Of a stretch of DNA of 64,000 nucleotides, positions 1 through 64,000 are shown piece after piece. The stretch spans positions 3,404,001 to 3,468,000 of the forward strand of contig NZ_AP019782.1 of NCBI RefSeq assembly GCF_019669985.1, in the 5' to 3' direction. Source of the stretch: Methylogaea oryzae (GTDB taxonomy: Bacteria; Pseudomonadota; Gammaproteobacteria; Methylococcales; Methylococcaceae). Numbering within the stretch: position 1 is the first letter of the stretch; every line of letters starts with the position of its first letter. Below the pieces are notes generated by a model. That model was not told the origin of the DNA, did not search any database, and saw nothing but the letters and a program-made list of their open reading frames with translations. The translations under genes and the position numbers were made by a program.

Positions 1-1
1 G

Positions 2-52
2 GATTCTTTTCTTTGGACAAGCAAAGAAAAGAATCTCGTCCGCGGGGACGAG
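2..52. repeat. Two adjacent perfect inverted repeats downstream of nrdA
   Basis: Positions 2-15 and 22-35 are perfect 14-bp inverted arms around a 6-nt loop; immediately after, 35-41 and 46-52 form a second 7-bp hairpin. The first arm is T/A rich, the second GC rich. This could be an extragenic repeat or a terminator. Nothing in 1-317 looks coding; that stretch holds this element, a REP-like hairpin and a third palindromic repeat. Confidence 0.6.
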
Positions 53-157
53 ACCCCGCATTCAAAAACACCGCGCCGTCAGGCGCACCTTAAACATCCA
101 CTCCCTCAGCACCACTCCAGCCCTAGCCAAGAACCGGTTTTGCCACGGCTATCAACC

Positions 158-191
158 TCCCTCACCCCAACCCTCTCCCGAAGGGAGAGGG
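158..191. repeat. REP-like extragenic repeat, copy 1
   Basis: A C/T-rich lead is followed by a perfect 9-bp hairpin (171-179 with 183-191, loop gaa). A near-identical element recurs at 31721-31755 with loop gta. Such ccctctccc/gggagaggg elements are frequent extragenic repeats in gammaproteobacteria. Confidence 0.7.
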
Positions 192-261
192 AGCCGGAAG
201 CCGCGCCCATCCCAACGTTCTGGGCCAGTTCCGAAGCGCGACCGATTCGTCGCCGCCCTCC

Positions 262-292
262 GGTGGGTTACGGCCTACCGGCCTAACCCACC
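262..292. repeat. Short imperfect palindromic extragenic repeat
   Basis: ggtgggtta (262-270) pairs with taacccacc (284-292), with a partly self-complementary GC core between. It lies between the REP-like element and the nrdA stop codon. No coding potential is seen. Confidence 0.5.
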
Positions 293-317
293 CTACCTAC
301 TGGCGCGAGTTAAAGCC

Positions 318-3194
318 TTACTGGCACGCTTCGCATTCCGGATCCAGGATCGAGCAAACCTTCACCGACTCCATATCCTCGGCGATGGGTCCCGCCATCT
401 TCACGGCGTTGAGCTTGCCGTCCGCCAGGGTGCTCTTTTCCACGTGGGTGGCGCCCATGGAGCGCAGGTAGTAGGTGGTCTTCAAGCCGCGCACCCAGGC
501 CAGCTTGTACAAAGCGTCCAGCTTCTTGCCGTTGGGTTCCGACATGTACAGGTTCAAGGACTGCGCCTGGTCCAGCCATTTCTGCCGGCGCGAGGCGGCT
601 TCCACCAGCCAGCGGGCGTCCAGCTCGAAAGCGGTGGCGTACAGCGCTTTCAGGTCGGCGGGGATGCGTTCGATGGGCAGCACGCTGCCGTCGTAGTACT
701 TGAGGTCGTTGATCATCACCGAGTCCCACAGGCCGCGGCTCTTCAGGTCGCGCACCAGGTAGGGGTTGACCACGGTGAATTCGCCCGACAGGTTCGATTT
801 GACGAACAGGTTCTGGTACGTCGGTTCGATGGACTGGGACACGCCGCAGATGTTGGAGATGGTGGCCGTGGGGGCGATCGCCATGGTGTTGCTGTTGCGC
901 ATGCCGACGCTCATCACCCGCTGGCGCAGGCTGTCCCAATCCAGGGTGGCCGAGCCGTCCACCTGCAGATAGCCGCCGCGGTTCTGTTCCAGCAGGGCCA
1001 TGGAGTCTAGCGGCAATATCCCCTTGCTCCACAGCGAGCCGTCGAAGCTGGAATAGCGGCCGCGCTCTTCGGCCAGGTCGGTGCTGGCCTTGATGGCGTA
1101 GTAGCTGACCTGCTCCATGCTCTGGTCGGCGAAAGCCACTGCCGCATCGGAGGTGTAGGGAATGCGCAGCTTATAAAGCGCGTCCTGGAAGCCCATGATG
1201 CCCAGCCCCACCGGGCGGTGGCGCAGGTTGGAGCGGCGCGCCTGGGGCACGCTGTAGTAGTTGATGTCGATGACGTTGTCCAGCATGCGCATGGCGGTGG
1301 AGACGGTTTTCTCCAGCTTTTGCGCGTCCAGCACGCCGTCGTCGCTGACGTGGTTGACCAAGTTCACCGAACCCAGGTTGCACACGGCGATTTCGCTTTC
1401 GTTGGTGTGCAGGGTGATTTCCGTGCACAGGTTGGAGCTGTGCACCGTGCCGGCGTGCTGGTTGGTGTAGCGCACGTTGCACGGGTCCTTGAAGGCGATC
1501 CAGGGGTGGCCGGTTTCGAACAGCATGGACAGCATCTTGCGCCACAGCTGGCTGGCGGGCATGCGCTTGAACAGGGTCAGTTCGCCCCGGTCCACCTTGG
1601 CTTCGTATTCCTGGTAGCGCGCGTCGAAAGCGGCGCCGGTGAGGTCGTGCAAATCCGGCACGTCGTTGGGGGAGAACAGCGTCCACTGGCCTTCCTCGGC
1701 GACGCGCTTCATGAACAGGTCCGGCACCCAGTTGGCGGTGTTCATGTCGTGGGTGCGGCGGCGGTCGTCGCCGGTGTTCTTGCGCAGGTCGAGGAACTCC
1801 TCGATGTCGATGTGCCAGCTTTCCAAATAGGCGCACACCGCGCCCTTGCGCTTGCCGCCCTGGTTCACCGCCACGGCGGTGTCGTTGGCCACTTTCAGGA
1901 ACGGCACCACGCCCTGGCTCTTGCCGTTGGTGCCTTTGATGTGGGCGCCCATGCCGCGCACCGGGGTCCAGTCGTTACCCAGGCCGCCGGCGTATTTGGA
2001 CAGCAGGGCGTTGTCCTTGATGGCGCTGTAGATGCCGTCCAGGTGGTCGGGCACGGTGGTGAGGTAGCAGCTGGACAACTGCGGCCGCAGGGTGCCGGCG
2101 TTGAATAGGGTGGGGGTGGACGACATGAAGTCGAAGTTGGACAGCAGGTTGTAGAACTCGATGGCGCGGGATTCGCGGTCGATTTCGTTCATGGCCAGGC
2201 CCATGGCGACGCGCATGAAGAACGCCTGCGGCAACTCGAAGCGCACGTTGTTGCTGTGGATGAAGTAGCGGTCGTAAAGGGTTTGCAGGCCCAGGTAGGT
2301 GAACAGCAGGTCGCGCTCCGGCTTGAGGGCCGCGCCCAGGCGATCCAGGTCGTAGCGGGTCAGTTCCGGCGACAACAGCTCCAGCTCGGCGCCGCGTTTG
2401 ACGTAGGCGGCGAAATACTCCGGGTACTGCTCGGCCATGTCGTCCTGGGTGGCGTTGACGCCGACGTTGCCGAGGAAGCCCAGGGCTTCGTGGCGCATGC
2501 TGTCCAGCAGCAGGCGCGCGGCCACCTGGGAATAGTTGGGTTCCTGCTCGATGCGGGTGCGGGCGGCCATGACCAGGGTGGCGGCCACGTCTTTTTCCGG
2601 CACGCCGTCGAACAGGCCGCGGCGCGCCTCGTCGATGATCCAGGCGCCGTCCACGTCGGACAGGCCGCTGCAGGCTTCCGCCACCACTTTCTGCAAACGG
2701 GCTTCGTCCAGGGGCTTGCGGCTGCCGTCGGGCAGGGTGACGTGCAGGCAGGCCTCGCCGGCTTCCGCTTTCGGCTCCTGCTTAGCCTTTTCGGCGCGCA
2801 GGCGGGCGTGCTCCTCCCGGTAGAGCACGTAGGAGCGGGCGATACGGTGATGCTCGCCGCGCATGAGGGCCAGTTCCACCTGGTCCTGGATGTCCTCGAT
2901 GTGCATGGTGCCGCCGCCGGAAAAACGGCGTTGCAGGGCTTTCGCCACTTGCGCGGTCAACTCGGCGACGGTGTCGTGGATGCGCCGGCTGGCGGCGGCG
3001 TTGCCGCCTTCCACTGCCAGGAAAGCTTTCGTGATGGCGACGCTGATCTTATTGGCGTCGAAGGCGGTGACCTTGCCGTTGCGACGAATCACCCGCATTT
3101 CGCCCGGCATCACCGCTTGCAGTTCCGACGTGGGCACAGCGGCTTCGGGGATGACGTTGGAGGGGGTGCTGCGTACAAGGGTTTCCGTTTCCAT
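318..3194 (-). CDS. nrdA: Ribonucleoside-diphosphate reductase, class Ia alpha subunit
   Basis: Reduces ribonucleoside diphosphates to deoxyribonucleotides in the cytosol together with the radical-bearing beta subunit NrdB. The 958-aa product begins METETLVRS; an in-frame extension to 3269 would run through the NrdR boxes and is rejected. Two ATP-cone regions are visible near the N-terminus (one starting MRVIRRNGK, the next LHVTLPDGS), as in the double-cone NrdA of Pseudomonas. Active-site features are the SSCYL cysteine, the NLCTE motif with the catalytic Cys and Glu, a TYYLRS tyrosine pair, and the C-terminal redox pair in ECEACQ. No nrdB is seen in the 317 bases downstream, so the partner lies outside the window or elsewhere. 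Control by NrdR and DnaA is suggested by the sites upstream. Confidence 0.97.
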   Translation of the reverse strand: METETLVRSTPSNVIPEAAVPTSELQAVMPGEMRVIRRNGKVTAFDANKISVAITKAFLAVEGGNAAASRRIHDTVAELTAQVAKALQRRFSGGGTMHIEDIQDQVELALMRGEHHRIARSYVLYREEHARLRAEKAKQEPKAEAGEACLHVTLPDGSRKPLDEARLQKVVAEACSGLSDVDGAWIIDEARRGLFDGVPEKDVAATLVMAARTRIEQEPNYSQVAARLLLDSMRHEALGFLGNVGVNATQDDMAEQYPEYFAAYVKRGAELELLSPELTRYDLDRLGAALKPERDLLFTYLGLQTLYDRYFIHSNNVRFELPQAFFMRVAMGLAMNEIDRESRAIEFYNLLSNFDFMSSTPTLFNAGTLRPQLSSCYLTTVPDHLDGIYSAIKDNALLSKYAGGLGNDWTPVRGMGAHIKGTNGKSQGVVPFLKVANDTAVAVNQGGKRKGAVCAYLESWHIDIEEFLDLRKNTGDDRRRTHDMNTANWVPDLFMKRVAEEGQWTLFSPNDVPDLHDLTGAAFDARYQEYEAKVDRGELTLFKRMPASQLWRKMLSMLFETGHPWIAFKDPCNVRYTNQHAGTVHSSNLCTEITLHTNESEIAVCNLGSVNLVNHVSDDGVLDAQKLEKTVSTAMRMLDNVIDINYYSVPQARRSNLRHRPVGLGIMGFQDALYKLRIPYTSDAAVAFADQSMEQVSYYAIKASTDLAEERGRYSSFDGSLWSKGILPLDSMALLEQNRGGYLQVDGSATLDWDSLRQRVMSVGMRNSNTMAIAPTATISNICGVSQSIEPTYQNLFVKSNLSGEFTVVNPYLVRDLKSRGLWDSVMINDLKYYDGSVLPIERIPADLKALYATAFELDARWLVEAASRRQKWLDQAQSLNLYMSEPNGKKLDALYKLAWVRGLKTTYYLRSMGATHVEKSTLADGKLNAVKMAGPIAEDMESVKVCSILDPECEACQ

Positions 3195-3238
3195 GGTCTG
3201 GATCTCGCGTTGTAAGGTGGGATGACCGCTATGTTTAT

Positions 3239-3286
3239 ACACAATAAAGTGTGTGTCAACCGGAACCAAAGCACAATATCGTGTGC
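3239..3286 (-). promoter_or_regulatory. Tandem NrdR boxes upstream of nrdA
   Basis: Two 16-bp palindrome-like sites, acacaataaagtgtgt (3239-3254) and gcacaatatcgtgtgc (3271-3286), match the NrdR box pattern (acaCwatATatwGtgt). Their centres are 32 bp apart, about three helical turns, the spacing typical of NrdR box pairs. They lie 45-92 bp upstream of the chosen nrdA start. NrdR, bound to dATP, is known to repress nrd genes from such pairs. Confidence 0.85.
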
Positions 3287-3304
3287 TTTAACCGGTGAAC
3301 AAGC

Positions 3305-3313
3305 TGTGGATAA
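3305..3313. promoter_or_regulatory. Perfect DnaA box upstream of nrdA
   Basis: tgtggataa is an exact complement of the consensus DnaA box TTATCCACA. It lies about 110 bp upstream of the nrdA start and just beyond the NrdR pair. DnaA regulation of nrdAB is known in E. coli. A single 9-mer can occur by chance, so the position carries the argument. Confidence 0.5.
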
Positions 3314-3407
3314 TTTGTGCATGGCAGGCTGTGCCGCCATGCCGGCCATGGTGTAACATGGCGCCGCGGACGCCTCTATAACACCGAAAACAACAACGGC
3401 ACCCTCC

Positions 3408-4475
3408 ATGGAAATTTTTCGCGACTGGCTCAAGCGAGTCCTGCCCAACGCCCAAGCCATGTCCCTCACCATCCTACTGGTGATCGGCTTCGCCATCATC
3501 GTCACCCTGTCGGATATCATGCTGCCGGTGTTCGCCGCCGCCGTGCTGGCTTACCTCTTGGAAGGCATCGTCGCCTACGGCGAACGCAAGCGCATGCCGC
3601 GCACCCCGGCGGTGCTGGTGGTGTACTGCGGCTTCCTGACTTTCGTCACCTACGTGCTCATCGCCCTGCTGCCGCTGCTGTACCAGCAGGCCATGCAGCT
3701 GTTCCTGCAACTGCCCTACATGATCAACGAGGCGCAGAAAGTCGTCCTGCAGATGCCGGAACGCTATCCCAGCTTCATCACCCAGGACCAAATCCAGGAA
3801 ATCATCGCCGCCGTGCGCCGCGACCTGCTCAGCTATGGGCAGGACATGCTGAGCTACTCCTACACCAAGCTGCTCGGCGTGGCGACGTTGATCGTGTACC
3901 TCATACTGATGCCCTTGCTGATTTTTTTCTTTCTCAAGGACAAAGCCAAAATCATGGCGTGGTTCGGCCAATACCTGCCCCGCGAGCGCAACCTGTCCAC
4001 CACCGTGTGGCGGGAAGTGGACATGCAAATCGGCAACTACATCCGCGGCAAGTTTTTCGAAATCCTCATCCTGGGCTGCGTCAGCTACGTCACCTTTAGC
4101 CTGATGGGCCTCAATTACCCGGCCCTGCTGGCGGTGGCCAACGGCTTGTCGGTCATCATTCCCTACATCGGCGCCACCTTGGTGACCGTGCCGGTGCTGC
4201 TGGTGGCGTTTTTCCAATGGGGACTCAGCCACGACTTCTATTACCTGCTGCTGGCCTACGGCGTCATCCAAACGCTGGACGGCGTGCTGCTCGTGCCGTT
4301 GCTGTTCTCGGAAGCGGTCAATTTGCACCCCGTGGCCATCATCGTCGCCATCCTGTTTTTCGGCGGGCTGTGGGGCTTTTGGGGCGTATTCTTCGCCATT
4401 CCCCTGGCGACGCTGGTGCGGGCGGTGCTCAGCGCCTGGCCCCGTACCGGAAGAGAAACCCACCTCAGTTACTGA
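3408..4475 (+). CDS. AI-2E transporter family permease (PerM/YdiK type)
   Basis: A 355-aa integral membrane protein of the AI-2E transporter (PF01594) family, with the usual layout: two or three N-terminal helices, a hydrophilic amphipathic middle (about residues 95-150), then a hydrophobic half with an IIPYIGAT segment and a C-terminal GLWGFWGVFFAIPLA segment, both typical of the family. Members have been linked to autoinducer-2 export, Na+/H+ exchange or general permease roles, so the substrate is unknown. It is divergent from nrdA; the next gene starts 15 nt downstream, so they may be co-transcribed. Start MEIFRDWLKR is the first ATG after the intergenic region. Confidence 0.85.
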   Translation: MEIFRDWLKRVLPNAQAMSLTILLVIGFAIIVTLSDIMLPVFAAAVLAYLLEGIVAYGERKRMPRTPAVLVVYCGFLTFVTYVLIALLPLLYQQAMQLFLQLPYMINEAQKVVLQMPERYPSFITQDQIQEIIAAVRRDLLSYGQDMLSYSYTKLLGVATLIVYLILMPLLIFFFLKDKAKIMAWFGQYLPRERNLSTTVWREVDMQIGNYIRGKFFEILILGCVSYVTFSLMGLNYPALLAVANGLSVIIPYIGATLVTVPVLLVAFFQWGLSHDFYYLLLAYGVIQTLDGVLLVPLLFSEAVNLHPVAIIVAILFFGGLWGFWGVFFAIPLATLVRAVLSAWPRTGRETHLSY

Positions 4476-4490
4476 TGCCGCGCGGCGCCT

Positions 4491-4979
4491 ATGAACCTGG
4501 GTTTGACGGCGCAAGTGCTGGTGATCCTGGCCGCCGCCAACGGCGGGCCGGTATTCGCGCGCAACCTCTTGGGCGGCCGTTGCGCCGCCCCCGTGGACGG
4601 GGGGCGGCGACTGGCGGACGGCCAGCCCCTCTTCGGAGCCTCGAAAACCTGGCGCGGCCTGATCGCCGCGTTGCTGCTGGCCTCCGCCACCGCGCCCTGG
4701 CTGGGCTGGCCCTGGTGGCTGGGCGCCTGGGCGGCGTCCTGGAGCATGGCGGGCGACCTGTTCTCCAGCTTCCTCAAGCGCCGTCGCGGCCTACCGGCCA
4801 GCTCGCGCGCCACCGGCTTGGACCAAATCCCCGAAGCCCTGCTGCCGGCCCTGGCCCTAACGCCGTGGCTGCCGCTCGGCATAACCGAAACCCTCGCCGT
4901 CTTGACGGTGTTTTTTGCCGCGGAAATCCTGCTGTCGCCGTTGCTGTACCGGCTGGGAATACGCCGCCGGCCTTACTAG
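4491..4979 (+). CDS. CDP-archaeol synthase (CarS/DUF46)-like membrane protein
   Basis: A 162-aa protein with about four or five membrane segments. It carries family signatures GQPLFGASKTWRG (about residues 44-56) and GDLFSSFLKRRRG followed by GLDQIPE, which match the CarS (PF01864) family and resemble the CDP-diacylglycerol synthase catalytic region. Archaeal CarS transfers CTP to unsaturated archaetidic acid; bacterial homologs are annotated by similarity and their substrate is not established. It follows the AI-2E permease gene by 15 nt. The fold assignment is secure; the lipid substrate is open. Confidence 0.8.
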   Translation: MNLGLTAQVLVILAAANGGPVFARNLLGGRCAAPVDGGRRLADGQPLFGASKTWRGLIAALLLASATAPWLGWPWWLGAWAASWSMAGDLFSSFLKRRRGLPASSRATGLDQIPEALLPALALTPWLPLGITETLAVLTVFFAAEILLSPLLYRLGIRRRPY

Positions 4980-5037
4980 CCCTAGACAACAAGCCGCCCT
5001 CGATGCGCCTGATTGGCTTTGGCGCCCCCAAAGCGAC

Positions 5038-5070
5038 AAAAAAGGCCCTAGCGCGTTACGCTAGGGCCTT
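5038..5070 (-). terminator. Rho-independent terminator of tRNA-Arg
   Basis: Read on the minus strand, 12-bp arms (5059-5070 with 5042-5053) enclose a 5-nt loop and run into a U tract encoded by the A run at 5038-5043. It lies 10 nt past the tRNA 3' end. Confidence 0.85.
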
Positions 5071-5079
5071 CGATTTGAC

Positions 5080-5156
5080 TGGTGCCCCGAACACGATTCG
5101 AACGTGTGACCTTCCCCTTAGGAGGGGGACGCTCTATCCATCTGAGCTACCGGGGC
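5080..5156 (-). tRNA. tRNA-Arg (anticodon CCU)
   Basis: On the minus strand a cloverleaf folds from gccccgg (5150-5156) to the encoded CCA (5080-5082). The acceptor pairs over 7 bp with one G-U. The D arm contains agctcagatggatagagc, the anticodon stem cccc/gggg encloses loop ctcctaa, giving anticodon CCU that reads AGG, and the T loop is gttcgaatc. It is followed by its own terminator. Confidence 0.97.
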
Positions 5157-5301
5157 GTATGTGTTTGCGCATTATATCAGACGGCACCGTGACGAAATCG
5201 TCACCGCTTCCGAAACAAGCCGGAACGGCCGGTTTTGCCGCCCAGGGAAGCGCGGAGGCCGCGGCGAGCGGATCATGCCGGATCAGCGCCTTGCTTAAAG
5301 G

Positions 5302-5496
5302 CTAGGAAAGTTCGCCATCCTCGTCCACATGGATATGGACGTGTATTTTGTGGTGTTTCCCCGCGGGGATGTCCATGTCCAAGTTGACCCCATCGACGGA
5401 CTCGCTGATGGTTTCCTGGACGGCGTCCAAGCCCAGCGCTTTCGCCGCTTTTTCAAGCTGCTCGATTGCTTGGCGTTGCTTGCGGTTCATAGTCAT
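5302..5496 (-). CDS. Small hypothetical protein with His-rich tail
   Basis: A 64-aa soluble protein. The first half is a charged helix (RKQRQAIEQLEKAAKALG), the second an acidic/histidine segment around KHHKIHVHIHVDEDG that alternates His with hydrophobic residues, as in a beta strand. A strong Shine-Dalgarno (aggagg, 7 nt before the ATG) supports the start at 5496 rather than the next Met two codons later. No family is recognised. Metal binding by the His cluster is only a guess. Confidence 0.6.
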   Translation of the reverse strand: MTMNRKQRQAIEQLEKAAKALGLDAVQETISESVDGVNLDMDIPAGKHHKIHVHIHVDEDGELS

Positions 5497-6478
5497 CCGT
5501 CCCCCTCCTGCCCTAACGTCGACGGTGGCTCATGCCTAGAGCGCATCGACAAGGCCGGGCAATGGCGCGCCCTTGGCGCTAATTCGTTCATGGCTCCCAC
5601 GTTTCCCATGCCGCCGATGGTGCGCCCGCCTCCGCCCCATAGAGATGCCGCCCAACCGGACACGACACCAAACATACTCTTAGTCGAGAACCCCGTTGCC
5701 TTTTGCAGGCGAGCACCCGCCGAGGTCGTGACTGTTATCACAAAAATACTACACCGCAGACCTTAATATCCCTTTAACCATAAATCGTGCCCTATATCAT
5801 CGAAAGCCCGCCAATCCATGATTCATAATAATCAGCAGCGATCGAATACCGTATTTTTTATACACATACCGTGGCAACGGTAAATCGGGTTAGCGCAAAT
5901 CGCTGGGGTATTTTTGCGTATTGCAAAAGCGGGCACCGCCTGCGATACGACGATATTCGTTGAACGCATAACAGCCGACAACCTGCATAAAAACGCAGCG
6001 GCGACGGCCAGCACCGGCTGGCCGGGAAAAGTCTCGCAACGCCGAATGACCGCACATATTGGATGGACAATCGGCGGGGTTAATAATCGGCGCCCCGGCT
6101 CCGTGCAGGACCGCCCTTGGTTTCTGGTCGGCGGCGTCTACCCTGGAGAAGATTTTCCAACGCATGCCGGCATCAGGTATTAGTATGACGCTGCGGGCCG
6201 GGGAACGACGCCGTTTGAGCGAACGCAAAACGGTACCGCGAAATACCGGTTTAATGCTCGCCGGGCAAACCGAACACCGGCAGACCCGCGCGACGAGGGA
6301 AATTGCCTATCTTGTACGAAGATCGGTTTTTTGCGTGACCAACAAAAGCGCATGGGATAACGCCATAGCCAGATATGGCGCATCCCGCCGCTTACCGGGC
6401 ATTTAAAAGTTTGACGGCGAGTCTCGCTTTCAGTGCCGTCGGGTCGGCCGAACGAAAAACCACAAGGAGCGTTGCGCC
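5497..6478. other. 980-bp stretch without a supportable gene
   Basis: Short reading frames exist on both strands, but none has a ribosome-binding site or a recognisable protein. The stretch is locally AT-rich around 5740-5900 and is probably the leader and promoter region of the c-di-GMP protein that follows. A stem-loop is annotated at 6354-6386. Confidence 0.5.
6354..6386. other. Stem-loop upstream of the GGDEF/EAL gene
   Basis: cgccata (6361-6367) pairs with tatggcg (6374-6380) around gccaga, extended by gggat (6354-6358) with atccc (6382-6386) across small bulges. It ends about 90 nt before the start codon at 6479 and has no T run, so it is not an obvious terminator. It may be a leader-RNA structure or a binding palindrome; function unknown. 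Confidence 0.4.
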
Positions 6479-9412
6479 ATGGCACAGACTCGCTTTTTCA
6501 GCCTTCGAGCCAGGTTGCTGCTATTGGTTGGGCTCGCCGTCTTGCCGTTATTTGCCGTGGTTGTTTACGACAGCCTGCGGCAACGCCAGGAATCCCTCGC
6601 CGCCGCCCAGCGCCAAGCGCAGGAACTGGCGGAAACGGCGGCGCTGCAGCAGCAACTGATTTTTGGACACACCCAACAGATACTGTCCTCGCTGGCTAAA
6701 ACCGGCGAACTTTATACCGGCAAAATACAAGGGAAATGCGCGGAACTGGGCACCGAATGGCTGCGCCGCTTCCCCTATTACATCAACTTCGGACTGATCG
6801 CTCCCGACGGCACGGTGTTGTGCAGCGTGGTGCCTTTCAAAGGCGCGGTCAATTTGGCCGACCGCGATTATTTTCGCCAAGCCCGGGACAGCCGCGACTT
6901 CGCCATCGGCCGCTACCAAACCGGCCGCATCACCGGAAAACCCACGGTAAATGCCGCCTATCCGTTGGTAAGCGAAGGCCGCTTGGTCTACGTCGCCTAT
7001 CTTGCCATCGATTTATCCTGGCTAAACACGCTGCTGAGCCACATTCAGCTGCCGCCCGACTCCAACGTGGCGCTCATCGACAACGAAGGCACGGTGTTGG
7101 CGGCTTACCCCCCCGACACGTTTAACATCGGCCAAAGCCTGCCGGATTTTCCCCGGCTCAGGGCGGCCATGGCCCTCGGACCCAGCAGCGTCACCGAATG
7201 GATCGACGAAGCGCAGATCGAGCGGGCAACGCTACTCCATGCGTTGGACTCCACCTCCAGGGGGTCCACCTTTCTCACCCTGAGCACCCCCAAGCGGCGG
7301 CTGTACGCGGAAGCCAACCGCATGCTCGGCCAGCGCCTCGCATGGCTCGGCCTGGCCCTGGCGTCGGTGCTGGCCGCGGCGTGGTTGGGCAGTGACGTGT
7401 TGATTCTGCGCAAATTGCGGCGGCTTAACGCCGCGATCCTCGACTTCGGCCAAGGCGATCTCAGCGCGCGCACCGGACTGGCTCCGGCCGCCGACGAGCT
7501 GGGCACACTGGCGAAATCGTTCGACCACATGGCGCACAGGCTGCAACAGCAGGAAGAAAAGCTACAACAGGCCATCACCGAGCTGGGCAACGTGAACCGC
7601 GCCCTGCACCTGCTCAGCGCCGGCAATCGCACCTTGCTGCACGCCAAGGAAGAAACGGCGCTGCTCCAAGCCATGTGCCGGGTGGCCGTGGAAAAAGGCC
7701 ATTACCTCATGGCGTGGGTCGGCTATTGCGCGGACGACGAAAGCCAAGCCATTCTTCCCATGGCGCACGCCGGCGTCGCCCTCGATTACCTGCAACGGAT
7801 CCGCGTCAGCTGGGGGGATAACGAATTCGGGCAAGGCCCCATAGGACGAGCCATCCGCTCCGGCAGCCCTTTCGCGGTGAACGACACGCTCACCGATCCC
7901 GCGTTCTCGCCCTGGCGCGAGGCGGCGGAGAAAAACGGCTATCGCTCGGTGATCGCATTGCCGTTGCGGGTGGACGGCAAAGCGCTGGGGGTGTTGGCGA
8001 TTTATGCGCGCGAACCCGATGTGTTCGGCGCCCAACAGCTGGAACTGCTCAGCGAAACGGCGGCGGACCTGGCATACGGAATCGCCACCATCCGTCTGCG
8101 CGCCGACCACGAAAAAGCCCAAGCCTCCCTGGTGAAGCTGGCTTTCCACGACACGTTGACGGACCTGCCCAACCGCGCCGCCCTCAACCAGCGCCTCAGC
8201 GAGCTGTTGGCCCGGTCGCGCGACCGCAACCTGCCGTTCGCCCTGCTGGAACTGGACGTCAACCGGCTGCGCGACTTCAACGAAGCGTTCGGCTACGGCG
8301 AAGGAGACCTGCTGTTGCACAAGCTGGCCCAGCGCCTGCGCAGTGCCGTCGCGGACGGCGACATGGTCGCGCGCATCGGCGAGGACGAATTCGGCATTCT
8401 CCTTCCCGGCTGCGACGCTTCCCGCGCCCAGGAGGTGGAAAACCGCATCCTCCAATACCTGGAAGAGCCTTTCGAAATCAACAACTTGGTCATTGACGTA
8501 CGCACCACCACCGGCATCGCCCTGTTTCCCGAACACGGGGATAGCGTCGATTTGCTGTTCCGCCGCGCCAATAAGGCGATGTACGAGGCGAAACAGAAAG
8601 GCGCCGATTACTTGTTGTTCGACGGCGGCGAAGACCAGGACTGCGCCCGCCGCCTCATGCTGGTGGGCGAGCTGCGGCGGGCGGTGGAGAGTCCGCCGCA
8701 GCTGTTGCTGTACGGGCAACCCAAGATCGATCTCCGCACCGGCAAGGCCAGCAGCGCCGAACTGCTGATGCGCTGGCAGCATCCGGTGCGGGGCATGATA
8801 GCGCCGGGCGAATTCATACCGCTCGCGGAACGCACCGGATTGATCAAGCCGCTGACCTACTGGGCCCTGGAGGCCGGCATGAGCCACGCCCACGCCTTGC
8901 TGCAAAAGGGTTTGGACGTGGCGCTCGCGGTCAATCTTTCCGTCTGCAACCTGCACGATCCCAAGCTGCTGGAACGGATCGACGAGCTCTGCCAAACCTG
9001 GGGCGTGGCCGCCGAAAAAATCCAGCTGGAACTGACGGAAAGCGCCTTGATGGACGACCCGGACAGCGCGTTGAAAACGCTGTGCCAACTGAGCCGGCGG
9101 GGCTTCGAATTGCACGTGGACGACTTCGGCACCGGCTACTCGTCCCTCAGCTATTTGCAGAAGCTGCCGGTCAGCATCATCAAGATCGACCAGTCGTTCG
9201 TCCGGGATATGGACAGCAATCCCAACTCCGCCACCATCGTGCACTCCACCATCGAACTGGCCCATAGCCTCAACCTCAAGGTTGTCGCCGAAGGCGTGGA
9301 AAGCCAGGTGATCCTCGATCGGCTAGCCTCGCTGGGCTGCGACATGGCGCAGGGATACCACATCGCCAAGCCCATGGCGGTCGAACAACTGGCCGCATGG
9401 CTGGACCGTTGA
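6479..9412 (+). CDS. Membrane sensor with Cache, HAMP, GAF, GGDEF and EAL domains
   Basis: A 977-aa c-di-GMP enzyme. Order: TM1 (about 9-28), periplasmic Cache-type sensor (about 30-275), TM2 (about 285-305), HAMP (about 305-360), GAF (about 390-545), GGDEF (about 550-715), EAL (about 730-977). The GGDEF signature is GEDEF (634-638) and the inhibitory RxxD site is absent (Ala at the Arg position). The EAL signature reads ELL (761-763), but the metal and catalytic set looks intact: Asn in AVNLS, ELTES, DDFGTGYSS, Lys in IIKIDQSF and Glu in VAEGVES. Phosphodiesterase activity is therefore likely; cyclase activity is uncertain. The GAF domain could bind a small ligand. An aggag ribosome-binding site precedes the ATG. 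It stands alone, with the next gene convergent. Confidence 0.95.
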   Translation: MAQTRFFSLRARLLLLVGLAVLPLFAVVVYDSLRQRQESLAAAQRQAQELAETAALQQQLIFGHTQQILSSLAKTGELYTGKIQGKCAELGTEWLRRFPYYINFGLIAPDGTVLCSVVPFKGAVNLADRDYFRQARDSRDFAIGRYQTGRITGKPTVNAAYPLVSEGRLVYVAYLAIDLSWLNTLLSHIQLPPDSNVALIDNEGTVLAAYPPDTFNIGQSLPDFPRLRAAMALGPSSVTEWIDEAQIERATLLHALDSTSRGSTFLTLSTPKRRLYAEANRMLGQRLAWLGLALASVLAAAWLGSDVLILRKLRRLNAAILDFGQGDLSARTGLAPAADELGTLAKSFDHMAHRLQQQEEKLQQAITELGNVNRALHLLSAGNRTLLHAKEETALLQAMCRVAVEKGHYLMAWVGYCADDESQAILPMAHAGVALDYLQRIRVSWGDNEFGQGPIGRAIRSGSPFAVNDTLTDPAFSPWREAAEKNGYRSVIALPLRVDGKALGVLAIYAREPDVFGAQQLELLSETAADLAYGIATIRLRADHEKAQASLVKLAFHDTLTDLPNRAALNQRLSELLARSRDRNLPFALLELDVNRLRDFNEAFGYGEGDLLLHKLAQRLRSAVADGDMVARIGEDEFGILLPGCDASRAQEVENRILQYLEEPFEINNLVIDVRTTTGIALFPEHGDSVDLLFRRANKAMYEAKQKGADYLLFDGGEDQDCARRLMLVGELRRAVESPPQLLLYGQPKIDLRTGKASSAELLMRWQHPVRGMIAPGEFIPLAERTGLIKPLTYWALEAGMSHAHALLQKGLDVALAVNLSVCNLHDPKLLERIDELCQTWGVAAEKIQLELTESALMDDPDSALKTLCQLSRRGFELHVDDFGTGYSSLSYLQKLPVSIIKIDQSFVRDMDSNPNSATIVHSTIELAHSLNLKVVAEGVESQVILDRLASLGCDMAQGYHIAKPMAVEQLAAWLDR

Positions 9413-9482
9413 CCAAGCCTAAACGACGCCCGCCGCCTGTCGCGGGACAGGGCCTACGCGCACTCGCGCGCCGGCGATAACA

Positions 9483-9767
9483 CTAGGCTTTGGGCTCGGA
9501 ATGGCCCAAGGGCTTATCCGGGGCGACCAAGTCGCGCAGTCGCTGCTTCAACTCCTTGGCCTCCGGAAACCGCCCCTCCTGCTTGCGCGACCAAAGCAAC
9601 GCCCCCTCTCCGCGCACTTCGAAGACGCCGCCGGTGCCGGGAATCAACGCCACCTCGCCGATCTCCTGCTCGAAGGTGGTCAACAACTCCTGGGCCAGCC
9701 AGGCGGCGCGCAGCAGCCAGCGGCATTGGGTGCAGAATTCGATTTCGATGCGGGGTTTGCGGGTCAT
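9483..9767 (-). CDS. SelT/SelW/SelH (Rdx) family thioredoxin-like protein
   Basis: A 94-aa protein with the family N-terminus IEIEFCTQCRWLLRA. The redox site is CTQC, the cysteine form of the CxxU found in selenoproteins. The GTGGVFEV segment (about 43-50) is also typical. The family is thought to act in thiol redox reactions; the partner is unknown. It lies 9 nt after the stop of the TauE-type exporter gene on the same strand, so the two are probably one transcript. Confidence 0.88.
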   Translation of the reverse strand: MTRKPRIEIEFCTQCRWLLRAAWLAQELLTTFEQEIGEVALIPGTGGVFEVRGEGALLWSRKQEGRFPEAKELKQRLRDLVAPDKPLGHSEPKA

Positions 9768-9776
9768 AGTGGAAGC

Positions 9777-10583
9777 TCAAAATATCGGCCAAGATTGCTG
9801 CAACAGACGCCCGGCCACCAGCACCAGCAAGGCGGCGAAACAGCGCTTCAAACCAGCGGCGGGCAAGCGATGCGCCAGCCGGGCGCCCAGCGGCGCGAAA
9901 AACATGCTGCACAAGGCGATACCGGCGAGAGCCGGCAGGTAAATATAACCGCAGCTCAGCGGCGGCAAGCCGGAACGATGCCAGCCCAAATACAGATAGG
10001 TCAGCGCCCCGGCCAAAGCGATGGGCAAACCGCAGGCGCTGGATGTCGCCACCGCCTGGGCCATGACAACGCCGCGCTTCACCAAGTAAGGCACGGTCAA
10101 AGTGCCGCCGCCGATGCCGACAATGGCCGACAACAAGCCGATGCCGGCCCCCGCCGCGCCGTTGCGCCAACAGGAAACGCGGCCGCTTCCGCCGGCGGCG
10201 CGCTTGGCAAACAGCAATCGCCCCGCCACGAACAACAAAAACAACGCAAACGCCAGTTTCAACGTACGCCCGGGCAAGTGCTCCGCCAGCACCGCCCCGA
10301 CCGCCGCGCCCGACAATATCCCCGGCGCCAGGCGCCATACCCAAGGCCATTGCACCGCCCCACGGCGCTGGTGGGCGGCCACGGCGGAAACGGAGGTGGC
10401 GATGATGCTGGCCAGCGAAGTGGCCACGGACATCACCATCACCAGCTCGTCGGCGATGCCCTGGGACGGAAAGACCATGGCCAACAGCGGCACGATCACC
10501 ACGCCGCCGCCCACGCCAAACAAACCGGAGAGCACCCCGGCCACGGCGCCCACGGCGCCATAAAGCAGAAAAACGTCGGACAC
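9777..10583 (-). CDS. Sulfite exporter TauE/SafE family protein
   Basis: A 268-aa membrane protein with about eight helices in two repeats. Each repeat has the family signature: GVLSGLFGVGGGVVIVP near residue 15 and GLLSAIVGIGGGTLTVP near residue 150. Family members export sulfite, sulfoacetate or related organosulfur anions; the substrate is not decidable here. The neighbouring SelW-like redox gene may hint at sulfur chemistry, but that is weak. Divergent from cca across about 75 bp. Confidence 0.9.
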   Translation of the reverse strand: MSDVFLLYGAVGAVAGVLSGLFGVGGGVVIVPLLAMVFPSQGIADELVMVMSVATSLASIIATSVSAVAAHQRRGAVQWPWVWRLAPGILSGAAVGAVLAEHLPGRTLKLAFALFLLFVAGRLLFAKRAAGGSGRVSCWRNGAAGAGIGLLSAIVGIGGGTLTVPYLVKRGVVMAQAVATSSACGLPIALAGALTYLYLGWHRSGLPPLSCGYIYLPALAGIALCSMFFAPLGARLAHRLPAAGLKRCFAALLVLVAGRLLQQSWPIF

Positions 10584-10657
10584 GGAACGCCTGTTTACCA
10601 GTTGGCTAAGAGCGGCTTATGCTAGCAACAAACAGCGGATAAACAGCAAACGAAAGC

Positions 10658-11890
10658 ATGAAGAAATACCTCGTGGGCGGCGCGGTGCGGGATAAATTGC
10701 TGGGCCAGCCGGTGAAAGAACGGGATTGGGTGGTGGTGGGCGAAACGCCCGAGTCGATGGCGGCGCGCGGCTTTCGCCCGGTGGGGCGCGACTTCCCCGT
10801 CTTCCTCCACCCGCAAACCCACGAGGAATACGCCCTGGCGCGCACCGAGCGGAAAACCGCCCCCGGCTACCGCGGCTTCGTAGTGCACGCCGAACCGGAC
10901 GTGACCCTGGAGGAGGATTTGCGGCGGCGCGATTTCACCGTCAACGCCATGGCCGAGGACGAAGAAGGCAACCTCATCGATCCTTTCGGCGGGCGCAGCG
11001 ACCTGGCAGCGCGAACGCTACGCCACGTCTCCCCGGCGTTCCAGGAGGATCCCGTGCGCATCCTGCGGGCGGCGCGCTTCATGGCCCGTTACGCCCATCT
11101 GGGCTTTCGCATCGCCGCGGAAACCAACAGTCTCATGGCTGCCATGGCTCAGGCGGGAGAAGTGGACGCCCTGGTGGCGGAGCGGGTGTGGGCCGAGTTG
11201 GAAAAAGCGTTGGCCGAGCCCGCCCCTTCCGCTTTCTTCCGCGTGCTGGCCGACTGCGGCGCGCTGCAGCGGCTTTTCCCGGAAATCCACGCCCTGTTCG
11301 GCGTGCCCCAGCCGCCCCGCTATCACCCGGAAGTCGATACCGGCGTCCACACCTTGCTGGTCCTGGACCAGGCGGCCCGCCTCTGCCCGGACCGGCAGGT
11401 GCGCTTCGCCGCCCTCACCCACGACCTGGGCAAGGCGCTGACGCCGCCGGAAGCCTGGCCCAGCCACCACGGCCACGAGGAACTGGGACTGGCGCCCCTG
11501 GACGCCCTGTGCCGCCGCGTCAAAGCGCCCAACGACTACAAAATCCTGGCGGAAAAAGTCATGCGCTTCCACGGCCGCTGCCACCGCGCCTTGGAACTGC
11601 GCCCGGCCACCGTAGTGGACCTGTTCCAGTCCTTGGACGTGTTCCGCCAGCCGCAACGGCTGGAGAAATTTCTGTTGGCCTGCGAAGCCGACGCCAGGGG
11701 ACGCGCCGGCCTGGAAGACATCGACTACCCGCAAGCCGGCTATTTGCGTGCGGCCCATGCGGCGGCGCAGGCCGTATCGGCCAAACCCCTGTTGGAGGAA
11801 GGCTACACCGGAGCCGCCTTGGGCGAGGAACAACGGCGGCGACGCATCCTGGCGGTGCGGGCGTTACGGCCGGACGCCGCCGACCGATAA
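10658..11890 (+). CDS. cca: Bifunctional CCA tRNA nucleotidyltransferase with HD domain
   Basis: Adds or repairs the 3'-CCA of tRNAs. The 410-aa protein follows E. coli Cca from the first residues: [10 protein letters not shown] (7-16), then ERDWVVVG with Glu-21 and Asp-23 in the place of the DxD metal ligands, and [34 protein letters not shown] is the next NTase motif. The C-terminal half has an HD-type region ([21 protein letters not shown]), which in E. coli provides phosphatase and 2',3'-cyclic phosphodiesterase activity. Length is normal for the gammaproteobacterial class. Confidence 0.97.
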
Positions 11891-11985
11891 AGCGCTTTAG
11901 AACCAGGCCCCGTTTGCGCAAGCCGCGCATTTGTCCCGGCAACGATGTGTGCTAAGTTTCCCGCCTTCGTTTGCGAGGTTCGATC

Positions 11986-12483
11986 ATGCCGCTGTTGAAA
12001 CTGTTCCTGGACATTTGTCTTTACCGCAAAGGACCGCAGGATTTGCCGGCTTCCGGCTTTTTGTTCCGCTTGGTGCTGGCTGCCTACCTGGCCCTGGGCA
12101 CGCTGTTGCTGGCGCCGGACGTGGGCTGGCCGCAAGCCGCCCTGCAAACCGCCACGGAAACCGTCATGAGCCTGGCGGTGGTGGCGGCGCTGCTCTACAC
12201 CGTCAACCGGCCCAAGCGCTTCCTGCAGATGGCCATCGCCTGGCTGGGCACCGACGCCCTCATCAGCGCCCTGGGCATCCCGCCGCTGCAACTGCTGGCC
12301 GGCTTCGGCGCCGGCGAGTTGCTGGGCATTTTATGGCTGGGCCTGGTGGGCTGGCACGTGGCCATCATGGCCCATATCGTCCGCCATGCGCTGTCCCAGC
12401 CGCTGCCCATCGGCTTTGTCGTGGCCGTACTGTACACCGTGGTGTCGTTCCAATTGATGGCGTTTTTGTTTCCCGCCCCTTAA
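11986..12483 (+). CDS. Hypothetical inner-membrane protein, Yip1-like topology
   Basis: A 165-aa protein starting MPLLKLFLDICLYRKGPQDLP with about four or five hydrophobic helices and almost no soluble domain. The ATG at 11986 has a gagg sequence 9 nt upstream and is preferred to the in-frame TTG five codons earlier. The short polar N-terminus followed by helices recalls Yip1/YIF-type membrane proteins, but no diagnostic motif was recognised. It sits between cca and a universal stress protein gene on the same strand. Confidence 0.65.
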   Translation: MPLLKLFLDICLYRKGPQDLPASGFLFRLVLAAYLALGTLLLAPDVGWPQAALQTATETVMSLAVVAALLYTVNRPKRFLQMAIAWLGTDALISALGIPPLQLLAGFGAGELLGILWLGLVGWHVAIMAHIVRHALSQPLPIGFVVAVLYTVVSFQLMAFLFPAP

Positions 12484-12530
12484 TGCCTTAGCATAAAACC
12501 ACCACCCGCAATCCGCCGGAGAAACGACCC

Positions 12531-12974
12531 ATGCAAGCCTACCGCCACATTCTCATGGCCACCGACTTCGGCGCAGGCAGCGAAATCGTCGCCCGCCGCG
12601 CCCACGACCTGGCGCAGCGCAATCAAGCCAAGCTGACGCTGCTACACGTGGTGGACTACATGCCCATCGCCGACTCGGCCTACGGCCCGGCCGTGCCCTT
12701 CGACGTGGAGCTGAGCGACGAACTGGTGCAAACAGCCAAGCGCCGCTTGCTAAGCATGGCGCAAGATCTGGGCGTGGCGGAGTCCGACTGCGTGGTGGAA
12801 ATCGGCAGCCCCAAGGTGGAAGTGATCCGGATCGCCGAGGAAAACGGCGTGGACCTGATCGTGGTCGGCACTCACGGTAAGCACGGCCTGCAGCTGTTGC
12901 TGGGCTCCACGTCGTCCAGCTTGCTGCACTACACCCGCTGCGACGTGCTGGCCGTTCGCCTGAAGAAAGACTGA
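12531..12974 (+). CDS. Universal stress protein, UspA family
   Basis: A 147-aa single Usp domain: ILMATDFG at the N-terminus, a TLLHVVDY strand, and the nucleotide-loop region VGTHGKHGLQLLLGSTS near residues 108-124, followed by CDVLAVRL at the end. The loop is one residue shorter than the classical ATP-binding G2xG9xGS pattern, as in many short UspA-class proteins, so ATP binding is uncertain. Ribosome-binding site ggagaa precedes the start. Only 6 nt separate it from sixA, indicating co-transcription. Confidence 0.93.
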   Translation: MQAYRHILMATDFGAGSEIVARRAHDLAQRNQAKLTLLHVVDYMPIADSAYGPAVPFDVELSDELVQTAKRRLLSMAQDLGVAESDCVVEIGSPKVEVIRIAEENGVDLIVVGTHGKHGLQLLLGSTSSSLLHYTRCDVLAVRLKKD

Positions 12975-12980
12975 GCCGCC

Positions 12981-13496
12981 ATGGCGAAACGCTTGATTCT
13001 GTTGCGCCACGCCAAAAGCAGCTGGAAACGATTGGAACTGGCGGACTTCGATCGGCCCTTGAGCGGCCGCGGCAAGCGCGACGCGCCCGCCATGGGCTTG
13101 CGCCTGAAAGCGTGGGGCGCTTGCCCCGACCTGATCCTATCCAGCCCGGCCAAGCGGGCGCGCAAAACCGCCAAAATCGTCGCAGAGGCATTAGGCTATC
13201 CCGGCAAGGCCATTCGTTGCGACGAACGGCTTTACCTGCAAGGCGTGCAGGCGCTATTGGCAGCGCTGACGGAAACCGACGACCGCTTTGACGAAGTGAT
13301 GCTGGTCGGCCACAACCCGGACATCACCGAACTGGCCGAACGACTGACGGGGGATGACTTTAGCGAGATTCCCACCGCGGGCGCGGTGGTCATCCGTGTG
13401 GAGGGGACAAGCTGGCGCGAACTGGCCCGATTCGGGGGCGGGACGCTGTGGTTCGACTACCCGAAAAAACACTCGCCGGCCAACGCCCCTTCCTAG
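12981..13496 (+). CDS. sixA: Phosphohistidine phosphatase SixA (histidine phosphatase family)
   Basis: A 171-aa cytosolic phosphatase. The catalytic motif RHAKSSW lies at about residues 9-15, the second-arginine region SSPAKRARKTA at about 54-64, and the second catalytic histidine in LVGHNPDI near residue 112. The layout matches SixA, which dephosphorylates phosphohistidine (in E. coli on the nitrogen PTS and ArcB). It directly follows the usp gene and converges with minE. A short GC hairpin (13511-13517 with 13524-13530) without a T run lies between them. Confidence 0.9.
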   Translation: MAKRLILLRHAKSSWKRLELADFDRPLSGRGKRDAPAMGLRLKAWGACPDLILSSPAKRARKTAKIVAEALGYPGKAIRCDERLYLQGVQALLAALTETDDRFDEVMLVGHNPDITELAERLTGDDFSEIPTAGAVVIRVEGTSWRELARFGGGTLWFDYPKKHSPANAPS

Positions 13497-13538
13497 GGAA
13501 CGAAGCCGTCCGGCGCTGTTAGGAGCGCCGAGAGTTCT

Positions 13539-13805
13539 CTAGCGGCGGCGCCTGCCTTCGTTCTCCGGCAGAACGATGTTCAACTCGAGAACCTCCCGGT
13601 TGTCGTCCTGCTCCATGTGGACGCTGATGGCGTCCTGCTCTACCGACACGTATTTGCGGATCACTTCCAGCAACTCCGCTTGCAGCTTGGGTAAGTAGTC
13701 CGGCCGATTGCGTTCCGAGCGTTCGTGGGACACCAGGATTTGCAGCCGTTCCTTGGCGACGGCCGCCGAGGAGGGTTGCTTGCGAAAATAGTCGATCAAC
13801 CCCAT
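13539..13805 (-). CDS. minE: Cell division topological specificity factor MinE
   Basis: An 88-aa MinE that drives MinD oscillation and confines MinCD inhibition to the poles. The N-terminal membrane-targeting/anti-MinCD helix region (LIDYFRK, AKERLQILVSHER) and the dimeric topological domain (LLEVIRKYV, NREVLELNIVLPE) are both present. It ends in an unusual basic tail, EGRRRR. Last gene of minCDE, 3 nt after minD. Confidence 0.97.
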   Translation of the reverse strand: MGLIDYFRKQPSSAAVAKERLQILVSHERSERNRPDYLPKLQAELLEVIRKYVSVEQDAISVHMEQDDNREVLELNIVLPENEGRRRR

Positions 13806-13808
13806 GAC

Positions 13809-14621
13809 CTAGCCCCCACCAAATAAGCGCCCGAACATCCCCTTCTTTTCTTCGTCGATGAAGCGATAGGGCACGTTGTCGCCCAGATAGCGCCGCACCA
13901 CGTCCATATAGGCTTGGCCGGCGTCGCTCTTGTCGTCCAGAATGACCGGATTGCCCGAGTTGGAGGCGCCCAACACGGCGGCGGATTCAGGGATCACGCC
14001 CAAAAGATGCAGGGCGAGAATGTCTTGCACGTCTTTCACGCTGAGCATTTCGCCCAGTTTGACCCGCTTCGGCGAATAACGCGTCAACAGCAGGTATTCC
14101 TTGATGGGCTCCATGTTTTGCTCGGCCCGGCGCGATTTGCTGGCCAACAGGCCCAGCATGCGGTCCGAGTCGCGCACCGAGGACACCTCCGGGTTGGTCA
14201 CCACGATGGCGTCGTCGGCGAAATACATGGCCAGATGGGCGCCCCACTCGATGCCCGCCGGCGAATCGCAGACGATGTATTCGAAAGTCTTGGACAACTC
14301 TTCCAAAATCCGCCCCACCCCTTCCATGGTGAGCGCGTCCTTGTCGCGGGTCTGGGATGCGGGCAGGATGGAAAGGTTCTCGCAGCGCTTGTCCTTGATC
14401 AACGCCTGATTGAGGCTGGCCTCTTCGTTGATGACGTTGATGAGGTCGTACACCACGCGCCGCTCGCACCCCATGATCAAGTCCAGGTTGCGCAGGCCCA
14501 CGTCGAAGTCGATCACGACGGTGCGGTGGCCCTTCAGCGCCAAGCCCATGGAAAACGCGGCGCTGGTGGTGGTCTTACCCACACCGCCTTTGCCCGATGT
14601 CACAACAATGATTCTTGCCAA
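13809..14621 (-). CDS. minD: Septum site-determining ATPase MinD
   Basis: A 270-aa ParA/MinD-type ATPase. The deviant Walker A GKGGVGKTT is at residues 10-18, followed by DFDVGLRNLDLIMG, YIVCDSPAGIE (Walker B) and DDAIVVTNPE. The C-terminal amphipathic helix KKGMFGRLFGGG is the membrane-targeting sequence. It recruits MinC to the membrane and is displaced by MinE. Middle gene of minCDE. Confidence 0.98.
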   Translation of the reverse strand: MARIIVVTSGKGGVGKTTTSAAFSMGLALKGHRTVVIDFDVGLRNLDLIMGCERRVVYDLINVINEEASLNQALIKDKRCENLSILPASQTRDKDALTMEGVGRILEELSKTFEYIVCDSPAGIEWGAHLAMYFADDAIVVTNPEVSSVRDSDRMLGLLASKSRRAEQNMEPIKEYLLLTRYSPKRVKLGEMLSVKDVQDILALHLLGVIPESAAVLGASNSGNPVILDDKSDAGQAYMDVVRRYLGDNVPYRFIDEEKKGMFGRLFGGG

Positions 14622-14657
14622 CTTCCTTTCCTCCGACAGTAAACTGGGATTGCAGGG

Positions 14658-15413
14658 TTACAGCGGTTCGATGATGAGCGATTCGCCCTGCAGGTAAATC
14701 TGCACGGCCTTGCCGCGTACGCTGTCGTCCAGGTTTTCGCTGATGCGGTAATTGCCCGCCACCGACACCAGCTCGGCCTGCAAGTCCTGGCAGAAAATGC
14801 GGCAACTGGTGTCGCCGTTGACGCCGGCCAGGGCGCGTCCGCGCAAAGTGCCGTAAACATGGATATTGCCGTCGGCGATGATTTCCGCCCCGGCGCTGAC
14901 GGTGGCCATCACGATCAAATCGCCCTTCTGAGCATAGACCCGCTGTCCCGAGCGTATCGGCTGGGTGATCGTCCGCGTGCGCTTTTCCGCCGATTGCGCA
15001 TCGATCTGGGGTTGCTCCGACCTAGGCGCGGCTTCCACCGGAGCGGCCGTCTCGCCGCTGCCGCTATATACCGCTTGCGGTTCGGAGCGCCCCTCGAACA
15101 CCACCAGCCCGGCCGCCTGCGCGGTCTGGTGCAAGTCTTCGCTGCCGCCGCGCACGCCGATGGGCTGCACGCCCAACGCGCGCAGCTTGCTCAACAAAGC
15201 AGAAAAGTCTACGTCGCTGGCGACCAAGCCGCTCAGCTCGACCATCACCGGCGCGTTGCGGAAAAACTCCGGCGCCTGATCGATTTTCTCGGCGAACTGC
15301 TCGGCGACCAGATCGATATCGGCGGTCAATAAACGCAATACCGGCACGGTAACCGAACCGCTGCGCAGCTCAATGGCCGGCCTGATTTTTTGGGGACGGG
15401 GAGGGGCGCTCAT
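14658..15413 (-). CDS. minC: Septum site-determining protein MinC
   Basis: A 251-aa inhibitor of FtsZ ring assembly. The N-terminal domain (about 1-105) includes IELRSGSVTVPVL and LGVQPIGVRGG. A linker of about 45 residues is followed by the C-terminal beta-helix (about 145-251) with GQRVYAQKGDLIVMATVSAG, HVYGTLRGRALAGV and CQDLQAELVSVAGNYRI, which binds MinD. The ATG at 15413 is the natural start. First gene of minCDE. Confidence 0.96.
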   Translation of the reverse strand: MSAPPRPQKIRPAIELRSGSVTVPVLRLLTADIDLVAEQFAEKIDQAPEFFRNAPVMVELSGLVASDVDFSALLSKLRALGVQPIGVRGGSEDLHQTAQAAGLVVFEGRSEPQAVYSGSGETAAPVEAAPRSEQPQIDAQSAEKRTRTITQPIRSGQRVYAQKGDLIVMATVSAGAEIIADGNIHVYGTLRGRALAGVNGDTSCRIFCQDLQAELVSVAGNYRISENLDDSVRGKAVQIYLQGESLIIEPL

Positions 15414-15581
15414 CCTATTCGCTTGAAAGTTGGGCCATCGGCAATAATGTACGGCAGTTTAGCATTACCGCCACCGCATGGTAAACGCCACGGGACCGGC
15501 GCCGGCGCGCGCCGAAAACCGCCGGAAGCGACCGGTTTCCCAGGCCGCCACGAGACGCAAGGCCAAGGCGGCTCGGCGGGA

Positions 15582-16202
15582 TTAAGCGTCCTTGCGCAAA
15601 TGCAGCAAGGTGAACAATCCCATGGGCGGCAGGGTATGGCGGCTCACTTCCTTGAGCGAGGTATGGGACAGGATTTCCTGCACCGGCATGTCGGGACGCC
15701 AGCCCAGGCGCTCCGACAAAGGCGCCAGCATGCCTTCGAAACGGCGGCGAAAACCGCTTTCCGAGGCGAAATGGTTGACGATGACCACGCTGCCGCCGGG
15801 CTTGCACACCCGCTCGATTTCCCGCATCACCTTGGCCGGCTCCGGCACCACCGACATGACGTAGGCCGCCACCACCGTGTCGAAACTGTTATCGGCGAAA
15901 GTCATTTGCCGCGCATCCATGATTTCCAGGCTCTGCACGTGGGCCAGCCGCTTGCGGGCGATACGCTGATGGGCGCGTTCCAACATGTGGGGCGACACGT
16001 CGATGCCGTAGATCTTGTGATCGTGGCGGTAATGGCGCAGGCCGATGCCGGTGCCGACGCCCACTTCCAGCACGGCGCCGGGGCGGTGGTTGGAAATTTC
16101 CGCCGCCAGCGCCCGGCCGTGGAAGCTCAAAAGCCAGCCGAACGTGTGGTCGTACACCGGCGCATAACGGGCATACGACTTCAAAATGGACTCGATTTGC
16201 AT
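15582..16202 (-). CDS. SAM methyltransferase, probably phosphatidylethanolamine N-methyltransferase
   Basis: A 206-aa class I methyltransferase. It opens with YARYAPVYDHTFG and has the SAM motif LEVGVGTGIGL (about 45-55), YGIDVSPHML, MDARQMTFADNSFD and a late VCKPGGSVVIVNHF. This pattern is very close to the Rhodobacter-type PmtA proteins that methylate phosphatidylethanolamine toward phosphatidylcholine. The methyltransferase fold is certain; the lipid substrate is inferred from these motifs. It is a lone gene between minC and exbD. Confidence 0.8.
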   Translation of the reverse strand: MQIESILKSYARYAPVYDHTFGWLLSFHGRALAAEISNHRPGAVLEVGVGTGIGLRHYRHDHKIYGIDVSPHMLERAHQRIARKRLAHVQSLEIMDARQMTFADNSFDTVVAAYVMSVVPEPAKVMREIERVCKPGGSVVIVNHFASESGFRRRFEGMLAPLSERLGWRPDMPVQEILSHTSLKEVSRHTLPPMGLFTLLHLRKDA

Positions 16203-16385
16203 CTCTCTCCCCTGCCGGCCAAGGCGGACCGCCTGGTGGTTGTGGTTATGGGTTGCGCGCCCGGCGGACGCAGAAAACGGCGCAGCAACCCGGCAGGCCG
16301 CCGCACCGTTCGATGATGGGGATATGGTATAGGCTGGATGCGGAATTACAACCGGCCCCCGGGGCCGGAACGCACCGCCCGAGAA

Positions 16386-16790
16386 CTATTGTTCCTGGGT
16401 GATGAAAGCCAGCTTGGTGATGCCGGCGTGCTGAGCCAGGGCCATCACCTGGGCGACCTTGCCGTAAGGCACGGCGGTGTCGGCGTGGAACTGCACGGTG
16501 GTCTCGGGATCGCCTTTCAATTGGTCGCTGAAGCGTTGCCCCAGGGCTTCCAGCGCCGTGGCCTGCTCGTTGACCGTGATGCCGCCCTGGGCGTCGATGC
16601 TGACCGTCAGCAGGTGTTTTTCCGGCGCCGGCGCGGCCTGTTCGGTTTTCGGCAGGTTGACGTGCACCGCCTGGGTCAGCAAAGGCGCTGTGACGATGAA
16701 CACCACCAGCAGCACCAGCATCACGTCCACCAGCGGCGTGACGTTGATTTCGGCCATCGCTTCGTCGGAGGACTCGGTCTTGAACGCCAT
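16386..16790 (-). CDS. exbD: ExbD/TolR family biopolymer transport protein
   Basis: A 134-aa inner-membrane protein. A short cytoplasmic N-terminus leads into one TM helix, INVTPLVDVMLVLLVVFIV (about 15-33), with the conserved Asp in LVDVML. The rest is a periplasmic domain. With ExbB it harvests proton motive force for TonB. Last of tonB-exbB-exbD; two nt separate it from exbB. Confidence 0.92.
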   Translation of the reverse strand: MAFKTESSDEAMAEINVTPLVDVMLVLLVVFIVTAPLLTQAVHVNLPKTEQAAPAPEKHLLTVSIDAQGGITVNEQATALEALGQRFSDQLKGDPETTVQFHADTAVPYGKVAQVMALAQHAGITKLAFITQEQ

Positions 16791-16792
16791 GC

Positions 16793-17455
16793 TTATTTAC
16801 CCTCGTTGGCTTGCAGATTGGCCTTGACGGCCAGGTGGAGAAAATCGGTGGCGAAATATTCCAGTTCCGCCTCGCACAGCTTAACTTGGCGCAGGAAAAA
16901 ATTGTAGGCCAGCACCGCTGGGATGGCCGCCGCGATGCCGATGGCTGTGGCGATCAAGGCTTCGCCGATGGGACCCGCCACCACGTCCAGGCTGGCGGAA
17001 CCGGCGTGGCTGATGTCCTGCAAGGCGTGCATGATGCCCCACACCGTGCCGAACAGGCCGACGAAGGGCGAGGTGCTGCCGACGCTGGCGAGGATCGACA
17101 AGCCCTGCTCCAAGGCCTTGCGTTCCTTGCTGATCTGCTGGCGCAGGCAGCGCTCCAGGATTTCCTGCACGTCGCCGCTCAGTTGCAACATGCGCGACGT
17201 GTTGCCCTGCCAATCCGCCAGCAAGGCGAAACCGGCGCCGGCGATGCGGCCGATGGCGCTGGAAGACTGATCCAAGCGCACCGCTTCGCTCAGGTCGGCG
17301 GCGCTCCAAAAAGCCTGGGCGTAGGCGCGGTTGCCGCGGTTCACGCGCCACTGCTCGTAACTCTTGAGAAAAATGATCGCCCAAGTGACCACGGAAAAGC
17401 CGATCAACACCCAGAGCGTAATCTGGACGATGCCCGCCGACGACATTTCTACCAT
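16793..17455 (-). CDS. exbB: MotA/TolQ/ExbB proton channel family protein
   Basis: A 220-aa protein with the three-helix ExbB/TolQ topology: TM1 at about 10-28, a long cytoplasmic loop, then two C-terminal helices. Family landmarks are LASVGSTSPFVGLFGTVWGIM (about 115-135) and EALIATAIGIAAAIPAVLAYN. Pairing with tonB and exbD identifies it as ExbB rather than TolQ. Confidence 0.92.
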   Translation of the reverse strand: MVEMSSAGIVQITLWVLIGFSVVTWAIIFLKSYEQWRVNRGNRAYAQAFWSAADLSEAVRLDQSSSAIGRIAGAGFALLADWQGNTSRMLQLSGDVQEILERCLRQQISKERKALEQGLSILASVGSTSPFVGLFGTVWGIMHALQDISHAGSASLDVVAGPIGEALIATAIGIAAAIPAVLAYNFFLRQVKLCEAELEYFATDFLHLAVKANLQANEGK

Positions 17456-17465
17456 AGCCTTGCCC

Positions 17466-18143
17466 TCAGTTTTTTAGTTTGAAATCGATGGGGATGATGA
17501 CCCAACTGTCCACCGCTTTGTCCCCTTCCTTGGCCGCGACGAAACGCCACTGCCGCACAGCCTCCAACGCCGCTTCGTCCAGAACGTCGTGGCCGCTGCT
17601 GCGCTCCAGCCGCACCTCGCCCGCGGTGCCGTCCGCCAGGATGCGGGTGCGAACCAGCACCTCGCCCTGCCAGTGGCGCTCCCGCGCCATGGATGGATAG
17701 CGGGGCGGCGGATTCTGCAAATAATTCGCCTTGTAATTGGCCTCTTGAAACGGCGCCGGAGCGGGCGCAGCAGGCGCTGCGGCGGCCGGCGGGGGCGGCG
17801 CTTCCGCTACCGGCTCCGGCGTAGGCGCGGGCTCCGCCTGTTTGAGCGGCACAGGCCGCGGCAAAGGCTTGGGCTTTTTCGGCAGCGGTTTTTCCGGCGG
17901 CTTGGGCGGGGGCGGTTTAGGCGGCTCGGGTTGCGGCTGGGCCACCAGCCTGGGTTGGCTGACCAACGCCACTTCCACCGCCCGTTCCAGGCGCGCCGGC
18001 ACGGCGGCCGGCTGGTTGCGCCAAGCCTGCCATGCGGCCAAGTGCAGCGCGGTGGCGACAATAACGGCCAAAGTCCTGGCCGCCCAGCGATTTTGCGGGT
18101 CGGATCGTAAGATGTTCAAGAGGTTTAGCGCTGCCGCTCGCAA
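17466..18143 (-). CDS. tonB: TonB family energy transducer
   Basis: A 225-aa TonB-like protein that carries ExbB/ExbD energy to outer-membrane receptors. It has a short cytoplasmic N-terminus, one TM helix (AARTLAVIVATALHLAAW), a long Pro-, Lys- and Ala-rich periplasmic spacer (about 50-140), and a C-terminal TonB domain with YLQNPPPRYPSMARER, GEVLVRTRILADG and DEAALEAVRQWRF. No ATG lies near the N-terminus; TTG at 18143 or the TTG at LNILRS is likely, so the exact start is uncertain. First gene of the tonB-exbB-exbD operon. Confidence 0.9.
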   Translation of the reverse strand: MRAAALNLLNILRSDPQNRWAARTLAVIVATALHLAAWQAWRNQPAAVPARLERAVEVALVSQPRLVAQPQPEPPKPPPPKPPEKPLPKKPKPLPRPVPLKQAEPAPTPEPVAEAPPPPAAAAPAAPAPAPFQEANYKANYLQNPPPRYPSMARERHWQGEVLVRTRILADGTAGEVRLERSSGHDVLDEAALEAVRQWRFVAAKEGDKAVDSWVIIPIDFKLKN

Positions 18144-18244
18144 AGAACCGAATAGCCTGAAAAGCCCCGGCGCGAGGCCGCGCCGGCCGCGTCATTGTAA
18201 TCCAGTTTTAAGCAAGGACCGCAGCAATAGGTGGGCCGCATCCG

Positions 18245-20128
18245 TCAGACCTCCACCACGCAGCCCAGCTCCAGCACTCGATCCACCGGCAACTGGAAAA
18301 ACGCGATAGGACTGGAAGCGTTGCGGAACATGGAAATGAACAGCTTTTCCTGCCAGGGATTCAAGTCGGGACGATCCGACGGCATCAGCGTTTCCCGGCC
18401 GAGGAAGAAGGTGGTGTCGGCCAGCTCGATGTCCAGCCCGGCGCCGCGGCACAAGCGCAAGATCTTGGGCACGTTGGGCGACTCCATGAAACCGTAGCGG
18501 GCGGTGACGCGGTAGAAGCCGTGCTCCAGCCGCTCCACTTGAACGCGGCCGCTATCGGCGATGTGCGGCACGTCCTCGATATCCACCGTCAGCAACACCA
18601 CCCGCTCGTGGACGACCTTGTTGTGCTCGAAGTTCTGCAACAACGTCACCGGCATGCTCAGATGCCGGGCGGTGAGGAAAACCGCCGTGCCGGACACCCG
18701 CTGCGGCGCCAGCCGACCGATGTCCTCCAGGAAGGTCTTCAGCGACATGGCCATGTTCTGGATGCGATGACGCAGCACCGTGCGGCCCTTCTGCCAAGTC
18801 CACATGATGAAGAATATCGTGATGCCCAACACCAAGGGGAACCAGCCGCCCTGGGGAACTTTGGGCACGTTGGCGCTGAAGAAGGCCAAATCCACCGAGA
18901 GGAAGACGCCGAACAACGGCGCCGCGTACAACGGCCGCCAACGCCAGAAATCCATGGCCACGATAAACGCCAGCAGGGTGTCGATCGCCATGGCCCCGGT
19001 CACGGCGATGCCGTAGGCGGCAGCCAGGTTGGAGGAGGTATGGAAATACAGCACCAGGCCGATCACGCCGAACAGCAGCATGCGGTTGATGCCGGGCACG
19101 TAGATCTGGCCGATTTCCGCTTCCGAGGTGTGCACGGTTTTCTGGCGCGGCAGGTAGTCCAGCTGCATGGCCTGGCGGGTGATGGAAAACGCGCCGGAAA
19201 TCACCGCCTGGGAGGCGATCACCGTGGCCAGGGTCGCCAGGCCGATCATGGGCAGCAGCGCCCAGGACGGCGCCAGCAGGTAAAACGGATTCTGGATGGC
19301 TTGCGGATCGCGCAGGATCAACGCGCCCTGGCCCAGATAGTTGAGCATCAGCGGCGGCAGCACCAACAGGAACCAGGACACGCGGATCGGATTGGGACCG
19401 AAATGGCCCATATCGGCGTACAGCGCCTCGCCGCCGGTCAAGGCCAGCACCACGGCGCCCAGCACCAGGAAGCCGTGCCAGCGGTGCTCCGCGAAAAAGT
19501 GCAGGGCATGGGCCGGATTCAGCGCCTGCACGATTTCCGGGCTTTGCTGGATGCTCAGCACGCCCCAATACCCCAGCGCAAAAAACCACAGGCACATGAT
19601 CGGGCCGAAGGCCAGGCCCACCTTGCCGGTGCCCAGGCGCTGGATGGCGAACAACCCCACCAGCACGACGATGGCGATGGGGAGAATGAAGGCATGCAAA
19701 CCGGGCGCCGCCACCTCCAACCCTTCCACGGCGCTCAGCACGGAAATCGCCGGCGTAATAAAGCCATCGCCATAAAAAAGGGCTGTCCCGAACAGCCCAA
19801 CCCCCATGATCCACGCTCGCTGCCAGGGAATATGGCGACGCTGCAACGCCAGCGTGGTCAAGGCCATGATGCCGCCCTCGCCTTGGTTGTCGGCGCGCAT
19901 GATGAAGATCACGTACTTGATGGAAATGACCAACGTCAGCGACCAGAAAATCAGCGACAGGATGCCGAATACGTTGGCCTGGTCCACCGCCATCGCATGG
20001 GGGCCGTTGAATACCTCCTTCAGCGTATAAAGCGGGCTGGTGCCCACGTCGCCATATACCACGCCCACCGAAGCCAGGGAGAGCGTCAGGAAGCCGGAGC
20101 CTTTGGGTTCGTCGTGGGCATGGGTCAT
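18245..20128 (-). CDS. kup: Kup family low-affinity potassium uptake protein
   Basis: A 627-aa H+-coupled K+ importer. About twelve helices fill the first 440 residues. Family signatures are GVVYGDVGTSPLYTLKEVF (about 23-41), YGDGFITPAISVLSAVEGLE and GEALYADMGHFG. A cytoplasmic C-terminal domain of about 180 residues follows, ending PVDRVLELGCVVEV. It starts 19 nt after the stop of the first NhaD antiporter gene, so K+ uptake and Na+ extrusion are probably co-expressed. Confidence 0.97.
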   Translation of the reverse strand: MTHAHDEPKGSGFLTLSLASVGVVYGDVGTSPLYTLKEVFNGPHAMAVDQANVFGILSLIFWSLTLVISIKYVIFIMRADNQGEGGIMALTTLALQRRHIPWQRAWIMGVGLFGTALFYGDGFITPAISVLSAVEGLEVAAPGLHAFILPIAIVVLVGLFAIQRLGTGKVGLAFGPIMCLWFFALGYWGVLSIQQSPEIVQALNPAHALHFFAEHRWHGFLVLGAVVLALTGGEALYADMGHFGPNPIRVSWFLLVLPPLMLNYLGQGALILRDPQAIQNPFYLLAPSWALLPMIGLATLATVIASQAVISGAFSITRQAMQLDYLPRQKTVHTSEAEIGQIYVPGINRMLLFGVIGLVLYFHTSSNLAAAYGIAVTGAMAIDTLLAFIVAMDFWRWRPLYAAPLFGVFLSVDLAFFSANVPKVPQGGWFPLVLGITIFFIMWTWQKGRTVLRHRIQNMAMSLKTFLEDIGRLAPQRVSGTAVFLTARHLSMPVTLLQNFEHNKVVHERVVLLTVDIEDVPHIADSGRVQVERLEHGFYRVTARYGFMESPNVPKILRLCRGAGLDIELADTTFFLGRETLMPSDRPDLNPWQEKLFISMFRNASSPIAFFQLPVDRVLELGCVVEV

Positions 20129-20146
20129 GATGCGGCTATCCGGTAA

Positions 20147-21727
20147 TCAGAAATAACGGCCGTTGAGCAAAAAGTGCGCGCCGATGCTGGCGAAATACCC
20201 CAAGGCGATGGCCGGCGTCCACTTCAAATGGATCACGAAGCTGTAGGCGCCCTTGGCCTGGCCCAGCAGCCCCACGCCGGCCGCCGACCCCACCGCCAAC
20301 AAGCTGCCGCCCACCCCGGCGGCCAGGGTCACCAACAGCCATTGGCCCTGGGAAATGTCCGGCGCCATGGTCAGCACCGCCAGCATGATGGTGCCGTTGT
20401 CGATGAAGGCCGAGGCGATACCCACCAGGATATTGGCCACGGTGGGGTCGATTTCGCCGTACAGGTAATGGGACGCCACGGTCAGGTAACCGAGGAAGCT
20501 CAAGCCGCCGACGCCGACCATCACGCCGTAGAAAAACAGCAGCGTGTCCCATTCCAGCTGGGCAACCTTTTGGAAAATATCGAACGGCTGGCTACGCTCC
20601 GCCTCGGCCAGGGCCTTGATCCGGCTCCGCTCCTGGGCGTCCAGCACCTGGCGCAATTGCTGTTCGGTGATGATGTGTTCGGTCAGCAGCAACTCGCCCA
20701 AACGGGGGCCGGCGACGGCCGGAGCGCTTTTCGCGGTGATCTCCATTTGCTGCAATTCCAGATCGTCCGGGTCGGCCACCGGCTGGGCGTCGGCCTCGCG
20801 TTGCGCCGTGACTTGCAGGTAAAAACTGAAGAACTTCAAGTAAGTCAGCCCCATCAACATGCCGGCCACCGGCGGCAGCTTGAGGAAGTTTTCGAAGCAA
20901 GCGGCCGTCACGATGGTCAAGGCGAACAGCACGATGATGGTCATACCGCCGCGCTTCAAGGCCGGCGCCTCCAGCACCGCCGCCGGCTTTTCCTTGGGTA
21001 TCCAGAAATGCATGATGGCGGCCGGCACGGCGAAGTTGACGATGGACGGAAGCAGCAAGGCGTAGAAATCGCCGAAAGGCACCACGCCTTTTTGCCATAC
21101 CAACAGGGTGGTGATGTCGCCGAACGGGCTGAAGGAACCGCCGGCGTTGGCCGCCACCACCACATTGATGCAGGACAAGGCGACGAACGTGGGACAGTCC
21201 TTGCCCATGGCCAAGATCACCGCCCCCATCAGCAACGCCGTGGTCAGGTTATTGCAGACCGAAGAAATCCAGAAAGCCAGAATACCGGTGATCCAAAAAA
21301 GCTGGCGATAACTGAAATTCTTGCTCAGCAGCCAGACCCGCAAGCTGTCGAAGACGCCCCGATCCTCCATGGCGTTGAGGTAAGTCATGGACACCATCAC
21401 GAACAGGAACAGCTCCGCATAACCTTCCAGCGCCGAGCGGAACGCCGCTCCCACCAGTTCGCCCATGCCGCCGGCGGCATAGACGGCGGCGATCACCATC
21501 CAAATCAGGCTGGCCGCCAGCACCATGGGTTTGGACTTGCGCAGAGTGGTCAGTTCTTCGGTCGTGGCGAACAGGTAAGCGACGGTGAATAGCGCCAAAG
21601 CCAGATAGCCGGCCCAATGACCGGTCAAGTCGAGGGGCCGCGTCGAGGCGCCCGCATCTTCGGCCGCTACGGACAAGGAAGGGATAAGCAAAGCAAACGG
21701 GATCGGCAAATACTTCAGCAGGGGCAT
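20147..21727 (-). CDS. nhaD: NhaD-type Na+/H+ antiporter with MshEN-like insert
   Basis: A 526-aa antiporter with a probable N-terminal signal (PFALLIPSLSVAAEDAG) and about twelve helices. NhaD hallmarks: SSVCNNLTTALLMG, NAGGSFSPFGDITT, AEWDTLLFF-like LEWDTLLFFYGV, AFIDNGTIML and GGSLLAVGSAAGV. Unusually, a hydrophilic insert of about 90 residues (about 310-400) contains RLGELLLTEHIITEQQ... at 342-365. This fits the 24-residue motif of c-di-GMP-binding MshEN domains at every constrained position except one (His for Gly at position 10). Only one of the two motifs of a full MshEN is present. It is followed by kup. Confidence 0.93.
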   Translation of the reverse strand: MPLLKYLPIPFALLIPSLSVAAEDAGASTRPLDLTGHWAGYLALALFTVAYLFATTEELTTLRKSKPMVLAASLIWMVIAAVYAAGGMGELVGAAFRSALEGYAELFLFVMVSMTYLNAMEDRGVFDSLRVWLLSKNFSYRQLFWITGILAFWISSVCNNLTTALLMGAVILAMGKDCPTFVALSCINVVVAANAGGSFSPFGDITTLLVWQKGVVPFGDFYALLLPSIVNFAVPAAIMHFWIPKEKPAAVLEAPALKRGGMTIIVLFALTIVTAACFENFLKLPPVAGMLMGLTYLKFFSFYLQVTAQREADAQPVADPDDLELQQMEITAKSAPAVAGPRLGELLLTEHIITEQQLRQVLDAQERSRIKALAEAERSQPFDIFQKVAQLEWDTLLFFYGVMVGVGGLSFLGYLTVASHYLYGEIDPTVANILVGIASAFIDNGTIMLAVLTMAPDISQGQWLLVTLAAGVGGSLLAVGSAAGVGLLGQAKGAYSFVIHLKWTPAIALGYFASIGAHFLLNGRYF

Positions 21728-21885
21728 TTTGCGATGATCGGAAGTGGAAAAATCAGGTCAAAAACCGTGGGTTCTCGCCAGCGCCGCCGCGTTGCGCGGC
21801 GCGCCTTGAAGCAAAACACGCGGGAGAGCCATTCTACATGCGGATGCGGGCCAGTGATATCAATCACATTCGGCGAGCACGGCTC

Positions 21886-23235
21886 TCACGAATGCAGCCA
21901 TTCGAATTGCATATACCAGATTGCGAAGGAGCCAAAAAAATTCGCCAACACCGCCGGCAGAAAACGCAAGTGCGCCGCGAAGGTATAACTGCGCTCAATG
22001 GACATGGCCACGACGCCGGCGGCGGAGCCCACCACGGTCAGACTGCCGCCCACGCCCACCATGAGCGTATTGAGGGTCCATTGGTCCAGCCCCAAGGTCG
22101 GACTCGACATGATCGCCGCCGCCTCCAGCAAGTTGTTGTCGATAAAGCTGGAAACCAAGCCGAGCAGCACGTTGACGAAAGTGGGCGACTCGTGGTCGTA
22201 CAGCCAGGCGATATAGGACAGCCACCCTACATGGTTGAGCGCCGCCATGCCGGTGATGATGCCGATGTAATACATCAGCGTGCTCCACTCAACTTTCTGC
22301 AACTGGATTACCAGCGGCATTTCGATCCCCTTCTTCTTCAGATACCAGATGTAGAGCATCTCGAAACCCAAGCCGGTGCCGATAGCGAATTCTATGTCCA
22401 CCTTCAGGTACATATTGAGCAATACCGCGCCGATGATGGCGGCCAAGCTGATGATGGTCAGCCCCACGCCGCCAGGCTTGATGCCGGCGACCGAGGGCGC
22501 GCCCGTCTCGTCCTCCCTGCGTCTACGCGGGACAGACTCCAGTTCCACTAGGCCTGCGACGGAACGAATCAGCGGCGTCCCATCCAAGCGACGCAGGTAC
22601 AACCCATGCAAAACCAGCGCGCTGAGCACCCAGCCGAAAAAACTGGCGGGGAACAGCAATAAAAGATCGCTCAGCGTTAATCGGTCGGCCAGGATCACCA
22701 TCAGGCTGGTGGAAGTGCCGACGAACCAAACGCCCGAATTGGAGGCGACGATGACGTTGCACAACGCCACGTGGGTGTATTTCTGATTGACGGAAATATT
22801 ACGCACGGCGTTGCTGAACACGATAGACGTGGTCAAGCTGCTGATGAATGGACTCAATACCGCGCAGAAAAAGCCGGTAGCCCAGAACATGCCCCGAGGC
22901 CCCGCGCCTTGCCTCATCAGAAAGTCCGTCAACGCACCAAAAACATTCCGTTCGTTGAGAATTTCCACCATCATCCACATGAAGGCCATGAAGGTAATCA
23001 GGGCGAACAGACTCTCCTTGGTTTCCGCCTGCATGACCTTCAGCGCATGGAAGCGCTCCGGCCCTTCGCCGGTCATCAGATAGTACACACCCAGCACCGC
23101 CACCGAAGACATCATCAGCAGCGCCGGCTTGAACTTGTCCATCGCCAACTGGACTTCCAGGATGATGAGCGCGATCCCCACGACGAAGATGGCGAGTACG
23201 ATGAAACCGATGGGCGAAAAAGGCACAATGGGCAT
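21886..23235 (-). CDS. NhaD-type Na+/H+ antiporter, second paralog
   Basis: A 449-aa polytopic antiporter of the same superfamily, clearly diverged from its neighbour. Equivalent motifs are SPFISSLTTSIVFSNAV, NSGVWFVGTSTSLMV, VEWSTLMYYIGII, SFIDNNLLEAAA and GGSLTVVGSAAGVVAM. It lacks the cytoplasmic insert of the first paralog. It lies 158 nt upstream of that gene on the same strand. Whether it exports Na+, Li+ or another cation cannot be told. Confidence 0.88.
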   Translation of the reverse strand: MPIVPFSPIGFIVLAIFVVGIALIILEVQLAMDKFKPALLMMSSVAVLGVYYLMTGEGPERFHALKVMQAETKESLFALITFMAFMWMMVEILNERNVFGALTDFLMRQGAGPRGMFWATGFFCAVLSPFISSLTTSIVFSNAVRNISVNQKYTHVALCNVIVASNSGVWFVGTSTSLMVILADRLTLSDLLLLFPASFFGWVLSALVLHGLYLRRLDGTPLIRSVAGLVELESVPRRRREDETGAPSVAGIKPGGVGLTIISLAAIIGAVLLNMYLKVDIEFAIGTGLGFEMLYIWYLKKKGIEMPLVIQLQKVEWSTLMYYIGIITGMAALNHVGWLSYIAWLYDHESPTFVNVLLGLVSSFIDNNLLEAAAIMSSPTLGLDQWTLNTLMVGVGGSLTVVGSAAGVVAMSIERSYTFAAHLRFLPAVLANFFGSFAIWYMQFEWLHS

Positions 23236-23559
23236 GATAAGTCTCTGCGGAAGGTAGAGGGTTCAGGATCGGAGGCCGGCAGCCGGCCGCTAAACCGCGT
23301 CCGCGGGGAATTCTACCGCCCCCCCTTCCCCTGAAGGAACCGAGTCTGGGAAACAATTTGTCAACCAAGCCCGGCATGCAGACGGCGGGCGGATCGTCCG
23401 CTTAACCGCAAAAAGCCGAGCGATGCCCCAGGGCCGCCCGCCAGACCGAACTGAGCTAAACGGCCGCAGCGGCAAGACTCGCGCCGGCGACGTTCGCCGT
23501 TCGACTTTCGTACAGAGTTTTTTGCCGCAACGACGACCAACGCATTAACGAACAGCCTC
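23236..23559. other. Intergenic region between divergent antiporter genes
   Basis: About 320 bp separates the second (minus) and third (plus) antiporter genes and must hold both promoters. No convincing gene, operator or promoter hexamer pair stood out. Confidence 0.5.
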
Positions 23560-24804
23560 ATGCCAACGCTTTTCCTCTACACCTGCGCAGCCATGGCGTT
23601 TCTTTGCATTTTGTTCGAAGAACAGTCCAAGATAAGCAAAGCCAAAAGCACGCTGTTTTTCGGCTGCATGGCCTGGATCGGCATGTATATTGAAGCGGCC
23701 CAATCGGAGAGGCCGGAAATCACCGCCGGCTTCAACAGCAATATTCTTGAAATCGCCAGCTTGTGGCTTTTTCTATTCTCGTCCATGACGTTTGTGGCGT
23801 ACATCAATCGCCGGGGCTTGATTGACGCTTTAATGCGATCGGTATTGCCGGCGAAGATGACGGTGAAAAACCTCTTCTACTCCGTCACCCTGTTCTCGTT
23901 TCTGTTCTCCCTGCTTTGCGACAATGCCACCACCGCTTTAGTCGTATCGTCCATTGTCGTGCCTTTGGATTTGGACAAATCCCAGCGTATTCACTTCGCG
24001 ACGGCGATCATATTCGCCGTAACCGCTGGCGGCGTCGCCCTCATAACCGGCGACGTAACAACCATCATGATATTCCTCGCAGGGAAAGTGCATATCACCA
24101 ATTTGCTGCTGCTTGGCGTCGCCGCGTTTGTCGCGGTGGGAGTCCTCGCCCTGCTGCTGGCTAGAGACATGGATGGCGACATCGATTTATCGCTGACCTA
24201 TAAACGCGATTTTGTTTATAACCCGGTAGACATCCTGATCGCCGTCCTGTTCATCCTCACCATTCTGACAGCCATATTCCTCAACCTGTATTTCACTATT
24301 CCGCCGGTTCTCACATTCTTGTTTGGGTTGTCCATTATGCTGATTGTCGGGAGCTACCGGGGCGGCGACAAAATCCTGCACATGCTCGACTACATTCGGG
24401 AAATCGAGTTCGATTCCCTGCTGTTTTTTTTAGGCGTGCTGCTATTGGTCGGCATGCTGGCCCGTATACACGCCCTGGATGCCATTGCGGATATTTACGC
24501 GATACTACCGGCCAGCTTAACCACCTACGTCATCGGCATTCTCGCCGGGATAATCGGCAACGTGCCGCTTACCGCTGCCGTGCTCAAGGCCGATATCGAC
24601 ATGCCGGAACACCAGTGGCTGCTGCTGATTTACGCGGTCGTCATGGGAGGAACTCTGATAATAACGGGGTCTGCGGCGGGGATCGTCACCATGGGGAAAA
24701 TACGGGAGGTAACCATGATGACGTATTTCCGCAACTTCGCTTATCTGGTGCTTGCCTACAGTGTCGGGTTCGGCGTGGTCATGATGCTTGGCCCCTTGGT
24801 TTGA
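23560..24804 (+). CDS. NhaD/ArsB-superfamily Na+/H+ antiporter, third paralog
   Basis: A 414-aa ion-transporter-superfamily permease with ten or eleven helices. Motifs align with the two NhaD neighbours: SLLCDNATTALVVSS, TAGGVALITGDVTTIMIF, IEFDSLLFFLGVLLLVG, GNVPLTAAVLK and GGTLIITGSAAGIVTM. The Asn at the CDN motif and the GSAAG loop are typical of NhaD. It is transcribed away from the other two. Codon use is somewhat more AT-rich than kup or thiC. An ion other than Na+ is possible. Confidence 0.85.
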   Translation: MPTLFLYTCAAMAFLCILFEEQSKISKAKSTLFFGCMAWIGMYIEAAQSERPEITAGFNSNILEIASLWLFLFSSMTFVAYINRRGLIDALMRSVLPAKMTVKNLFYSVTLFSFLFSLLCDNATTALVVSSIVVPLDLDKSQRIHFATAIIFAVTAGGVALITGDVTTIMIFLAGKVHITNLLLLGVAAFVAVGVLALLLARDMDGDIDLSLTYKRDFVYNPVDILIAVLFILTILTAIFLNLYFTIPPVLTFLFGLSIMLIVGSYRGGDKILHMLDYIREIEFDSLLFFLGVLLLVGMLARIHALDAIADIYAILPASLTTYVIGILAGIIGNVPLTAAVLKADIDMPEHQWLLLIYAVVMGGTLIITGSAAGIVTMGKIREVTMMTYFRNFAYLVLAYSVGFGVVMMLGPLV

Positions 24805-24872
24805 CGAGACGACACAGGCTAAGCGAAAGGCCCGATTCGAGACGAGACGGTTCCGCCCCACGCAAGCCGGCC

Positions 24873-24901
24873 TTGCAAATTGGCCGCCCATGCTTTAGTT
24901 T
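24873..24901 (+). promoter_or_regulatory. Candidate sigma-70 promoter for thiC
   Basis: TTGCAA (24873-24878), a 17-nt spacer and TAGTTT (24896-24901) lie directly upstream of the TPP aptamer, which places a start site just before the riboswitch. The -10 hexamer is only a fair match. Confidence 0.4.
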
Positions 24902-24917
24902 TGCGCGATATCAGCAA

Positions 24918-25002
24918 GGCTAGGGGCGCCCCGCCGAACATCGGCGCGGGCTGAGAATGCACCCTTTGAACCTGATCCGGTTAATACCGGCGTAGGAAAG
25001 CC
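24918..25002 (+). promoter_or_regulatory. TPP (THI-box) riboswitch
   Basis: The aptamer core is explicit: taggggcgcc, ctgagaatgcaccctttgaa, then cctgatccggttaataccgg and cgtaggaaag. A P1 stem can form between ggct (24918-24921) and agcc (24999-25002). Two hairpins follow (25003-25015 and 25018-25035) without a T run, so translational rather than transcriptional control seems more likely. It precedes thiC by about 100 nt. Confidence 0.95.
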
Positions 25003-25025
25003 GCAGCTTCGCTGCAAAGCCATAG

Positions 25026-26978
<1,953 letters not shown>

Positions 26979-27000
26979 GCGGTGCCCATGTCGCTTGCAG

Positions 27001-27033
27001 AAAAGGCCGGCGTTATGCCGGCCTTTTTGTTTT
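27001..27033 (+). terminator. Rho-independent terminator after thiC
   Basis: aaggccggc (27003-27011) pairs with gccggcctt (27017-27025) around gttat and runs into a T-rich tract to 27033. Confidence 0.9.
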
Positions 27034-27113
27034 ATGGGGCCATCACTAATCGGCGCCGAAGTTATTACCACCAAACAATATTGGGCTTCCTTTCGTAAGT
27101 CCACCCCGCCGCG

Positions 27114-27746
27114 CTATTTCGGCACGCGATACCCCAATATACGGCTTTTTGGGTAATCCGCGAAACAAACCTTGTTCCCTTGATTTCCACCCAAGACCTT
27201 GATTTCGTTTCCGCTATCCGCGACGTAAAAAGCCACATGGCCGCTCGGCGAGGTGCTGCGTTCGAAGACCACAATGCAACCGGTGACGGGCGCGTCCGTC
27301 CTACGCCCCCAATTTAACCAAGAGCGGGCCATGGCGGAATCCGTCCCGGCGAAACCGGATTTTTCGACGCAGAAATTGACGAAAGCGGAACACCAAGGCG
27401 TCTCGTCGCTGGCGGCCATATCCGCTCCCAAAGTAGTGGAGCGCAGATACTCGACGATACGCGGGTTGGCGCCGGAACCGGAAATTTCGGCAGTGCCTGC
27501 CTCCTGCACGGCGATGTCGAACCAGGGAAAGGCAGCGACGGGCGCTTCGGCCATGACCGGCTGGAGATACTTGAACGAGGCCCAGCCCGTATCGGCACCG
27601 TGACTCACCTTTTGCCAATGGCCGTCAGGTGAAGCCCCAATGGAAGCGACCACATCGCCGCGATCCAATATTGCGACAACATTGCCCTGCACGCTTGGTG
27701 CGTCCCGCAGGTTCAATGCGGACGCGGTTACGACTAATTGCGACAT
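27114..27746 (-). CDS. SH3b plus TIGR02594-type peptidoglycan hydrolase
   Basis: A 210-aa protein with no signal peptide. Residues about 1-65 form a bacterial SH3 domain (LNLRDAPS, ILDRGDVV, GWASFKYL). The rest matches the TIGR02594 NlpC/P60-like family: catalytic Cys in ETPWCSAFVNFC, ARSWLNWG, His in SGHVAFYV, and VLGGNQGN before the end LGYRVP. Such proteins cleave peptide cross-links and are common in phages, toxins and secretion-linked loci. A ggag ribosome-binding site precedes the ATG. It borders an AT-rich island of unknown genes. Confidence 0.82.
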   Translation of the reverse strand: MSQLVVTASALNLRDAPSVQGNVVAILDRGDVVASIGASPDGHWQKVSHGADTGWASFKYLQPVMAEAPVAAFPWFDIAVQEAGTAEISGSGANPRIVEYLRSTTLGADMAASDETPWCSAFVNFCVEKSGFAGTDSAMARSWLNWGRRTDAPVTGCIVVFERSTSPSGHVAFYVADSGNEIKVLGGNQGNKVCFADYPKSRILGYRVPK

Positions 27747-27902
27747 GGGGGCGTCTCCTGTTGTTAGGTGGTTTTTGCGGTATCAAAAAAGGCGACAGAT
27801 TTTTTCATGAATAACAATTTTTACGTAGCTGACCATATTTCCCTTGTTTGATCCGGCGGCCAACGATGACATCAATTTCAGAGGTCGAATCTATTTTGTT
27901 AT

Positions 27903-29033
27903 TTACTTTTCTGGCTTGCCCTGGTCTTTTACTCGCGACGCGATGCGATCAAGTACGTCTGGAACTAGTCGCTCCGAAAAGCCGGACACAAAACACAATA
28001 CTAGCAGTTTCGCCAAATTAGGGGTGTCATACTTCAGGCATGCTAAGGTGTCCAGTATTCTTCCATTGTCACCCAGCGTTTTGCAGGAATCACCATTGGT
28101 TTGGGGGATTATGCTATCAATTTTTATGATTTCTGATACGGAGAGGAGCAATATTAAAAAGGCAAAAACCGCACCGCTAACGATCAGCGTTATCATATAC
28201 TTGCGTGTTATGTTGCTTATGGCGTCCGTTGATTCAAGAACGCTTTCCGCGAAGCTTGTCGGCGCATTGGCAGCTGTTTCGATGCGTTGAATTATGCTAA
28301 TAAAAGCGCCGGCCATGCCGGAATATACAACTAATAATAATAAGCGAGCTGTTCGCAAGTCATCGCCGGGCAGAGCCACACTTAGCTTTTGGAAAAAGTC
28401 GGATGACCATAGGAAATTTATAGAGGCAAAAAAGCTGATAATAGAACCAATGTTATATAGCAAGGTGCCACCCAATAACGCCAAGGCCATGGTGATCATT
28501 GCATAGCCTTTCTTTTCGTTTATCTGGCTATTTCTTTGGTTCCTGTAATATGTTATTCGCTGAAGTTGTCGAACAAGATTAGCAAGGTCTTGACGTAGAA
28601 GCGCTTCTGCGTTGGCGCTAAGGTCGCAGGACTCCTTCATTGTATCATCTGCGATTGTCTTCGGGAGTTTGTTAACATATGAGTCGTAAGCTTGCTGTCC
28701 AGCTAGGATCCTGAATTTTTCTCTTGTTATCCAAGCTCTGCGGATCAGTGCTTCTTTTGGTAAGTATTCGATTACCAAAAGCTCAAGAGCCCATAGCTCT
28801 GGTATATCGCGCGTTTCTATGATGGCTTTTTCATCACTGCCAGGCGGTGAGCGGAACGATGCTCGTTTTAAAATAATTCCTCTAGTATCCGATGGCAAAG
28901 CCAAGAAGTCCGAATATACAATCGAATGAAGATCGCCCCCCCTATCCATGCACTTAGGTGAGGCGTCGTCTTTAATGGCGCCTGTTATGGAATCATAAAG
29001 AGATTTTACGTTTGCTAATAATGTGTTAAACAT
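27903..29033 (-). CDS. Hypothetical membrane protein of the AT-rich island
   Basis: A 376-aa protein starting MFNTLLANVKSLYDS behind aagga; the longer TTG-started form to 29066 is less likely. The first 170 residues are soluble and charged with helical, partly coiled-coil character (about 130-170). Three or four TM helices follow: ITMALALLGGTLLYNIG, LLLLVVYSGMAGAFISII, YMITLIVSGAVFAFLILLL and possibly LAKLLVLCFVSGFSERLVP. No family was recognised. Base composition and codon use (many AT-ending codons) differ sharply from the flanking chromosome, indicating horizontal origin. It shares strand with the two lipoprotein genes upstream and the hydrolase downstream. Confidence 0.75.
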   Translation of the reverse strand: MFNTLLANVKSLYDSITGAIKDDASPKCMDRGGDLHSIVYSDFLALPSDTRGIILKRASFRSPPGSDEKAIIETRDIPELWALELLVIEYLPKEALIRRAWITREKFRILAGQQAYDSYVNKLPKTIADDTMKESCDLSANAEALLRQDLANLVRQLQRITYYRNQRNSQINEKKGYAMITMALALLGGTLLYNIGSIISFFASINFLWSSDFFQKLSVALPGDDLRTARLLLLVVYSGMAGAFISIIQRIETAANAPTSFAESVLESTDAISNITRKYMITLIVSGAVFAFLILLLSVSEIIKIDSIIPQTNGDSCKTLGDNGRILDTLACLKYDTPNLAKLLVLCFVSGFSERLVPDVLDRIASRVKDQGKPEK

Positions 29034-29486
29034 GGCTGTTTCCTTACTTATTGTCTTTGGCCGCAATGTCTTTCCTACTTGTCAGTAGCCTCACTTAGTG
29101 CCTGTTCGCAGAGTCGTGGGATGAGGCGAACATAGTGAATCGCATGAATCGAGGAACACAAACGTGCGGTTCTTACCTCACCGCACCCCACGTGCTGAAT
29201 CGAAGATTCTAAAGTATGAAGCAATGATAAAAAGTAAGGTTTGACCCTAAGTAAGAGCAAGTTGTTTCTTGAACTAATCATTTATATGTGTACTCGGAGG
29301 GCGCGTCGCCGTCTCAGATTGCTGTGTTTTCATAGGGCGGGCTTTGATTTGTTATACCGCTATTTTGTGGGTTTCTGCGGGTTGCGGTGGTTATCTATCT
29401 GTTCGGGGTGATCGAATGGGTTGCATTGGCTGGACGCAATCGACAGGCGTAATGGATTGAGAACGCAATGATTTTCACCTACAGAG
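29034..29486. other. AT-rich intergenic stretch with stem-loops
   Basis: About 450 bp between two island genes. A hairpin forms from gtgcggt and accgcac at about 29163-29185. No open frame with a ribosome-binding site or protein match was seen. It could be a decayed mobile-element boundary or structured RNA; neither is established. Confidence 0.4.
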
Positions 29487-30392
29487 CTATTTGCCGCATA
29501 TTTTCTCTGCGTTTTCGGCGGTTATTGTTCCAGAGACGATGGTTTTCAAGGTGGCCAAGCAACGGCTTTGTTGAAGTCCTTGAGAAATATTTTGTGCGGC
29601 GACACCTGTCGAAAACATTTTGCCAAGAGTGACGCCGTTGTTGCCGCCGTTCACAACACTCGTCCATGAATCAAAACTTCCAAAAACGGAGTACGCATCC
29701 GTTTTTCCCTCTACTTTGGCAAGTTCCGCAGCGGCTTTCTTTACATTTGCTTCAGCGCTATCTTTTTCTGTTTGCGCCTGAGTTAAATCTGCACTTAGCT
29801 GCGCTGTCTGATCACTCATGACATTTTCCGCTTCCAATGCGGTGCTGCCATGTTTCTTCCAAATCGAATCTAACTGGCGTTGAATTGATTCGGTATCAGT
29901 TCTTTTCTGTTCCAGCTGAATTGGAGAAATGGATGCGGAGTTGTTTATCTCTTTCTTAAGGGCCTCCTGCTTGTTCTTGAGATCCTCATAAGCGGCTTTC
30001 TCGGCTTTATTAGTATCACTTTGTTTTTGCTTTTCTGTGAGCGTAGCTGATTTCTGAGTTAGTGTTGCTTCAGCATCTTGCAAAGCCTTTACTGCTGCAT
30101 CAACAGTGGCTGGATTCATCGAGCCCGCATAAGTACCTTTGATAAGCTCAATTTTTGATTCGCCGCCATCACCGCCTAATTTCGCAGGAAGTTTCGCTAC
30201 TGCAACGGGAACGAAGGCCGAATCTTCCGTTGTTAGACCTACATTAATGTCAGCTCCTGGCGTTTGTGGGTTGGTGACACTAATGCGTCCGCCAAAAATG
30301 GTTTTTGAGTTGTAAACAAGAGGGGCTTGGCTTAGAGGCGCGCATCCTGTAGCAAGAAGCAAGATGGCAAGCAGTGTTATTTTTTTCATCAT
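29487..30392 (-). CDS. Predicted coiled-coil lipoprotein, unknown function
   Basis: A 301-aa secreted lipoprotein. The signal MMKKITLLAILLLATGC has a good lipobox (LATGC), placing the mature N-terminal Cys at residue 17. A short beta-type region to about residue 100 is followed by about 120 residues of Lys/Glu/Gln/Ala-rich coiled coil (about 100-225), then a Gly/Ser region with two cysteines (CLATLK, EKICGK). No family was recognised. Composition is AT-rich like its neighbours. A 12-nt gap to the small upstream lipoprotein gene suggests one transcript. Confidence 0.75.
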   Translation of the reverse strand: MMKKITLLAILLLATGCAPLSQAPLVYNSKTIFGGRISVTNPQTPGADINVGLTTEDSAFVPVAVAKLPAKLGGDGGESKIELIKGTYAGSMNPATVDAAVKALQDAEATLTQKSATLTEKQKQSDTNKAEKAAYEDLKNKQEALKKEINNSASISPIQLEQKRTDTESIQRQLDSIWKKHGSTALEAENVMSDQTAQLSADLTQAQTEKDSAEANVKKAAAELAKVEGKTDAYSVFGSFDSWTSVVNGGNNGVTLGKMFSTGVAAQNISQGLQQSRCLATLKTIVSGTITAENAEKICGK

Positions 30393-30404
30393 GTTTCCTT
30401 TGGT

Positions 30405-30713
30405 TTATTGCTTGCAAGTGAGCGGTTCCGTCTCTGTATTAAAAAATACAGCTATACATTGGGAGGAGTCATTTAGATAAACCTTATGATCATCAAAATA
30501 ACCAATTGACATTCCTTCTTCGGCCAAATACATACCGACCCCACTGGAATTGGCGGTTACATTTCTTGTTCCCCCAATGACTTGTATGATTGCTAAACCA
30601 GGGTATAGTTGCGTACTTACCGAATTTGCATCTTTGATAGTAATCACTGTGCAACTAGATAGGGTCAAAGAAATGCATGTATACTCAAAAAAACGTCTAA
30701 GTCGATGTGGCAT
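30405..30713 (-). CDS. Small predicted lipoprotein, unknown function
   Basis: A 102-aa protein. The N-terminus (MPHRLRRFFEYTCISLTLSSC) has basic residues, a hydrophobic core and a lipobox-like LSSC at 18-21, suggesting an acylated Cys. The remaining 80 residues alternate hydrophobic and polar residues, consistent with a small beta domain ending TEPLTCKQ. It is the first gene of the AT-rich island operon. No ribosome-binding site is obvious. Confidence 0.6.
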   Translation of the reverse strand: MPHRLRRFFEYTCISLTLSSCTVITIKDANSVSTQLYPGLAIIQVIGGTRNVTANSSGVGMYLAEEGMSIGYFDDHKVYLNDSSQCIAVFFNTETEPLTCKQ

Positions 30714-30913
30714 TGCATTGTGTGACTAAAGCTTGGGGGCGCAGGGTCAGGTCTTGCGTTTGATCTAAAGTTTTGTCCAAAGACATTTGTTCGTACGCAG
30801 TCACTCCCCCATCTCGTACCGAATTCTTCGGCAATTTTTAACAGTTAACCATCCCCCATCTGTAACGGTACGAAAGTACCGCTCCAACTCTACTGAAGCC
30901 GTAAAATCCCACC
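30714..30913. other. Intergenic boundary of the AT-rich island
   Basis: About 200 bp between the divergent small lipoprotein and response-regulator genes. A gcgcagggtcaggtcttgcg segment (30739-30758) resembles sequences flanking REP-associated transposase genes, but no transposase is present. A short hairpin (acggtac, 30865-30871, with gtaccg, 30876-30881) lies near the regulator start. It must contain promoters for both genes. Confidence 0.35.
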
Positions 30914-31606
30914 GTGCGTCCATTACTCACAATCGCTCACCCCTTGAACATCCTCCTCATCGATGACCACTTCTGCGCCCGCGAGGGCGTCGCCTTGCTG
31001 CTTCAACAGATGCTGCCTGACGCGCAGGTGTTCGAAGCTCATTCAGTGGAAACCGGCTTGGCGATTGGCGGCACCACGCGACTCAATCTGGCATTGCTGG
31101 ACGTGCAACTACCCGGCAAGAACGGGCTGGAGGGCTTAGCGGAATTGAAAGCTGCATTTCCCGATCTGTGCGTGGTGATGTTTTCGGGTCTGGAGGATCG
31201 CGAACTGGTGTTTGAGGCGTTGCGGCTGGGGGCCATGGGGTTTATTCCCAAGAGCCTTTCCCGGCAGGAGTTCGCGGCGGCGTTGCAGGATGTGCTGGCC
31301 GGGCGGCCTTATTTGCCGGCGTCGGCGGTGGCGGGCGGATCGTCGGGGCTGCCGGTGCCGGGGGCGCGGTGGGTGGCCGATCCGCGCGAGTTGGGGCTGA
31401 CGCCGCGGGAGTTCGAGGTGTTGCGCTGGCTGGTGCAAGGCAAGGGCAATAAGGACATCGCCAAGCGCTTGGGGGTGAGCGAGCAGACGGTGAAGAATCA
31501 CCTGCGGCCGATATTCCACAAGTTTGGTGTGGCGCGGCGGGCGGAACTGGTGGTGAAGGTGTTCGAGCGGGGGATCGTGCTGGGGGCGCCGGAGGTGGGG
31601 AATTGA
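30914..31606 (+). CDS. LuxR/NarL-type response regulator
   Basis: A 230-aa two-domain regulator. The receiver (about 12-130) has the acidic pair in LLIDDH, the phospho-acceptor Asp in LALLDVQLPG and Lys in FIPKSLS. The LuxR helix-turn-helix (about 160-220) has LTPREFEVLRWL, GKGNKDIAKRLGVSEQTVKNH. The start is a GTG with no strong ribosome-binding site. It converges on a hybrid histidine kinase gene, a plausible but unproven cognate partner. Confidence 0.9.
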   Translation: MRPLLTIAHPLNILLIDDHFCAREGVALLLQQMLPDAQVFEAHSVETGLAIGGTTRLNLALLDVQLPGKNGLEGLAELKAAFPDLCVVMFSGLEDRELVFEALRLGAMGFIPKSLSRQEFAAALQDVLAGRPYLPASAVAGGSSGLPVPGARWVADPRELGLTPREFEVLRWLVQGKGNKDIAKRLGVSEQTVKNHLRPIFHKFGVARRAELVVKVFERGIVLGAPEVGN

Positions 31607-31720
31607 GGATGTAGGAACGGCGGCTGGGGGCGTCGCTATGGCGCGTTCGGGCGTGGGACTCCAAGGAAACCGTCCTTCCACCCAGGAAGAAAATTGGGTT
31701 AAAAAGCCACGGCCGTTTTA

Positions 31721-31755
31721 TTCCCTCACCCTAACCCTCTCCCGTAGGGAGAGGG
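31721..31755. repeat. REP-like extragenic repeat, copy 2
   Basis: The same C/T-rich lead and 9-bp hairpin as at 158-191 (31735-31743 with 31747-31755, loop gta). It sits between the convergent response-regulator and histidine-kinase genes, a usual place for such repeats. Confidence 0.75.
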
Positions 31756-31819
31756 AACGCGGATCCCGATTTGAACTTGAGACGACGCTCCCCTCGGGGG
31801 ACAAAGACGGCCGCGCCGC

Positions 31820-33715
31820 TTAAGAAACGTCCCGGCTCTTGGCCGTCAGCGATGCGTCCAAGGCCTTGGCCATGGCGGCCAGCAGGGCTTTTTCCCCGGC
31901 GGATTTGTCGAGGAATTGGATGGAACCGGACCAGCGGTTGGCGTCGAGCGGCAGGGCGACATCGGCGCTGAACACCACGGCGGGCACGGGGCCGCTGTCG
32001 GCTTGAGCTGCGGCCAGGGCGTCGGCGGCGGTTTCCTGCCGGTTCCAGTGGTAATCGGCGAGCAGCAAATCCGGCGGGCGCAGGTTGTCGGCCAGGGCGC
32101 GGCGCAGTTGCACCAGGTCGGCTACCGGTTCCACCAGGCATCCCCAGCGCGTCAACCGTTCTGCCAAGACACCGCGCACCGCTGCATCGCCGTAGGCCAG
32201 CAAGACGTAGCTGCCGGCAACGGAAAACTGCGTAGCGCTTGAGGGGCGGTTTTTCGTCTCCTCGCCGTTGGGCAGCACCAGGCTGAATACCGAACCGTGG
32301 CCGGGTCGGGACGCCAAATCCAGCTGGTGTTGGGGCAGGCAGCGCAGGGCTTGCGCCACGTAGGCCAAGCCTATGCCCAGGCCGTGGACGCAAGCTTGCT
32401 CCTGTCGCGGGCTGCGGTAAAACTCGCGGAACACCGCTTCCCTTTCTTCCGCCGCAATGCCTAAGCCGCTGTCGCGCACCTGCAACTCCAAGCGGGTGTT
32501 GCCGACCCGCTGGGTGGCCAACACCACGCAGCCTTGCGGGGTGTATTTGATGGCGTTGTCGAGTAGATTGCCCAGCACTTGCCGCAGCATGGCGGCGTCG
32601 GAGCGCACGCGGAACGGCGGCCGGTTGCGCGGCAGGACTTTCAACGTCAGGCCGCGCTGGGCGGCTTTGGGCGCGAACTGGTCCTGCAACGCGGCCAGCA
32701 GCGGGTTGAGCTCCACGTCGGCCAGGTTCACGGCCATCCCGCCGGTCTGCAACGCCGCCATGTCCAGGATGCGGTTGCAGGCTTCCTGCAATTCGTCGAC
32801 GACGGCGCCCAGCTTGGCCACCACCGGCGCCAAAGGGTCCGTCTTGCCGTCGGCCAGGGCCGCTTCCAGCGCAGTGGCGTAGCAGCCCAGGGCTTGCAGC
32901 GGCTGGCGCAGGTTGTGACTGGTCTGGCGCAAAAACGCCGCTTTGTCTTCCGCCGCGCACTCGGCGGCGTGCCGTTGGCGAAACGCCCTGCGGGAATACC
33001 GCTCCAGCTGGCGGCGGGTGCACAGGCCGAACAGGTTAACGATGGCGAGGATCAGGAACGAAGGCAGCAGCCCGGCGCCGTCCACCCCCACGTAGGCACC
33101 GGTCCACAACAGCGCGGCCATGCCGGTCCAGCCGATCAGCAAGCTGAACGCCAGGGGCAGCAACAGCTGGCCGTAGAGGAAGAAGTACACCGGCAACAGC
33201 CCCGGCCAAGCGGTGGCGTAGCCGGCGGGATCGTTCTCCAGCAACAGGGTAACGGCCAGATCCAGCACCGCCAGGATCACGGCAGCGGCGGCGATCCTGC
33301 CGCTGTCTTGCCTAGCCGCCGCCCTGCGCGAGCGAAGATACAACCCCAGCAGGCCGAACACCACCACGGAGCGGGCCAATATCGCCGCCAGGGATAAGCC
33401 GAGAGCGGCGGCGTCCAGCAGGATAAACAGGAAAAAGCCGAGGGCGCCCAGCAGCAAAGCCGCTTGCAAAGGTTTGCGCGTTTCGTCGATACATTCCTGC
33501 CGGAATCGGCCTTCCGCTTCGGCATCGAACTTCGCCAACCCAGGCCGCCCGGCGACCATGGCGCCGCGAACCCAGGAGCGTAAAGCCGGCAACCGGGCCA
33601 GTGCCCACAGCCGTGCGGATGACTGCCGCAAATTCAAGGAAAGCGCTTGCGTATTCACGAGCCGATCGGTCCTTAATCCCAGAGAAATTGAATCCCATCT
33701 TTCGCCTCGGAACAC
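31820..33715 (-). CDS. Hybrid sensor histidine kinase with C-terminal receiver
   Basis: A 631-aa membrane kinase. About six TM helices (about 80-250) carry no large periplasmic domain. The HisKA box is SHNLRQPLQAL (about 283), with N box LLDNAIKYTP, and G boxes DSGLGIA and GLGIGLAY. The PdhS-like SHNLRQPLQ motif is common in orphan hybrid kinases. The C-terminal receiver (about 505-625) keeps the phospho-acceptor Asp (LLLADYHW) and Lys (FLDKS), but the usual acidic pair is only AYGD. It probably starts at GTG 33715; internal starts are possible. It ends convergent to the response regulator, separated by a REP repeat. Confidence 0.9.
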   Translation of the reverse strand: MFRGERWDSISLGLRTDRLVNTQALSLNLRQSSARLWALARLPALRSWVRGAMVAGRPGLAKFDAEAEGRFRQECIDETRKPLQAALLLGALGFFLFILLDAAALGLSLAAILARSVVVFGLLGLYLRSRRAAARQDSGRIAAAAVILAVLDLAVTLLLENDPAGYATAWPGLLPVYFFLYGQLLLPLAFSLLIGWTGMAALLWTGAYVGVDGAGLLPSFLILAIVNLFGLCTRRQLERYSRRAFRQRHAAECAAEDKAAFLRQTSHNLRQPLQALGCYATALEAALADGKTDPLAPVVAKLGAVVDELQEACNRILDMAALQTGGMAVNLADVELNPLLAALQDQFAPKAAQRGLTLKVLPRNRPPFRVRSDAAMLRQVLGNLLDNAIKYTPQGCVVLATQRVGNTRLELQVRDSGLGIAAEEREAVFREFYRSPRQEQACVHGLGIGLAYVAQALRCLPQHQLDLASRPGHGSVFSLVLPNGEETKNRPSSATQFSVAGSYVLLAYGDAAVRGVLAERLTRWGCLVEPVADLVQLRRALADNLRPPDLLLADYHWNRQETAADALAAAQADSGPVPAVVFSADVALPLDANRWSGSIQFLDKSAGEKALLAAMAKALDASLTAKSRDVS

Positions 33716-34082
33716 TACCCCAGCAACAAAACCGTGCCCTGGGTCTCAGTAATCGCAAGACTGCCGTAAAACCATGCTACCCCAGGGCTATTTCAGCGGC
33801 AATTTTGATGCGAATGGCGCGCCTTTTATTCGTATCGCCTGCGGCGGATAGAATAAATCCACCTATTTTCAACAAGATGAGACCGTGCCGCGCCGCGCGG
33901 AGCGAAAAAACCCAGCGTCGCCCCCGGAAAAGCACCGGTTGCATCGGGCAAGCGCCGCGGCCGTGCTCAACGACGCCAACAAAGGCATCAGGCCAGCGCC
34001 CGCCTCCTTGAGCTGCAATCCCCCCAACCGCCGGCAAAAAGCTTTATCATGGGCGCTTTACCATCCATTCTGAGGCAGCCCC
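33716..34082. other. Intergenic region between kinase and SlyD-like gene
   Basis: About 370 bp holding the divergent promoters. A ctacccc motif occurs twice (33714-33720 and 33778-33784), with cagtctt-like sequence between; no known operator was recognised. No gene is supported. Confidence 0.4.
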
Positions 34083-34565
34083 ATGCAAATCGCGGCCAGC
34101 AAAGTCGTTTCCCTCCACTACACCCTGCGCGGCGAGGACGGCGACCTCATCGACCAGGCGACCCCGGACGAACCGTTTGCCTACATTCACGGCACAGGCA
34201 GCATCATTCCCGGCCTGGAAAAGGCCCTGGAAGGCAAGTCGGCCGGCGACAAGCTGACCGTATCCGTGGCGCCGGAAGACGGCTACGGCGTGCGCGACGA
34301 CGAGCAGGTTCAGGTAGCGCCGCGCAGCGCCTTCCACGGCGTTGACCACATCGAGCCGGGCATGCAGTTCCAGGCGCAGACCGAATACGGCATGCAACTG
34401 GTAACGGTGGTGGCGGTGGAAAACGACGAGGTGGTGCTGGACGGCAACCATCCCCTGGCCGGCCAGACCCTGAACTTCGAAGTGGAAGTGGCGCACATCC
34501 GCGACGCGACGGAAGAAGAACTGGATCACGGCCACGTGCACGGCGAAGGCGGCCACCACCATTGA
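34083..34565 (+). CDS. slyD: FKBP-type peptidyl-prolyl isomerase, SlyD family
   Basis: A 160-aa cytosolic prolyl isomerase/chaperone. The FKBP core has VVSLHYTLRGEDG, IHGTGSIIPGLEKALEG (about 38-54) and PEDGYGVRDD. The inserted-flap region follows with QFQAQTEYGMQ, then GNHPLAGQTLNFEVEV. The short His-rich tail (HGHVHGEGGHHH) resembles the metal-binding tail of SlyD but is much shorter than in E. coli. A gagg ribosome-binding site precedes the start. It stands alone with its own terminator. Confidence 0.92.
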   Translation: MQIAASKVVSLHYTLRGEDGDLIDQATPDEPFAYIHGTGSIIPGLEKALEGKSAGDKLTVSVAPEDGYGVRDDEQVQVAPRSAFHGVDHIEPGMQFQAQTEYGMQLVTVVAVENDEVVLDGNHPLAGQTLNFEVEVAHIRDATEEELDHGHVHGEGGHHH

Positions 34566-34620
34566 GCCCGCAAGCGCCGGCGACTTAAGCCGCGGCGCTC
34601 GCTCGGCGTAGCGGACCATA

Positions 34621-34658
34621 AAAGAGCGGCGGATACTTCCGCCGCTCTTTTTGTTTTT
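34621..34658 (+). terminator. Rho-independent terminator after slyD
   Basis: 13-bp arms (34621-34633 with 34638-34650) around tact are followed by a T-rich tract to 34658. Confidence 0.9.
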
Positions 34659-34702
34659 AAGCGCCGCAGAAACCGGCTAAAACACGTCGCCGCGCCCGAT
34701 CC

Positions 34703-34792
34703 CTACACGCGGAACGAGTCGAGCATCGCTTGCAACGCGCCGCCCGGACGGCGCAATTCCCCGCTCATTGCGGCCATCCGCTCGGCACCGGC
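34703..34792 (-). pseudogene. Possible relic of a methyl-accepting chemotaxis protein C-terminus
   Basis: On the minus strand a stop-bounded frame of 29 codons reads AGAERMAAMSGELRR..., ending LQAMLDSFRV and a TAG stop at 34703. The pattern (MxxMSxxL, then hydrophobic spacing and a terminal FRV) resembles the extreme C-terminus of chemoreceptors. An in-frame stop lies just upstream, and no receptor body remains before the nfeD gene. Identification rests on a short motif only. Confidence 0.3.
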
Positions 34793-34899
34793 TTAGGCGG
34801 CGCTGCCTGATCCAACGCGGACAGGAAGGATCGCGCCTCGACGGCCCCATCGGCTGGGTCTACACTGAAAGCCGATTGCAACTGAGCGCGGAGGGCGCC

Positions 34900-35349
34900 A
34901 TGGAATCCCTGGAGTGGTGGCATTGGATCGTCGCGGGCTTGGTCCTGGTCATGGCGGAACTGATCGTTCCCGCCTTCGTGGTGTTCTGGTTCGGCCTGGG
35001 CGCATTGATCGTCGGACTGCTGCTGCTGACCATGCCCGACCTGAGCCTCGCCACGCAAATGCTGATCTGGTCGGTGGCTTCCTGCGCCATGGTGGTGCTG
35101 TGGTTCCGCCTGTTCAAACCGCATTTGCACAAAACCCGCGTCGGCATGTCCGACAATGCCACCTTGATCGGCGAAGTGGGCCTGATGCTGCGCGACGTGG
35201 ATCAATTCCAGCGGGGCGAGGTGCGCTTCCAGAAGCCCATGATGGGCGCGGATCGCTGGGGATGCATCGCCGACGAAGCTATCGCGGCGGGCGAGCGGGT
35301 TCGGGTGGTCAGCGTGGAAGGCACGCTGGTTAAAGTCAAGAAAGCCTAG
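34900..35349 (+). CDS. NfeD family membrane protein
   Basis: A 149-aa NfeD1b-type protein. TM helices at about 8-28, 30-48 and 50-68 are followed by a soluble OB-fold (about 80-149) with VGMSDNATLIGEVG, RWGCIADEAIAAGERVRVVSVEG and LVKVKK. The ATG at 34900 with ggaggg upstream is preferred to the longer frame. NfeD proteins pair with SPFH proteins in membrane microdomains, and the next gene, 9 nt on, is exactly that partner. Confidence 0.93.
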   Translation: MESLEWWHWIVAGLVLVMAELIVPAFVVFWFGLGALIVGLLLLTMPDLSLATQMLIWSVASCAMVVLWFRLFKPHLHKTRVGMSDNATLIGEVGLMLRDVDQFQRGEVRFQKPMMGADRWGCIADEAIAAGERVRVVSVEGTLVKVKKA

Positions 35350-35358
35350 GAGGTGAAT

Positions 35359-36213
35359 ATGAGCGGCGGCACTTTTGTCACTGTACTGATCGTTGTTTTC
35401 CTGGCGGTCACCATCGCCAAAATGGTTTATATCGTCCCCCAAGGCGAGGAATGGGTGGTGGAAAGCCTGGGAAAATACAGCCGCACCTTGTTGCCCGGCC
35501 TGGGCTGGATCATTCCCTACGTGGACCGGGTGGCCTACAAGCTGGTCACCAAGGACATCATCCTCGACGTGCAGGAGCAGGAAGTCATCACCCGGGACAA
35601 CGCCGTGATCCTGGTCAACGCCATCGCCTTCATCAAGGTGACTGACCCGGTGAAAGCGGTGTACGGCGTGGAGAACTACTCCGAAGCCATCCGCAACATG
35701 ATCATGACCACGCTGCGCTCCATCACCGGCGAAATGGAGCTGGACGAGGCGCTGTCTTCGCGGGACAAGATCAAGCTGCGTTTGCGCGAAAGCATCGCCG
35801 ACGAGGCGGTGGACTGGGGCTTGACGGTGAAATCGGTGGAAATCCAGGACATCAAGCCCTCGCCCTCCATGCAAAAAGCCATGGAACTGCAAGCGGCGGC
35901 GGAAAGGGAAAGGAAAGCCACGGTGACCAAGGCGGAAGGGGAAAAACAAGCCGCCATCCTGGCGGCCGAGGCGCGCCAGGAATCCGCCAAGCAGGACGCC
36001 CAAGCGCAGATCATGCTGGCCCAGGCCTCCGCCGAGGCCATCCGCCGGGTGGCGGAAGCCATACCGGACAAAGACACGCCGGTCATGTACCTGCTGGGCG
36101 AGAAATATATCGCCGCCCTCAATCGCCTGGGCCAGTCGGACAACGCCAAACTGGTGGTGCTGCCGGGCGATTTGCACGAAAGCTTGAAAGCGCTGTTCCA
36201 AAGGCGGAGCTGA
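35359..36213 (+). CDS. SPFH/Band 7 (stomatin/QmcA-like) membrane protein
   Basis: A 284-aa protein with one N-terminal TM helix (FVTVLIVVFLAVTIAKM) and an SPFH domain (about 25-190: VPQGEEWVVESLGKYSRTL, VQEQEVITRDNAVILVNAIAF, GEMELDEALSSRD). An Ala/Glu-rich coiled coil (about 175-235) follows. A strong SD (aggaggtg) fixes the ATG at 35359 rather than the GTG at 35353. It likely forms membrane-microdomain oligomers with NfeD and modulates membrane protease or protein quality. Confidence 0.94.
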   Translation: MSGGTFVTVLIVVFLAVTIAKMVYIVPQGEEWVVESLGKYSRTLLPGLGWIIPYVDRVAYKLVTKDIILDVQEQEVITRDNAVILVNAIAFIKVTDPVKAVYGVENYSEAIRNMIMTTLRSITGEMELDEALSSRDKIKLRLRESIADEAVDWGLTVKSVEIQDIKPSPSMQKAMELQAAAERERKATVTKAEGEKQAAILAAEARQESAKQDAQAQIMLAQASAEAIRRVAEAIPDKDTPVMYLLGEKYIAALNRLGQSDNAKLVVLPGDLHESLKALFQRRS

Positions 36214-36224
36214 CGGCTCCCCAC

Positions 36225-36255
36225 AAAAAAGCCCCTCGCAGGAGGGGCTTTTTTT
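36225..36255. terminator. Bidirectional terminator between SPFH gene and hemY
   Basis: aagcccctc (36229-36237) pairs with gaggggctt (36242-36250) around gcag, flanked by an A run on the left and a T run on the right, so it can serve both convergent transcripts. Confidence 0.92.
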
Positions 36256-36266
36256 ACGGTGGCGGC

Positions 36267-37595
36267 TTAACCCTCCGCCGGCGGCTCGCTGGTATCCGCC
36301 GGGCTTGCCGCGGCGCCGCTTTCCGAGGAAGGCTCTTCCGCAACCGGACTCGCCTCTTCGGCGTGCTCCTCCACTTGCTGCACCACCTCGCTGGACGCCA
36401 ACAGCAAACCCTTGCGGTAATAATCGCTGGCGGCGGCCTTGTCCCCGCGCTGCGCCAACAACTCGCCCATCAAGTGGTAGGCCTCCACGCTGGCTTCCAC
36501 CGCCAGGCTACGGGCCAGGTATTGCTCGGCCAAGTCCAGCAAGCGGCTGCGGTAGCAAATGCGCCCCAGCACCCGCAGCAACACGGCGTCCTCGGGATAC
36601 TTGGACAGCAATCCCTCCAGGAAGCGCACTTGGGCGCTGGCGGCGTCGCCGCGCTGTTCGATGCAACCGTACAGCACCAGCAAGGTCTGGTCCCACGCCT
36701 TGCCCAAGGCTTCGCGCACATCGCCCTCGATGTCGGCGCCCGCGCCGGCCTCGATCATTGCCGCAAAATACAGCGCCTGCACTCCGCTCACGGCGCGGAT
36801 GTGCTTGGGCACGTGTTTCCATAGCTCCTTGAGAACGGCGGCGTCCTTCAGCTGGGCCTTCTGTTTGAGCAAAGCGCTGTAGGTCTCCGTTTCCAGCAGC
36901 TTGATTTCGGCCTCCATCATCACTTTGTTGGCGCTCAACTTGGGCAACAGGGCGTGCAGCGCCTCCCAGTCTTCCAAATGGGCGTAGGTGCGATGCAGCA
37001 TTTTCAACACCGCCGCGTGGGTGGGCGCGATTTTGTTGAGCTGGCTGAGGTTTTCCAAAGCATGGTCGAACTGGCGCTCGGACAGCTGCAGTTCGGCGCG
37101 GGTCAGGCCGATGGCCAGTTCCGCTTCGGGCATGGTTTCCGCCGCCACCCGCAAATATTCGTCGCGCAACTCCCGCGCGCCGCGGGACTGGGCGGCGCGG
37201 GCGGCGGTCAGGTAATGGATCAGCGGAGCGCCGCTGTTGGCGGCGTGGCGCACCAGGGTTTTTTCCGCTTTTTCCCAATTGCCCTGGGCAGACTCGTACA
37301 AGCCCACCAGCAAGGCCTCCTGGGAGCGCTGGTTCCTTTTCTGCTCGCTGCGCCGCTTGAGGGACTTGGGCAGGCTCACCATGGTGCCCAGCAGGCGCAA
37401 CGTCACATGCAGCAGCAGGAACAGCCCCAGCAGGATGCCCAGCAAGGTCAACAGGGTGCTTTCCACCGCCCACTGGCCGTGGCCGATGATGGCATATCCG
37501 GGATCGCCGCTTTCCACCAGGTTGACGTAAACCAGCGCCACCGCGCCGGCCAGCAGCGTCGACAGAATCAGCACGTAAACGACGAAGGTTCTCAC
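36267..37595 (-). CDS. hemY: Heme biosynthesis-associated protein HemY
   Basis: A 442-aa inner-membrane TPR protein. Two TM helices lie at about 4-24 and 40-62 (with GQWAVESTLLTLLGI). The HemY_N region is followed by TPR-like repeats (about 95-400). The C-terminal 45 residues are rich in Glu, Ala, Ser and Pro (VEEHAEEASPVAEEPSSES), beyond the usual end of the family. This is the proteobacterial HemY, linked to late heme or porphyrin handling, not the protoporphyrinogen oxidase of Bacillus. It follows hemDX by 2 nt, completing hemC-hemDX-hemY. Confidence 0.95.
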   Translation of the reverse strand: MRTFVVYVLILSTLLAGAVALVYVNLVESGDPGYAIIGHGQWAVESTLLTLLGILLGLFLLLHVTLRLLGTMVSLPKSLKRRSEQKRNQRSQEALLVGLYESAQGNWEKAEKTLVRHAANSGAPLIHYLTAARAAQSRGARELRDEYLRVAAETMPEAELAIGLTRAELQLSERQFDHALENLSQLNKIAPTHAAVLKMLHRTYAHLEDWEALHALLPKLSANKVMMEAEIKLLETETYSALLKQKAQLKDAAVLKELWKHVPKHIRAVSGVQALYFAAMIEAGAGADIEGDVREALGKAWDQTLLVLYGCIEQRGDAASAQVRFLEGLLSKYPEDAVLLRVLGRICYRSRLLDLAEQYLARSLAVEASVEAYHLMGELLAQRGDKAAASDYYRKGLLLASSEVVQQVEEHAEEASPVAEEPSSESGAAASPADTSEPPAEG

Positions 37596-37597
37596 GA

Positions 37598-39730
37598 TTA
37601 CTGCGCTCCCTGCGGGGCGGCGGGCGCTGCGGCGGGCGGCGGAGCCTCACCCGAAGCCGACGCCGGCGCGGCCTTTTTCTCGCCCTTGTCGCGGCTTTTT
37701 TCCTTGTCCGCCACGACGCCGTCGGCCTCCACCCGCAGTTTGGTGATATCGCGCAGCATGGCGAGGGCCTTGCCGATTTCCGGGTAGGCCACCTGGATGG
37801 GCTGCTCCATCAAAGCGCGAATATCGCCGTCCACGGAACGCACCGCCGCCTGGCCGTCGTCGAAGTTCTCCGCCAGCCAAAGCCGGGCGGTCTCCAGGCT
37901 GGCTTTATAGAGCGCGTCGTCGCCCCGCACCAGCGCCATGCGCGCAGTTTCCAGCTTGAGCAACAGGATTTGGCGCAGCACCAGGGTTTCCTCCGGCGTA
38001 AGCACCGAAGCCACCGGCTTATCCAAGCGGCGAATGGAAACGTATTTGCCCAGCTCGCCCATGAGGCTGTCGGTAATCGAATCGGCTTCGCCGGGCGCCG
38101 CAGTTTTCGGCGCGCCGTGGGCACCATCCGGGGAACCGGCGGAACTCACGCCCTTGCCGGCATGGGGCAACAGCAGGGGCAGCTCCCTCACCTTGGCTTC
38201 CAGCGCCAGCAAACGGGACGAAGCCCCGATCAAGTCCGGCGGGGTGAAGCTTTTGAGGATGCGGATTTCGTTGGCCAACTGCTCGCGCACTTTGAACACG
38301 GCCGGTTCACCGGATTCGCGCAGCCTTTCGTCGGCCCCTTCCAAGGCCGCAATGGCGGTTTTCACGTCGCCCACCAGGTGCAGGCGCTGCAGCGCCGCGC
38401 CCAACAGGTATTCGGCGTCGGCCACCAGCCAATCGCTGCGGGTCTTTCCCAGCATGCGATGCAGGACTTGCAAATCGTCGCGGACTTCGCCGCGGAACTG
38501 TTCCAGCTTCTCGCTGAATTGCGCGCTTTGCTCTCCCAGCACCCGTTCGACCTTGTTGTCCTCGGTGGACAAACGCGTCTCCAACGTTGCCATTTGGCCG
38601 TGCAAGGTTTTAAAGACCGCCTGCAAATCGGCGACCTGGGTGTTCAATTCGGCGATTTCGCGGTCCTCCTTGCTCAACTCGCCGCCCAGGCCCTCCTGGG
38701 TGCTGCGGATTTGTTGCATGAGGAAATAACCGCCGACGACGATGCCGACGACCAGCAGCAGAATCACGTAACCGATCCAAGCGCGGCGCGCGGGCTTGGT
38801 TTTGACCGGTTTGATTTTTGCGGCGGGGGGGGAGTTTTCGGCGACCGGCGCGGCCGAGCCAAGGCTGACGCCCGCGGAAAGTTCCGCCGGCTTGGGTTGC
38901 TTGTCCTGGTCTGTCACAGTGCCTGGTCCCCGTGCTTGTAATTGTTCGTTGACCCTGTCGGATAACAGCTCCGCCAAGGCTTGCACCAAAGCCGCGTCGG
39001 CGGCTCCCTCGGCGCTTGCCACCTGGCGCACGCCCAATACCAGCGCCTGCTGGCGCACCCGCTCGCTGACCGTGACCAAGGGCGTCTTGCGCAGCAGCGC
39101 CACGCCCTCGAAACCGACCATCGCCGTCAAATTGCTCAGCGCTTCGCCGCTGGTGACAACCACGCCGTGGACCTCGCCCTGCCGCCAACGGTCCAGCAAC
39201 GGCCCCGCATCGGTTTTGGGACGGACGCGACGGTATACCTCCGCGTACTCCACCAGGGCGCCGCGCTGGCGCAGGGTGTCGGCCAACAATTCGCGCCCGC
39301 CGGCGCCGCGCACGATCAAGCAGCGGCGGCCGGCGACCTCCTGCAATTCGGCCAAGGCCGCCAAGGCCTCGCTGTCGCCCGGCTCCGGCGGCGTCAACAC
39401 CGCTCCCACGCCGGCCTCGCGCAGCGCTTGCGCCGTGGCCGCGCCGACTGCGGCGACGCGGACGGTCGATGTCGGCGGAATTATGCCATTGTCGAAGGCC
39501 TTTTGCGCATAACGCACGGCGTTGGCGCTGACGAAGATGGCCCAGTCGTAATCGTCGATGTGGGTCAGCCGCTCGACGGCGGCCTGTCCGGCGGCGGCTT
39601 CTATGGCCAAGGCGGGAAACAGCAGCGGCTGGCCGCCAGCGGCGGCGATGGCCTCGCAAAGGCCGCTCGCCTGTTCCTGGGGGCGGGTCACCAGGATGGT
39701 GCAGCCCGCTAAAGCAGGGGTTCGACTCAT
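37598..39730 (-). CDS. hemDX: Fused uroporphyrinogen-III synthase HemD / membrane protein HemX
   Basis: A 710-aa fusion in one frame. Residues about 1-260 are HemD, which cyclises hydroxymethylbilane to uroporphyrinogen [53 protein letters not shown] and [11 protein letters not shown]. After a polar linker comes one TM helix ([20 protein letters not shown], about 300-320). A coiled-coil and helical HemX periplasmic domain then reaches about residue 670, ending in a Lys- and Ala/Pro-rich tail. Separate HemD and HemX genes are usual in E. coli; fusions are known in other gammaproteobacteria. The start overlaps the hemC stop (ATGA). A frame extending to 40759 is a shadow across hemC. Confidence 0.93.
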
Positions 39731-40659
39731 GGCGTTCCGTACACCGCTCGCAGGATTCCGTCCGCGCCCCGGCTGAGCAGATCCTCCGCCAAAGCCCGCC
39801 CCAAGGCTTCCGCCGATGCCCGCGGACCGGCCGTTTCGCCGCGCACGATGGCGCTGCCGTCGGGCGCGCCCACCAAGGCGCGCATGCGCAAGCGATCGCC
39901 GTCCAGCTCCGCATAACCGGCGATGGGCACCTGGCAGCCGCCTTGCAACCGAGCGTTCAGCGCCCGTTCGGCGGAAACGCATACGGCGGTGTCGGCGTGA
40001 TGCAACTCCGCCAGCAATCGGTTGATCTCGGCATCGTCGGCGCGGCATTCGATGCCGATGGCGCCCTGGCCCATCGCCGGCAGGCTGACTTCCGCCGGCA
40101 AGGCTTCGGCGATGCGTTCGTCGAACCCCAGCCGCTTGAGGCCGGCCACCGCCAGCAGGATGGCGTCGAACTCGCCCGCGTCCAGCTTGGCCAGACGGGT
40201 GTTGACGTTGCCGCGCAGCATGAGGATTTGGCAATCGGGCCGCTGGGCGCTGATCTGGCTCTGGCGGCGCAAGCTGGACGTGCCGATGCGCGCCCCCTGG
40301 GGCAGGTCGCGCCAGCTGGCGTAGCGGTTGGAAACGAAAGCGTCCAGCGGATTCTCCCGCTCCAGGATGGCGCTTAAATGCAGTCCCTCGGGAAACTCCA
40401 CCGGCACGTCTTTCATGGAATGCACGGCGATATCGGCTTCCCCGTCCAGCAACCCCTGTTCCAACTCCTTGACGAACAACCCCTTGCCGCCCACTTTGGA
40501 CAAGGGCGAGTCCAGCAGTTTGTCGCCGCGGGTGGTCATGGTCACCAGCTCGGTGCGCAATCCGGGAAAAGCTTGTTCCAAGCGTTCCGCCACGTGACGG
40601 GCCTGCCACAGGGCCAAGGGGCTTTTGCGGGTGGCGATACGGACGATTTCGGGGGGCAC
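39727..40659 (-). CDS. hemC: Hydroxymethylbilane synthase (porphobilinogen deaminase)
   Basis: A 310-aa enzyme that polymerises four porphobilinogens. Motifs are [13 protein letters not shown] (about 8-20), the catalytic-Asp region [30 protein letters not shown] and the dipyrromethane-binding Cys in [13 protein letters not shown] (near 245). It starts with GTG. The stop overlaps the hemD start, indicating translational coupling. Confidence 0.97.
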
Positions 40660-40818
40660 GGGACGATTCCAAATAAAATGATCGGCGGATTTTACCAGAG
40701 CCGGCGCGGGTGCCTAGCGCGGGCCTGGCTCGTGCTATCCTACCAGCCCTAACGTTCAACCGCCTCCCCCTGCCGGCAGACGCGGCATATAAAAGGTGGC
40801 GCCGACCGATCCACCGCC

Positions 40819-41550
40819 ATGCGCTTGTCCCGACTTTTTCTTTCGCAACCGATCTCCGCCCACAGCGAAATCACCGCCGACGACGCCGTGGCCCACTATG
40901 CGCGCGACGTGCTGCGGTTGCGCAAAGGCCATGCCGTCGTGCTGTTCGACGGCAGCGGCGGCGAATACGACGCCACCGTGCAGGAAGCCCACCGCCACGG
41001 CCTGACGCTGGCCGTGGGCGCCTGGCGCGAACGCGACAGCGAATCGCCGCTGCACACCGAGCTGGGACTGGGCGTCTCCCGCGGCGAACGCATGGATTAC
41101 GCCGTGCAAAAAGCGGTGGAACTGGGCGTGTCGCGCATCACGCCCCTGTTGACCGAGCACACCGTGGTGAAACTGTCCGGCGAACGGAGCGAGCAACGGC
41201 GCGCCCACTGGCAAAAAATCGCCGTCAGCGCCTGCGAACAAAGCGGCCGCTGCCGCGTACCGGAAGTGGCCGAGCCGGCCGAGTTGGAAACCTGGCTGAA
41301 AGCCCAAAGCGGCCTGCGGTTGTTTTGCGACCCCCGCGCCGAGCAAGGCCTGCCGCAACTCGCCCCGCCGGACGATGGCCGCGTCTGCCTGTTGGCCGGC
41401 CCGGAAGGCGGCTTTTCGGCAGAGGAACGGCAACTCGCCCGCGACGCCGGCTTCCTGCCGGTGCGGCTGGGGCCACGAGTGCTGCGCACCGAAACGGCGG
41501 CCCTGTCGATCCTGGCGGCGGCGCAACTATTGTGGGGCGACTTGGGATAA
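40819..41550 (+). CDS. rsmE: 16S rRNA m3U1498 methyltransferase RsmE
   Basis: A 243-aa SPOUT methyltransferase that modifies U1498 of 16S rRNA. An N-terminal PUA-like domain (LSRLFLSQP, LRLRKGHAVVLFDGSGGEY) precedes a trefoil knot with KAVELGVSRITPLLTEHTVV, ACEQSGRCRVP, LLAGPEGGFSAEE and LGPRVLRTETAALSILAAAQ. The length is typical. It is divergent from hemC. Confidence 0.97.
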   Translation: MRLSRLFLSQPISAHSEITADDAVAHYARDVLRLRKGHAVVLFDGSGGEYDATVQEAHRHGLTLAVGAWRERDSESPLHTELGLGVSRGERMDYAVQKAVELGVSRITPLLTEHTVVKLSGERSEQRRAHWQKIAVSACEQSGRCRVPEVAEPAELETWLKAQSGLRLFCDPRAEQGLPQLAPPDDGRVCLLAGPEGGFSAEERQLARDAGFLPVRLGPRVLRTETAALSILAAAQLLWGDLG

Positions 41551-41597
41551 ATAAGATAAAATTGAGAATCGTGTCACACTTTTTCGGGTAGCCGCCC

Positions 41598-42482
41598 ATG
41601 CAACCCATCGTCCTCGACGAACACCACCCGCTATTGCGGGCCAAGCCGCTACTCCGCAGTATCCCCCTGCCGCCGCAACCGGAAGTGCTGCGCAAGGTGT
41701 TGGACGAGTACCGAAACCCCACGCCGGACCTGCAACGCATCGCCACCTTGATCGGCAGCGACGTGGCCCTGAGCGGTTCCGTGCTGCAAGCGGTCAATTC
41801 GCCCCTGTTCGGCTTGCGCCACACGGTAACAGCCATCCCCCAGGCCATCGGCCTGCTGGGGCTGCGCAAGGTGCTGCTGGTGGTGCGCGCCGTGGCCCTG
41901 CGCAGCGGCTTCGGCCGCAGCGCCGAATGCAACCGCTTCTGGGACAGCGCCAACATCATGGCCCAAATCAGCTTGATGCTGGCGGAACGGCTCAAACTGG
42001 TGGAAAAGGAAGAGCTCTACACCATCGGCCTGTTCCACGACTGCGGCATGCTGCTGATGATGCAGCATTTTCCCGACTACAAAACCCTGCTTTCCCAAGC
42101 CAATAACACTCCCGACCGGCCGGTCACCGCCTGGGAGGACGAACGCTACGGGCTCAACCACACCGATCTGGGTTTTCTCATCAGCGTGTCCTGGTATTTG
42201 CCGCCGACCCTCTGCCACGTGGTGGCGAGCCATCACCGGCCGTTCGCCGATTTGGCGCAAAGCCAGCGGCGCATTTCCGACAGCGCCCTCACCCTGCTGG
42301 CGGCGCACAAAGCCTCGCACCATATCCACACCCGCCATCGGCAAATGGTGCGCGGCGACATGGTGGACATGGAGTGGGACCGGGACAATGCCGCCGTGTT
42401 GGGACACCTGGGAATCAGCGAGCCCGACTTCTTTACCCTGCGGGACGATCTCCTCGACAGCCTGGACGATACGGCCGCGTGA
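41598..42482 (+). CDS. HDOD domain protein
   Basis: A 294-aa single HDOD-domain protein (about 18-215). Visible landmarks are LPPQPEVLRKVLDEY, GSDVALSGSVLQAVNSPLFGLR, AIGLLGLRKVLLVV and TIGLFHDCGMLLMMQHFPDY, with His-Asp in FHDCG. HDOD proteins are regulatory relatives of HD hydrolases, often in c-di-GMP or stress signalling, and usually lack hydrolase activity. No output domain is attached. The following PPTase gene overlaps its stop by 4 nt, so the two are translationally coupled. Confidence 0.9.
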   Translation: MQPIVLDEHHPLLRAKPLLRSIPLPPQPEVLRKVLDEYRNPTPDLQRIATLIGSDVALSGSVLQAVNSPLFGLRHTVTAIPQAIGLLGLRKVLLVVRAVALRSGFGRSAECNRFWDSANIMAQISLMLAERLKLVEKEELYTIGLFHDCGMLLMMQHFPDYKTLLSQANNTPDRPVTAWEDERYGLNHTDLGFLISVSWYLPPTLCHVVASHHRPFADLAQSQRRISDSALTLLAAHKASHHIHTRHRQMVRGDMVDMEWDRDNAAVLGHLGISEPDFFTLRDDLLDSLDDTAA

Positions 42483-43177
42483 TCCGATCCCCGGGCGCGG
42501 CGGCGACCGTGTGGCGCCTACCGCTGCTCGACGCCCCGGACGACGGCTACCTGCTGGCCCAGCTGGAGCCGGCCGAACGGCGGCGTGCCACCCAATACCG
42601 CAACGACTCGGCCCGCCGCCGCTTCCTGGTCTGCCGCGCGGCGCTGCGGCGGTTGCTGGCCGAGCGGCTGGGGACCGACGCGGCCGTCCTGCGCCTGATC
42701 GCCGACGACCACGGCAAGCCGCATCTGGCCGACTCGCCGGCCGGTCTCTCCTTCAACGTCTCCCACACCGACGGCCTAGCTCTCATCGCCCTGGGCGACG
42801 GCCGCCCCCTGGGCGTCGACGTGGAGGTTTTCCGCCCGGCGCGCGCCCTGGACGGCATCGCCCGGCGCTGTTTCTCAGCCCAGGAATTCGCCCACTGGCA
42901 AGCGCTGCCGCCGGAACGACGCACGGCCGCCTTCTACACCCTCTGGACGCGCAAGGAAGCGTTCGCCAAAGCCGTGGGCAAGGGCATCGCCATCGGCCTG
43001 GAGCGCATCGTTTTCGACGCCGACGGCGCGTTGTCCGCCGTGCCGGCCGAATGCGGCCGCACGGCGGACTGGCGGGTACTGGACTTGGCGGCGGGCGCGG
43101 GCTATAGCGCGGCCCTCGCCATGGGCGGGCCGCCGGGAGCGGTGGAAATGCGGGACTGGGCGGGATTTCGCCACTAA
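42479..43177 (+). CDS. Sfp-type 4'-phosphopantetheinyl transferase
   Basis: A 232-aa enzyme that loads the phosphopantetheine arm onto carrier proteins. Motifs are GKPHLADSPAGLSFNVSHTDGL (P1a/P1 region), GVDVEVFRP with the metal-binding Asp/Glu (about residues 108-116), and FYTLWTRKEAFAKAVGKGI (about 150-168) with the W..KEA..K signature. It starts with GTG overlapping the stop of the HDOD gene (GTGA). No polyketide or peptide synthetase genes lie in the window, so the substrate may be encoded elsewhere. Confidence 0.92.
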   Translation: MIRSPGAAATVWRLPLLDAPDDGYLLAQLEPAERRRATQYRNDSARRRFLVCRAALRRLLAERLGTDAAVLRLIADDHGKPHLADSPAGLSFNVSHTDGLALIALGDGRPLGVDVEVFRPARALDGIARRCFSAQEFAHWQALPPERRTAAFYTLWTRKEAFAKAVGKGIAIGLERIVFDADGALSAVPAECGRTADWRVLDLAAGAGYSAALAMGGPPGAVEMRDWAGFRH

Positions 43178-43195
43178 CGCCGCCATCCGGCCGAC

Positions 43196-44770
<1,575 letters not shown>

Positions 44771-44837
44771 GATATTGTTTGAAATCAATCGCAGATACGC
44801 CCTCTCCATCGACGATGAAGCGACGCACCGACACACC

Positions 44838-45245
44838 ATGAACACCTACACCCTACAACTCCGCGACGCCCTCCACAGCGAGACGGTGGAGCGGGTGGCG
44901 TCGTTCGTCGGCCAGGACGCTAGCGGTGCGTTTGCCGTTTGGGCAGGGCATGCGCGATTTCTGACGGTGCTGTCTTTCGGCCTGGCCCGCTACCGCCAAT
45001 CGGAAGGTCCGTGGCGCCATGTGGCGGTGCCGGGGGCGGTGTTGTATTTGTGCGATGGCGTCTTGCACCTGGACACGCGCCGCTATTTGGTGGACGACGA
45101 TTACCAACGCATCAGCCGCCGCTTGCAGGACGAATTGCTGGCGGAAGAGGCGCAGTTGGGCGCCGTGAAGCAGAATCTACGGCGCATGGAGGACGAGTTC
45201 CTCAAGCGCTTGGCGCGCATCAGCCAACAGGGGAGGGGGTTATGA
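44838..45245 (+). CDS. atpC: N-type F1Fo-ATPase subunit epsilon
   Basis: A 135-aa epsilon subunit, part of the central stalk. The start MNTYTLQLRDALHSETVERVASF at 44838 matches the family N-terminus; an upstream TTG would run into the REP. Other features are FVGQDASGAFAVWAGHARFLTVL and a C-terminal helical pair rich in Glu and Arg. It ends in an ATGA overlap with the next gene. Confidence 0.9.
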   Translation: MNTYTLQLRDALHSETVERVASFVGQDASGAFAVWAGHARFLTVLSFGLARYRQSEGPWRHVAVPGAVLYLCDGVLHLDTRRYLVDDDYQRISRRLQDELLAEEAQLGAVKQNLRRMEDEFLKRLARISQQGRGL

Positions 45246-45511
45246 AACCATTGCAGCGCCTGCGCGGACGGGTGGAGCAACAAACCCGCCGCATGCGCCG
45301 GGCGGAAAAAGACCGGTCCAGCCTGTTGGCGCAAACCGTGTTCCTCGGTTCGCTGGGATTGACCCTTTGCCTGCCCATCGTCGCCGGCGCTTATCTGGGC
45401 TACTGGCTGGACGGACTCAGCCCCGGCTATTCGGTGCGCTGGACGGTAGGCTGCATCCTGCTGGGAGTGGCGGTGGGCGGTTACAATGTTTACCGCATGA
45501 TTCAGGAGTAA
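45242..45511 (+). CDS. atpQ: N-type ATPase subunit AtpQ (AtpZ/AtpI family)
   Basis: An 89-aa protein: a basic N-terminus (RVEQQTRRMRRAEKDR), then two TM helices, LGLTLCLPIVAGAYLGYWLDG and WTVGCILLGVAVGGYNVYRM. This is the AtpQ/AtpI pattern. N-ATPase operons normally carry atpR next; here atpB starts 4 nt after this stop, so atpR is missing. Confidence 0.82.
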   Translation: MKPLQRLRGRVEQQTRRMRRAEKDRSSLLAQTVFLGSLGLTLCLPIVAGAYLGYWLDGLSPGYSVRWTVGCILLGVAVGGYNVYRMIQE

Positions 45512-45515
45512 GGCC

Positions 45516-46202
45516 ATGGCCGCCAACGAACTCGGCTCCCAGGTACTGTTCAGCGTCGGGCCGCTGCACGTCACCGTCACGGTGGTGACAACCTGGGCGG
45601 TCATGGCGGCGCTGACCCTGGCCGCCTGGCTGCTGACGCGCAATCTGCGCATCGGTCCCGGCGACCGCCAGACGGCGGTGGAGGGCGTCGTGGTCGCCAT
45701 CGAGGAGGCCATCCGCGCCGTGGCGCCCGACCACGCCGAGCGCATCCAGCCCTTCGTCGCCACCCTGTGGATTTACCTGGCGGTGGCGAACTTGGTGGGC
45801 CTGATTCCGGAAGCCTCCTCGCCCAACCGGGACATTTCCGCCACCGCCGCCCTGGCGATTTTGGTGTTCCTGTCGGTGCACTGGTTCGGCATCCGCGCCC
45901 TGGGGCTCAGGCAATACCTCAAGCATTACCTGTCGCCCAGCCCCATCCTGCTGCCGTTCCACATCATCGGCGAGATCACCCGCACCATCGCCCTGGCGAT
46001 CCGCCTGTTCGGCAACATCATGAGCCTGGAAATCGCCGCCGCCCTGGTGCTGTTGGTGGCCGGCTTCCTGGCGCCCATCCCCATCCTCATGCTGCATATC
46101 GTCGAGGCGCTGGTGCAGGCGTATATTTTCGGCACATTGGCTTTGATCTATCTGGCCGGGGCCATGCAGTCGCAACATCAGAGCGAGGAATCCAAGGAGT
46201 AA
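45516..46202 (+). CDS. atpB: N-type ATPase subunit a
   Basis: The 228-aa stator subunit that forms the ion half-channels with the c ring. It has about five or six TM helices. The essential Arg is in AIRLFGNIMSLEIAAALVLL (about 160-180), and the C-terminal helix pair is HIVEALVQAYIFGTLALIYL. It is shorter than E. coli subunit a, as is usual for alternate ATPases. Confidence 0.94.
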   Translation: MAANELGSQVLFSVGPLHVTVTVVTTWAVMAALTLAAWLLTRNLRIGPGDRQTAVEGVVVAIEEAIRAVAPDHAERIQPFVATLWIYLAVANLVGLIPEASSPNRDISATAALAILVFLSVHWFGIRALGLRQYLKHYLSPSPILLPFHIIGEITRTIALAIRLFGNIMSLEIAAALVLLVAGFLAPIPILMLHIVEALVQAYIFGTLALIYLAGAMQSQHQSEESKE

Positions 46203-46205
46203 GCC

Positions 46206-46472
46206 ATGCCCGACTTGACCCAATTCGTCACCGTTTCCACCGTGGCGGCCATCGCCGGCCTGGCCGTCGGCGTCATGCTGCCGGCGCTGGCCATGGGCCG
46301 CGCCATCGCCGCCGCCCTGGAAGCCCTGGCGCGCCAGCCGGAGGCGGAACGGTCCATCATGCGCACCCTGTTCATCGGCCTGGCCATGATCGAATCCCTG
46401 GCGATCTACTGCCTGGTGATCGTGCTCATCGTGCTGTTCCGCAATCCGCTGTTGGAATACCTCGTTAAATAA
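46206..46472 (+). CDS. atpE: N-type ATPase subunit c, altered ion site
   Basis: An 88-aa two-helix c subunit. The conserved loop ARQPE is at 42-46 and the carboxylate is Glu-63 in MIESLAIYCLV. Compared with Na+-type c subunits, Ser-64 and Tyr-68 are kept. The Gln ligand on helix 1 is Met-30 (ALAMGRA), and the Thr after Ser is Leu-65. Loss of those ligands should weaken Na+ selectivity and favour H+. Confidence 0.93.
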   Translation: MPDLTQFVTVSTVAAIAGLAVGVMLPALAMGRAIAAALEALARQPEAERSIMRTLFIGLAMIESLAIYCLVIVLIVLFRNPLLEYLVK

Positions 46473-46483
46473 CGGTTGCCCCC

Positions 46484-47233
46484 ATGGAATTGGACTGGTC
46501 CACCATCGCCCTGGAAATCGTCAATTTCCTCATCCTGGTCTGGCTGCTCAAGCGCCTGCTGTACAAGCCGGTGCAGGACATCATCGCCCAGCGCCGCGCC
46601 GCCATCGAAGCGACCCTGCGGGAAGCCGACGACAAACAAGCGCAGGCCCAGGCGCTGCGAACCCAATACGAAAACCGCCTGGCCGAATGGGACAAGGAAA
46701 AGCAGGCGGCCCGCGAGACCTTGCGCCAGGAAATCGAAGCGGAGCGGCAGAAACAAATGGCCGCGTTGAAAGACGCGCTGGCGGCCGAGCTGGAAAAAAC
46801 CCGCAGCGTGGAGGAACGCCAGCGCGCCGAAACCCTGCAACGGCTGGAGGAGTCCGCCGTGGCCCAGGGCGCCCGCTTCTGCGCGAAGCTGCTGGAGCGC
46901 CTCACCGGGCCGGACTTGCACGGTCGGCTGCTGGAGCTGCTAGTGGCCGAACTGGAGCAATTGCCGGAAAAACGCCGAGCCGAACTGCGCAACGGCTGGC
47001 GCGGACAGGCGCCCACGGTGGAGGTCGTCAGCGCCTACACCCTGTCCGACGGCCAGTGCGCTCGCTTGCAACAATCCCTGGATCAGTTGGCCGGCGCGCC
47101 CTGCCGCTTGACCCACCGGGAAGACGATACCCTGCTGGCCGGCGTGCGCTTGTCCGCCCCGCCCTGGCACCTGGACGTCAACCTGGGCGACGAGCTCCAG
47201 CACTTCGCCGAATTCACCCACGATGGCCACTGA
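46484..47233 (+). CDS. atpF: N-type ATPase subunit b with delta-like C-terminus
   Basis: A 249-aa stalk subunit. One N-terminal TM helix ([19 protein letters not shown]) is followed by a long charged coiled coil (about 30-150, rich in Glu, Arg, Gln and Ala). A C-terminal region (about 150-249) resembles delta ([18 protein letters not shown]). That fused form explains the lack of a separate delta gene. Its end overlaps the atpA start by 11 nt. Confidence 0.9.
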
Positions 47234-48707
47234 ACGGCGCGCCCAAGGTCCGCTGGCGCGCCAGTCGGCGTGGCTGGCGGACTACCGCCTCGGCCTGCGG
47301 GTGCGGGAAGTGGGGCGGGTGGTGTCGGTGGGCGACGGCATCGTCAGGATCGCCGGCCTGCCGTCCGCCGCCATGGACGACCTGGTGTCCCTGGACGACG
47401 GCAGCCGTGCCATGGTGTTCGACTTGGACAAAGACCTGGTAGGTGCGGTGCTGCTGCACGAAACCGCCGCGCTTTCGGCCGGCACGGTCGCCTCTCTCAG
47501 CCAGCGCAGCCTCAGCATCGCCGTGGGCGACGGCCTGCTGGGCAGGACGGTGGACCCGCTGGGCCTGCCCCTGGACGGCGCTCCCGCCCCGGAGCGCCTA
47601 GGCCGCCGCCGGCTGGAAAACCGTTCGCCGCCCATCGTCGCCCGCGATTTCGTGCAGCGCCCGCTGTACACCGGCATCAAGGCCATCGACACCCTGGTGC
47701 CCATGGGCAAGGGCCAGCGCCAGCTCATCGTCGGCGACGAAGGCCTGGGCCGCAGCGCCTTGGCCCTGGACACGGTGATCCACCAGCGCGGCAAGAGCGT
47801 GTGGTGCGTCTACGTGCTGATCGGCCAGAAGCGCTCGACGGTGGTGCAAACCATCGACATCCTGCGCCGCTTCGGCGCCCTGGAATACACCACCGTCGTC
47901 GTCGCCGAAGCCTCCGCCCTGCCCGGCCTCAAGCACTTGGCCCCCTTCGCCGGCTGCGCCATCGCCGAAAACTGGATGGAACAGGGCCGCGACACCCTGG
48001 TGGTGTACGACGACCTATCCGCCCACGCCCGCAATTACCGCGAGCTGTCCCTGCTGTTGAAAAGGCCGCCGGGGCGCGAAGCCTATCCCGGCGACATTTT
48101 TTCCGTGCACGCCCGCTTGCTGGAGCGCTCCACTTGCCTCAACGCCGCCCACGGCGGCGGCAGCATGACGGCGCTGCCCATCGTCGAAACCCAGCAGGGC
48201 GAAATCGCCGCCTACGTGCCCACCAACCTGATTTCCATCACCGACGGCCAGATCTATCTGGACCGCAACCTGTTCGCCGCCGGCGTCCGGCCGGCCATCG
48301 ACATCGGCAAATCGGTGTCGCGCATCGGCGGCGCCGCCCAGGATCCGGCCATCAAGCGCGAGGCGGCCAGCATGAAGCTGGCCTATCTGCAATTTTTGGA
48401 GCTGGAAACCTTCACCCGCTTCGGCGCCCGGCTGGAAGCCTCCATGGAGACCGCCATCAAGCGCGGCCAGGTATTGCGGGAAGCCCTCAAACAGGACCGG
48501 CTGGCGCCGATCCCCATCGAATGCCAAATGGCTTGGCTGGTGGCCTTCAACGAAGGCTGGCTGGACGGCGCACCGCTGGCGGAAGTCGCCCCCCTGCTGC
48601 TGCGGCTGCAACAAGGCGCTTGCGAAGCCGCCCTCAAGCTATCGGCGCCGCGCGAGGCTTGGCGCAAAGCGGCGGCGGAGTGGCTGGGGCGCGACCTGGC
48701 GCCATGA
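47223..48707 (+). CDS. atpA: N-type ATPase subunit alpha with altered Walker A
   Basis: A 494-aa alpha subunit. Most family signatures are intact: [45 protein letters not shown] and the Arg finger in [10 protein letters not shown]. The P-loop, expected as GDRQTGKT, reads GDEGLGRS (171-178), with Arg-177 for Lys and Ser-178 for Thr. The alpha site is regulatory rather than catalytic, so the enzyme may still work, with altered nucleotide control. It overlaps atpF and atpG. Confidence 0.94.
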
Positions 48708-49522
48708 CCCACCGCCACGCCATCGAACAGCACATGGCCACCTTAAGCGAGGTGCGCGACATCATGGCGGCCATGAAAAACCTGGCGCTGATGGAAGTGC
48801 GCAAGCTGGGGCGCTACCACGACAACCAATGCGCCATGGTGCAAACCCTGCGCAAAGCCGCAGCCGATTTTCTCGGCCATTACCCCCTGCCGCCGTCGGC
48901 GCCGCCGGCGCGGCGGGTGTATCTGTTGTTCGGCGCAGAGCGGGGCTTTTGCGGCGCGTTCAACGAATCCTTGCGCCAGGCCTTCGATGCCGCCGCCGGC
49001 CGGGAAGGCCGCTGTATCGCGGTGGGCAGGCGGCTATACGCGCGGATGGAAGGCGACCCCCGCCTGCTGGCGGCCATCGACGGCGCCAGCGTCGCGGAAG
49101 AGGCGACGCCGGTGCTGGAACAGCTGTTGGCCGCCGTGAGCGACCAACAAAAGAACGGCCCCCTGGCTCTCTTCGCCCTGTTCCACGATCAGGACGCCGG
49201 CCAAGTCGCCAACCAGACCCTGCTGCCGCCTTTCGCCGATCTGGCGCCGACCGCTCCCGGCAGCAGCCATCCGCCCCTGCTGAATCTGCCCGCGCCGCAG
49301 CTGCTGGCCGAATTGAGCGAGTCCTATTTGCTCGCCGCCCTGTATCACATCGCTTACGCGTCCCTGCTGGCCGAAAGCCAACAACGGATACGGCACCTGG
49401 AAGCGGCGGTTCATCGCCTGGAAGACCGGCGGGAAGAACTGGCGCGGCGCTGCCGCACGCTGCGCCAGGAGGAAATCACCGAAGAAATCGAAGTGCTGCT
49501 GTTGAACGCCATGCAGCGCTAA
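48704..49522 (+). CDS. atpG: N-type ATPase subunit gamma
   Basis: The 272-aa rotor subunit. The N-terminal helix has [26 protein letters not shown], the core has [19 protein letters not shown], and the C-terminal helix has [21 protein letters not shown] and [16 protein letters not shown]. Its start overlaps the atpA stop (ATGA). Last gene of the operon; no terminator is obvious before the rpmB promoter. Confidence 0.93.
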
Positions 49523-49560
49523 TTCGACGATAGGGACTAGCAACGCGGCGCGCCTCGCAC

Positions 49561-49589
49561 TTGACCTAAAACCGGTTTCGCTTTATAAA
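49561..49589 (+). promoter_or_regulatory. Near-consensus sigma-70 promoter of rpmB-rpmG
   Basis: TTGACC (49561-49566), a 17-nt spacer and TATAAA (49584-49589), about 40 bp before rpmB. This is as expected for a strongly expressed ribosomal protein operon. Confidence 0.8.
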
Positions 49590-49628
49590 TGCACGATTTC
49601 CCGCGATTCCCTTCGAGAGGTTCGAACC

Positions 49629-49865
49629 ATGTCCAGAGTATGCCAGGTGACCGGCAAGCGTCCCATGACGGGCAACAACGTGTCCCACGCCAACAACAAG
49701 ACCCGCCGCCGCTTCCTGCCCAATCTGCATGAGCACCGCTTCTGGGTGGCCAGCGAAAACCGCTGGGTACGTCTGCGCGTGAGCAACGCCGGACTGCGCA
49801 CCATCGACAAGGTGGGTATCGAATCCGTGCTGGCCGGCATCCGTGCCCGCGGCGAAAACGTTTAA
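49629..49865 (+). CDS. rpmB: 50S ribosomal protein L28
   Basis: A 78-aa ribosomal protein. The sequence [29 protein letters not shown] and the later [11 protein letters not shown] are diagnostic of proteobacterial L28, and the length is exact. rpmG follows after 11 nt, the standard rpmBG pair. Confidence 0.99.
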
Positions 49866-49876
49866 GGAGCAGCATC

Positions 49877-50043
49877 ATGGCTAAAGGCGCTCGCGACAAG
49901 ATCAATTGGTGTCCAGTGCAGGCACCGGTCACTTCTACACCACGACCAAAAACAAACGCACCATGCCGGAAAAGATGGAAATCAAGAAGTACGATCCGGT
50001 GGTTCGCCAGCACGTGTTGTACAAAGAAGCCAAAATCAAGTAG
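49877..50043 (+). pseudogene. rpmG: 50S ribosomal protein L33, frameshifted
   Basis: The first frame gives MAKGARDKI, then diverges (NWCPVQ). Switching frame restores the L33 sequence [17 protein letters not shown], then [20 protein letters not shown] and LYKEAKIK with a stop at 50041. The span is 167 nt, one short of the 168 needed for the 55-aa L33. The loss maps to the A pair at 49904-49905 (atcaattgg where atcaaattgg is expected). L33 is dispensable in E. coli, so a real lesion is possible, but a homopolymer sequencing error is more likely. A ggagc ribosome-binding site is intact. Confidence 0.93.
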
Positions 50044-50181
50044 TCACAGGCGCGCGGCTCGACGCGCGCTGACGCGGCCAGGACGGCCCGCGACATGGCA
50101 AAGGACGGCGACGCCGGGTAGCGCCCGGCGCTACCCGCAAGCCTCACGCGGCACCGCCCCACCCGGGGCGGACGGCGGCCC

Positions 50182-50299
50182 ACCGGGCCGTAACGTTTCC
50201 GCACAATCCTCCGCTCTGCAGCAACCGGCACCCTTGGTTCCGCCCCTACCCGTCCCTATAATGCGTTAAGTTCCAGCAGCCGAAACGTTACGGCCCGGT
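50182..50299. repeat. 18-bp perfect inverted repeat flanking a promoter
   Basis: accgggccgtaacgtttc (50182-50199) and its exact reverse complement (50282-50299) are 82 bp apart and 100 bp centre to centre. Each arm contains the palindrome aacgtt. The promoter for the protease gene lies between them. Possible meanings are paired operator sites with DNA looping or an invertible promoter segment. The rest of 50044-50350 shows no gene. Confidence 0.9.
50234..50262 (+). promoter_or_regulatory. Sigma-70 promoter of the Do-family protease gene
   Basis: TTGGTT (50234-50239), a 17-nt spacer and a perfect TATAAT (50257-50262), about 90 bp before the start codon and wholly inside the inverted repeat. 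Confidence 0.75.
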
Positions 50300-50350
50300 C
50301 GCTTGCGCGCCGGGAGCGGCGTCAGCGGCCCCAATCGTCGAGGCTCTTAG

Positions 50351-51730
50351 ATGCGATACACAGCTTTTACCGGTAAACGCTTAACCTGTTTCTGCCTAGC
50401 GGCCGCCCTGGCCCTGGCCACGCCGTTGGCGAACGCGGCATGGCCGGAAAGCGTGGAAGGCACGCCGCTGCCCAGCCTGGCGCCGATGCTGAAGCGCACC
50501 ACGCCGGCGGTGGTCAACATTTCCACCAAAACGGAAATCGAAGTGGCCCAGCATCCCTTGATGCGCGACCCGTTCTTCCGCCACTTCTTCGAGCTGCCCG
50601 ACCAGCCCCTCAAGCGCAAAAGCTCCAGCCTGGGCTCCGGCGTCATCGTCAACGCGGACAAGGGCTACATCCTCACCAACAACCACGTCATCGACAAAGC
50701 CGACGAAATCTCCGTCACCCTGCACAACGGCCGGCAACTGGCCGCCAAGCTGATCGGCGGCGACCCCGAATCCGACATCGCCGTCATCCAGGTGGAGGCC
50801 AGCGATCTCACCGCCCTGCCCCTGGCCAACTCCGACCAGCTCAGCGTGGGCGATTTCGTGGTGGCCATCGGCAACCCCTTCGGCCTGGGCCAAACCGTCA
50901 CCTCCGGCATCGTCAGCGCCCTGGGCCGCTCCGGACTCGGCATCGAAGGTTATGAGGACTTCATCCAGACCGACGCCTCCATCAACCCCGGCAACTCCGG
51001 CGGCGCCCTGGTCAACCTGCGCGGCGAGCTGATCGGCATCAACACCGCCATCCTCGCCCCCACCGGCGGCAACGTCGGCATCGGCTTCGCCATCCCCGTC
51101 AACATGGCGGCCGGCATCATGGACATGCTCATCAAGCACGGCGAAGTGCGCCGCGGCCTGTTGGGCGTGTCCGTGCAGGACATCACCCCGGACCTGGCCC
51201 AAGCCTTCGGCCTGCAGCAAACCCAAGGTGCCGTGGTCACCCGCGTCCAGCCCGATTCGCCCGCCGCCAAGGCCGGCTTGGAGCAAGGCGACGTGTTGCT
51301 GTCCATCAACGGCAAGACGGCGAAAAACAGCATGGACGTGCGCAACACCGTGGGCATGGTGCAGATCGGCGACAAGGTGGAAATCGAGGTGCTGCGCCGC
51401 GGCGACACCCTGACCCGCACCGCCACCATCGCCAAGCCGAAAAAAGTGTCCGAGGACGGCGGCAAGATCCATCCCGCCCTAGCCGGCACCGTGCTGGCCC
51501 CGACGCAAGGCAACGAAGGCGTGGAAGGCGTCGTCGTCGGCAAGATCCACTCCGCTTCCTATGCCTGGCAAGCGGGCCTGCGCCCCGGCGATGTGATCGT
51601 CGCCGCCAACAAGCGGCCGGTGCAAAGCTTGGACGACTTGGCCGCTGCGGCGGAAAAACGCAGCGAGCTGCTGCTCAACCTGCAACGGGGCGACAACAGC
51701 TTCTTCGTGGTGCTGCGGAGCAAGCGCTGA
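50351..51730 (+). CDS. Do-family periplasmic serine protease (DegP/DegQ/MucD)
   Basis: A 459-aa periplasmic quality-control protease. A signal peptide (LTCFCLAAALALATPLANA, to about 29) leads to a trypsin-like domain. The catalytic triad is His in TNNHVIDKADE, Asp in ESDIAVIQ and Ser in NPGNSGGAL. Two PDZ domains follow (about 260-350 with RGLLGVSVQDI, and 375-455). It resembles MucD/DegQ more than heat-shock DegP in having a short N-terminal loop. It has its own promoter within an unusual inverted repeat. Confidence 0.96.
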   Translation: MRYTAFTGKRLTCFCLAAALALATPLANAAWPESVEGTPLPSLAPMLKRTTPAVVNISTKTEIEVAQHPLMRDPFFRHFFELPDQPLKRKSSSLGSGVIVNADKGYILTNNHVIDKADEISVTLHNGRQLAAKLIGGDPESDIAVIQVEASDLTALPLANSDQLSVGDFVVAIGNPFGLGQTVTSGIVSALGRSGLGIEGYEDFIQTDASINPGNSGGALVNLRGELIGINTAILAPTGGNVGIGFAIPVNMAAGIMDMLIKHGEVRRGLLGVSVQDITPDLAQAFGLQQTQGAVVTRVQPDSPAAKAGLEQGDVLLSINGKTAKNSMDVRNTVGMVQIGDKVEIEVLRRGDTLTRTATIAKPKKVSEDGGKIHPALAGTVLAPTQGNEGVEGVVVGKIHSASYAWQAGLRPGDVIVAANKRPVQSLDDLAAAAEKRSELLLNLQRGDNSFFVVLRSKR

Positions 51731-51757
51731 TGACGGCAGCCATGGTTACGGAGCCTT

Positions 51758-52132
51758 ATGCGCCCTAGAGCCATCACCTACCTGTGCGTGCTGCTGCTCA
51801 GCGGCGGCGCCATGAAGCTGCTACAGGGCCTGTCCTTGTTCGTGTTCCACTCGGACAAGGCGGCCCTGTTCGCGCTGGTCATCAGCCTGGCGGCCATGGT
51901 GTCCTACGCCGCGCTGTGGTTCATGCAGCGCTGGGGCGTTTACCTGTTCCTGTTGGTATGGTTCGTCTCCCTGTTCCCGGAATTTTCGCCGGTGGACCTA
52001 CCCCTGGATGCCGCCCACAACCACTTCCACTCGACCTTCAACTGGGTGCTGCTGGCGGTGTACCTGGTGGTGGTGCTGCCTTATTGGCGGCGCCTGAACG
52101 GCGAACACGCGGAAGAAGCGGACGACGACTGA
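51758..52132 (+). CDS. Small hypothetical inner-membrane protein
   Basis: A 124-aa protein with four hydrophobic helices and short loops, ending in an acidic tail (HAEEADDD). Two His residues in DAAHNHFHSTFNW lie between helices 3 and 4. No family was recognised. An acggag ribosome-binding site precedes the ATG. It lies 27 nt after the protease gene and is probably co-transcribed; a terminator follows. Confidence 0.7.
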   Translation: MRPRAITYLCVLLLSGGAMKLLQGLSLFVFHSDKAALFALVISLAAMVSYAALWFMQRWGVYLFLLVWFVSLFPEFSPVDLPLDAAHNHFHSTFNWVLLAVYLVVVLPYWRRLNGEHAEEADDD

Positions 52133-52146
52133 AATCCCGGCCAATA

Positions 52147-52176
52147 AAAAGCCGCTCTTTCGAGCGGCTTTTTTGT
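52147..52176. terminator. Bidirectional terminator between membrane-protein gene and bipA
   Basis: aaaagccgctc (52147-52157) pairs with gagcggctttt (52162-52172) around tttc, with A and T runs on the two sides. It can serve the plus-strand transcript and the convergent bipA. Confidence 0.92.
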
Positions 52177-52191
52177 GTCACGCCGTGCGGC

Positions 52192-54009
52192 TTAGTCGCC
52201 GGAACGGGACGCCTTCTTGCGCTCGTGCTCCAGCAACAGCTTCTTGCGGATGCGGATGCTCTTCGGCGTCACTTCCACCAGCTCGTCGTCGTCGATGAAC
52301 TCCAGCGCCTGCTCCAGGGTCATCTTGATGGGCGGCACCAGCACGATGGCCTCGTCGCTGCCGGAAGCGCGCATATTGGTGAGCTGCTTGGCCTTGGTCG
52401 GGTTCACCACCAGGTCGTTGTCGCGGGAGTGGATGCCGACGATCATGCCTTCATACACTTCCGTGCCGTGCTCGACGAACAAGCGGCCGCGCTCCTGCAG
52501 GTTGAATAGGCCGAAGCCCACCGCGCTGCCGGTGACCATGGAAATCAGCACGCCGTTGATGCGCTGGCCCACGTCGCCCTTCTTCATCGGTCCGTAGCGA
52601 TCGAACACATGATAGAGCAGGCCGGTGCCGGAGGTGGCGGTGAGGAATTCGGTCTGGAAGCCGATCAGGCCGCGGGACGGCATGACGTATTCCAAACGCA
52701 CACGGCCCTTGCCGTCCGGCACCATGTTTTGCAGGTCGCCCTTGCGCTCGCCCATCTTCTCCATGATGGTGCCCTGGTGCTGTTCTTCCACCTCGATGGT
52801 GACGAACTCGTAGGGTTCGCACAGCTCGCCGTCGATTTCCTTGATGATCACTTCCGGGCGCGACACGCCCAGCTCGTAACCCTCGCGACGCATGTTTTCG
52901 ATGAGGATGGACAAGTGCAGTTCGCCGCGGCCGGACACTTTGAATTTGTCCGGGTCGGCGGTGTCTTCCACGCGCAGCGCCACGTTGTGCAGCAGCTCGC
53001 GCTGCAAGCGGTCGCGGATCTGGCGGGTGGTGACGAACTTGCCTTCCTTGCCGGCGAAGGGCGAATTGTTCACCTGGAACGTCATGCTGATGGTGGGTTC
53101 GTCCACCGACAGGGGCGGCAGGGCCTCGACGTTTTCCGGGTGGCAGATGGTGTCGGAGATTTCCAACGGGTCAATGCCGGTGAAGGCGATGATGTCGCCG
53201 GCGTTGGCTTCCGGCACTTCCACCCGCTCCAGGCCCTTGAAGCCGAGCACCTGCAGGATGCGGCCGTTGCGTTGCTTGCCATCGCGGCTGACGACCGCCA
53301 CCGGCGTGTTGGTCTTGATCGAGCCGCGCTGCACGCGGCCGATGCCGATCACGCCCACATAGCTGTTGTAATCCAGCTGGCTGATCTGCATGCGGAACGG
53401 GCCTTCCACGTCCACCTGGGGCGGCTGCACCTTGTCGACGATGGTCTGGAACAGGTAGTCCATATTGCCTTCGCGCACGTCCTCGTTGTCGCCGGCGTAG
53501 CCGTTCAGGGCCGAGGCGTAGACGACGGGGAAGTCCAGCTGTTCTTCCGTGGCGCCCAGGTTGTCGAACAGGTCGAAAGTCTGGTCCAGCACCCAGGAAG
53601 CGCGGGCGCCGGGGCGATCGATCTTGTTGATGACGACGATGGGCTTCAGACCCAGGGCGAACGCCTTCTGCGTCACGAAACGGGTCTGCGGCATGGGGCC
53701 GTCCACCGCGTCCACCAGCAGCAACACCGAATCCACCATGGACAACACGCGCTCCACCTCGCCGCCGAAGTCGGCGTGGCCGGGGGTGTCGACGATGTTG
53801 ATGTGGTAATCCTTCCAATCCAGGGCGGTGTTCTTCGCCAGAATGGTGATGCCGCGCTCTTTTTCCAGCGCGTTGGAGTCCATCACCCGCTCTTCCACCT
53901 TGGCGTGGGCAGCGAAGGTGCCGGACTGTTGCAGGAGCTTGTCCACCAGGGTGGTTTTGCCATGGTCCACGTGGGCGATGATGGCGATGTTGCGTAGTTT
54001 TTCGATCAT
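52192..54009 (-). CDS. typA: Ribosome-associated GTPase TypA/BipA
   Basis: A 605-aa translational GTPase that assists 50S assembly and cold or stress adaptation. G1 is [15 protein letters not shown] (about 11-25), G3 is [14 protein letters not shown], and G4 is NKIDRPGA. The EF-G-like domains carry [20 protein letters not shown] and [15 protein letters not shown]. The basic C-terminus ([20 protein letters not shown]) is typical. The start [17 protein letters not shown] at 54009 is the conserved one, nine codons inside the longest frame. Confidence 0.98.
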
Positions 54010-54141
54010 GGGGTGCTTGAAGGGTGAGGGCCGCAACGTGCCGCGCCGAAAGGCTGCCGTTGGGCGATGGGAGGCGTTAATTTTCCATTTTACCCTGCCC
54101 CGCGAAGAAACGCTTGGCTTTGTTTCCTCAAAGGGGCAAAT

Positions 54142-55143
54142 TCAATCGCCCCCGAGCTCAGCCCCGTTCCCGTCCCGGCATTCCCTCGGGGTGCAGCCGA
54201 AACGCCGCCTGAATAGCCGGCTGAAATGCGAGGGGTCGTTGAAGCCCCAGCGGAAAGCGATTTCCGACAGGCTCCTGCCCGCATGCGTCCCGGCCAGCAT
54301 ATCGGTGCGGCAGCGCTCCACGCGGCGCTGCCAGACGTAACGCATCAGAGACGTTTGCTCCGCCTGAAACAGCGTATTGAGATAGCGCGGAGACACGCCG
54401 ACGCCGGCCGCGATGGCGCCGGCGTTCAAGCCGGGATCGGACAAATGCCGCTCGATGAAAGCCTTGGCCCGATTGAGCAGGCTGATCCGGCTTCGGGACA
54501 GGCTGCCCACCGCCGGCCGCACCGACGCGGCCGCCAAAGACAGCAAGTCGAGACAGGGCGTAGCCAAGGCCGAAAACTCGCCGGGGCTCAACCGATCGGC
54601 TTGGCCCGCCGACAAACGCACGAGCCCGGCCGCCACGCCGCCGATGCCTTCGCCGCCCGCGATGCGTCGCGCGGTGCAACGCGCGATCCCGGCGACCCGT
54701 TCTTCCAGCGTGGCGCGCGGAATGGAAACGATGAGCTTGGAGAAATCGCGCGGGCAACGGATGCGATGGGGCCGGGTGGCGTCGTAAACGGCCATGTCGC
54801 CGGGCTGCAGGAACGTCTCGCGGCCGTCCTGCTCCAAGGAATAACGCCCCGACAGCAGGATCACGGCGAAATAGGCGTCTTGCGGAATGTTGCGCGGCTC
54901 GTTCGCCAAGCGCTCGATGGTGATGGCGCTGGAACGGATTGCCGACAACTGCAACCCCTCCCAGGGATAGATCGTCATTTCATTGAACAGGCCGCCGCCG
55001 GCCGGCGGGCAAATCTCCACTTCGGCGTATTCCCGGCCGATCACCTCCCGCAGCCAGCTGCCTCGCTCGCGCAGGCAAACGTCGTCGGTGGAAAGCCTCA
55101 AACGCGCCGGCATCGCAGCCTCGGCCGAATCGGAAACGGTCAT
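54142..55143 (-). CDS. AraC family transcriptional regulator
   Basis: A 333-aa regulator. Residues about 1-215 are an AraC-binding-like ligand domain of the FeaR/NahR-associated type (PRNIPQDAYFAVILLSGRYSLEQDGRE, QPGDMAVYDATRPHRI). The C-terminal double helix-turn-helix (about 230-325) has AFIERHLSDPGLNAGAIAAGVGVSPRYL, then SLSEIAFRWGFNDPSHFSRLFRRRFG and TPREC. A ggagg site 6 nt before the ATG at 55143 decides the start. It is divergent from the small membrane protein gene at 55365, its most likely target. Confidence 0.92.
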   Translation of the reverse strand: MTVSDSAEAAMPARLRLSTDDVCLRERGSWLREVIGREYAEVEICPPAGGGLFNEMTIYPWEGLQLSAIRSSAITIERLANEPRNIPQDAYFAVILLSGRYSLEQDGRETFLQPGDMAVYDATRPHRIRCPRDFSKLIVSIPRATLEERVAGIARCTARRIAGGEGIGGVAAGLVRLSAGQADRLSPGEFSALATPCLDLLSLAAASVRPAVGSLSRSRISLLNRAKAFIERHLSDPGLNAGAIAAGVGVSPRYLNTLFQAEQTSLMRYVWQRRVERCRTDMLAGTHAGRSLSEIAFRWGFNDPSHFSRLFRRRFGCTPRECRDGNGAELGGD

Positions 55144-55364
55144 CGAATTCCTCCCCAAAACATCCCGTCCATCGGGCAAGGCCGGCCTTGCCGAACCGCG
55201 GTTTTCCCGGCCGATCCTCCCGCTCCCGCGGCTAGGGCCGGCGCGAAGAGGGAAACCGCCGTTTCAGCCTAAACCCTGTTCCGTTGGGAACCAGCGGGCC
55301 ACGGCGGCAACCATTATGCTCCCGCCCGTCGATGCCAAACTGTGAAAAATCGAGGAGACTTGGG

Positions 55365-55829
55365 ATGAATGAAGATTCGCGCCATGCGGGAAATGCGGTT
55401 TTGTTGCGCAGCGCCGCCTTGTGGCTGCTGGCGGCCCTGTTATCGGCTTGGTGCCTGGTCGGCATGAAGCTCGGGCTGGCGCCGGTCAAAATGGTTTTCC
55501 CGGGGAAAACCAGCCATTTGCTGCAAGCGCATATCGATTTTTTGCTGATGAGCGCCCTGCTTTTTGGCATATACGCGGCCAAAACGCCGCTCGCCGCCCA
55601 CGTGCGCTGGAGCATGGCGATAGGCGCTTTCACCAATCCGAGCCTGTTTCTGTTGACGGCCATCGTTCCGGAACTGGACACCGCCGCGCCGGGGGACGGG
55701 TTAATGGCCGCGTCGTTCAACCTTTACCGCATGGCGAGCATATCGATCACCACCTACGGCTTCGGCGCGGCGGCGATCGCGATTTTCCTCGCCACGTTCG
55801 CGCGCCGCGCCAACCGCCGGGACGGCTAA
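55365..55829 (+). CDS. Small four-helix membrane protein, AraC-linked
   Basis: A 154-aa protein with four hydrophobic helices (about 18-38, 55-72, 80-100, 120-143). A HxxxD pattern (QAHIDFLLMS) in helix 2 and an AxxNPSLFLL pattern in helix 3 recall small membrane isomerase-like proteins such as styrene-oxide isomerase, but the match is too weak to name. A gagga ribosome-binding site supports the ATG at 55365. It is divergent from the AraC regulator. Confidence 0.65.
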   Translation: MNEDSRHAGNAVLLRSAALWLLAALLSAWCLVGMKLGLAPVKMVFPGKTSHLLQAHIDFLLMSALLFGIYAAKTPLAAHVRWSMAIGAFTNPSLFLLTAIVPELDTAAPGDGLMAASFNLYRMASISITTYGFGAAAIAIFLATFARRANRRDG

Positions 55830-55845
55830 CCGGGTCCGCCGCCGA

Positions 55846-56250
55846 TCAGCTCTGCTGCCACGGCAAACCGTGGCAACGCCAGCCGCTTACCGTGCTGCGG
55901 TGCTTGTTTTCGTCCAGGCCGCCCTCGAAGCCTTCCTCGATGTTGGTGAGGTCCGTATAGCCGGCCTCCAGCAGGGCCTTGGCCGCTTCCAGGGAGCGTT
56001 GGCCGCTGCGGCACATGAGGAACAGCGGCGCGGCTTTGTTCGGGGCGCGTTCGGCCACTTGGGCGATGAAGTTGGGATTGGCCTGCCACTGGCGGTTGCT
56101 CCAGTCTTTCCAGGGGATATTGACGGCCCCCACCGGGTGGCCGACGAAGTTGGATTCCAGCGTATCGCGCACGTCGATGAGCAGCGCGGCGGGATTGCCT
56201 TGCAGGGCGGCGTAGGCCTCTTTGGGCTTGAGGGATTTGATAGCGGTCAT
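55846..56250 (-). CDS. Single-domain rhodanese-like sulfurtransferase
   Basis: A 134-aa rhodanese domain. LIDVRDTLESNFVGHPVGAVNIPW (about 24-47) and the active-site loop LMCRSGQRSLEAA with its catalytic Cys (about residue 86) are clear. It probably carries persulfide in the cytosol, as no signal peptide is visible. Substrate unknown. Confidence 0.9.
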   Translation of the reverse strand: MTAIKSLKPKEAYAALQGNPAALLIDVRDTLESNFVGHPVGAVNIPWKDWSNRQWQANPNFIAQVAERAPNKAAPLFLMCRSGQRSLEAAKALLEAGYTDLTNIEEGFEGGLDENKHRSTVSGWRCHGLPWQQS

Positions 56251-56358
56251 GACGATGCTCCTAGGGGCTGTGGGGCCAATGCCGTTGCTCCGCGTCGCCG
56301 CCCGCTCCCCTGAGGGAGAGAGCTAAACCGAACGGCACTGGGGTTAGGTATGGATAAA

Positions 56359-56931
56359 TCATGCCTGCTGCGCCACCAGCATGGCCTCGTTGCGGAAACC
56401 CCGACCCATGTCGCCCACCAGGCCTTCCTCCCGGTAGGCGATCACCCGCAGGCCGGCGAACAACCGCAGCAATTCGTTGCGTTCCAACAGGTAGTCCGGA
56501 TTGCTCGGGCCGATGCCTTCGGCCTTGTCACCAACGAAAGTCTGGTAGAACAACAAGCCGCCGGGCTTGAGAGCCGCCGCGATGGGTCCGGCCAGGGGGC
56601 GGCAGAGGAAGCGGCTGACGACGATCACGTCGAAAAACGCCTGCGGCCAGGGCGCGTTTTCCGCATCGCGAACCTCGGCGTCGATCGCCAGCCCTGGCTC
56701 GGCGGCGGCCAAGCGCAGACGCTCGACGGCGACGGGGGAGATGTCCCAAGCGTGGACTCGCAGGCCCAGCCGGGCCAGCAACAGGGCGTTGCCGCCCAAA
56801 CCGCAGGCCAAGTCCAAGGCACGGCCGGAGGGCGGCAGCAAGTGGGCGTTGTCGACCAATACCGCCGCCGGCGGCACCGGGGCGGCGGCGGTGTAGTGCT
56901 TATCCCACTTGGCGGCAAGCTCGGCGGTCAG
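56359..56931 (-). CDS. Class I SAM-dependent methyltransferase, start uncertain
   Basis: About 190 aa. Motif I is ALDLACGLGGNALLLARLG, followed by VHAWDISPVAVERL, DAENAPWPQAFFDVIVVSRFL and LKPGGLLFYQTF. Homologs begin with a KWDKHY-like motif, which is encoded here just upstream (TAELAAKWDKHYT). No ATG, GTG or TTG precedes it in frame near enough; the first ordinary start (GTG at 56877) would remove it. A CTG at 56931 or 56937, next to the trkA stop, is proposed, or there is a small frameshift. Substrate unknown (TehB-like fold). Confidence 0.75.
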   Translation of the reverse strand: MTAELAAKWDKHYTAAAPVPPAAVLVDNAHLLPPSGRALDLACGLGGNALLLARLGLRVHAWDISPVAVERLRLAAAEPGLAIDAEVRDAENAPWPQAFFDVIVVSRFLCRPLAGPIAAALKPGGLLFYQTFVGDKAEGIGPSNPDYLLERNELLRLFAGLRVIAYREEGLVGDMGRGFRNEAMLVAQQA

Positions 56932-56933
56932 CG

Positions 56934-58301
56934 TCAGCCCCCCGCCACGGCGAACAGTTTTTCCACTTCGGGGATCAGCTTCTTTTCCAGCAGGAACATG
57001 ATGACGTGATCGCCCTCCTCGATGACCGTGTCGTGATGCACCTGGATGACCTCGTTGCCGCGCACCAGGGCGCCCATGACCACGCCGGACGGGATTTTGA
57101 TGCGGTCCAAGCGCTGGCCCACCACGCGGGAGGTGCGGGAGTCGCCGTGGGCCACCGCCTCCATGGCTTCGCAGGCGCCGCGCCGCAGGGAATGCACCTG
57201 CACCACGTCGCCGCGCCGCACGTAGCGCAGCAGGGCGCTGATGGTGGCCTCCTGGGGCGAAATGACCAAGTCAACCAAGTGAGTCTCCACCAAATCGGCA
57301 TAGGCGCTGCGGGTAATCAGGCTCATAACCCGGCGCGCGCCCAGTTTTTTCGCCAGCATGGCGGAAAGGATGTTGGCCTTGTCGTCGTTGGTGATGGCGC
57401 AGAACACGTCGATATTGTCGATGTTCTCGTCGATCAGCAAATCCCGGTCGGAAGCGTCGCCGTTCAACACGATGGTATGGGTCAGCTCGGCGGCGATCTT
57501 GTGCGCCCGCCGGGTGTCCCGCTCGATCACCTTGACGCTGTAGTCGTGCTCCAGCCGCAAAGCCACCCGCTTGCCGATGTGGCCGCCGCCGGCGAACATC
57601 AGGCGCTTGTAGGGCTTGTCCAAGCGCTGCAATTCGCTCATCACCGCCTCGATTTCGCCGCTGGAGGCGCAGAAAAACACTTCGTCGCCGGGTTCGATGA
57701 TCGTCTTGCCGTCCGGCACGATGGGCTTGCCCTGGCGGAAAATGGCGGCGATGCGGGCGTGCACATTGGGCATGTGCTGGTGCAGGGTCTTGACCTCGCG
57801 CTGCACCAGCGGGCCGCCTTCCCGCGCCTGCACCGACACCATGCGCACCCGGCCGTTGGCGAAGTCCAGCACCTGGGTGGCGCCGGGGTATTCCAGCAAG
57901 CGCTCGATGAACTCGGTGACGATCTGCTCGGGGCTGATGACCAGGTCGATGGGGATGCCTTCGGCGCCGAACAGCTCCGGCCGGCCTTGGTATTCGATGG
58001 CGCGGATGCGGGCGATCTTTTTCGGCGTCTTGAACAGGATGTGGGCGATCTGGCAGGCCAGCATATTGGTTTCGTCGTCGGAAGTGACGGCGATGAGCAG
58101 GTCGGCGGTGGCCGCGCCGGCCTTTTCCAACACGGTGGGATGGGCCGCATTGCCGGCGATGGTGGCGATATCGAAGCGGTCCTGCAAATCGCTCAACAGT
58201 TGCGGCTGCGTGTCCACCACCACGATATCGTTGGCCTCGCTGGCCAGGCTGCTCAATACGCTGGTACCGACCTGGCCGGCGCCGAGGATGATGATTTTCA
58301 T
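56934..58301 (-). CDS. trkA: Trk potassium uptake regulatory subunit TrkA
   Basis: A 455-aa peripheral protein gating a Trk K+ channel. It has two RCK modules: MKIIILGAGQVGTSVLSSLA with the GxGxxG NAD(H) site, a TrkA_C domain (about 145-230), then a second nucleotide fold (LMFAGGGHIGKRVALRLE, about 233) and a second TrkA_C at the end. The channel gene is not in the window. It lies 34 nt downstream of ntrX on the same strand. Confidence 0.97.
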   Translation of the reverse strand: MKIIILGAGQVGTSVLSSLASEANDIVVVDTQPQLLSDLQDRFDIATIAGNAAHPTVLEKAGAATADLLIAVTSDDETNMLACQIAHILFKTPKKIARIRAIEYQGRPELFGAEGIPIDLVISPEQIVTEFIERLLEYPGATQVLDFANGRVRMVSVQAREGGPLVQREVKTLHQHMPNVHARIAAIFRQGKPIVPDGKTIIEPGDEVFFCASSGEIEAVMSELQRLDKPYKRLMFAGGGHIGKRVALRLEHDYSVKVIERDTRRAHKIAAELTHTIVLNGDASDRDLLIDENIDNIDVFCAITNDDKANILSAMLAKKLGARRVMSLITRSAYADLVETHLVDLVISPQEATISALLRYVRRGDVVQVHSLRRGACEAMEAVAHGDSRTSRVVGQRLDRIKIPSGVVMGALVRGNEVIQVHHDTVIEEGDHVIMFLLEKKLIPEVEKLFAVAGG

Positions 58302-58335
58302 AAGAGTCCGTTTGTTCTTATTGTTGGAATGGGGA

Positions 58336-59703
58336 TCAGCCTTTTTCGCGGAACTTGATGTCCAGGGAATGCAGCTTGCGGTACAAATGGGTGCGTTCGA
58401 TGCCGATGGCCTGGGAGAGGCGGGCGATGCTGCCGCCGTGCTTGTCCAAATGATATTCCAGATAGGCTTTCTCGAATTGGTCGCGCGCGTCCTTCAGGGG
58501 CAGATTGAACAATTCCAGCGCGTAGCCGGGCGAGGCCGCGGGTCCCGCGCCGCTGCCGAGGGCCGCCTTCACCTCGTCCAGCCCCACCTCTTCGCCGTTG
58601 CCCAGGATCAGCAAGCGCTGCACCAGGTTTTTCAGCTCCCGCACATTGCCGCGCCAGGGATGGTTGCGCAGCAGGTTCTGCACCGCCACGGGAAAGCGAC
58701 GGAACGCCAGTTTTTCCCGGGTGACGAAATAGTCCGTATAGAAATTCAGCAACTCGGTGACGTCTTCCGGGTGTTGATGCAACGGCGGTATGTCCAGGCT
58801 CACCACGTTGAGCAAATAGTAAAGGTCCTTGCGAAAACGGCCGGCCTGCACTTCCTGCTCCAGGGACTTGCGGGTGGCGGCGATGACGCGCACATCCAAG
58901 GGAACGGCCGCGCTGCCGCCGACCCTTTGGAATGCGCCGGACTCCAAAGCGCCGAACAAGCGCAGCTGGGTGTCGGCCTCCAAATCGGCCACTTCGTCCA
59001 GAAACAACACGCCGCCCTGGGCTTGTTCCAATAAGCCGGCCTGGATCTCGCCGCTTTCCTCCTTGCCGAAAAAAGCGGCCAGGCAATGTTCCGGGGTGAG
59101 AGCGGCCACCGCCACATCGACGAACGGCTGGTCGTGGCGCGCGCTGTGCGCGTGCAGATAGCGCGCGAAGGTTTCTTTGCCGCTGCCCGGCTCGCCGCTG
59201 AACACCGCGTGAGCATCGTGCTGGGCCAAGCGCCTCACCTGCTGGCGCAGCTGCTCCATGACCGCGCTGCGGCCCACCGGCTCCACCCAGGTGTCCAAGC
59301 GCCGCTTGAGGCCGATATTCTCCTGCTGCAGGCGGGAGGCCTCCAGGGCGCGCTCCACGGTCAGCAGCAGCTTGGCCATGGACAAAGGCTTTTCCAGGAA
59401 ATCGTAGGCGCCCAGGCGGGTGGCCTCCACCGCCGTTTCCACCGTGCCGTGGCCGGACATCATGATGACGGGGAAATCGTCGGCTTCTTCGCGCTTCCAT
59501 TCTTTCAGCAGGGTGATGCCGTCGGTATCCGGCATCCAAATATCCAAAAGGGCCAAATCCGGCGGCTTGCGGGCATAAAGCCGGCGCGCTTCGGCGGCGT
59601 CTTGCGCCACGTCGACCTGGTAGCCTTCATCGGCCAGGATTTCGCTGACCAGTTGGCGAATATCGGGCTCGTCGTCCACCACCAGGATGTAGGGTTTGCT
59701 CAC
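58336..59703 (-). CDS. ntrX: NtrX-type response regulator lacking GAFTGA
   Basis: A 455-aa NtrC-family regulator. The receiver has VDDEPDIR, the acceptor Asp in LALLDIWMPDTDG and Lys in LEKPLS. The AAA+ domain keeps Walker A (SGEPGSGKETFARYLH) and Walker B (GGVLFLDEVADL). The sigma-54 contact loop, normally GAFTGA, is replaced by GKEESGEIQAGLL (about 210-222). The C-terminal Fis-type HTH (GSIARLSQAIGIERTHLYRKL) is intact. It should bind DNA but probably cannot activate sigma-54 polymerase. The GTG start overlaps the ntrY stop. Confidence 0.93.
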   Translation of the reverse strand: MSKPYILVVDDEPDIRQLVSEILADEGYQVDVAQDAAEARRLYARKPPDLALLDIWMPDTDGITLLKEWKREEADDFPVIMMSGHGTVETAVEATRLGAYDFLEKPLSMAKLLLTVERALEASRLQQENIGLKRRLDTWVEPVGRSAVMEQLRQQVRRLAQHDAHAVFSGEPGSGKETFARYLHAHSARHDQPFVDVAVAALTPEHCLAAFFGKEESGEIQAGLLEQAQGGVLFLDEVADLEADTQLRLFGALESGAFQRVGGSAAVPLDVRVIAATRKSLEQEVQAGRFRKDLYYLLNVVSLDIPPLHQHPEDVTELLNFYTDYFVTREKLAFRRFPVAVQNLLRNHPWRGNVRELKNLVQRLLILGNGEEVGLDEVKAALGSGAGPAASPGYALELFNLPLKDARDQFEKAYLEYHLDKHGGSIARLSQAIGIERTHLYRKLHSLDIKFREKG

Positions 59704-61934
59704 TGCTCGTCTCTCCTGTCCGCCGCCAAGACGGGCTCCGCCAGCGGCAAGCGAATTATAAACCCGGCCCCGGCCTTGTACCGGCTGTCGATGCGGATGC
59801 CGCCGCCGTGTTCTTCGATGATTTTCCGCACCACGGCCAGCCCCAGCCCCGTGCCCTTGGTCTTGCTGGTGACGTAGGGCTCGAATACCCGCTCCAGGTA
59901 CTCCGGAGCGATGCCGGGGCCGTTGTCGCGCACGCTGATTTCCAAATAGCCGGGCGCATCCTCGACGGAGCGCAAGGCGATCTCCACCCGAGTGGCGGCC
60001 TCGTCGCCGCCGCCGGCTTCCTGGGCGTTTTTGATGAGGTTGTGCAGCACTTGCCGCATGTGCACCGGATCGGCCTTGACGCGGGGCAGCGGCCCCGTGG
60101 CGCATACGTCGATTTTCAGGCCGGAAGCGGCGGGATAGAGCGCCGCCACCTCTTCCACCAACTCGGCCAAATCCAGCGCCACCGGCTGCACCTTGGACGG
60201 GCGGGCATAGTCGTTGAAGGCGTTGACCATGGTTTTCATGGCCTCCACCTGCTGCACGATGGTGCGGGTGGATTTTTCCAGCACCTGGGCGTCCGCCTCG
60301 TTGAGGCTCTTCGCCAACTTGTGGCGCAACCGCTCGGCGGACAACTGGATGGGCGTCAGCGGGTTCTTGATCTCGTGGGCCAGGCGCCGGGCCATTTCGC
60401 TCCACAGGGCGGTGCGCTGGGCCTGGATCAGCGCGGTGACGTCGTCGAACACCACCACCGCGCCGGACCAATAGCCCCAGGCGGAAAACAGCGGCGTGCC
60501 GCGGCAGAACAGTTCCTGGCGGCCATTGGGGCCGACGAAGGCGATTTCCTCCTGCCAAACGGACTTGGTGTGCTGCAAGCGCGCCTGCACCGCCTCCACC
60601 CAGCCAGCCAGGTTGGGATAGGCTTCCGCCAGGGAGGCCAGCGAATGGCCGGCGCAGGCGCCCAAGTCCGCGTTGAGGATGTTGTTGGCGGCCTGATTGG
60701 CGGTGCGCACCCGCATCAGGGCGTCGAAGCTGACCACGCCTGAGGAGAGATTGGAGAGGATGGTTTCCAGATAAGCGCGCTGGTGCTCCACTTCCAACTG
60801 GGAACGCTGGGCCTCTTCGTGGGCGAGGGCGATGCGGCGGGTCATTTCGTTGAAGGACTCCACCAGGAAGCCCAGCTCGTCCTCGCTCTGCACCGGCAGG
60901 CGCTGGGCGTAGTCGCCGTCCGCCACCTTGCGGGTGGCCAAGGCCAGCTCCCGTACCGGCGCCACGATGCGGCGGATGCTGATGAAAGCGGCCCAGATGG
61001 CGGCCAGCAGGCTCATCAGCAGCACCAAGGACAAGCCCAAGGAGAACGTGAGCTTGAGTGCGCCCCGCAGGTAGTTCATTTCCCGATAGTGGCCGAACGC
61101 CGCCTCCACCGATTCCGCCAGAGCGCCGATGCGCGGCGGAATGCTGTACAGGGCCTGCAGATACAGCGCGTCCGGCGTGGCGAGCCGGGAAATGACGCGT
61201 ACGCGCAGGTTCGGCAGGGAGGCGGCCTGGCCTTTGCGGCAGGGTTCCACGCAGGGTTCCGTCGAGTCCGGCACCGGCTCCATGCCCACATAAGGCTGGT
61301 GTTCCTTCAAGTGGAGCAACAGGCTTTCGTTGGGCAGGCTCGGCACGATCAAGCCGGGCTGCATGCTGCTGGAGGCGACGATGCGGGCCTGCTTGCCGAA
61401 TAGGGTCAACTCGGTGGCGCCGGCTTGCTCGCGCAGCTCATCCAAGTGCAGCGCGGTCATGGCCTCCGGCGTGCCGGCGACGGACTCGGCGATTTGCTCG
61501 CTGGCTTCCACCAGGGCGCGGGTGCGCTCGCCCAGCACCGCCTGGCCCAGCTCCAACGCGTCCTCCATGGCCCGGTCGATTTCCGTGTCGAACCAGCTGT
61601 CGATGCTCTCGTGCAAAAACTGCATGGAGCTGTAAAACACCACCGAAGCCGGCGCCAGGGTCAGCAGAATGAACAACACCGCCATGCGCGCCGTCAACCG
61701 CGAACCGGCCTCCCGCTGGCGCAGCTGCTTATACAGCCAATAGCCGTTCACCCCGACCAGCCCCAACAGCAGCAACGTGCCGAGGGTGTTGATGCCCACC
61801 ATCGCGGAATACCAGCCGCTCAGCTGGGACGAATGCTGCATGGCCGAAGTCATGAGGTGCAAGGACCCCAGGATGACCGCCAACGCGGCCGCGACACCGA
61901 GCCCCAAAGGCGGCGCTATTCGGCGAAGTTCCAT
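59700..61934 (-). CDS. ntrY: NtrY-type sensor histidine kinase
   Basis: A 744-aa kinase. Three N-terminal TM helices (about 8-25, 43-62, 80-100), a periplasmic region (to about 280), a fourth TM (about 290-312), HAMP (about 313-365), PAS (about 375-485), HisKA with LAHEIKNPLTPIQLSAERLRHK (His near 503), and HATPase with NLIKNAQEAGGG, DNGPGI, KGTGLGLAVV. It pairs with ntrX by a 4-nt overlap. Known roles of NtrYX include nitrogen, redox and envelope control; the signal here is unknown. The ATG at 61934 is chosen; a GTG three codons upstream is possible. Confidence 0.94.
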   Translation of the reverse strand: MELRRIAPPLGLGVAAALAVILGSLHLMTSAMQHSSQLSGWYSAMVGINTLGTLLLLGLVGVNGYWLYKQLRQREAGSRLTARMAVLFILLTLAPASVVFYSSMQFLHESIDSWFDTEIDRAMEDALELGQAVLGERTRALVEASEQIAESVAGTPEAMTALHLDELREQAGATELTLFGKQARIVASSSMQPGLIVPSLPNESLLLHLKEHQPYVGMEPVPDSTEPCVEPCRKGQAASLPNLRVRVISRLATPDALYLQALYSIPPRIGALAESVEAAFGHYREMNYLRGALKLTFSLGLSLVLLMSLLAAIWAAFISIRRIVAPVRELALATRKVADGDYAQRLPVQSEDELGFLVESFNEMTRRIALAHEEAQRSQLEVEHQRAYLETILSNLSSGVVSFDALMRVRTANQAANNILNADLGACAGHSLASLAEAYPNLAGWVEAVQARLQHTKSVWQEEIAFVGPNGRQELFCRGTPLFSAWGYWSGAVVVFDDVTALIQAQRTALWSEMARRLAHEIKNPLTPIQLSAERLRHKLAKSLNEADAQVLEKSTRTIVQQVEAMKTMVNAFNDYARPSKVQPVALDLAELVEEVAALYPAASGLKIDVCATGPLPRVKADPVHMRQVLHNLIKNAQEAGGGDEAATRVEIALRSVEDAPGYLEISVRDNGPGIAPEYLERVFEPYVTSKTKGTGLGLAVVRKIIEEHGGGIRIDSRYKAGAGFIIRLPLAEPVLAADRRDEQ

Positions 61935-62467
61935 CGGTACCACGGGCTGTCAAGGTGCCACTGCGGGTTCAAATAGGCCACCGAGCGCAGCGGCAGGGGC
62001 AGGGCTTCGAAATCCAGGTAGGCGCGCACGCCGGCTTTGTAGGTAATGCCCAGCATGAAGCGATCGGCGGACGCGATGCTCAGCTGGCGGATGCTGCCCA
62101 GCGCTTGGACGGCGGCGTCCAGGGTGGCGAAGTTGCGCGAACCGCCGATGCCTTCCTGCTGGATTTGATAGAGCTTGCTCAAGGCGTGATAACGCAGCCG
62201 ATAGCGCACATATTCGTTGAGCACGGTTTCTTCCCACAACAAGCGGCGCTCGCGCTTGACCTTCAGCTGCACCACCAAGGTGATGGGCACGCTGTTGCCG
62301 AGGGCCTCCCGCACGGCGGGAGGCAGGCGGTAGTCGATGTCGGCGCTCAGGGAATAGCCGTCCTTTTGCAACTGCAACCGCGCGTCCAGCACGGTGAATT
62401 CTGCGCTTGCCGCCCAACCCAAGGCGGTGTTGAACAACAAAGCCAGGGCAAGCAGCCCCTTAGCCAT
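61916..62467 (-). CDS. DUF4390 domain secreted protein
   Basis: A 183-aa protein with an N-terminal signal (MAKGLLALALLFNTALGWAAS). The remainder matches the DUF4390 layout: LQLQKDGYSLSADIDYRLPPAVREAL, RRLLWEETV, VRYRLRYHALSKLYQI and a C-terminal SPWYRWNF. Function unknown; the gene sits between rsmB and ntrY in many gammaproteobacteria. It overlaps rsmB by 8 nt and ntrY by 19 nt. Confidence 0.9.
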   Translation of the reverse strand: MAKGLLALALLFNTALGWAASAEFTVLDARLQLQKDGYSLSADIDYRLPPAVREALGNSVPITLVVQLKVKRERRLLWEETVLNEYVRYRLRYHALSKLYQIQQEGIGGSRNFATLDAAVQALGSIRQLSIASADRFMLGITYKAGVRAYLDFEALPLPLRSVAYLNPQWHLDSPWYRWNFAE

Positions 62468-63773
62468 CGCGCTTGCCCAGTTTGGCGTAATAAAAGCCGT
62501 CCATGCCCTGCTCGCCGGGCAGAATTTGCCGGCCATAGGCCAGCGCCGTGCCCCAAGCGCCGGCCAAGGGCAGTTCCACCGCGTCGTTGCGGCGCTCCAG
62601 GAAACGGCCGACCTGCCTGTCGTTTTCTTCCCGCAACACGGAACAGGTGGCGTAGAGCAGCACGCCGCCGGGCGCCAGCAGCGGCCACAGGGCGTCGAGC
62701 AGCTTGCCCTGGGTATCGGCCAGGGTAGCGATGTCGCTGTCCCGCCGCAGCCATTTGATGTCGGGGTGGCGGCGGATCACGCCGGTGGCCGAACAGGGCG
62801 CATCCAGCAGGATGCGTTGGAACGGCTGGCCGTCCCACCAGTCCTGCGGCCGGCCGGCATCGCCCACCGCCACCGTGGCGGCCAGGTTCAGGCGCTGCAA
62901 GGTTTCGCCGATACGCTGCACCCGTTCCGGCGCCACGTCGACGGCGGTCACTAGCGCTTGCGGGCAATATTCGAGCAAATGGGCGGTTTTGCCGCCGGGC
63001 GCGGCGCAGGCGTCCAACACCCGGTCGCCCGGCTGCGGGTCTAGCAGGGGCGCGGCCAGCTGCGCCGCGCCATCCTGCACCGACACCAGGCCGTCGGCAA
63101 AACCGGGCAGTTGCGCCACGTCCAGCGGCTGCCCCAGCACGATGGCGTCCTGCCCCGGCCCGGCGGCCTCGGCCGCCAGCTCCTGTTGCCGCAGCAGCGC
63201 CAGATAGGCGTCCCGATCGTTGCGGCGGCGGTTGGCGCGCAGCACCATGGGCGGCTGTTGGTTGTTGGCTTCCAGGATGGCCTGCCACTGCTGCGGCCAA
63301 TCGCCGCGCAACCGCTCGATGAGCCAGGCGGGATGGGAAGTGGTCGCCACCGTGTCGCCGGCGATGGCGGCCTCCAGCTCTTCTCGGCGGCGCTGGTAGT
63401 TGCGCAATACGGCGTTGAGCAACGGCTTGGCCCAGGCATGGCGGCCGGCGGCGGCGACGGTTTCCGCCACCGCCGCGTAGGGCTTCACCGCCATGTGGGA
63501 CAGCTGGTAAAGCCCCGCCAGCGCCAGCATGTGCACTTCGGCCACTTGGATCGGCTTGCGCACCAGTTGCGCCAGAATGGCGTCCAATTGCCAATAGCGG
63601 CGCATGACGCCGAAGCACAGGGCTTGCACGAAAGCGCGGTCGCGGCCGTTGGGCAAGGCGGGCAGTTCCGCCGCCAGGGCGTCGGTGAGGGATTGCCCCT
63701 GTTCGACCACCCGCGTCAGTACCCGCGCCGCGGCCAGGCGGGAGTTGGGCGCGCGCTCAGCCAAGGCGAACAC
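62460..63773 (-). CDS. rsmB: 16S rRNA m5C967 methyltransferase RsmB
   Basis: A 437-aa enzyme. An N-terminal NusB-like RNA-binding domain (about 8-140) is followed by the SAM domain with VLDACAAPGGKTAHLLE, TAVDVAPERVQR, LLDAPCSATGVIRRHPDIKW and LLYATCSVLREENDRQV. The two Cys of the PC and TC motifs are the catalytic pair. It starts with GTG and overlaps fmt by 17 nt. Confidence 0.97.
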   Translation of the reverse strand: MFALAERAPNSRLAAARVLTRVVEQGQSLTDALAAELPALPNGRDRAFVQALCFGVMRRYWQLDAILAQLVRKPIQVAEVHMLALAGLYQLSHMAVKPYAAVAETVAAAGRHAWAKPLLNAVLRNYQRRREELEAAIAGDTVATTSHPAWLIERLRGDWPQQWQAILEANNQQPPMVLRANRRRNDRDAYLALLRQQELAAEAAGPGQDAIVLGQPLDVAQLPGFADGLVSVQDGAAQLAAPLLDPQPGDRVLDACAAPGGKTAHLLEYCPQALVTAVDVAPERVQRIGETLQRLNLAATVAVGDAGRPQDWWDGQPFQRILLDAPCSATGVIRRHPDIKWLRRDSDIATLADTQGKLLDALWPLLAPGGVLLYATCSVLREENDRQVGRFLERRNDAVELPLAGAWGTALAYGRQILPGEQGMDGFYYAKLGKRDG

Positions 63774-64000
63774 CGCTGACGTTGTGGGCGTTGAGGAAGG
63801 CGTCCGCCGCCATGCGCTTGCCGCCGGGCAGTTGCACCTCGTCCAGGCGCAGCACGCCGTCGCCGGCGGCCACCAGCAGGGTGCGGCCGTCGACCTTGAC
63901 CGTACCGGGCTGGCCGTGGGCGGCCAGCGCCAGGGCCTTGGCGCGCCAGATGCGCAACTGCTGGCCCTGGTACTGCGTTTCCGCCACCGGCCAGGGATTG
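63757..64000 (-). CDS. fmt: Methionyl-tRNA formyltransferase, C-terminal part only
   Basis: Formylates initiator Met-tRNA. Only the last 81 codons are inside the window; the rest continues past position 64000. The visible part is the Fmt C-terminal OB-like domain: NPWPVAETQYQGQQLRIWRA, GTVKVDGRTLLVAAGDGVLRLDEVQLPGGK and KRMAADAFLNAH. The fmt-rsmB order is standard. Confidence 0.93.
   Translation of the reverse strand, partial: NPWPVAETQYQGQQLRIWRAKALALAAHGQPGTVKVDGRTLLVAAGDGVLRLDEVQLPGGKRMAADAFLNAHNVSGVRLG

Follow-up and report, generated by a model that had tools for sequence, protein, structure and literature searches.

The nhaD-1 locus

The window analysed here is a stretch of 64,000 nucleotides from Methylogaea oryzae (contig NZ_AP019782.1, positions 3,404,001 to 3,468,000 of the forward strand). 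The minus strand carries two of the three NhaD-like genes that adjoin one another at 20147-24804, and the plus strand carries the third. The protein encoded by nhaD-1 contains an insert with a single MshEN motif. The features of the locus are as follows.

18245..20128, minus strand: kup, K+ transporter (PF02705, 626.5 bits)
20147..21727, minus strand: nhaD-1, NhaD-type Na+/H+ antiporter of 526 aa (NF038006 and IT-fold model)
20543..20551, minus strand: W393-D394-T395, invariant across 57 aligned NhaDs
20552..20785, minus strand: NhaD-1 insert, residues 315-392, delimited by the secondary structure of the model and probably cytoplasmic
20633..20704, minus strand: single 24-residue MshEN c-di-GMP motif, residues 342-365 (consensus fit, NF053729 and model)
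21886..23235, minus strand: nhaD-2, NhaD-like antiporter (NF038006, 134.4 bits)
23560..24804, plus strand: third NhaD-like gene (TIGR00775, 170.7 bits; NF038006, 141.2 bits)

NhaD-1 matches NF038006 with 524 bits (E 2.6e-157), far above the equivalog cut-off of 80, and TIGR00775 with 343.5 bits, below the equivalog cut-off of 577.1. With the NhaD antiporters (TC 2.A.62, IT superfamily) it shares the family models, the fold and the invariant residues. It differs in an additional, regulatory-looking insert between the equivalents of TM8 and TM9, which are helices 286-314 and 393-412 in the model. The insert ends just before W393-D394-T395. In Vibrio cholerae NhaD, the Asp344-Thr345 pair was reported to be critical for exchange (PMC9408914, PMC1552076). 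D394-T395 is probably the equivalent pair in NhaD-1.

A single MshEN motif in the insert

The first-pass annotation had placed a MshEN motif at residues 342-365, intact at all constrained positions but position 10, and our analysis confirmed it. The minus-strand translation of 20633-20704 is RLGELLLTEHIITEQQLRQVLDAQ, which is NhaD-1 residues 342-365; the plus-strand translation is an unrelated peptide. The published consensus is RLGxx(LVI)(LVI)xxG(LVI)(LVI)xxxxLxxxLxxQ (PMC5013675). Ten of its 11 constrained positions agree in NhaD-1, and the sole departure is His351 in place of Gly at position 10, a residue that the helix turn of MshE is said to require (PMC5013675). The nucleotide-contacting residues of MshE, R1, L2, G3, L17, L21 and Q24, are all present, as R342, L343, G344, L358, L362 and Q365. 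None of 20,000 shuffles of the insert reached 9 of 11 positions, the best score being 8, in 4 shuffles. When the whole protein was shuffled 3,000 times, 20 shuffles agreed at 8 positions and none at more.

The motif is also recognized by NF053729, the NCBI model of the c-di-GMP motif, at residues 342-369 (E 4.5e-6, 26.4 bits in NhaD-1; E 1.4e-6, 30.4 bits when all six frames of the genome are scanned). Both scores fall under the cut-off of 38 bits, as expected because the motif is half a domain. It is the second-best single match to this model in the genome, behind a match in a 649-aa frame from which the best PF05157 hit also comes. A CheA-like frame overtakes it once the two motifs of that frame are summed (46.2 bits). 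Similarity to DUF4388 is weak, with E values from 0.12 to 2.4e-5, all under the cut-off of that model.

The same 24-residue motif and contact residues are found in the MshEN domains (GSPII, T2SSE_N) of V. cholerae MshE, Thermus thermophilus PilF and Escherichia coli NfrB. In MshEN, one c-di-GMP is bound by two copies of the motif separated by a 5-residue spacer (PMC5013675). NhaD-1 differs in having one motif instead of two, a replaced Gly10, no C-terminal subdomain and a location in a transporter loop. That only one motif is present had been noted earlier and stands, as the next best stretch of the protein agrees at only 5 of 11 positions. From its length, the insert should leave no room for the C-terminal subdomain. 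We conclude that the motif in NhaD-1 is almost certainly a true half MshEN module.

Position of the insert in the transporter fold

We calculated an AlphaFold2 model of NhaD-1 from 57 sequences, with a mean pLDDT of 82.2. It has the IT-superfamily fold: it matches ArsB (10tp) with Z 33.9 and an rmsd of 3.2 over 398, and VcINDY (5uld) with Z 23.9 and an rmsd of 4.4 over 381, VcINDY entries giving Z of 22-24. The motif is modelled as a helix at 343-349, a turn and a helix starting from 355, with middling confidence (block means of 57 to 81 over residues 331-370). This helix-turn-helix is the pattern of one MshEN half.

After helix 393-412, the model continues with a short helix and then the second helical hairpin. 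The same order, TM9-H9c-HPout, is seen in LaINDY and VcINDY (PMC7553777). Judged by this order, the insert should correspond to the loop that joins TM8 to TM9 in the scaffold domain. The alternation of the IT fold presumably puts this loop on the cytoplasmic side. Loops on the presumed cytoplasmic side of NhaD-1 contain 2, 3, 4, 8 and 2 Lys/Arg residues, and those on the other side 0-1 each. The fold, the order of TM9, short helix and hairpin, and the Lys/Arg counts together suggest that the insert is cytoplasmic.

Solved IT relatives include dimers, namely Pho90 and ArsB, according to their entry titles, and LaINDY. The TM3-TM4 insertion of LaINDY projects on the periplasmic side, close to the dimer interface (PMC7553777). 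TM8-TM9 is the inverted-repeat counterpart of TM3-TM4, so by analogy the NhaD insert may be located close to this interface at the cytoplasmic end.

Distribution of the motif among NhaDs

Related NhaD loci were collected from named genomes, and 80 of the 196 relatives found were kept. The loop table and the first tree comprise 111 rows. Duplicates were left out, as were sequences with less than 48% identity, alignments spanning fewer than 380 residues and two rows in which no helix end was recognized; a more careful tree contains 74 of the 111. The LKFF..LLFF segment is 103 aa long in NhaD-1, compared to 40-92 aa in 104 of the 107 other rows with the loop. This bears out the earlier remark that the insert before the WDTLLFF helix occupies a region that is short in typical NhaDs. 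The remaining three rows, with segments of 110-120 aa, are all motif holders.

Six of 311 Methylococcales genomes, M. oryzae and five others, encode the full motif connected to the WDTLLFF helix, always in the same loop. Three of the other NhaDs (L034, L038 and L117) contain one motif each, and two contain a tandem pair, at L057:3265-3507 and L059:4807-5049. All of these except L117 are among the 80 loci kept from named genomes.

The spacer between the tandem motifs is 10 residues in both proteins, compared to 5 in MshEN. The two-motif inserts of L057 and L059 score 52.5 and 54.6 bits with NF053729, above the 38-bit cut-off. The tandem motifs make a cleaner test case than NhaD-1. Decayed partial motifs occur in two further genomes, in L120 and in L121, which is the same protein as L035, one of the 80 kept loci.

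A PF05157 match, the check put forward in the first-pass annotation, was not obtained: this profile matches neither NhaD-1 nor the inserts of L057, L059, L038, L034 and L117. Because the two-motif orthologues L057 and L059 are also missed, we regard PF05157 as insensitive here and do not use the result as a refutation. Conservation of the insert was also raised in that annotation: five other NhaDs have the full motif, and most examined orthologues lack it. Among the 311 genomes of the order, no second genome of the window's family, Methylococcaceae, has a full match, and a genus mate (L023) has a different loop. Outside the genome of M. oryzae, no full motif with an NhaD match was found in 369 genomes of the class (E up to 1e-8) or in 398 genomes of the phylum (E up to 1e-6), two thin samples that overlap.

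The TM8-TM9 loop is diverse across the 111 rows. A D[YH]F[AG]PMK-like segment is found in 50, S[DE]FAHVY in 16, the MshEN motif in 6, remnants of it in 2 and other sequences in 37. None of the rows with the MshEN motif or a remnant carries either of the two other segments. The loop looks like a regulatory hot spot of NhaDs.

Predicted fold of the two-motif insert

The structure of the L057 insert was predicted from two sequences, with a mean pLDDT of 76.7 and a pTM of 0.62. The predicted fold is the four-helix bundle of MshE, and it superposes on MshE residues 7-65. Foldseek returned MshE with c-di-GMP (5htl) first, with an rmsd of 1.3-1.6 over 58-59 columns and a probability of 1.00, the E values of 0.06-0.14 being weak and the domain small. 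In VIA, 5htl was also the top match (Z 9.5, rmsd 2.4 over 59), and the best unrelated fold had Z 6.0; helical bundles with Z under about 13 possibly have just a common arrangement in common. PilF domains with bound c-di-GMP rank after MshE.

Relatives that do not bind c-di-GMP or that bind PilZ proteins (9g1w, 7lkm and 7lkn) are also matched, so the fold alone does not indicate c-di-GMP binding. The evidence from this search, which starts from a predicted model, is the consistency of the match list.

Conservation and constraint

Selection appears to act on the nucleotide-contacting positions. In the eight motif copies of the six NhaDs, R1 is kept in seven, and L2, G3, L17, L21 and Q24 are kept in all eight. 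The linkers vary in length and sequence. At position 10 the eight copies all have H, Q, N or K instead of Gly. In 16 other copies, caught by a strict pattern in related MshEN loci, it is G in 10, N in 4, R in 1 and H in 1.

The motif has a lower pN/pS than the linker in L114-L117 (0.16 vs 0.38), L116-L119 (0.32 and 0.33 vs 0.60), NhaD-1-L114 (0.29 vs 0.50) and NhaD-1-L117 (0.23 vs 0.83), values that are rough, since synonymous sites are near saturation in the pairs with NhaD-1 and the linkers align poorly. These comparisons suggest, roughly, that the motif is under more constraint than the linkers in all four pairs. The membrane half after the motif is tighter still (0.03-0.15). Compared to three other motif holders, NhaD-1 has pS of 0.77-1.01 and motif pN/pS of 0.18-0.29.

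Evolution of the motif

The motif is patchy on the NhaD tree, requiring at least 4 changes on the 74-row tree. We considered a single clean origin and rejected it: the eight rows with a motif or remnant do not form a clade (p-AU 5e-48). A clade of NhaD-1 with L114, L117, L120 and L121 was not rejected (p-AU 0.27). Because the holders are scattered on the tree, a gain followed by losses, repeated gain and loop transfer are indistinguishable. The NhaD-1 motif is identical to that of L114 at 17 of 24 positions, to other NhaD copies at 13-16 and to the best non-NhaD motif found at 15, and these values do not settle its origin.

The two motifs within one protein are identical at 17 of 24 positions in L119 and at 18 of 24 in L116. 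Between these two proteins, the first motifs are identical at 14 of 24 and the second motifs at 19 of 24. Such identities suggest that the tandem arose by duplication inside NhaD rather than by import of a whole MshEN.

A possible c-di-GMP input to Na+/H+ antiport

We propose that NhaD-1 has a c-di-GMP input to Na+/H+ antiport, with a half-site completed by the homodimer and a full site in two relatives. Taken as a whole, this proposal is nearly evenly poised between being right and wrong. c-di-GMP control is the best single explanation of the sequences, with about an even chance of being correct. We favor it because the place of the single motif in NhaD-1 is taken by two motifs in two relatives. 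The fit of the motif far above chance, the conservation of the contact residues, the fold matches and the 61 GGDEF matches of the genome also speak for it.

The two motifs of MshE superimpose within 0.8 Å and each binds half of the ligand (PMC5013675), one guanine of c-di-GMP per motif. Two half-sites brought together in a dimer would thus complete the pocket in a natural manner. In the proposed mechanism, each protomer of the transporter dimer would contribute one half-site, and both would close around one c-di-GMP. The nucleotide would tie the two scaffold loops together beside the W-D-T helix, locking or freeing them. Na+/H+ exchange could thereby be raised or lowered with the cellular c-di-GMP level; either sign is compatible. 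In the two-motif relatives, one chain could suffice for a complete site. The motif, its conservation and the two-motif form are observed, and the folds of the L057 insert and of NhaD-1 are predicted; nucleotide binding, completion by a dimer and an effect on transport, of either sign, are what we infer. The more specific arrangement, with c-di-GMP on the two-fold axis of the antiporter dimer and the half-site converted to a full site by tandem duplication in L057 and L059, is possible and on balance doubtful.

The single motif, the scores under 38 bits and the absence of Gly10 all count against c-di-GMP control, as do the missing PF05157 match, the probable lack of space for a C-terminal subdomain, a fold shared with non-binding relatives and a constraint weaker than that of the membrane half. 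In PilF GSPII-A, a restored consensus was reported not to bind until other features were removed (PMC12002112). The motif is also dispensable, because two orthologues hold only remnants.

The same helix-turn-helix could instead serve as a protein-docking module, with a PilZ-type or other helical protein as the partner. A single motif alone cannot enclose the ligand, XpsE is described as having lost c-di-GMP binding (PMC5013675), and 7lkm and 7lkn in the fold search are the Xanthomonas citri PilB N-domain bound to a PilZ protein. The weak DUF4388 similarity points the same way. We consider docking unlikely, as selection keeps the guanine-contact residues, and two orthologues score as complete c-di-GMP domains.

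The motif of NhaD-1 could also be functionless, a once complete or useful c-di-GMP module decaying in a loop that tolerates inserts. The remnants in L120 and L121/L035, the patchy distribution, the absence of the motif from most examined orthologues and the wide variation in loop length and content speak for this. However, NhaD-1 keeps all of the contact residues at the pS and motif pN/pS given above, and we find a relic quite improbable. A generic amphipathic helical hairpin that fits the motif by chance or convergence is conceivable given that NhaD loops are variable and single 24-residue patterns are easily over-read, but the shuffles, the E value in the six-frame scan and the tandem copies above the 38-bit cut-off in two orthologues make it highly improbable.

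c-di-GMP control of NhaD-1 would have partial parallels. NfrB is considered to be activated by c-di-GMP through its MshEN (PMC8669469). Control of potassium transport by c-di-AMP is known in Gram-positive bacteria, and c-di-AMP binds the RCK_C domain of KtrA, listed together with the CpaA antiporter, at a dimer interface (PMC7288161). Both cases, if we are correct, would involve a cyclic dinucleotide that tunes cation transport from such an interface. KtrA RCK_C and CpaA differ from NhaD-1 in nucleotide, domain and transporter fold, and we claim no homology. Our literature search, to which subscription journals were mostly closed, found no MshEN or c-di-GMP binding tied to a Na+/H+ antiporter. 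If the proposal is true, the sodium and pH balance of methanotrophs would be a direct target of c-di-GMP, in addition to pili, secretion and polysaccharide. The half-site, the full site and the remnant in one transporter family would also provide a natural test of a half MshEN working as a dimer.

Gene neighbourhood and other c-di-GMP genes

nhaD-1 is part of a compact minus-strand cluster at 16386-23235 that contains nhaD-2, nhaD-1, kup, tonB, exbB and exbD, the last two named by reading of the sequence. kup starts 18 bases past the nhaD-1 stop. NF053729 has no match in nhaD-2 or the third NhaD-like gene at E up to 1. Eight NhaD-like matches are found genome-wide, some of them perhaps pieces of one gene.

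L034 has the same gene set rearranged, in the order tonB, exbB, exbD, nhaD-1, nhaD-2, kup. nhaD-2 (above 45% identity) adjoins nhaD-1 in 2 of the 80 named loci, L034 and L035, with some loci ending near nhaD-1, and it does so also in the M. oryzae window and in L120. Downstream sequence of 3 kb or more is available for 66 of the 80 loci. Among these, kup lies downstream in the same orientation in 3 of 5 loci with a motif or remnant vs 9 of 61 others, counting L034 and L035, where it comes after nhaD-2. We regard these counts as a weak sign of motif-specific coupling and set kup adjacency aside.

The first-pass annotation had also pointed to a large GGDEF/EAL protein in the window, and it is real.

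6479..9412, plus strand: Cache-HAMP-GAF-GGDEF-EAL protein of 977 aa, with no demonstrated link to nhaD-1

The genome of 4.02 Mb contains 61 GGDEF matches, one per 66 kb. A neighbour of this kind is about what that density would give, and we do not take it as evidence for a link to nhaD-1.

Despite the 61 GGDEF matches, MshEN matches are few, 3 with PF05157 (E up to 10) and 6 with NF053729. The CheA-like kinase mentioned above is a 749-aa frame (L157:535-2781, at about 1320000 in the M. oryzae genome) with two MshEN-like motifs 15 residues apart, a longer spacer than the 5 of MshEN. Similar to NhaD-1, it carries the motifs inside a protein that is not an ATPase; unlike NhaD-1, it is a chemotaxis kinase. 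MshEN together with CheA already appears in a published survey (PMC5013675).
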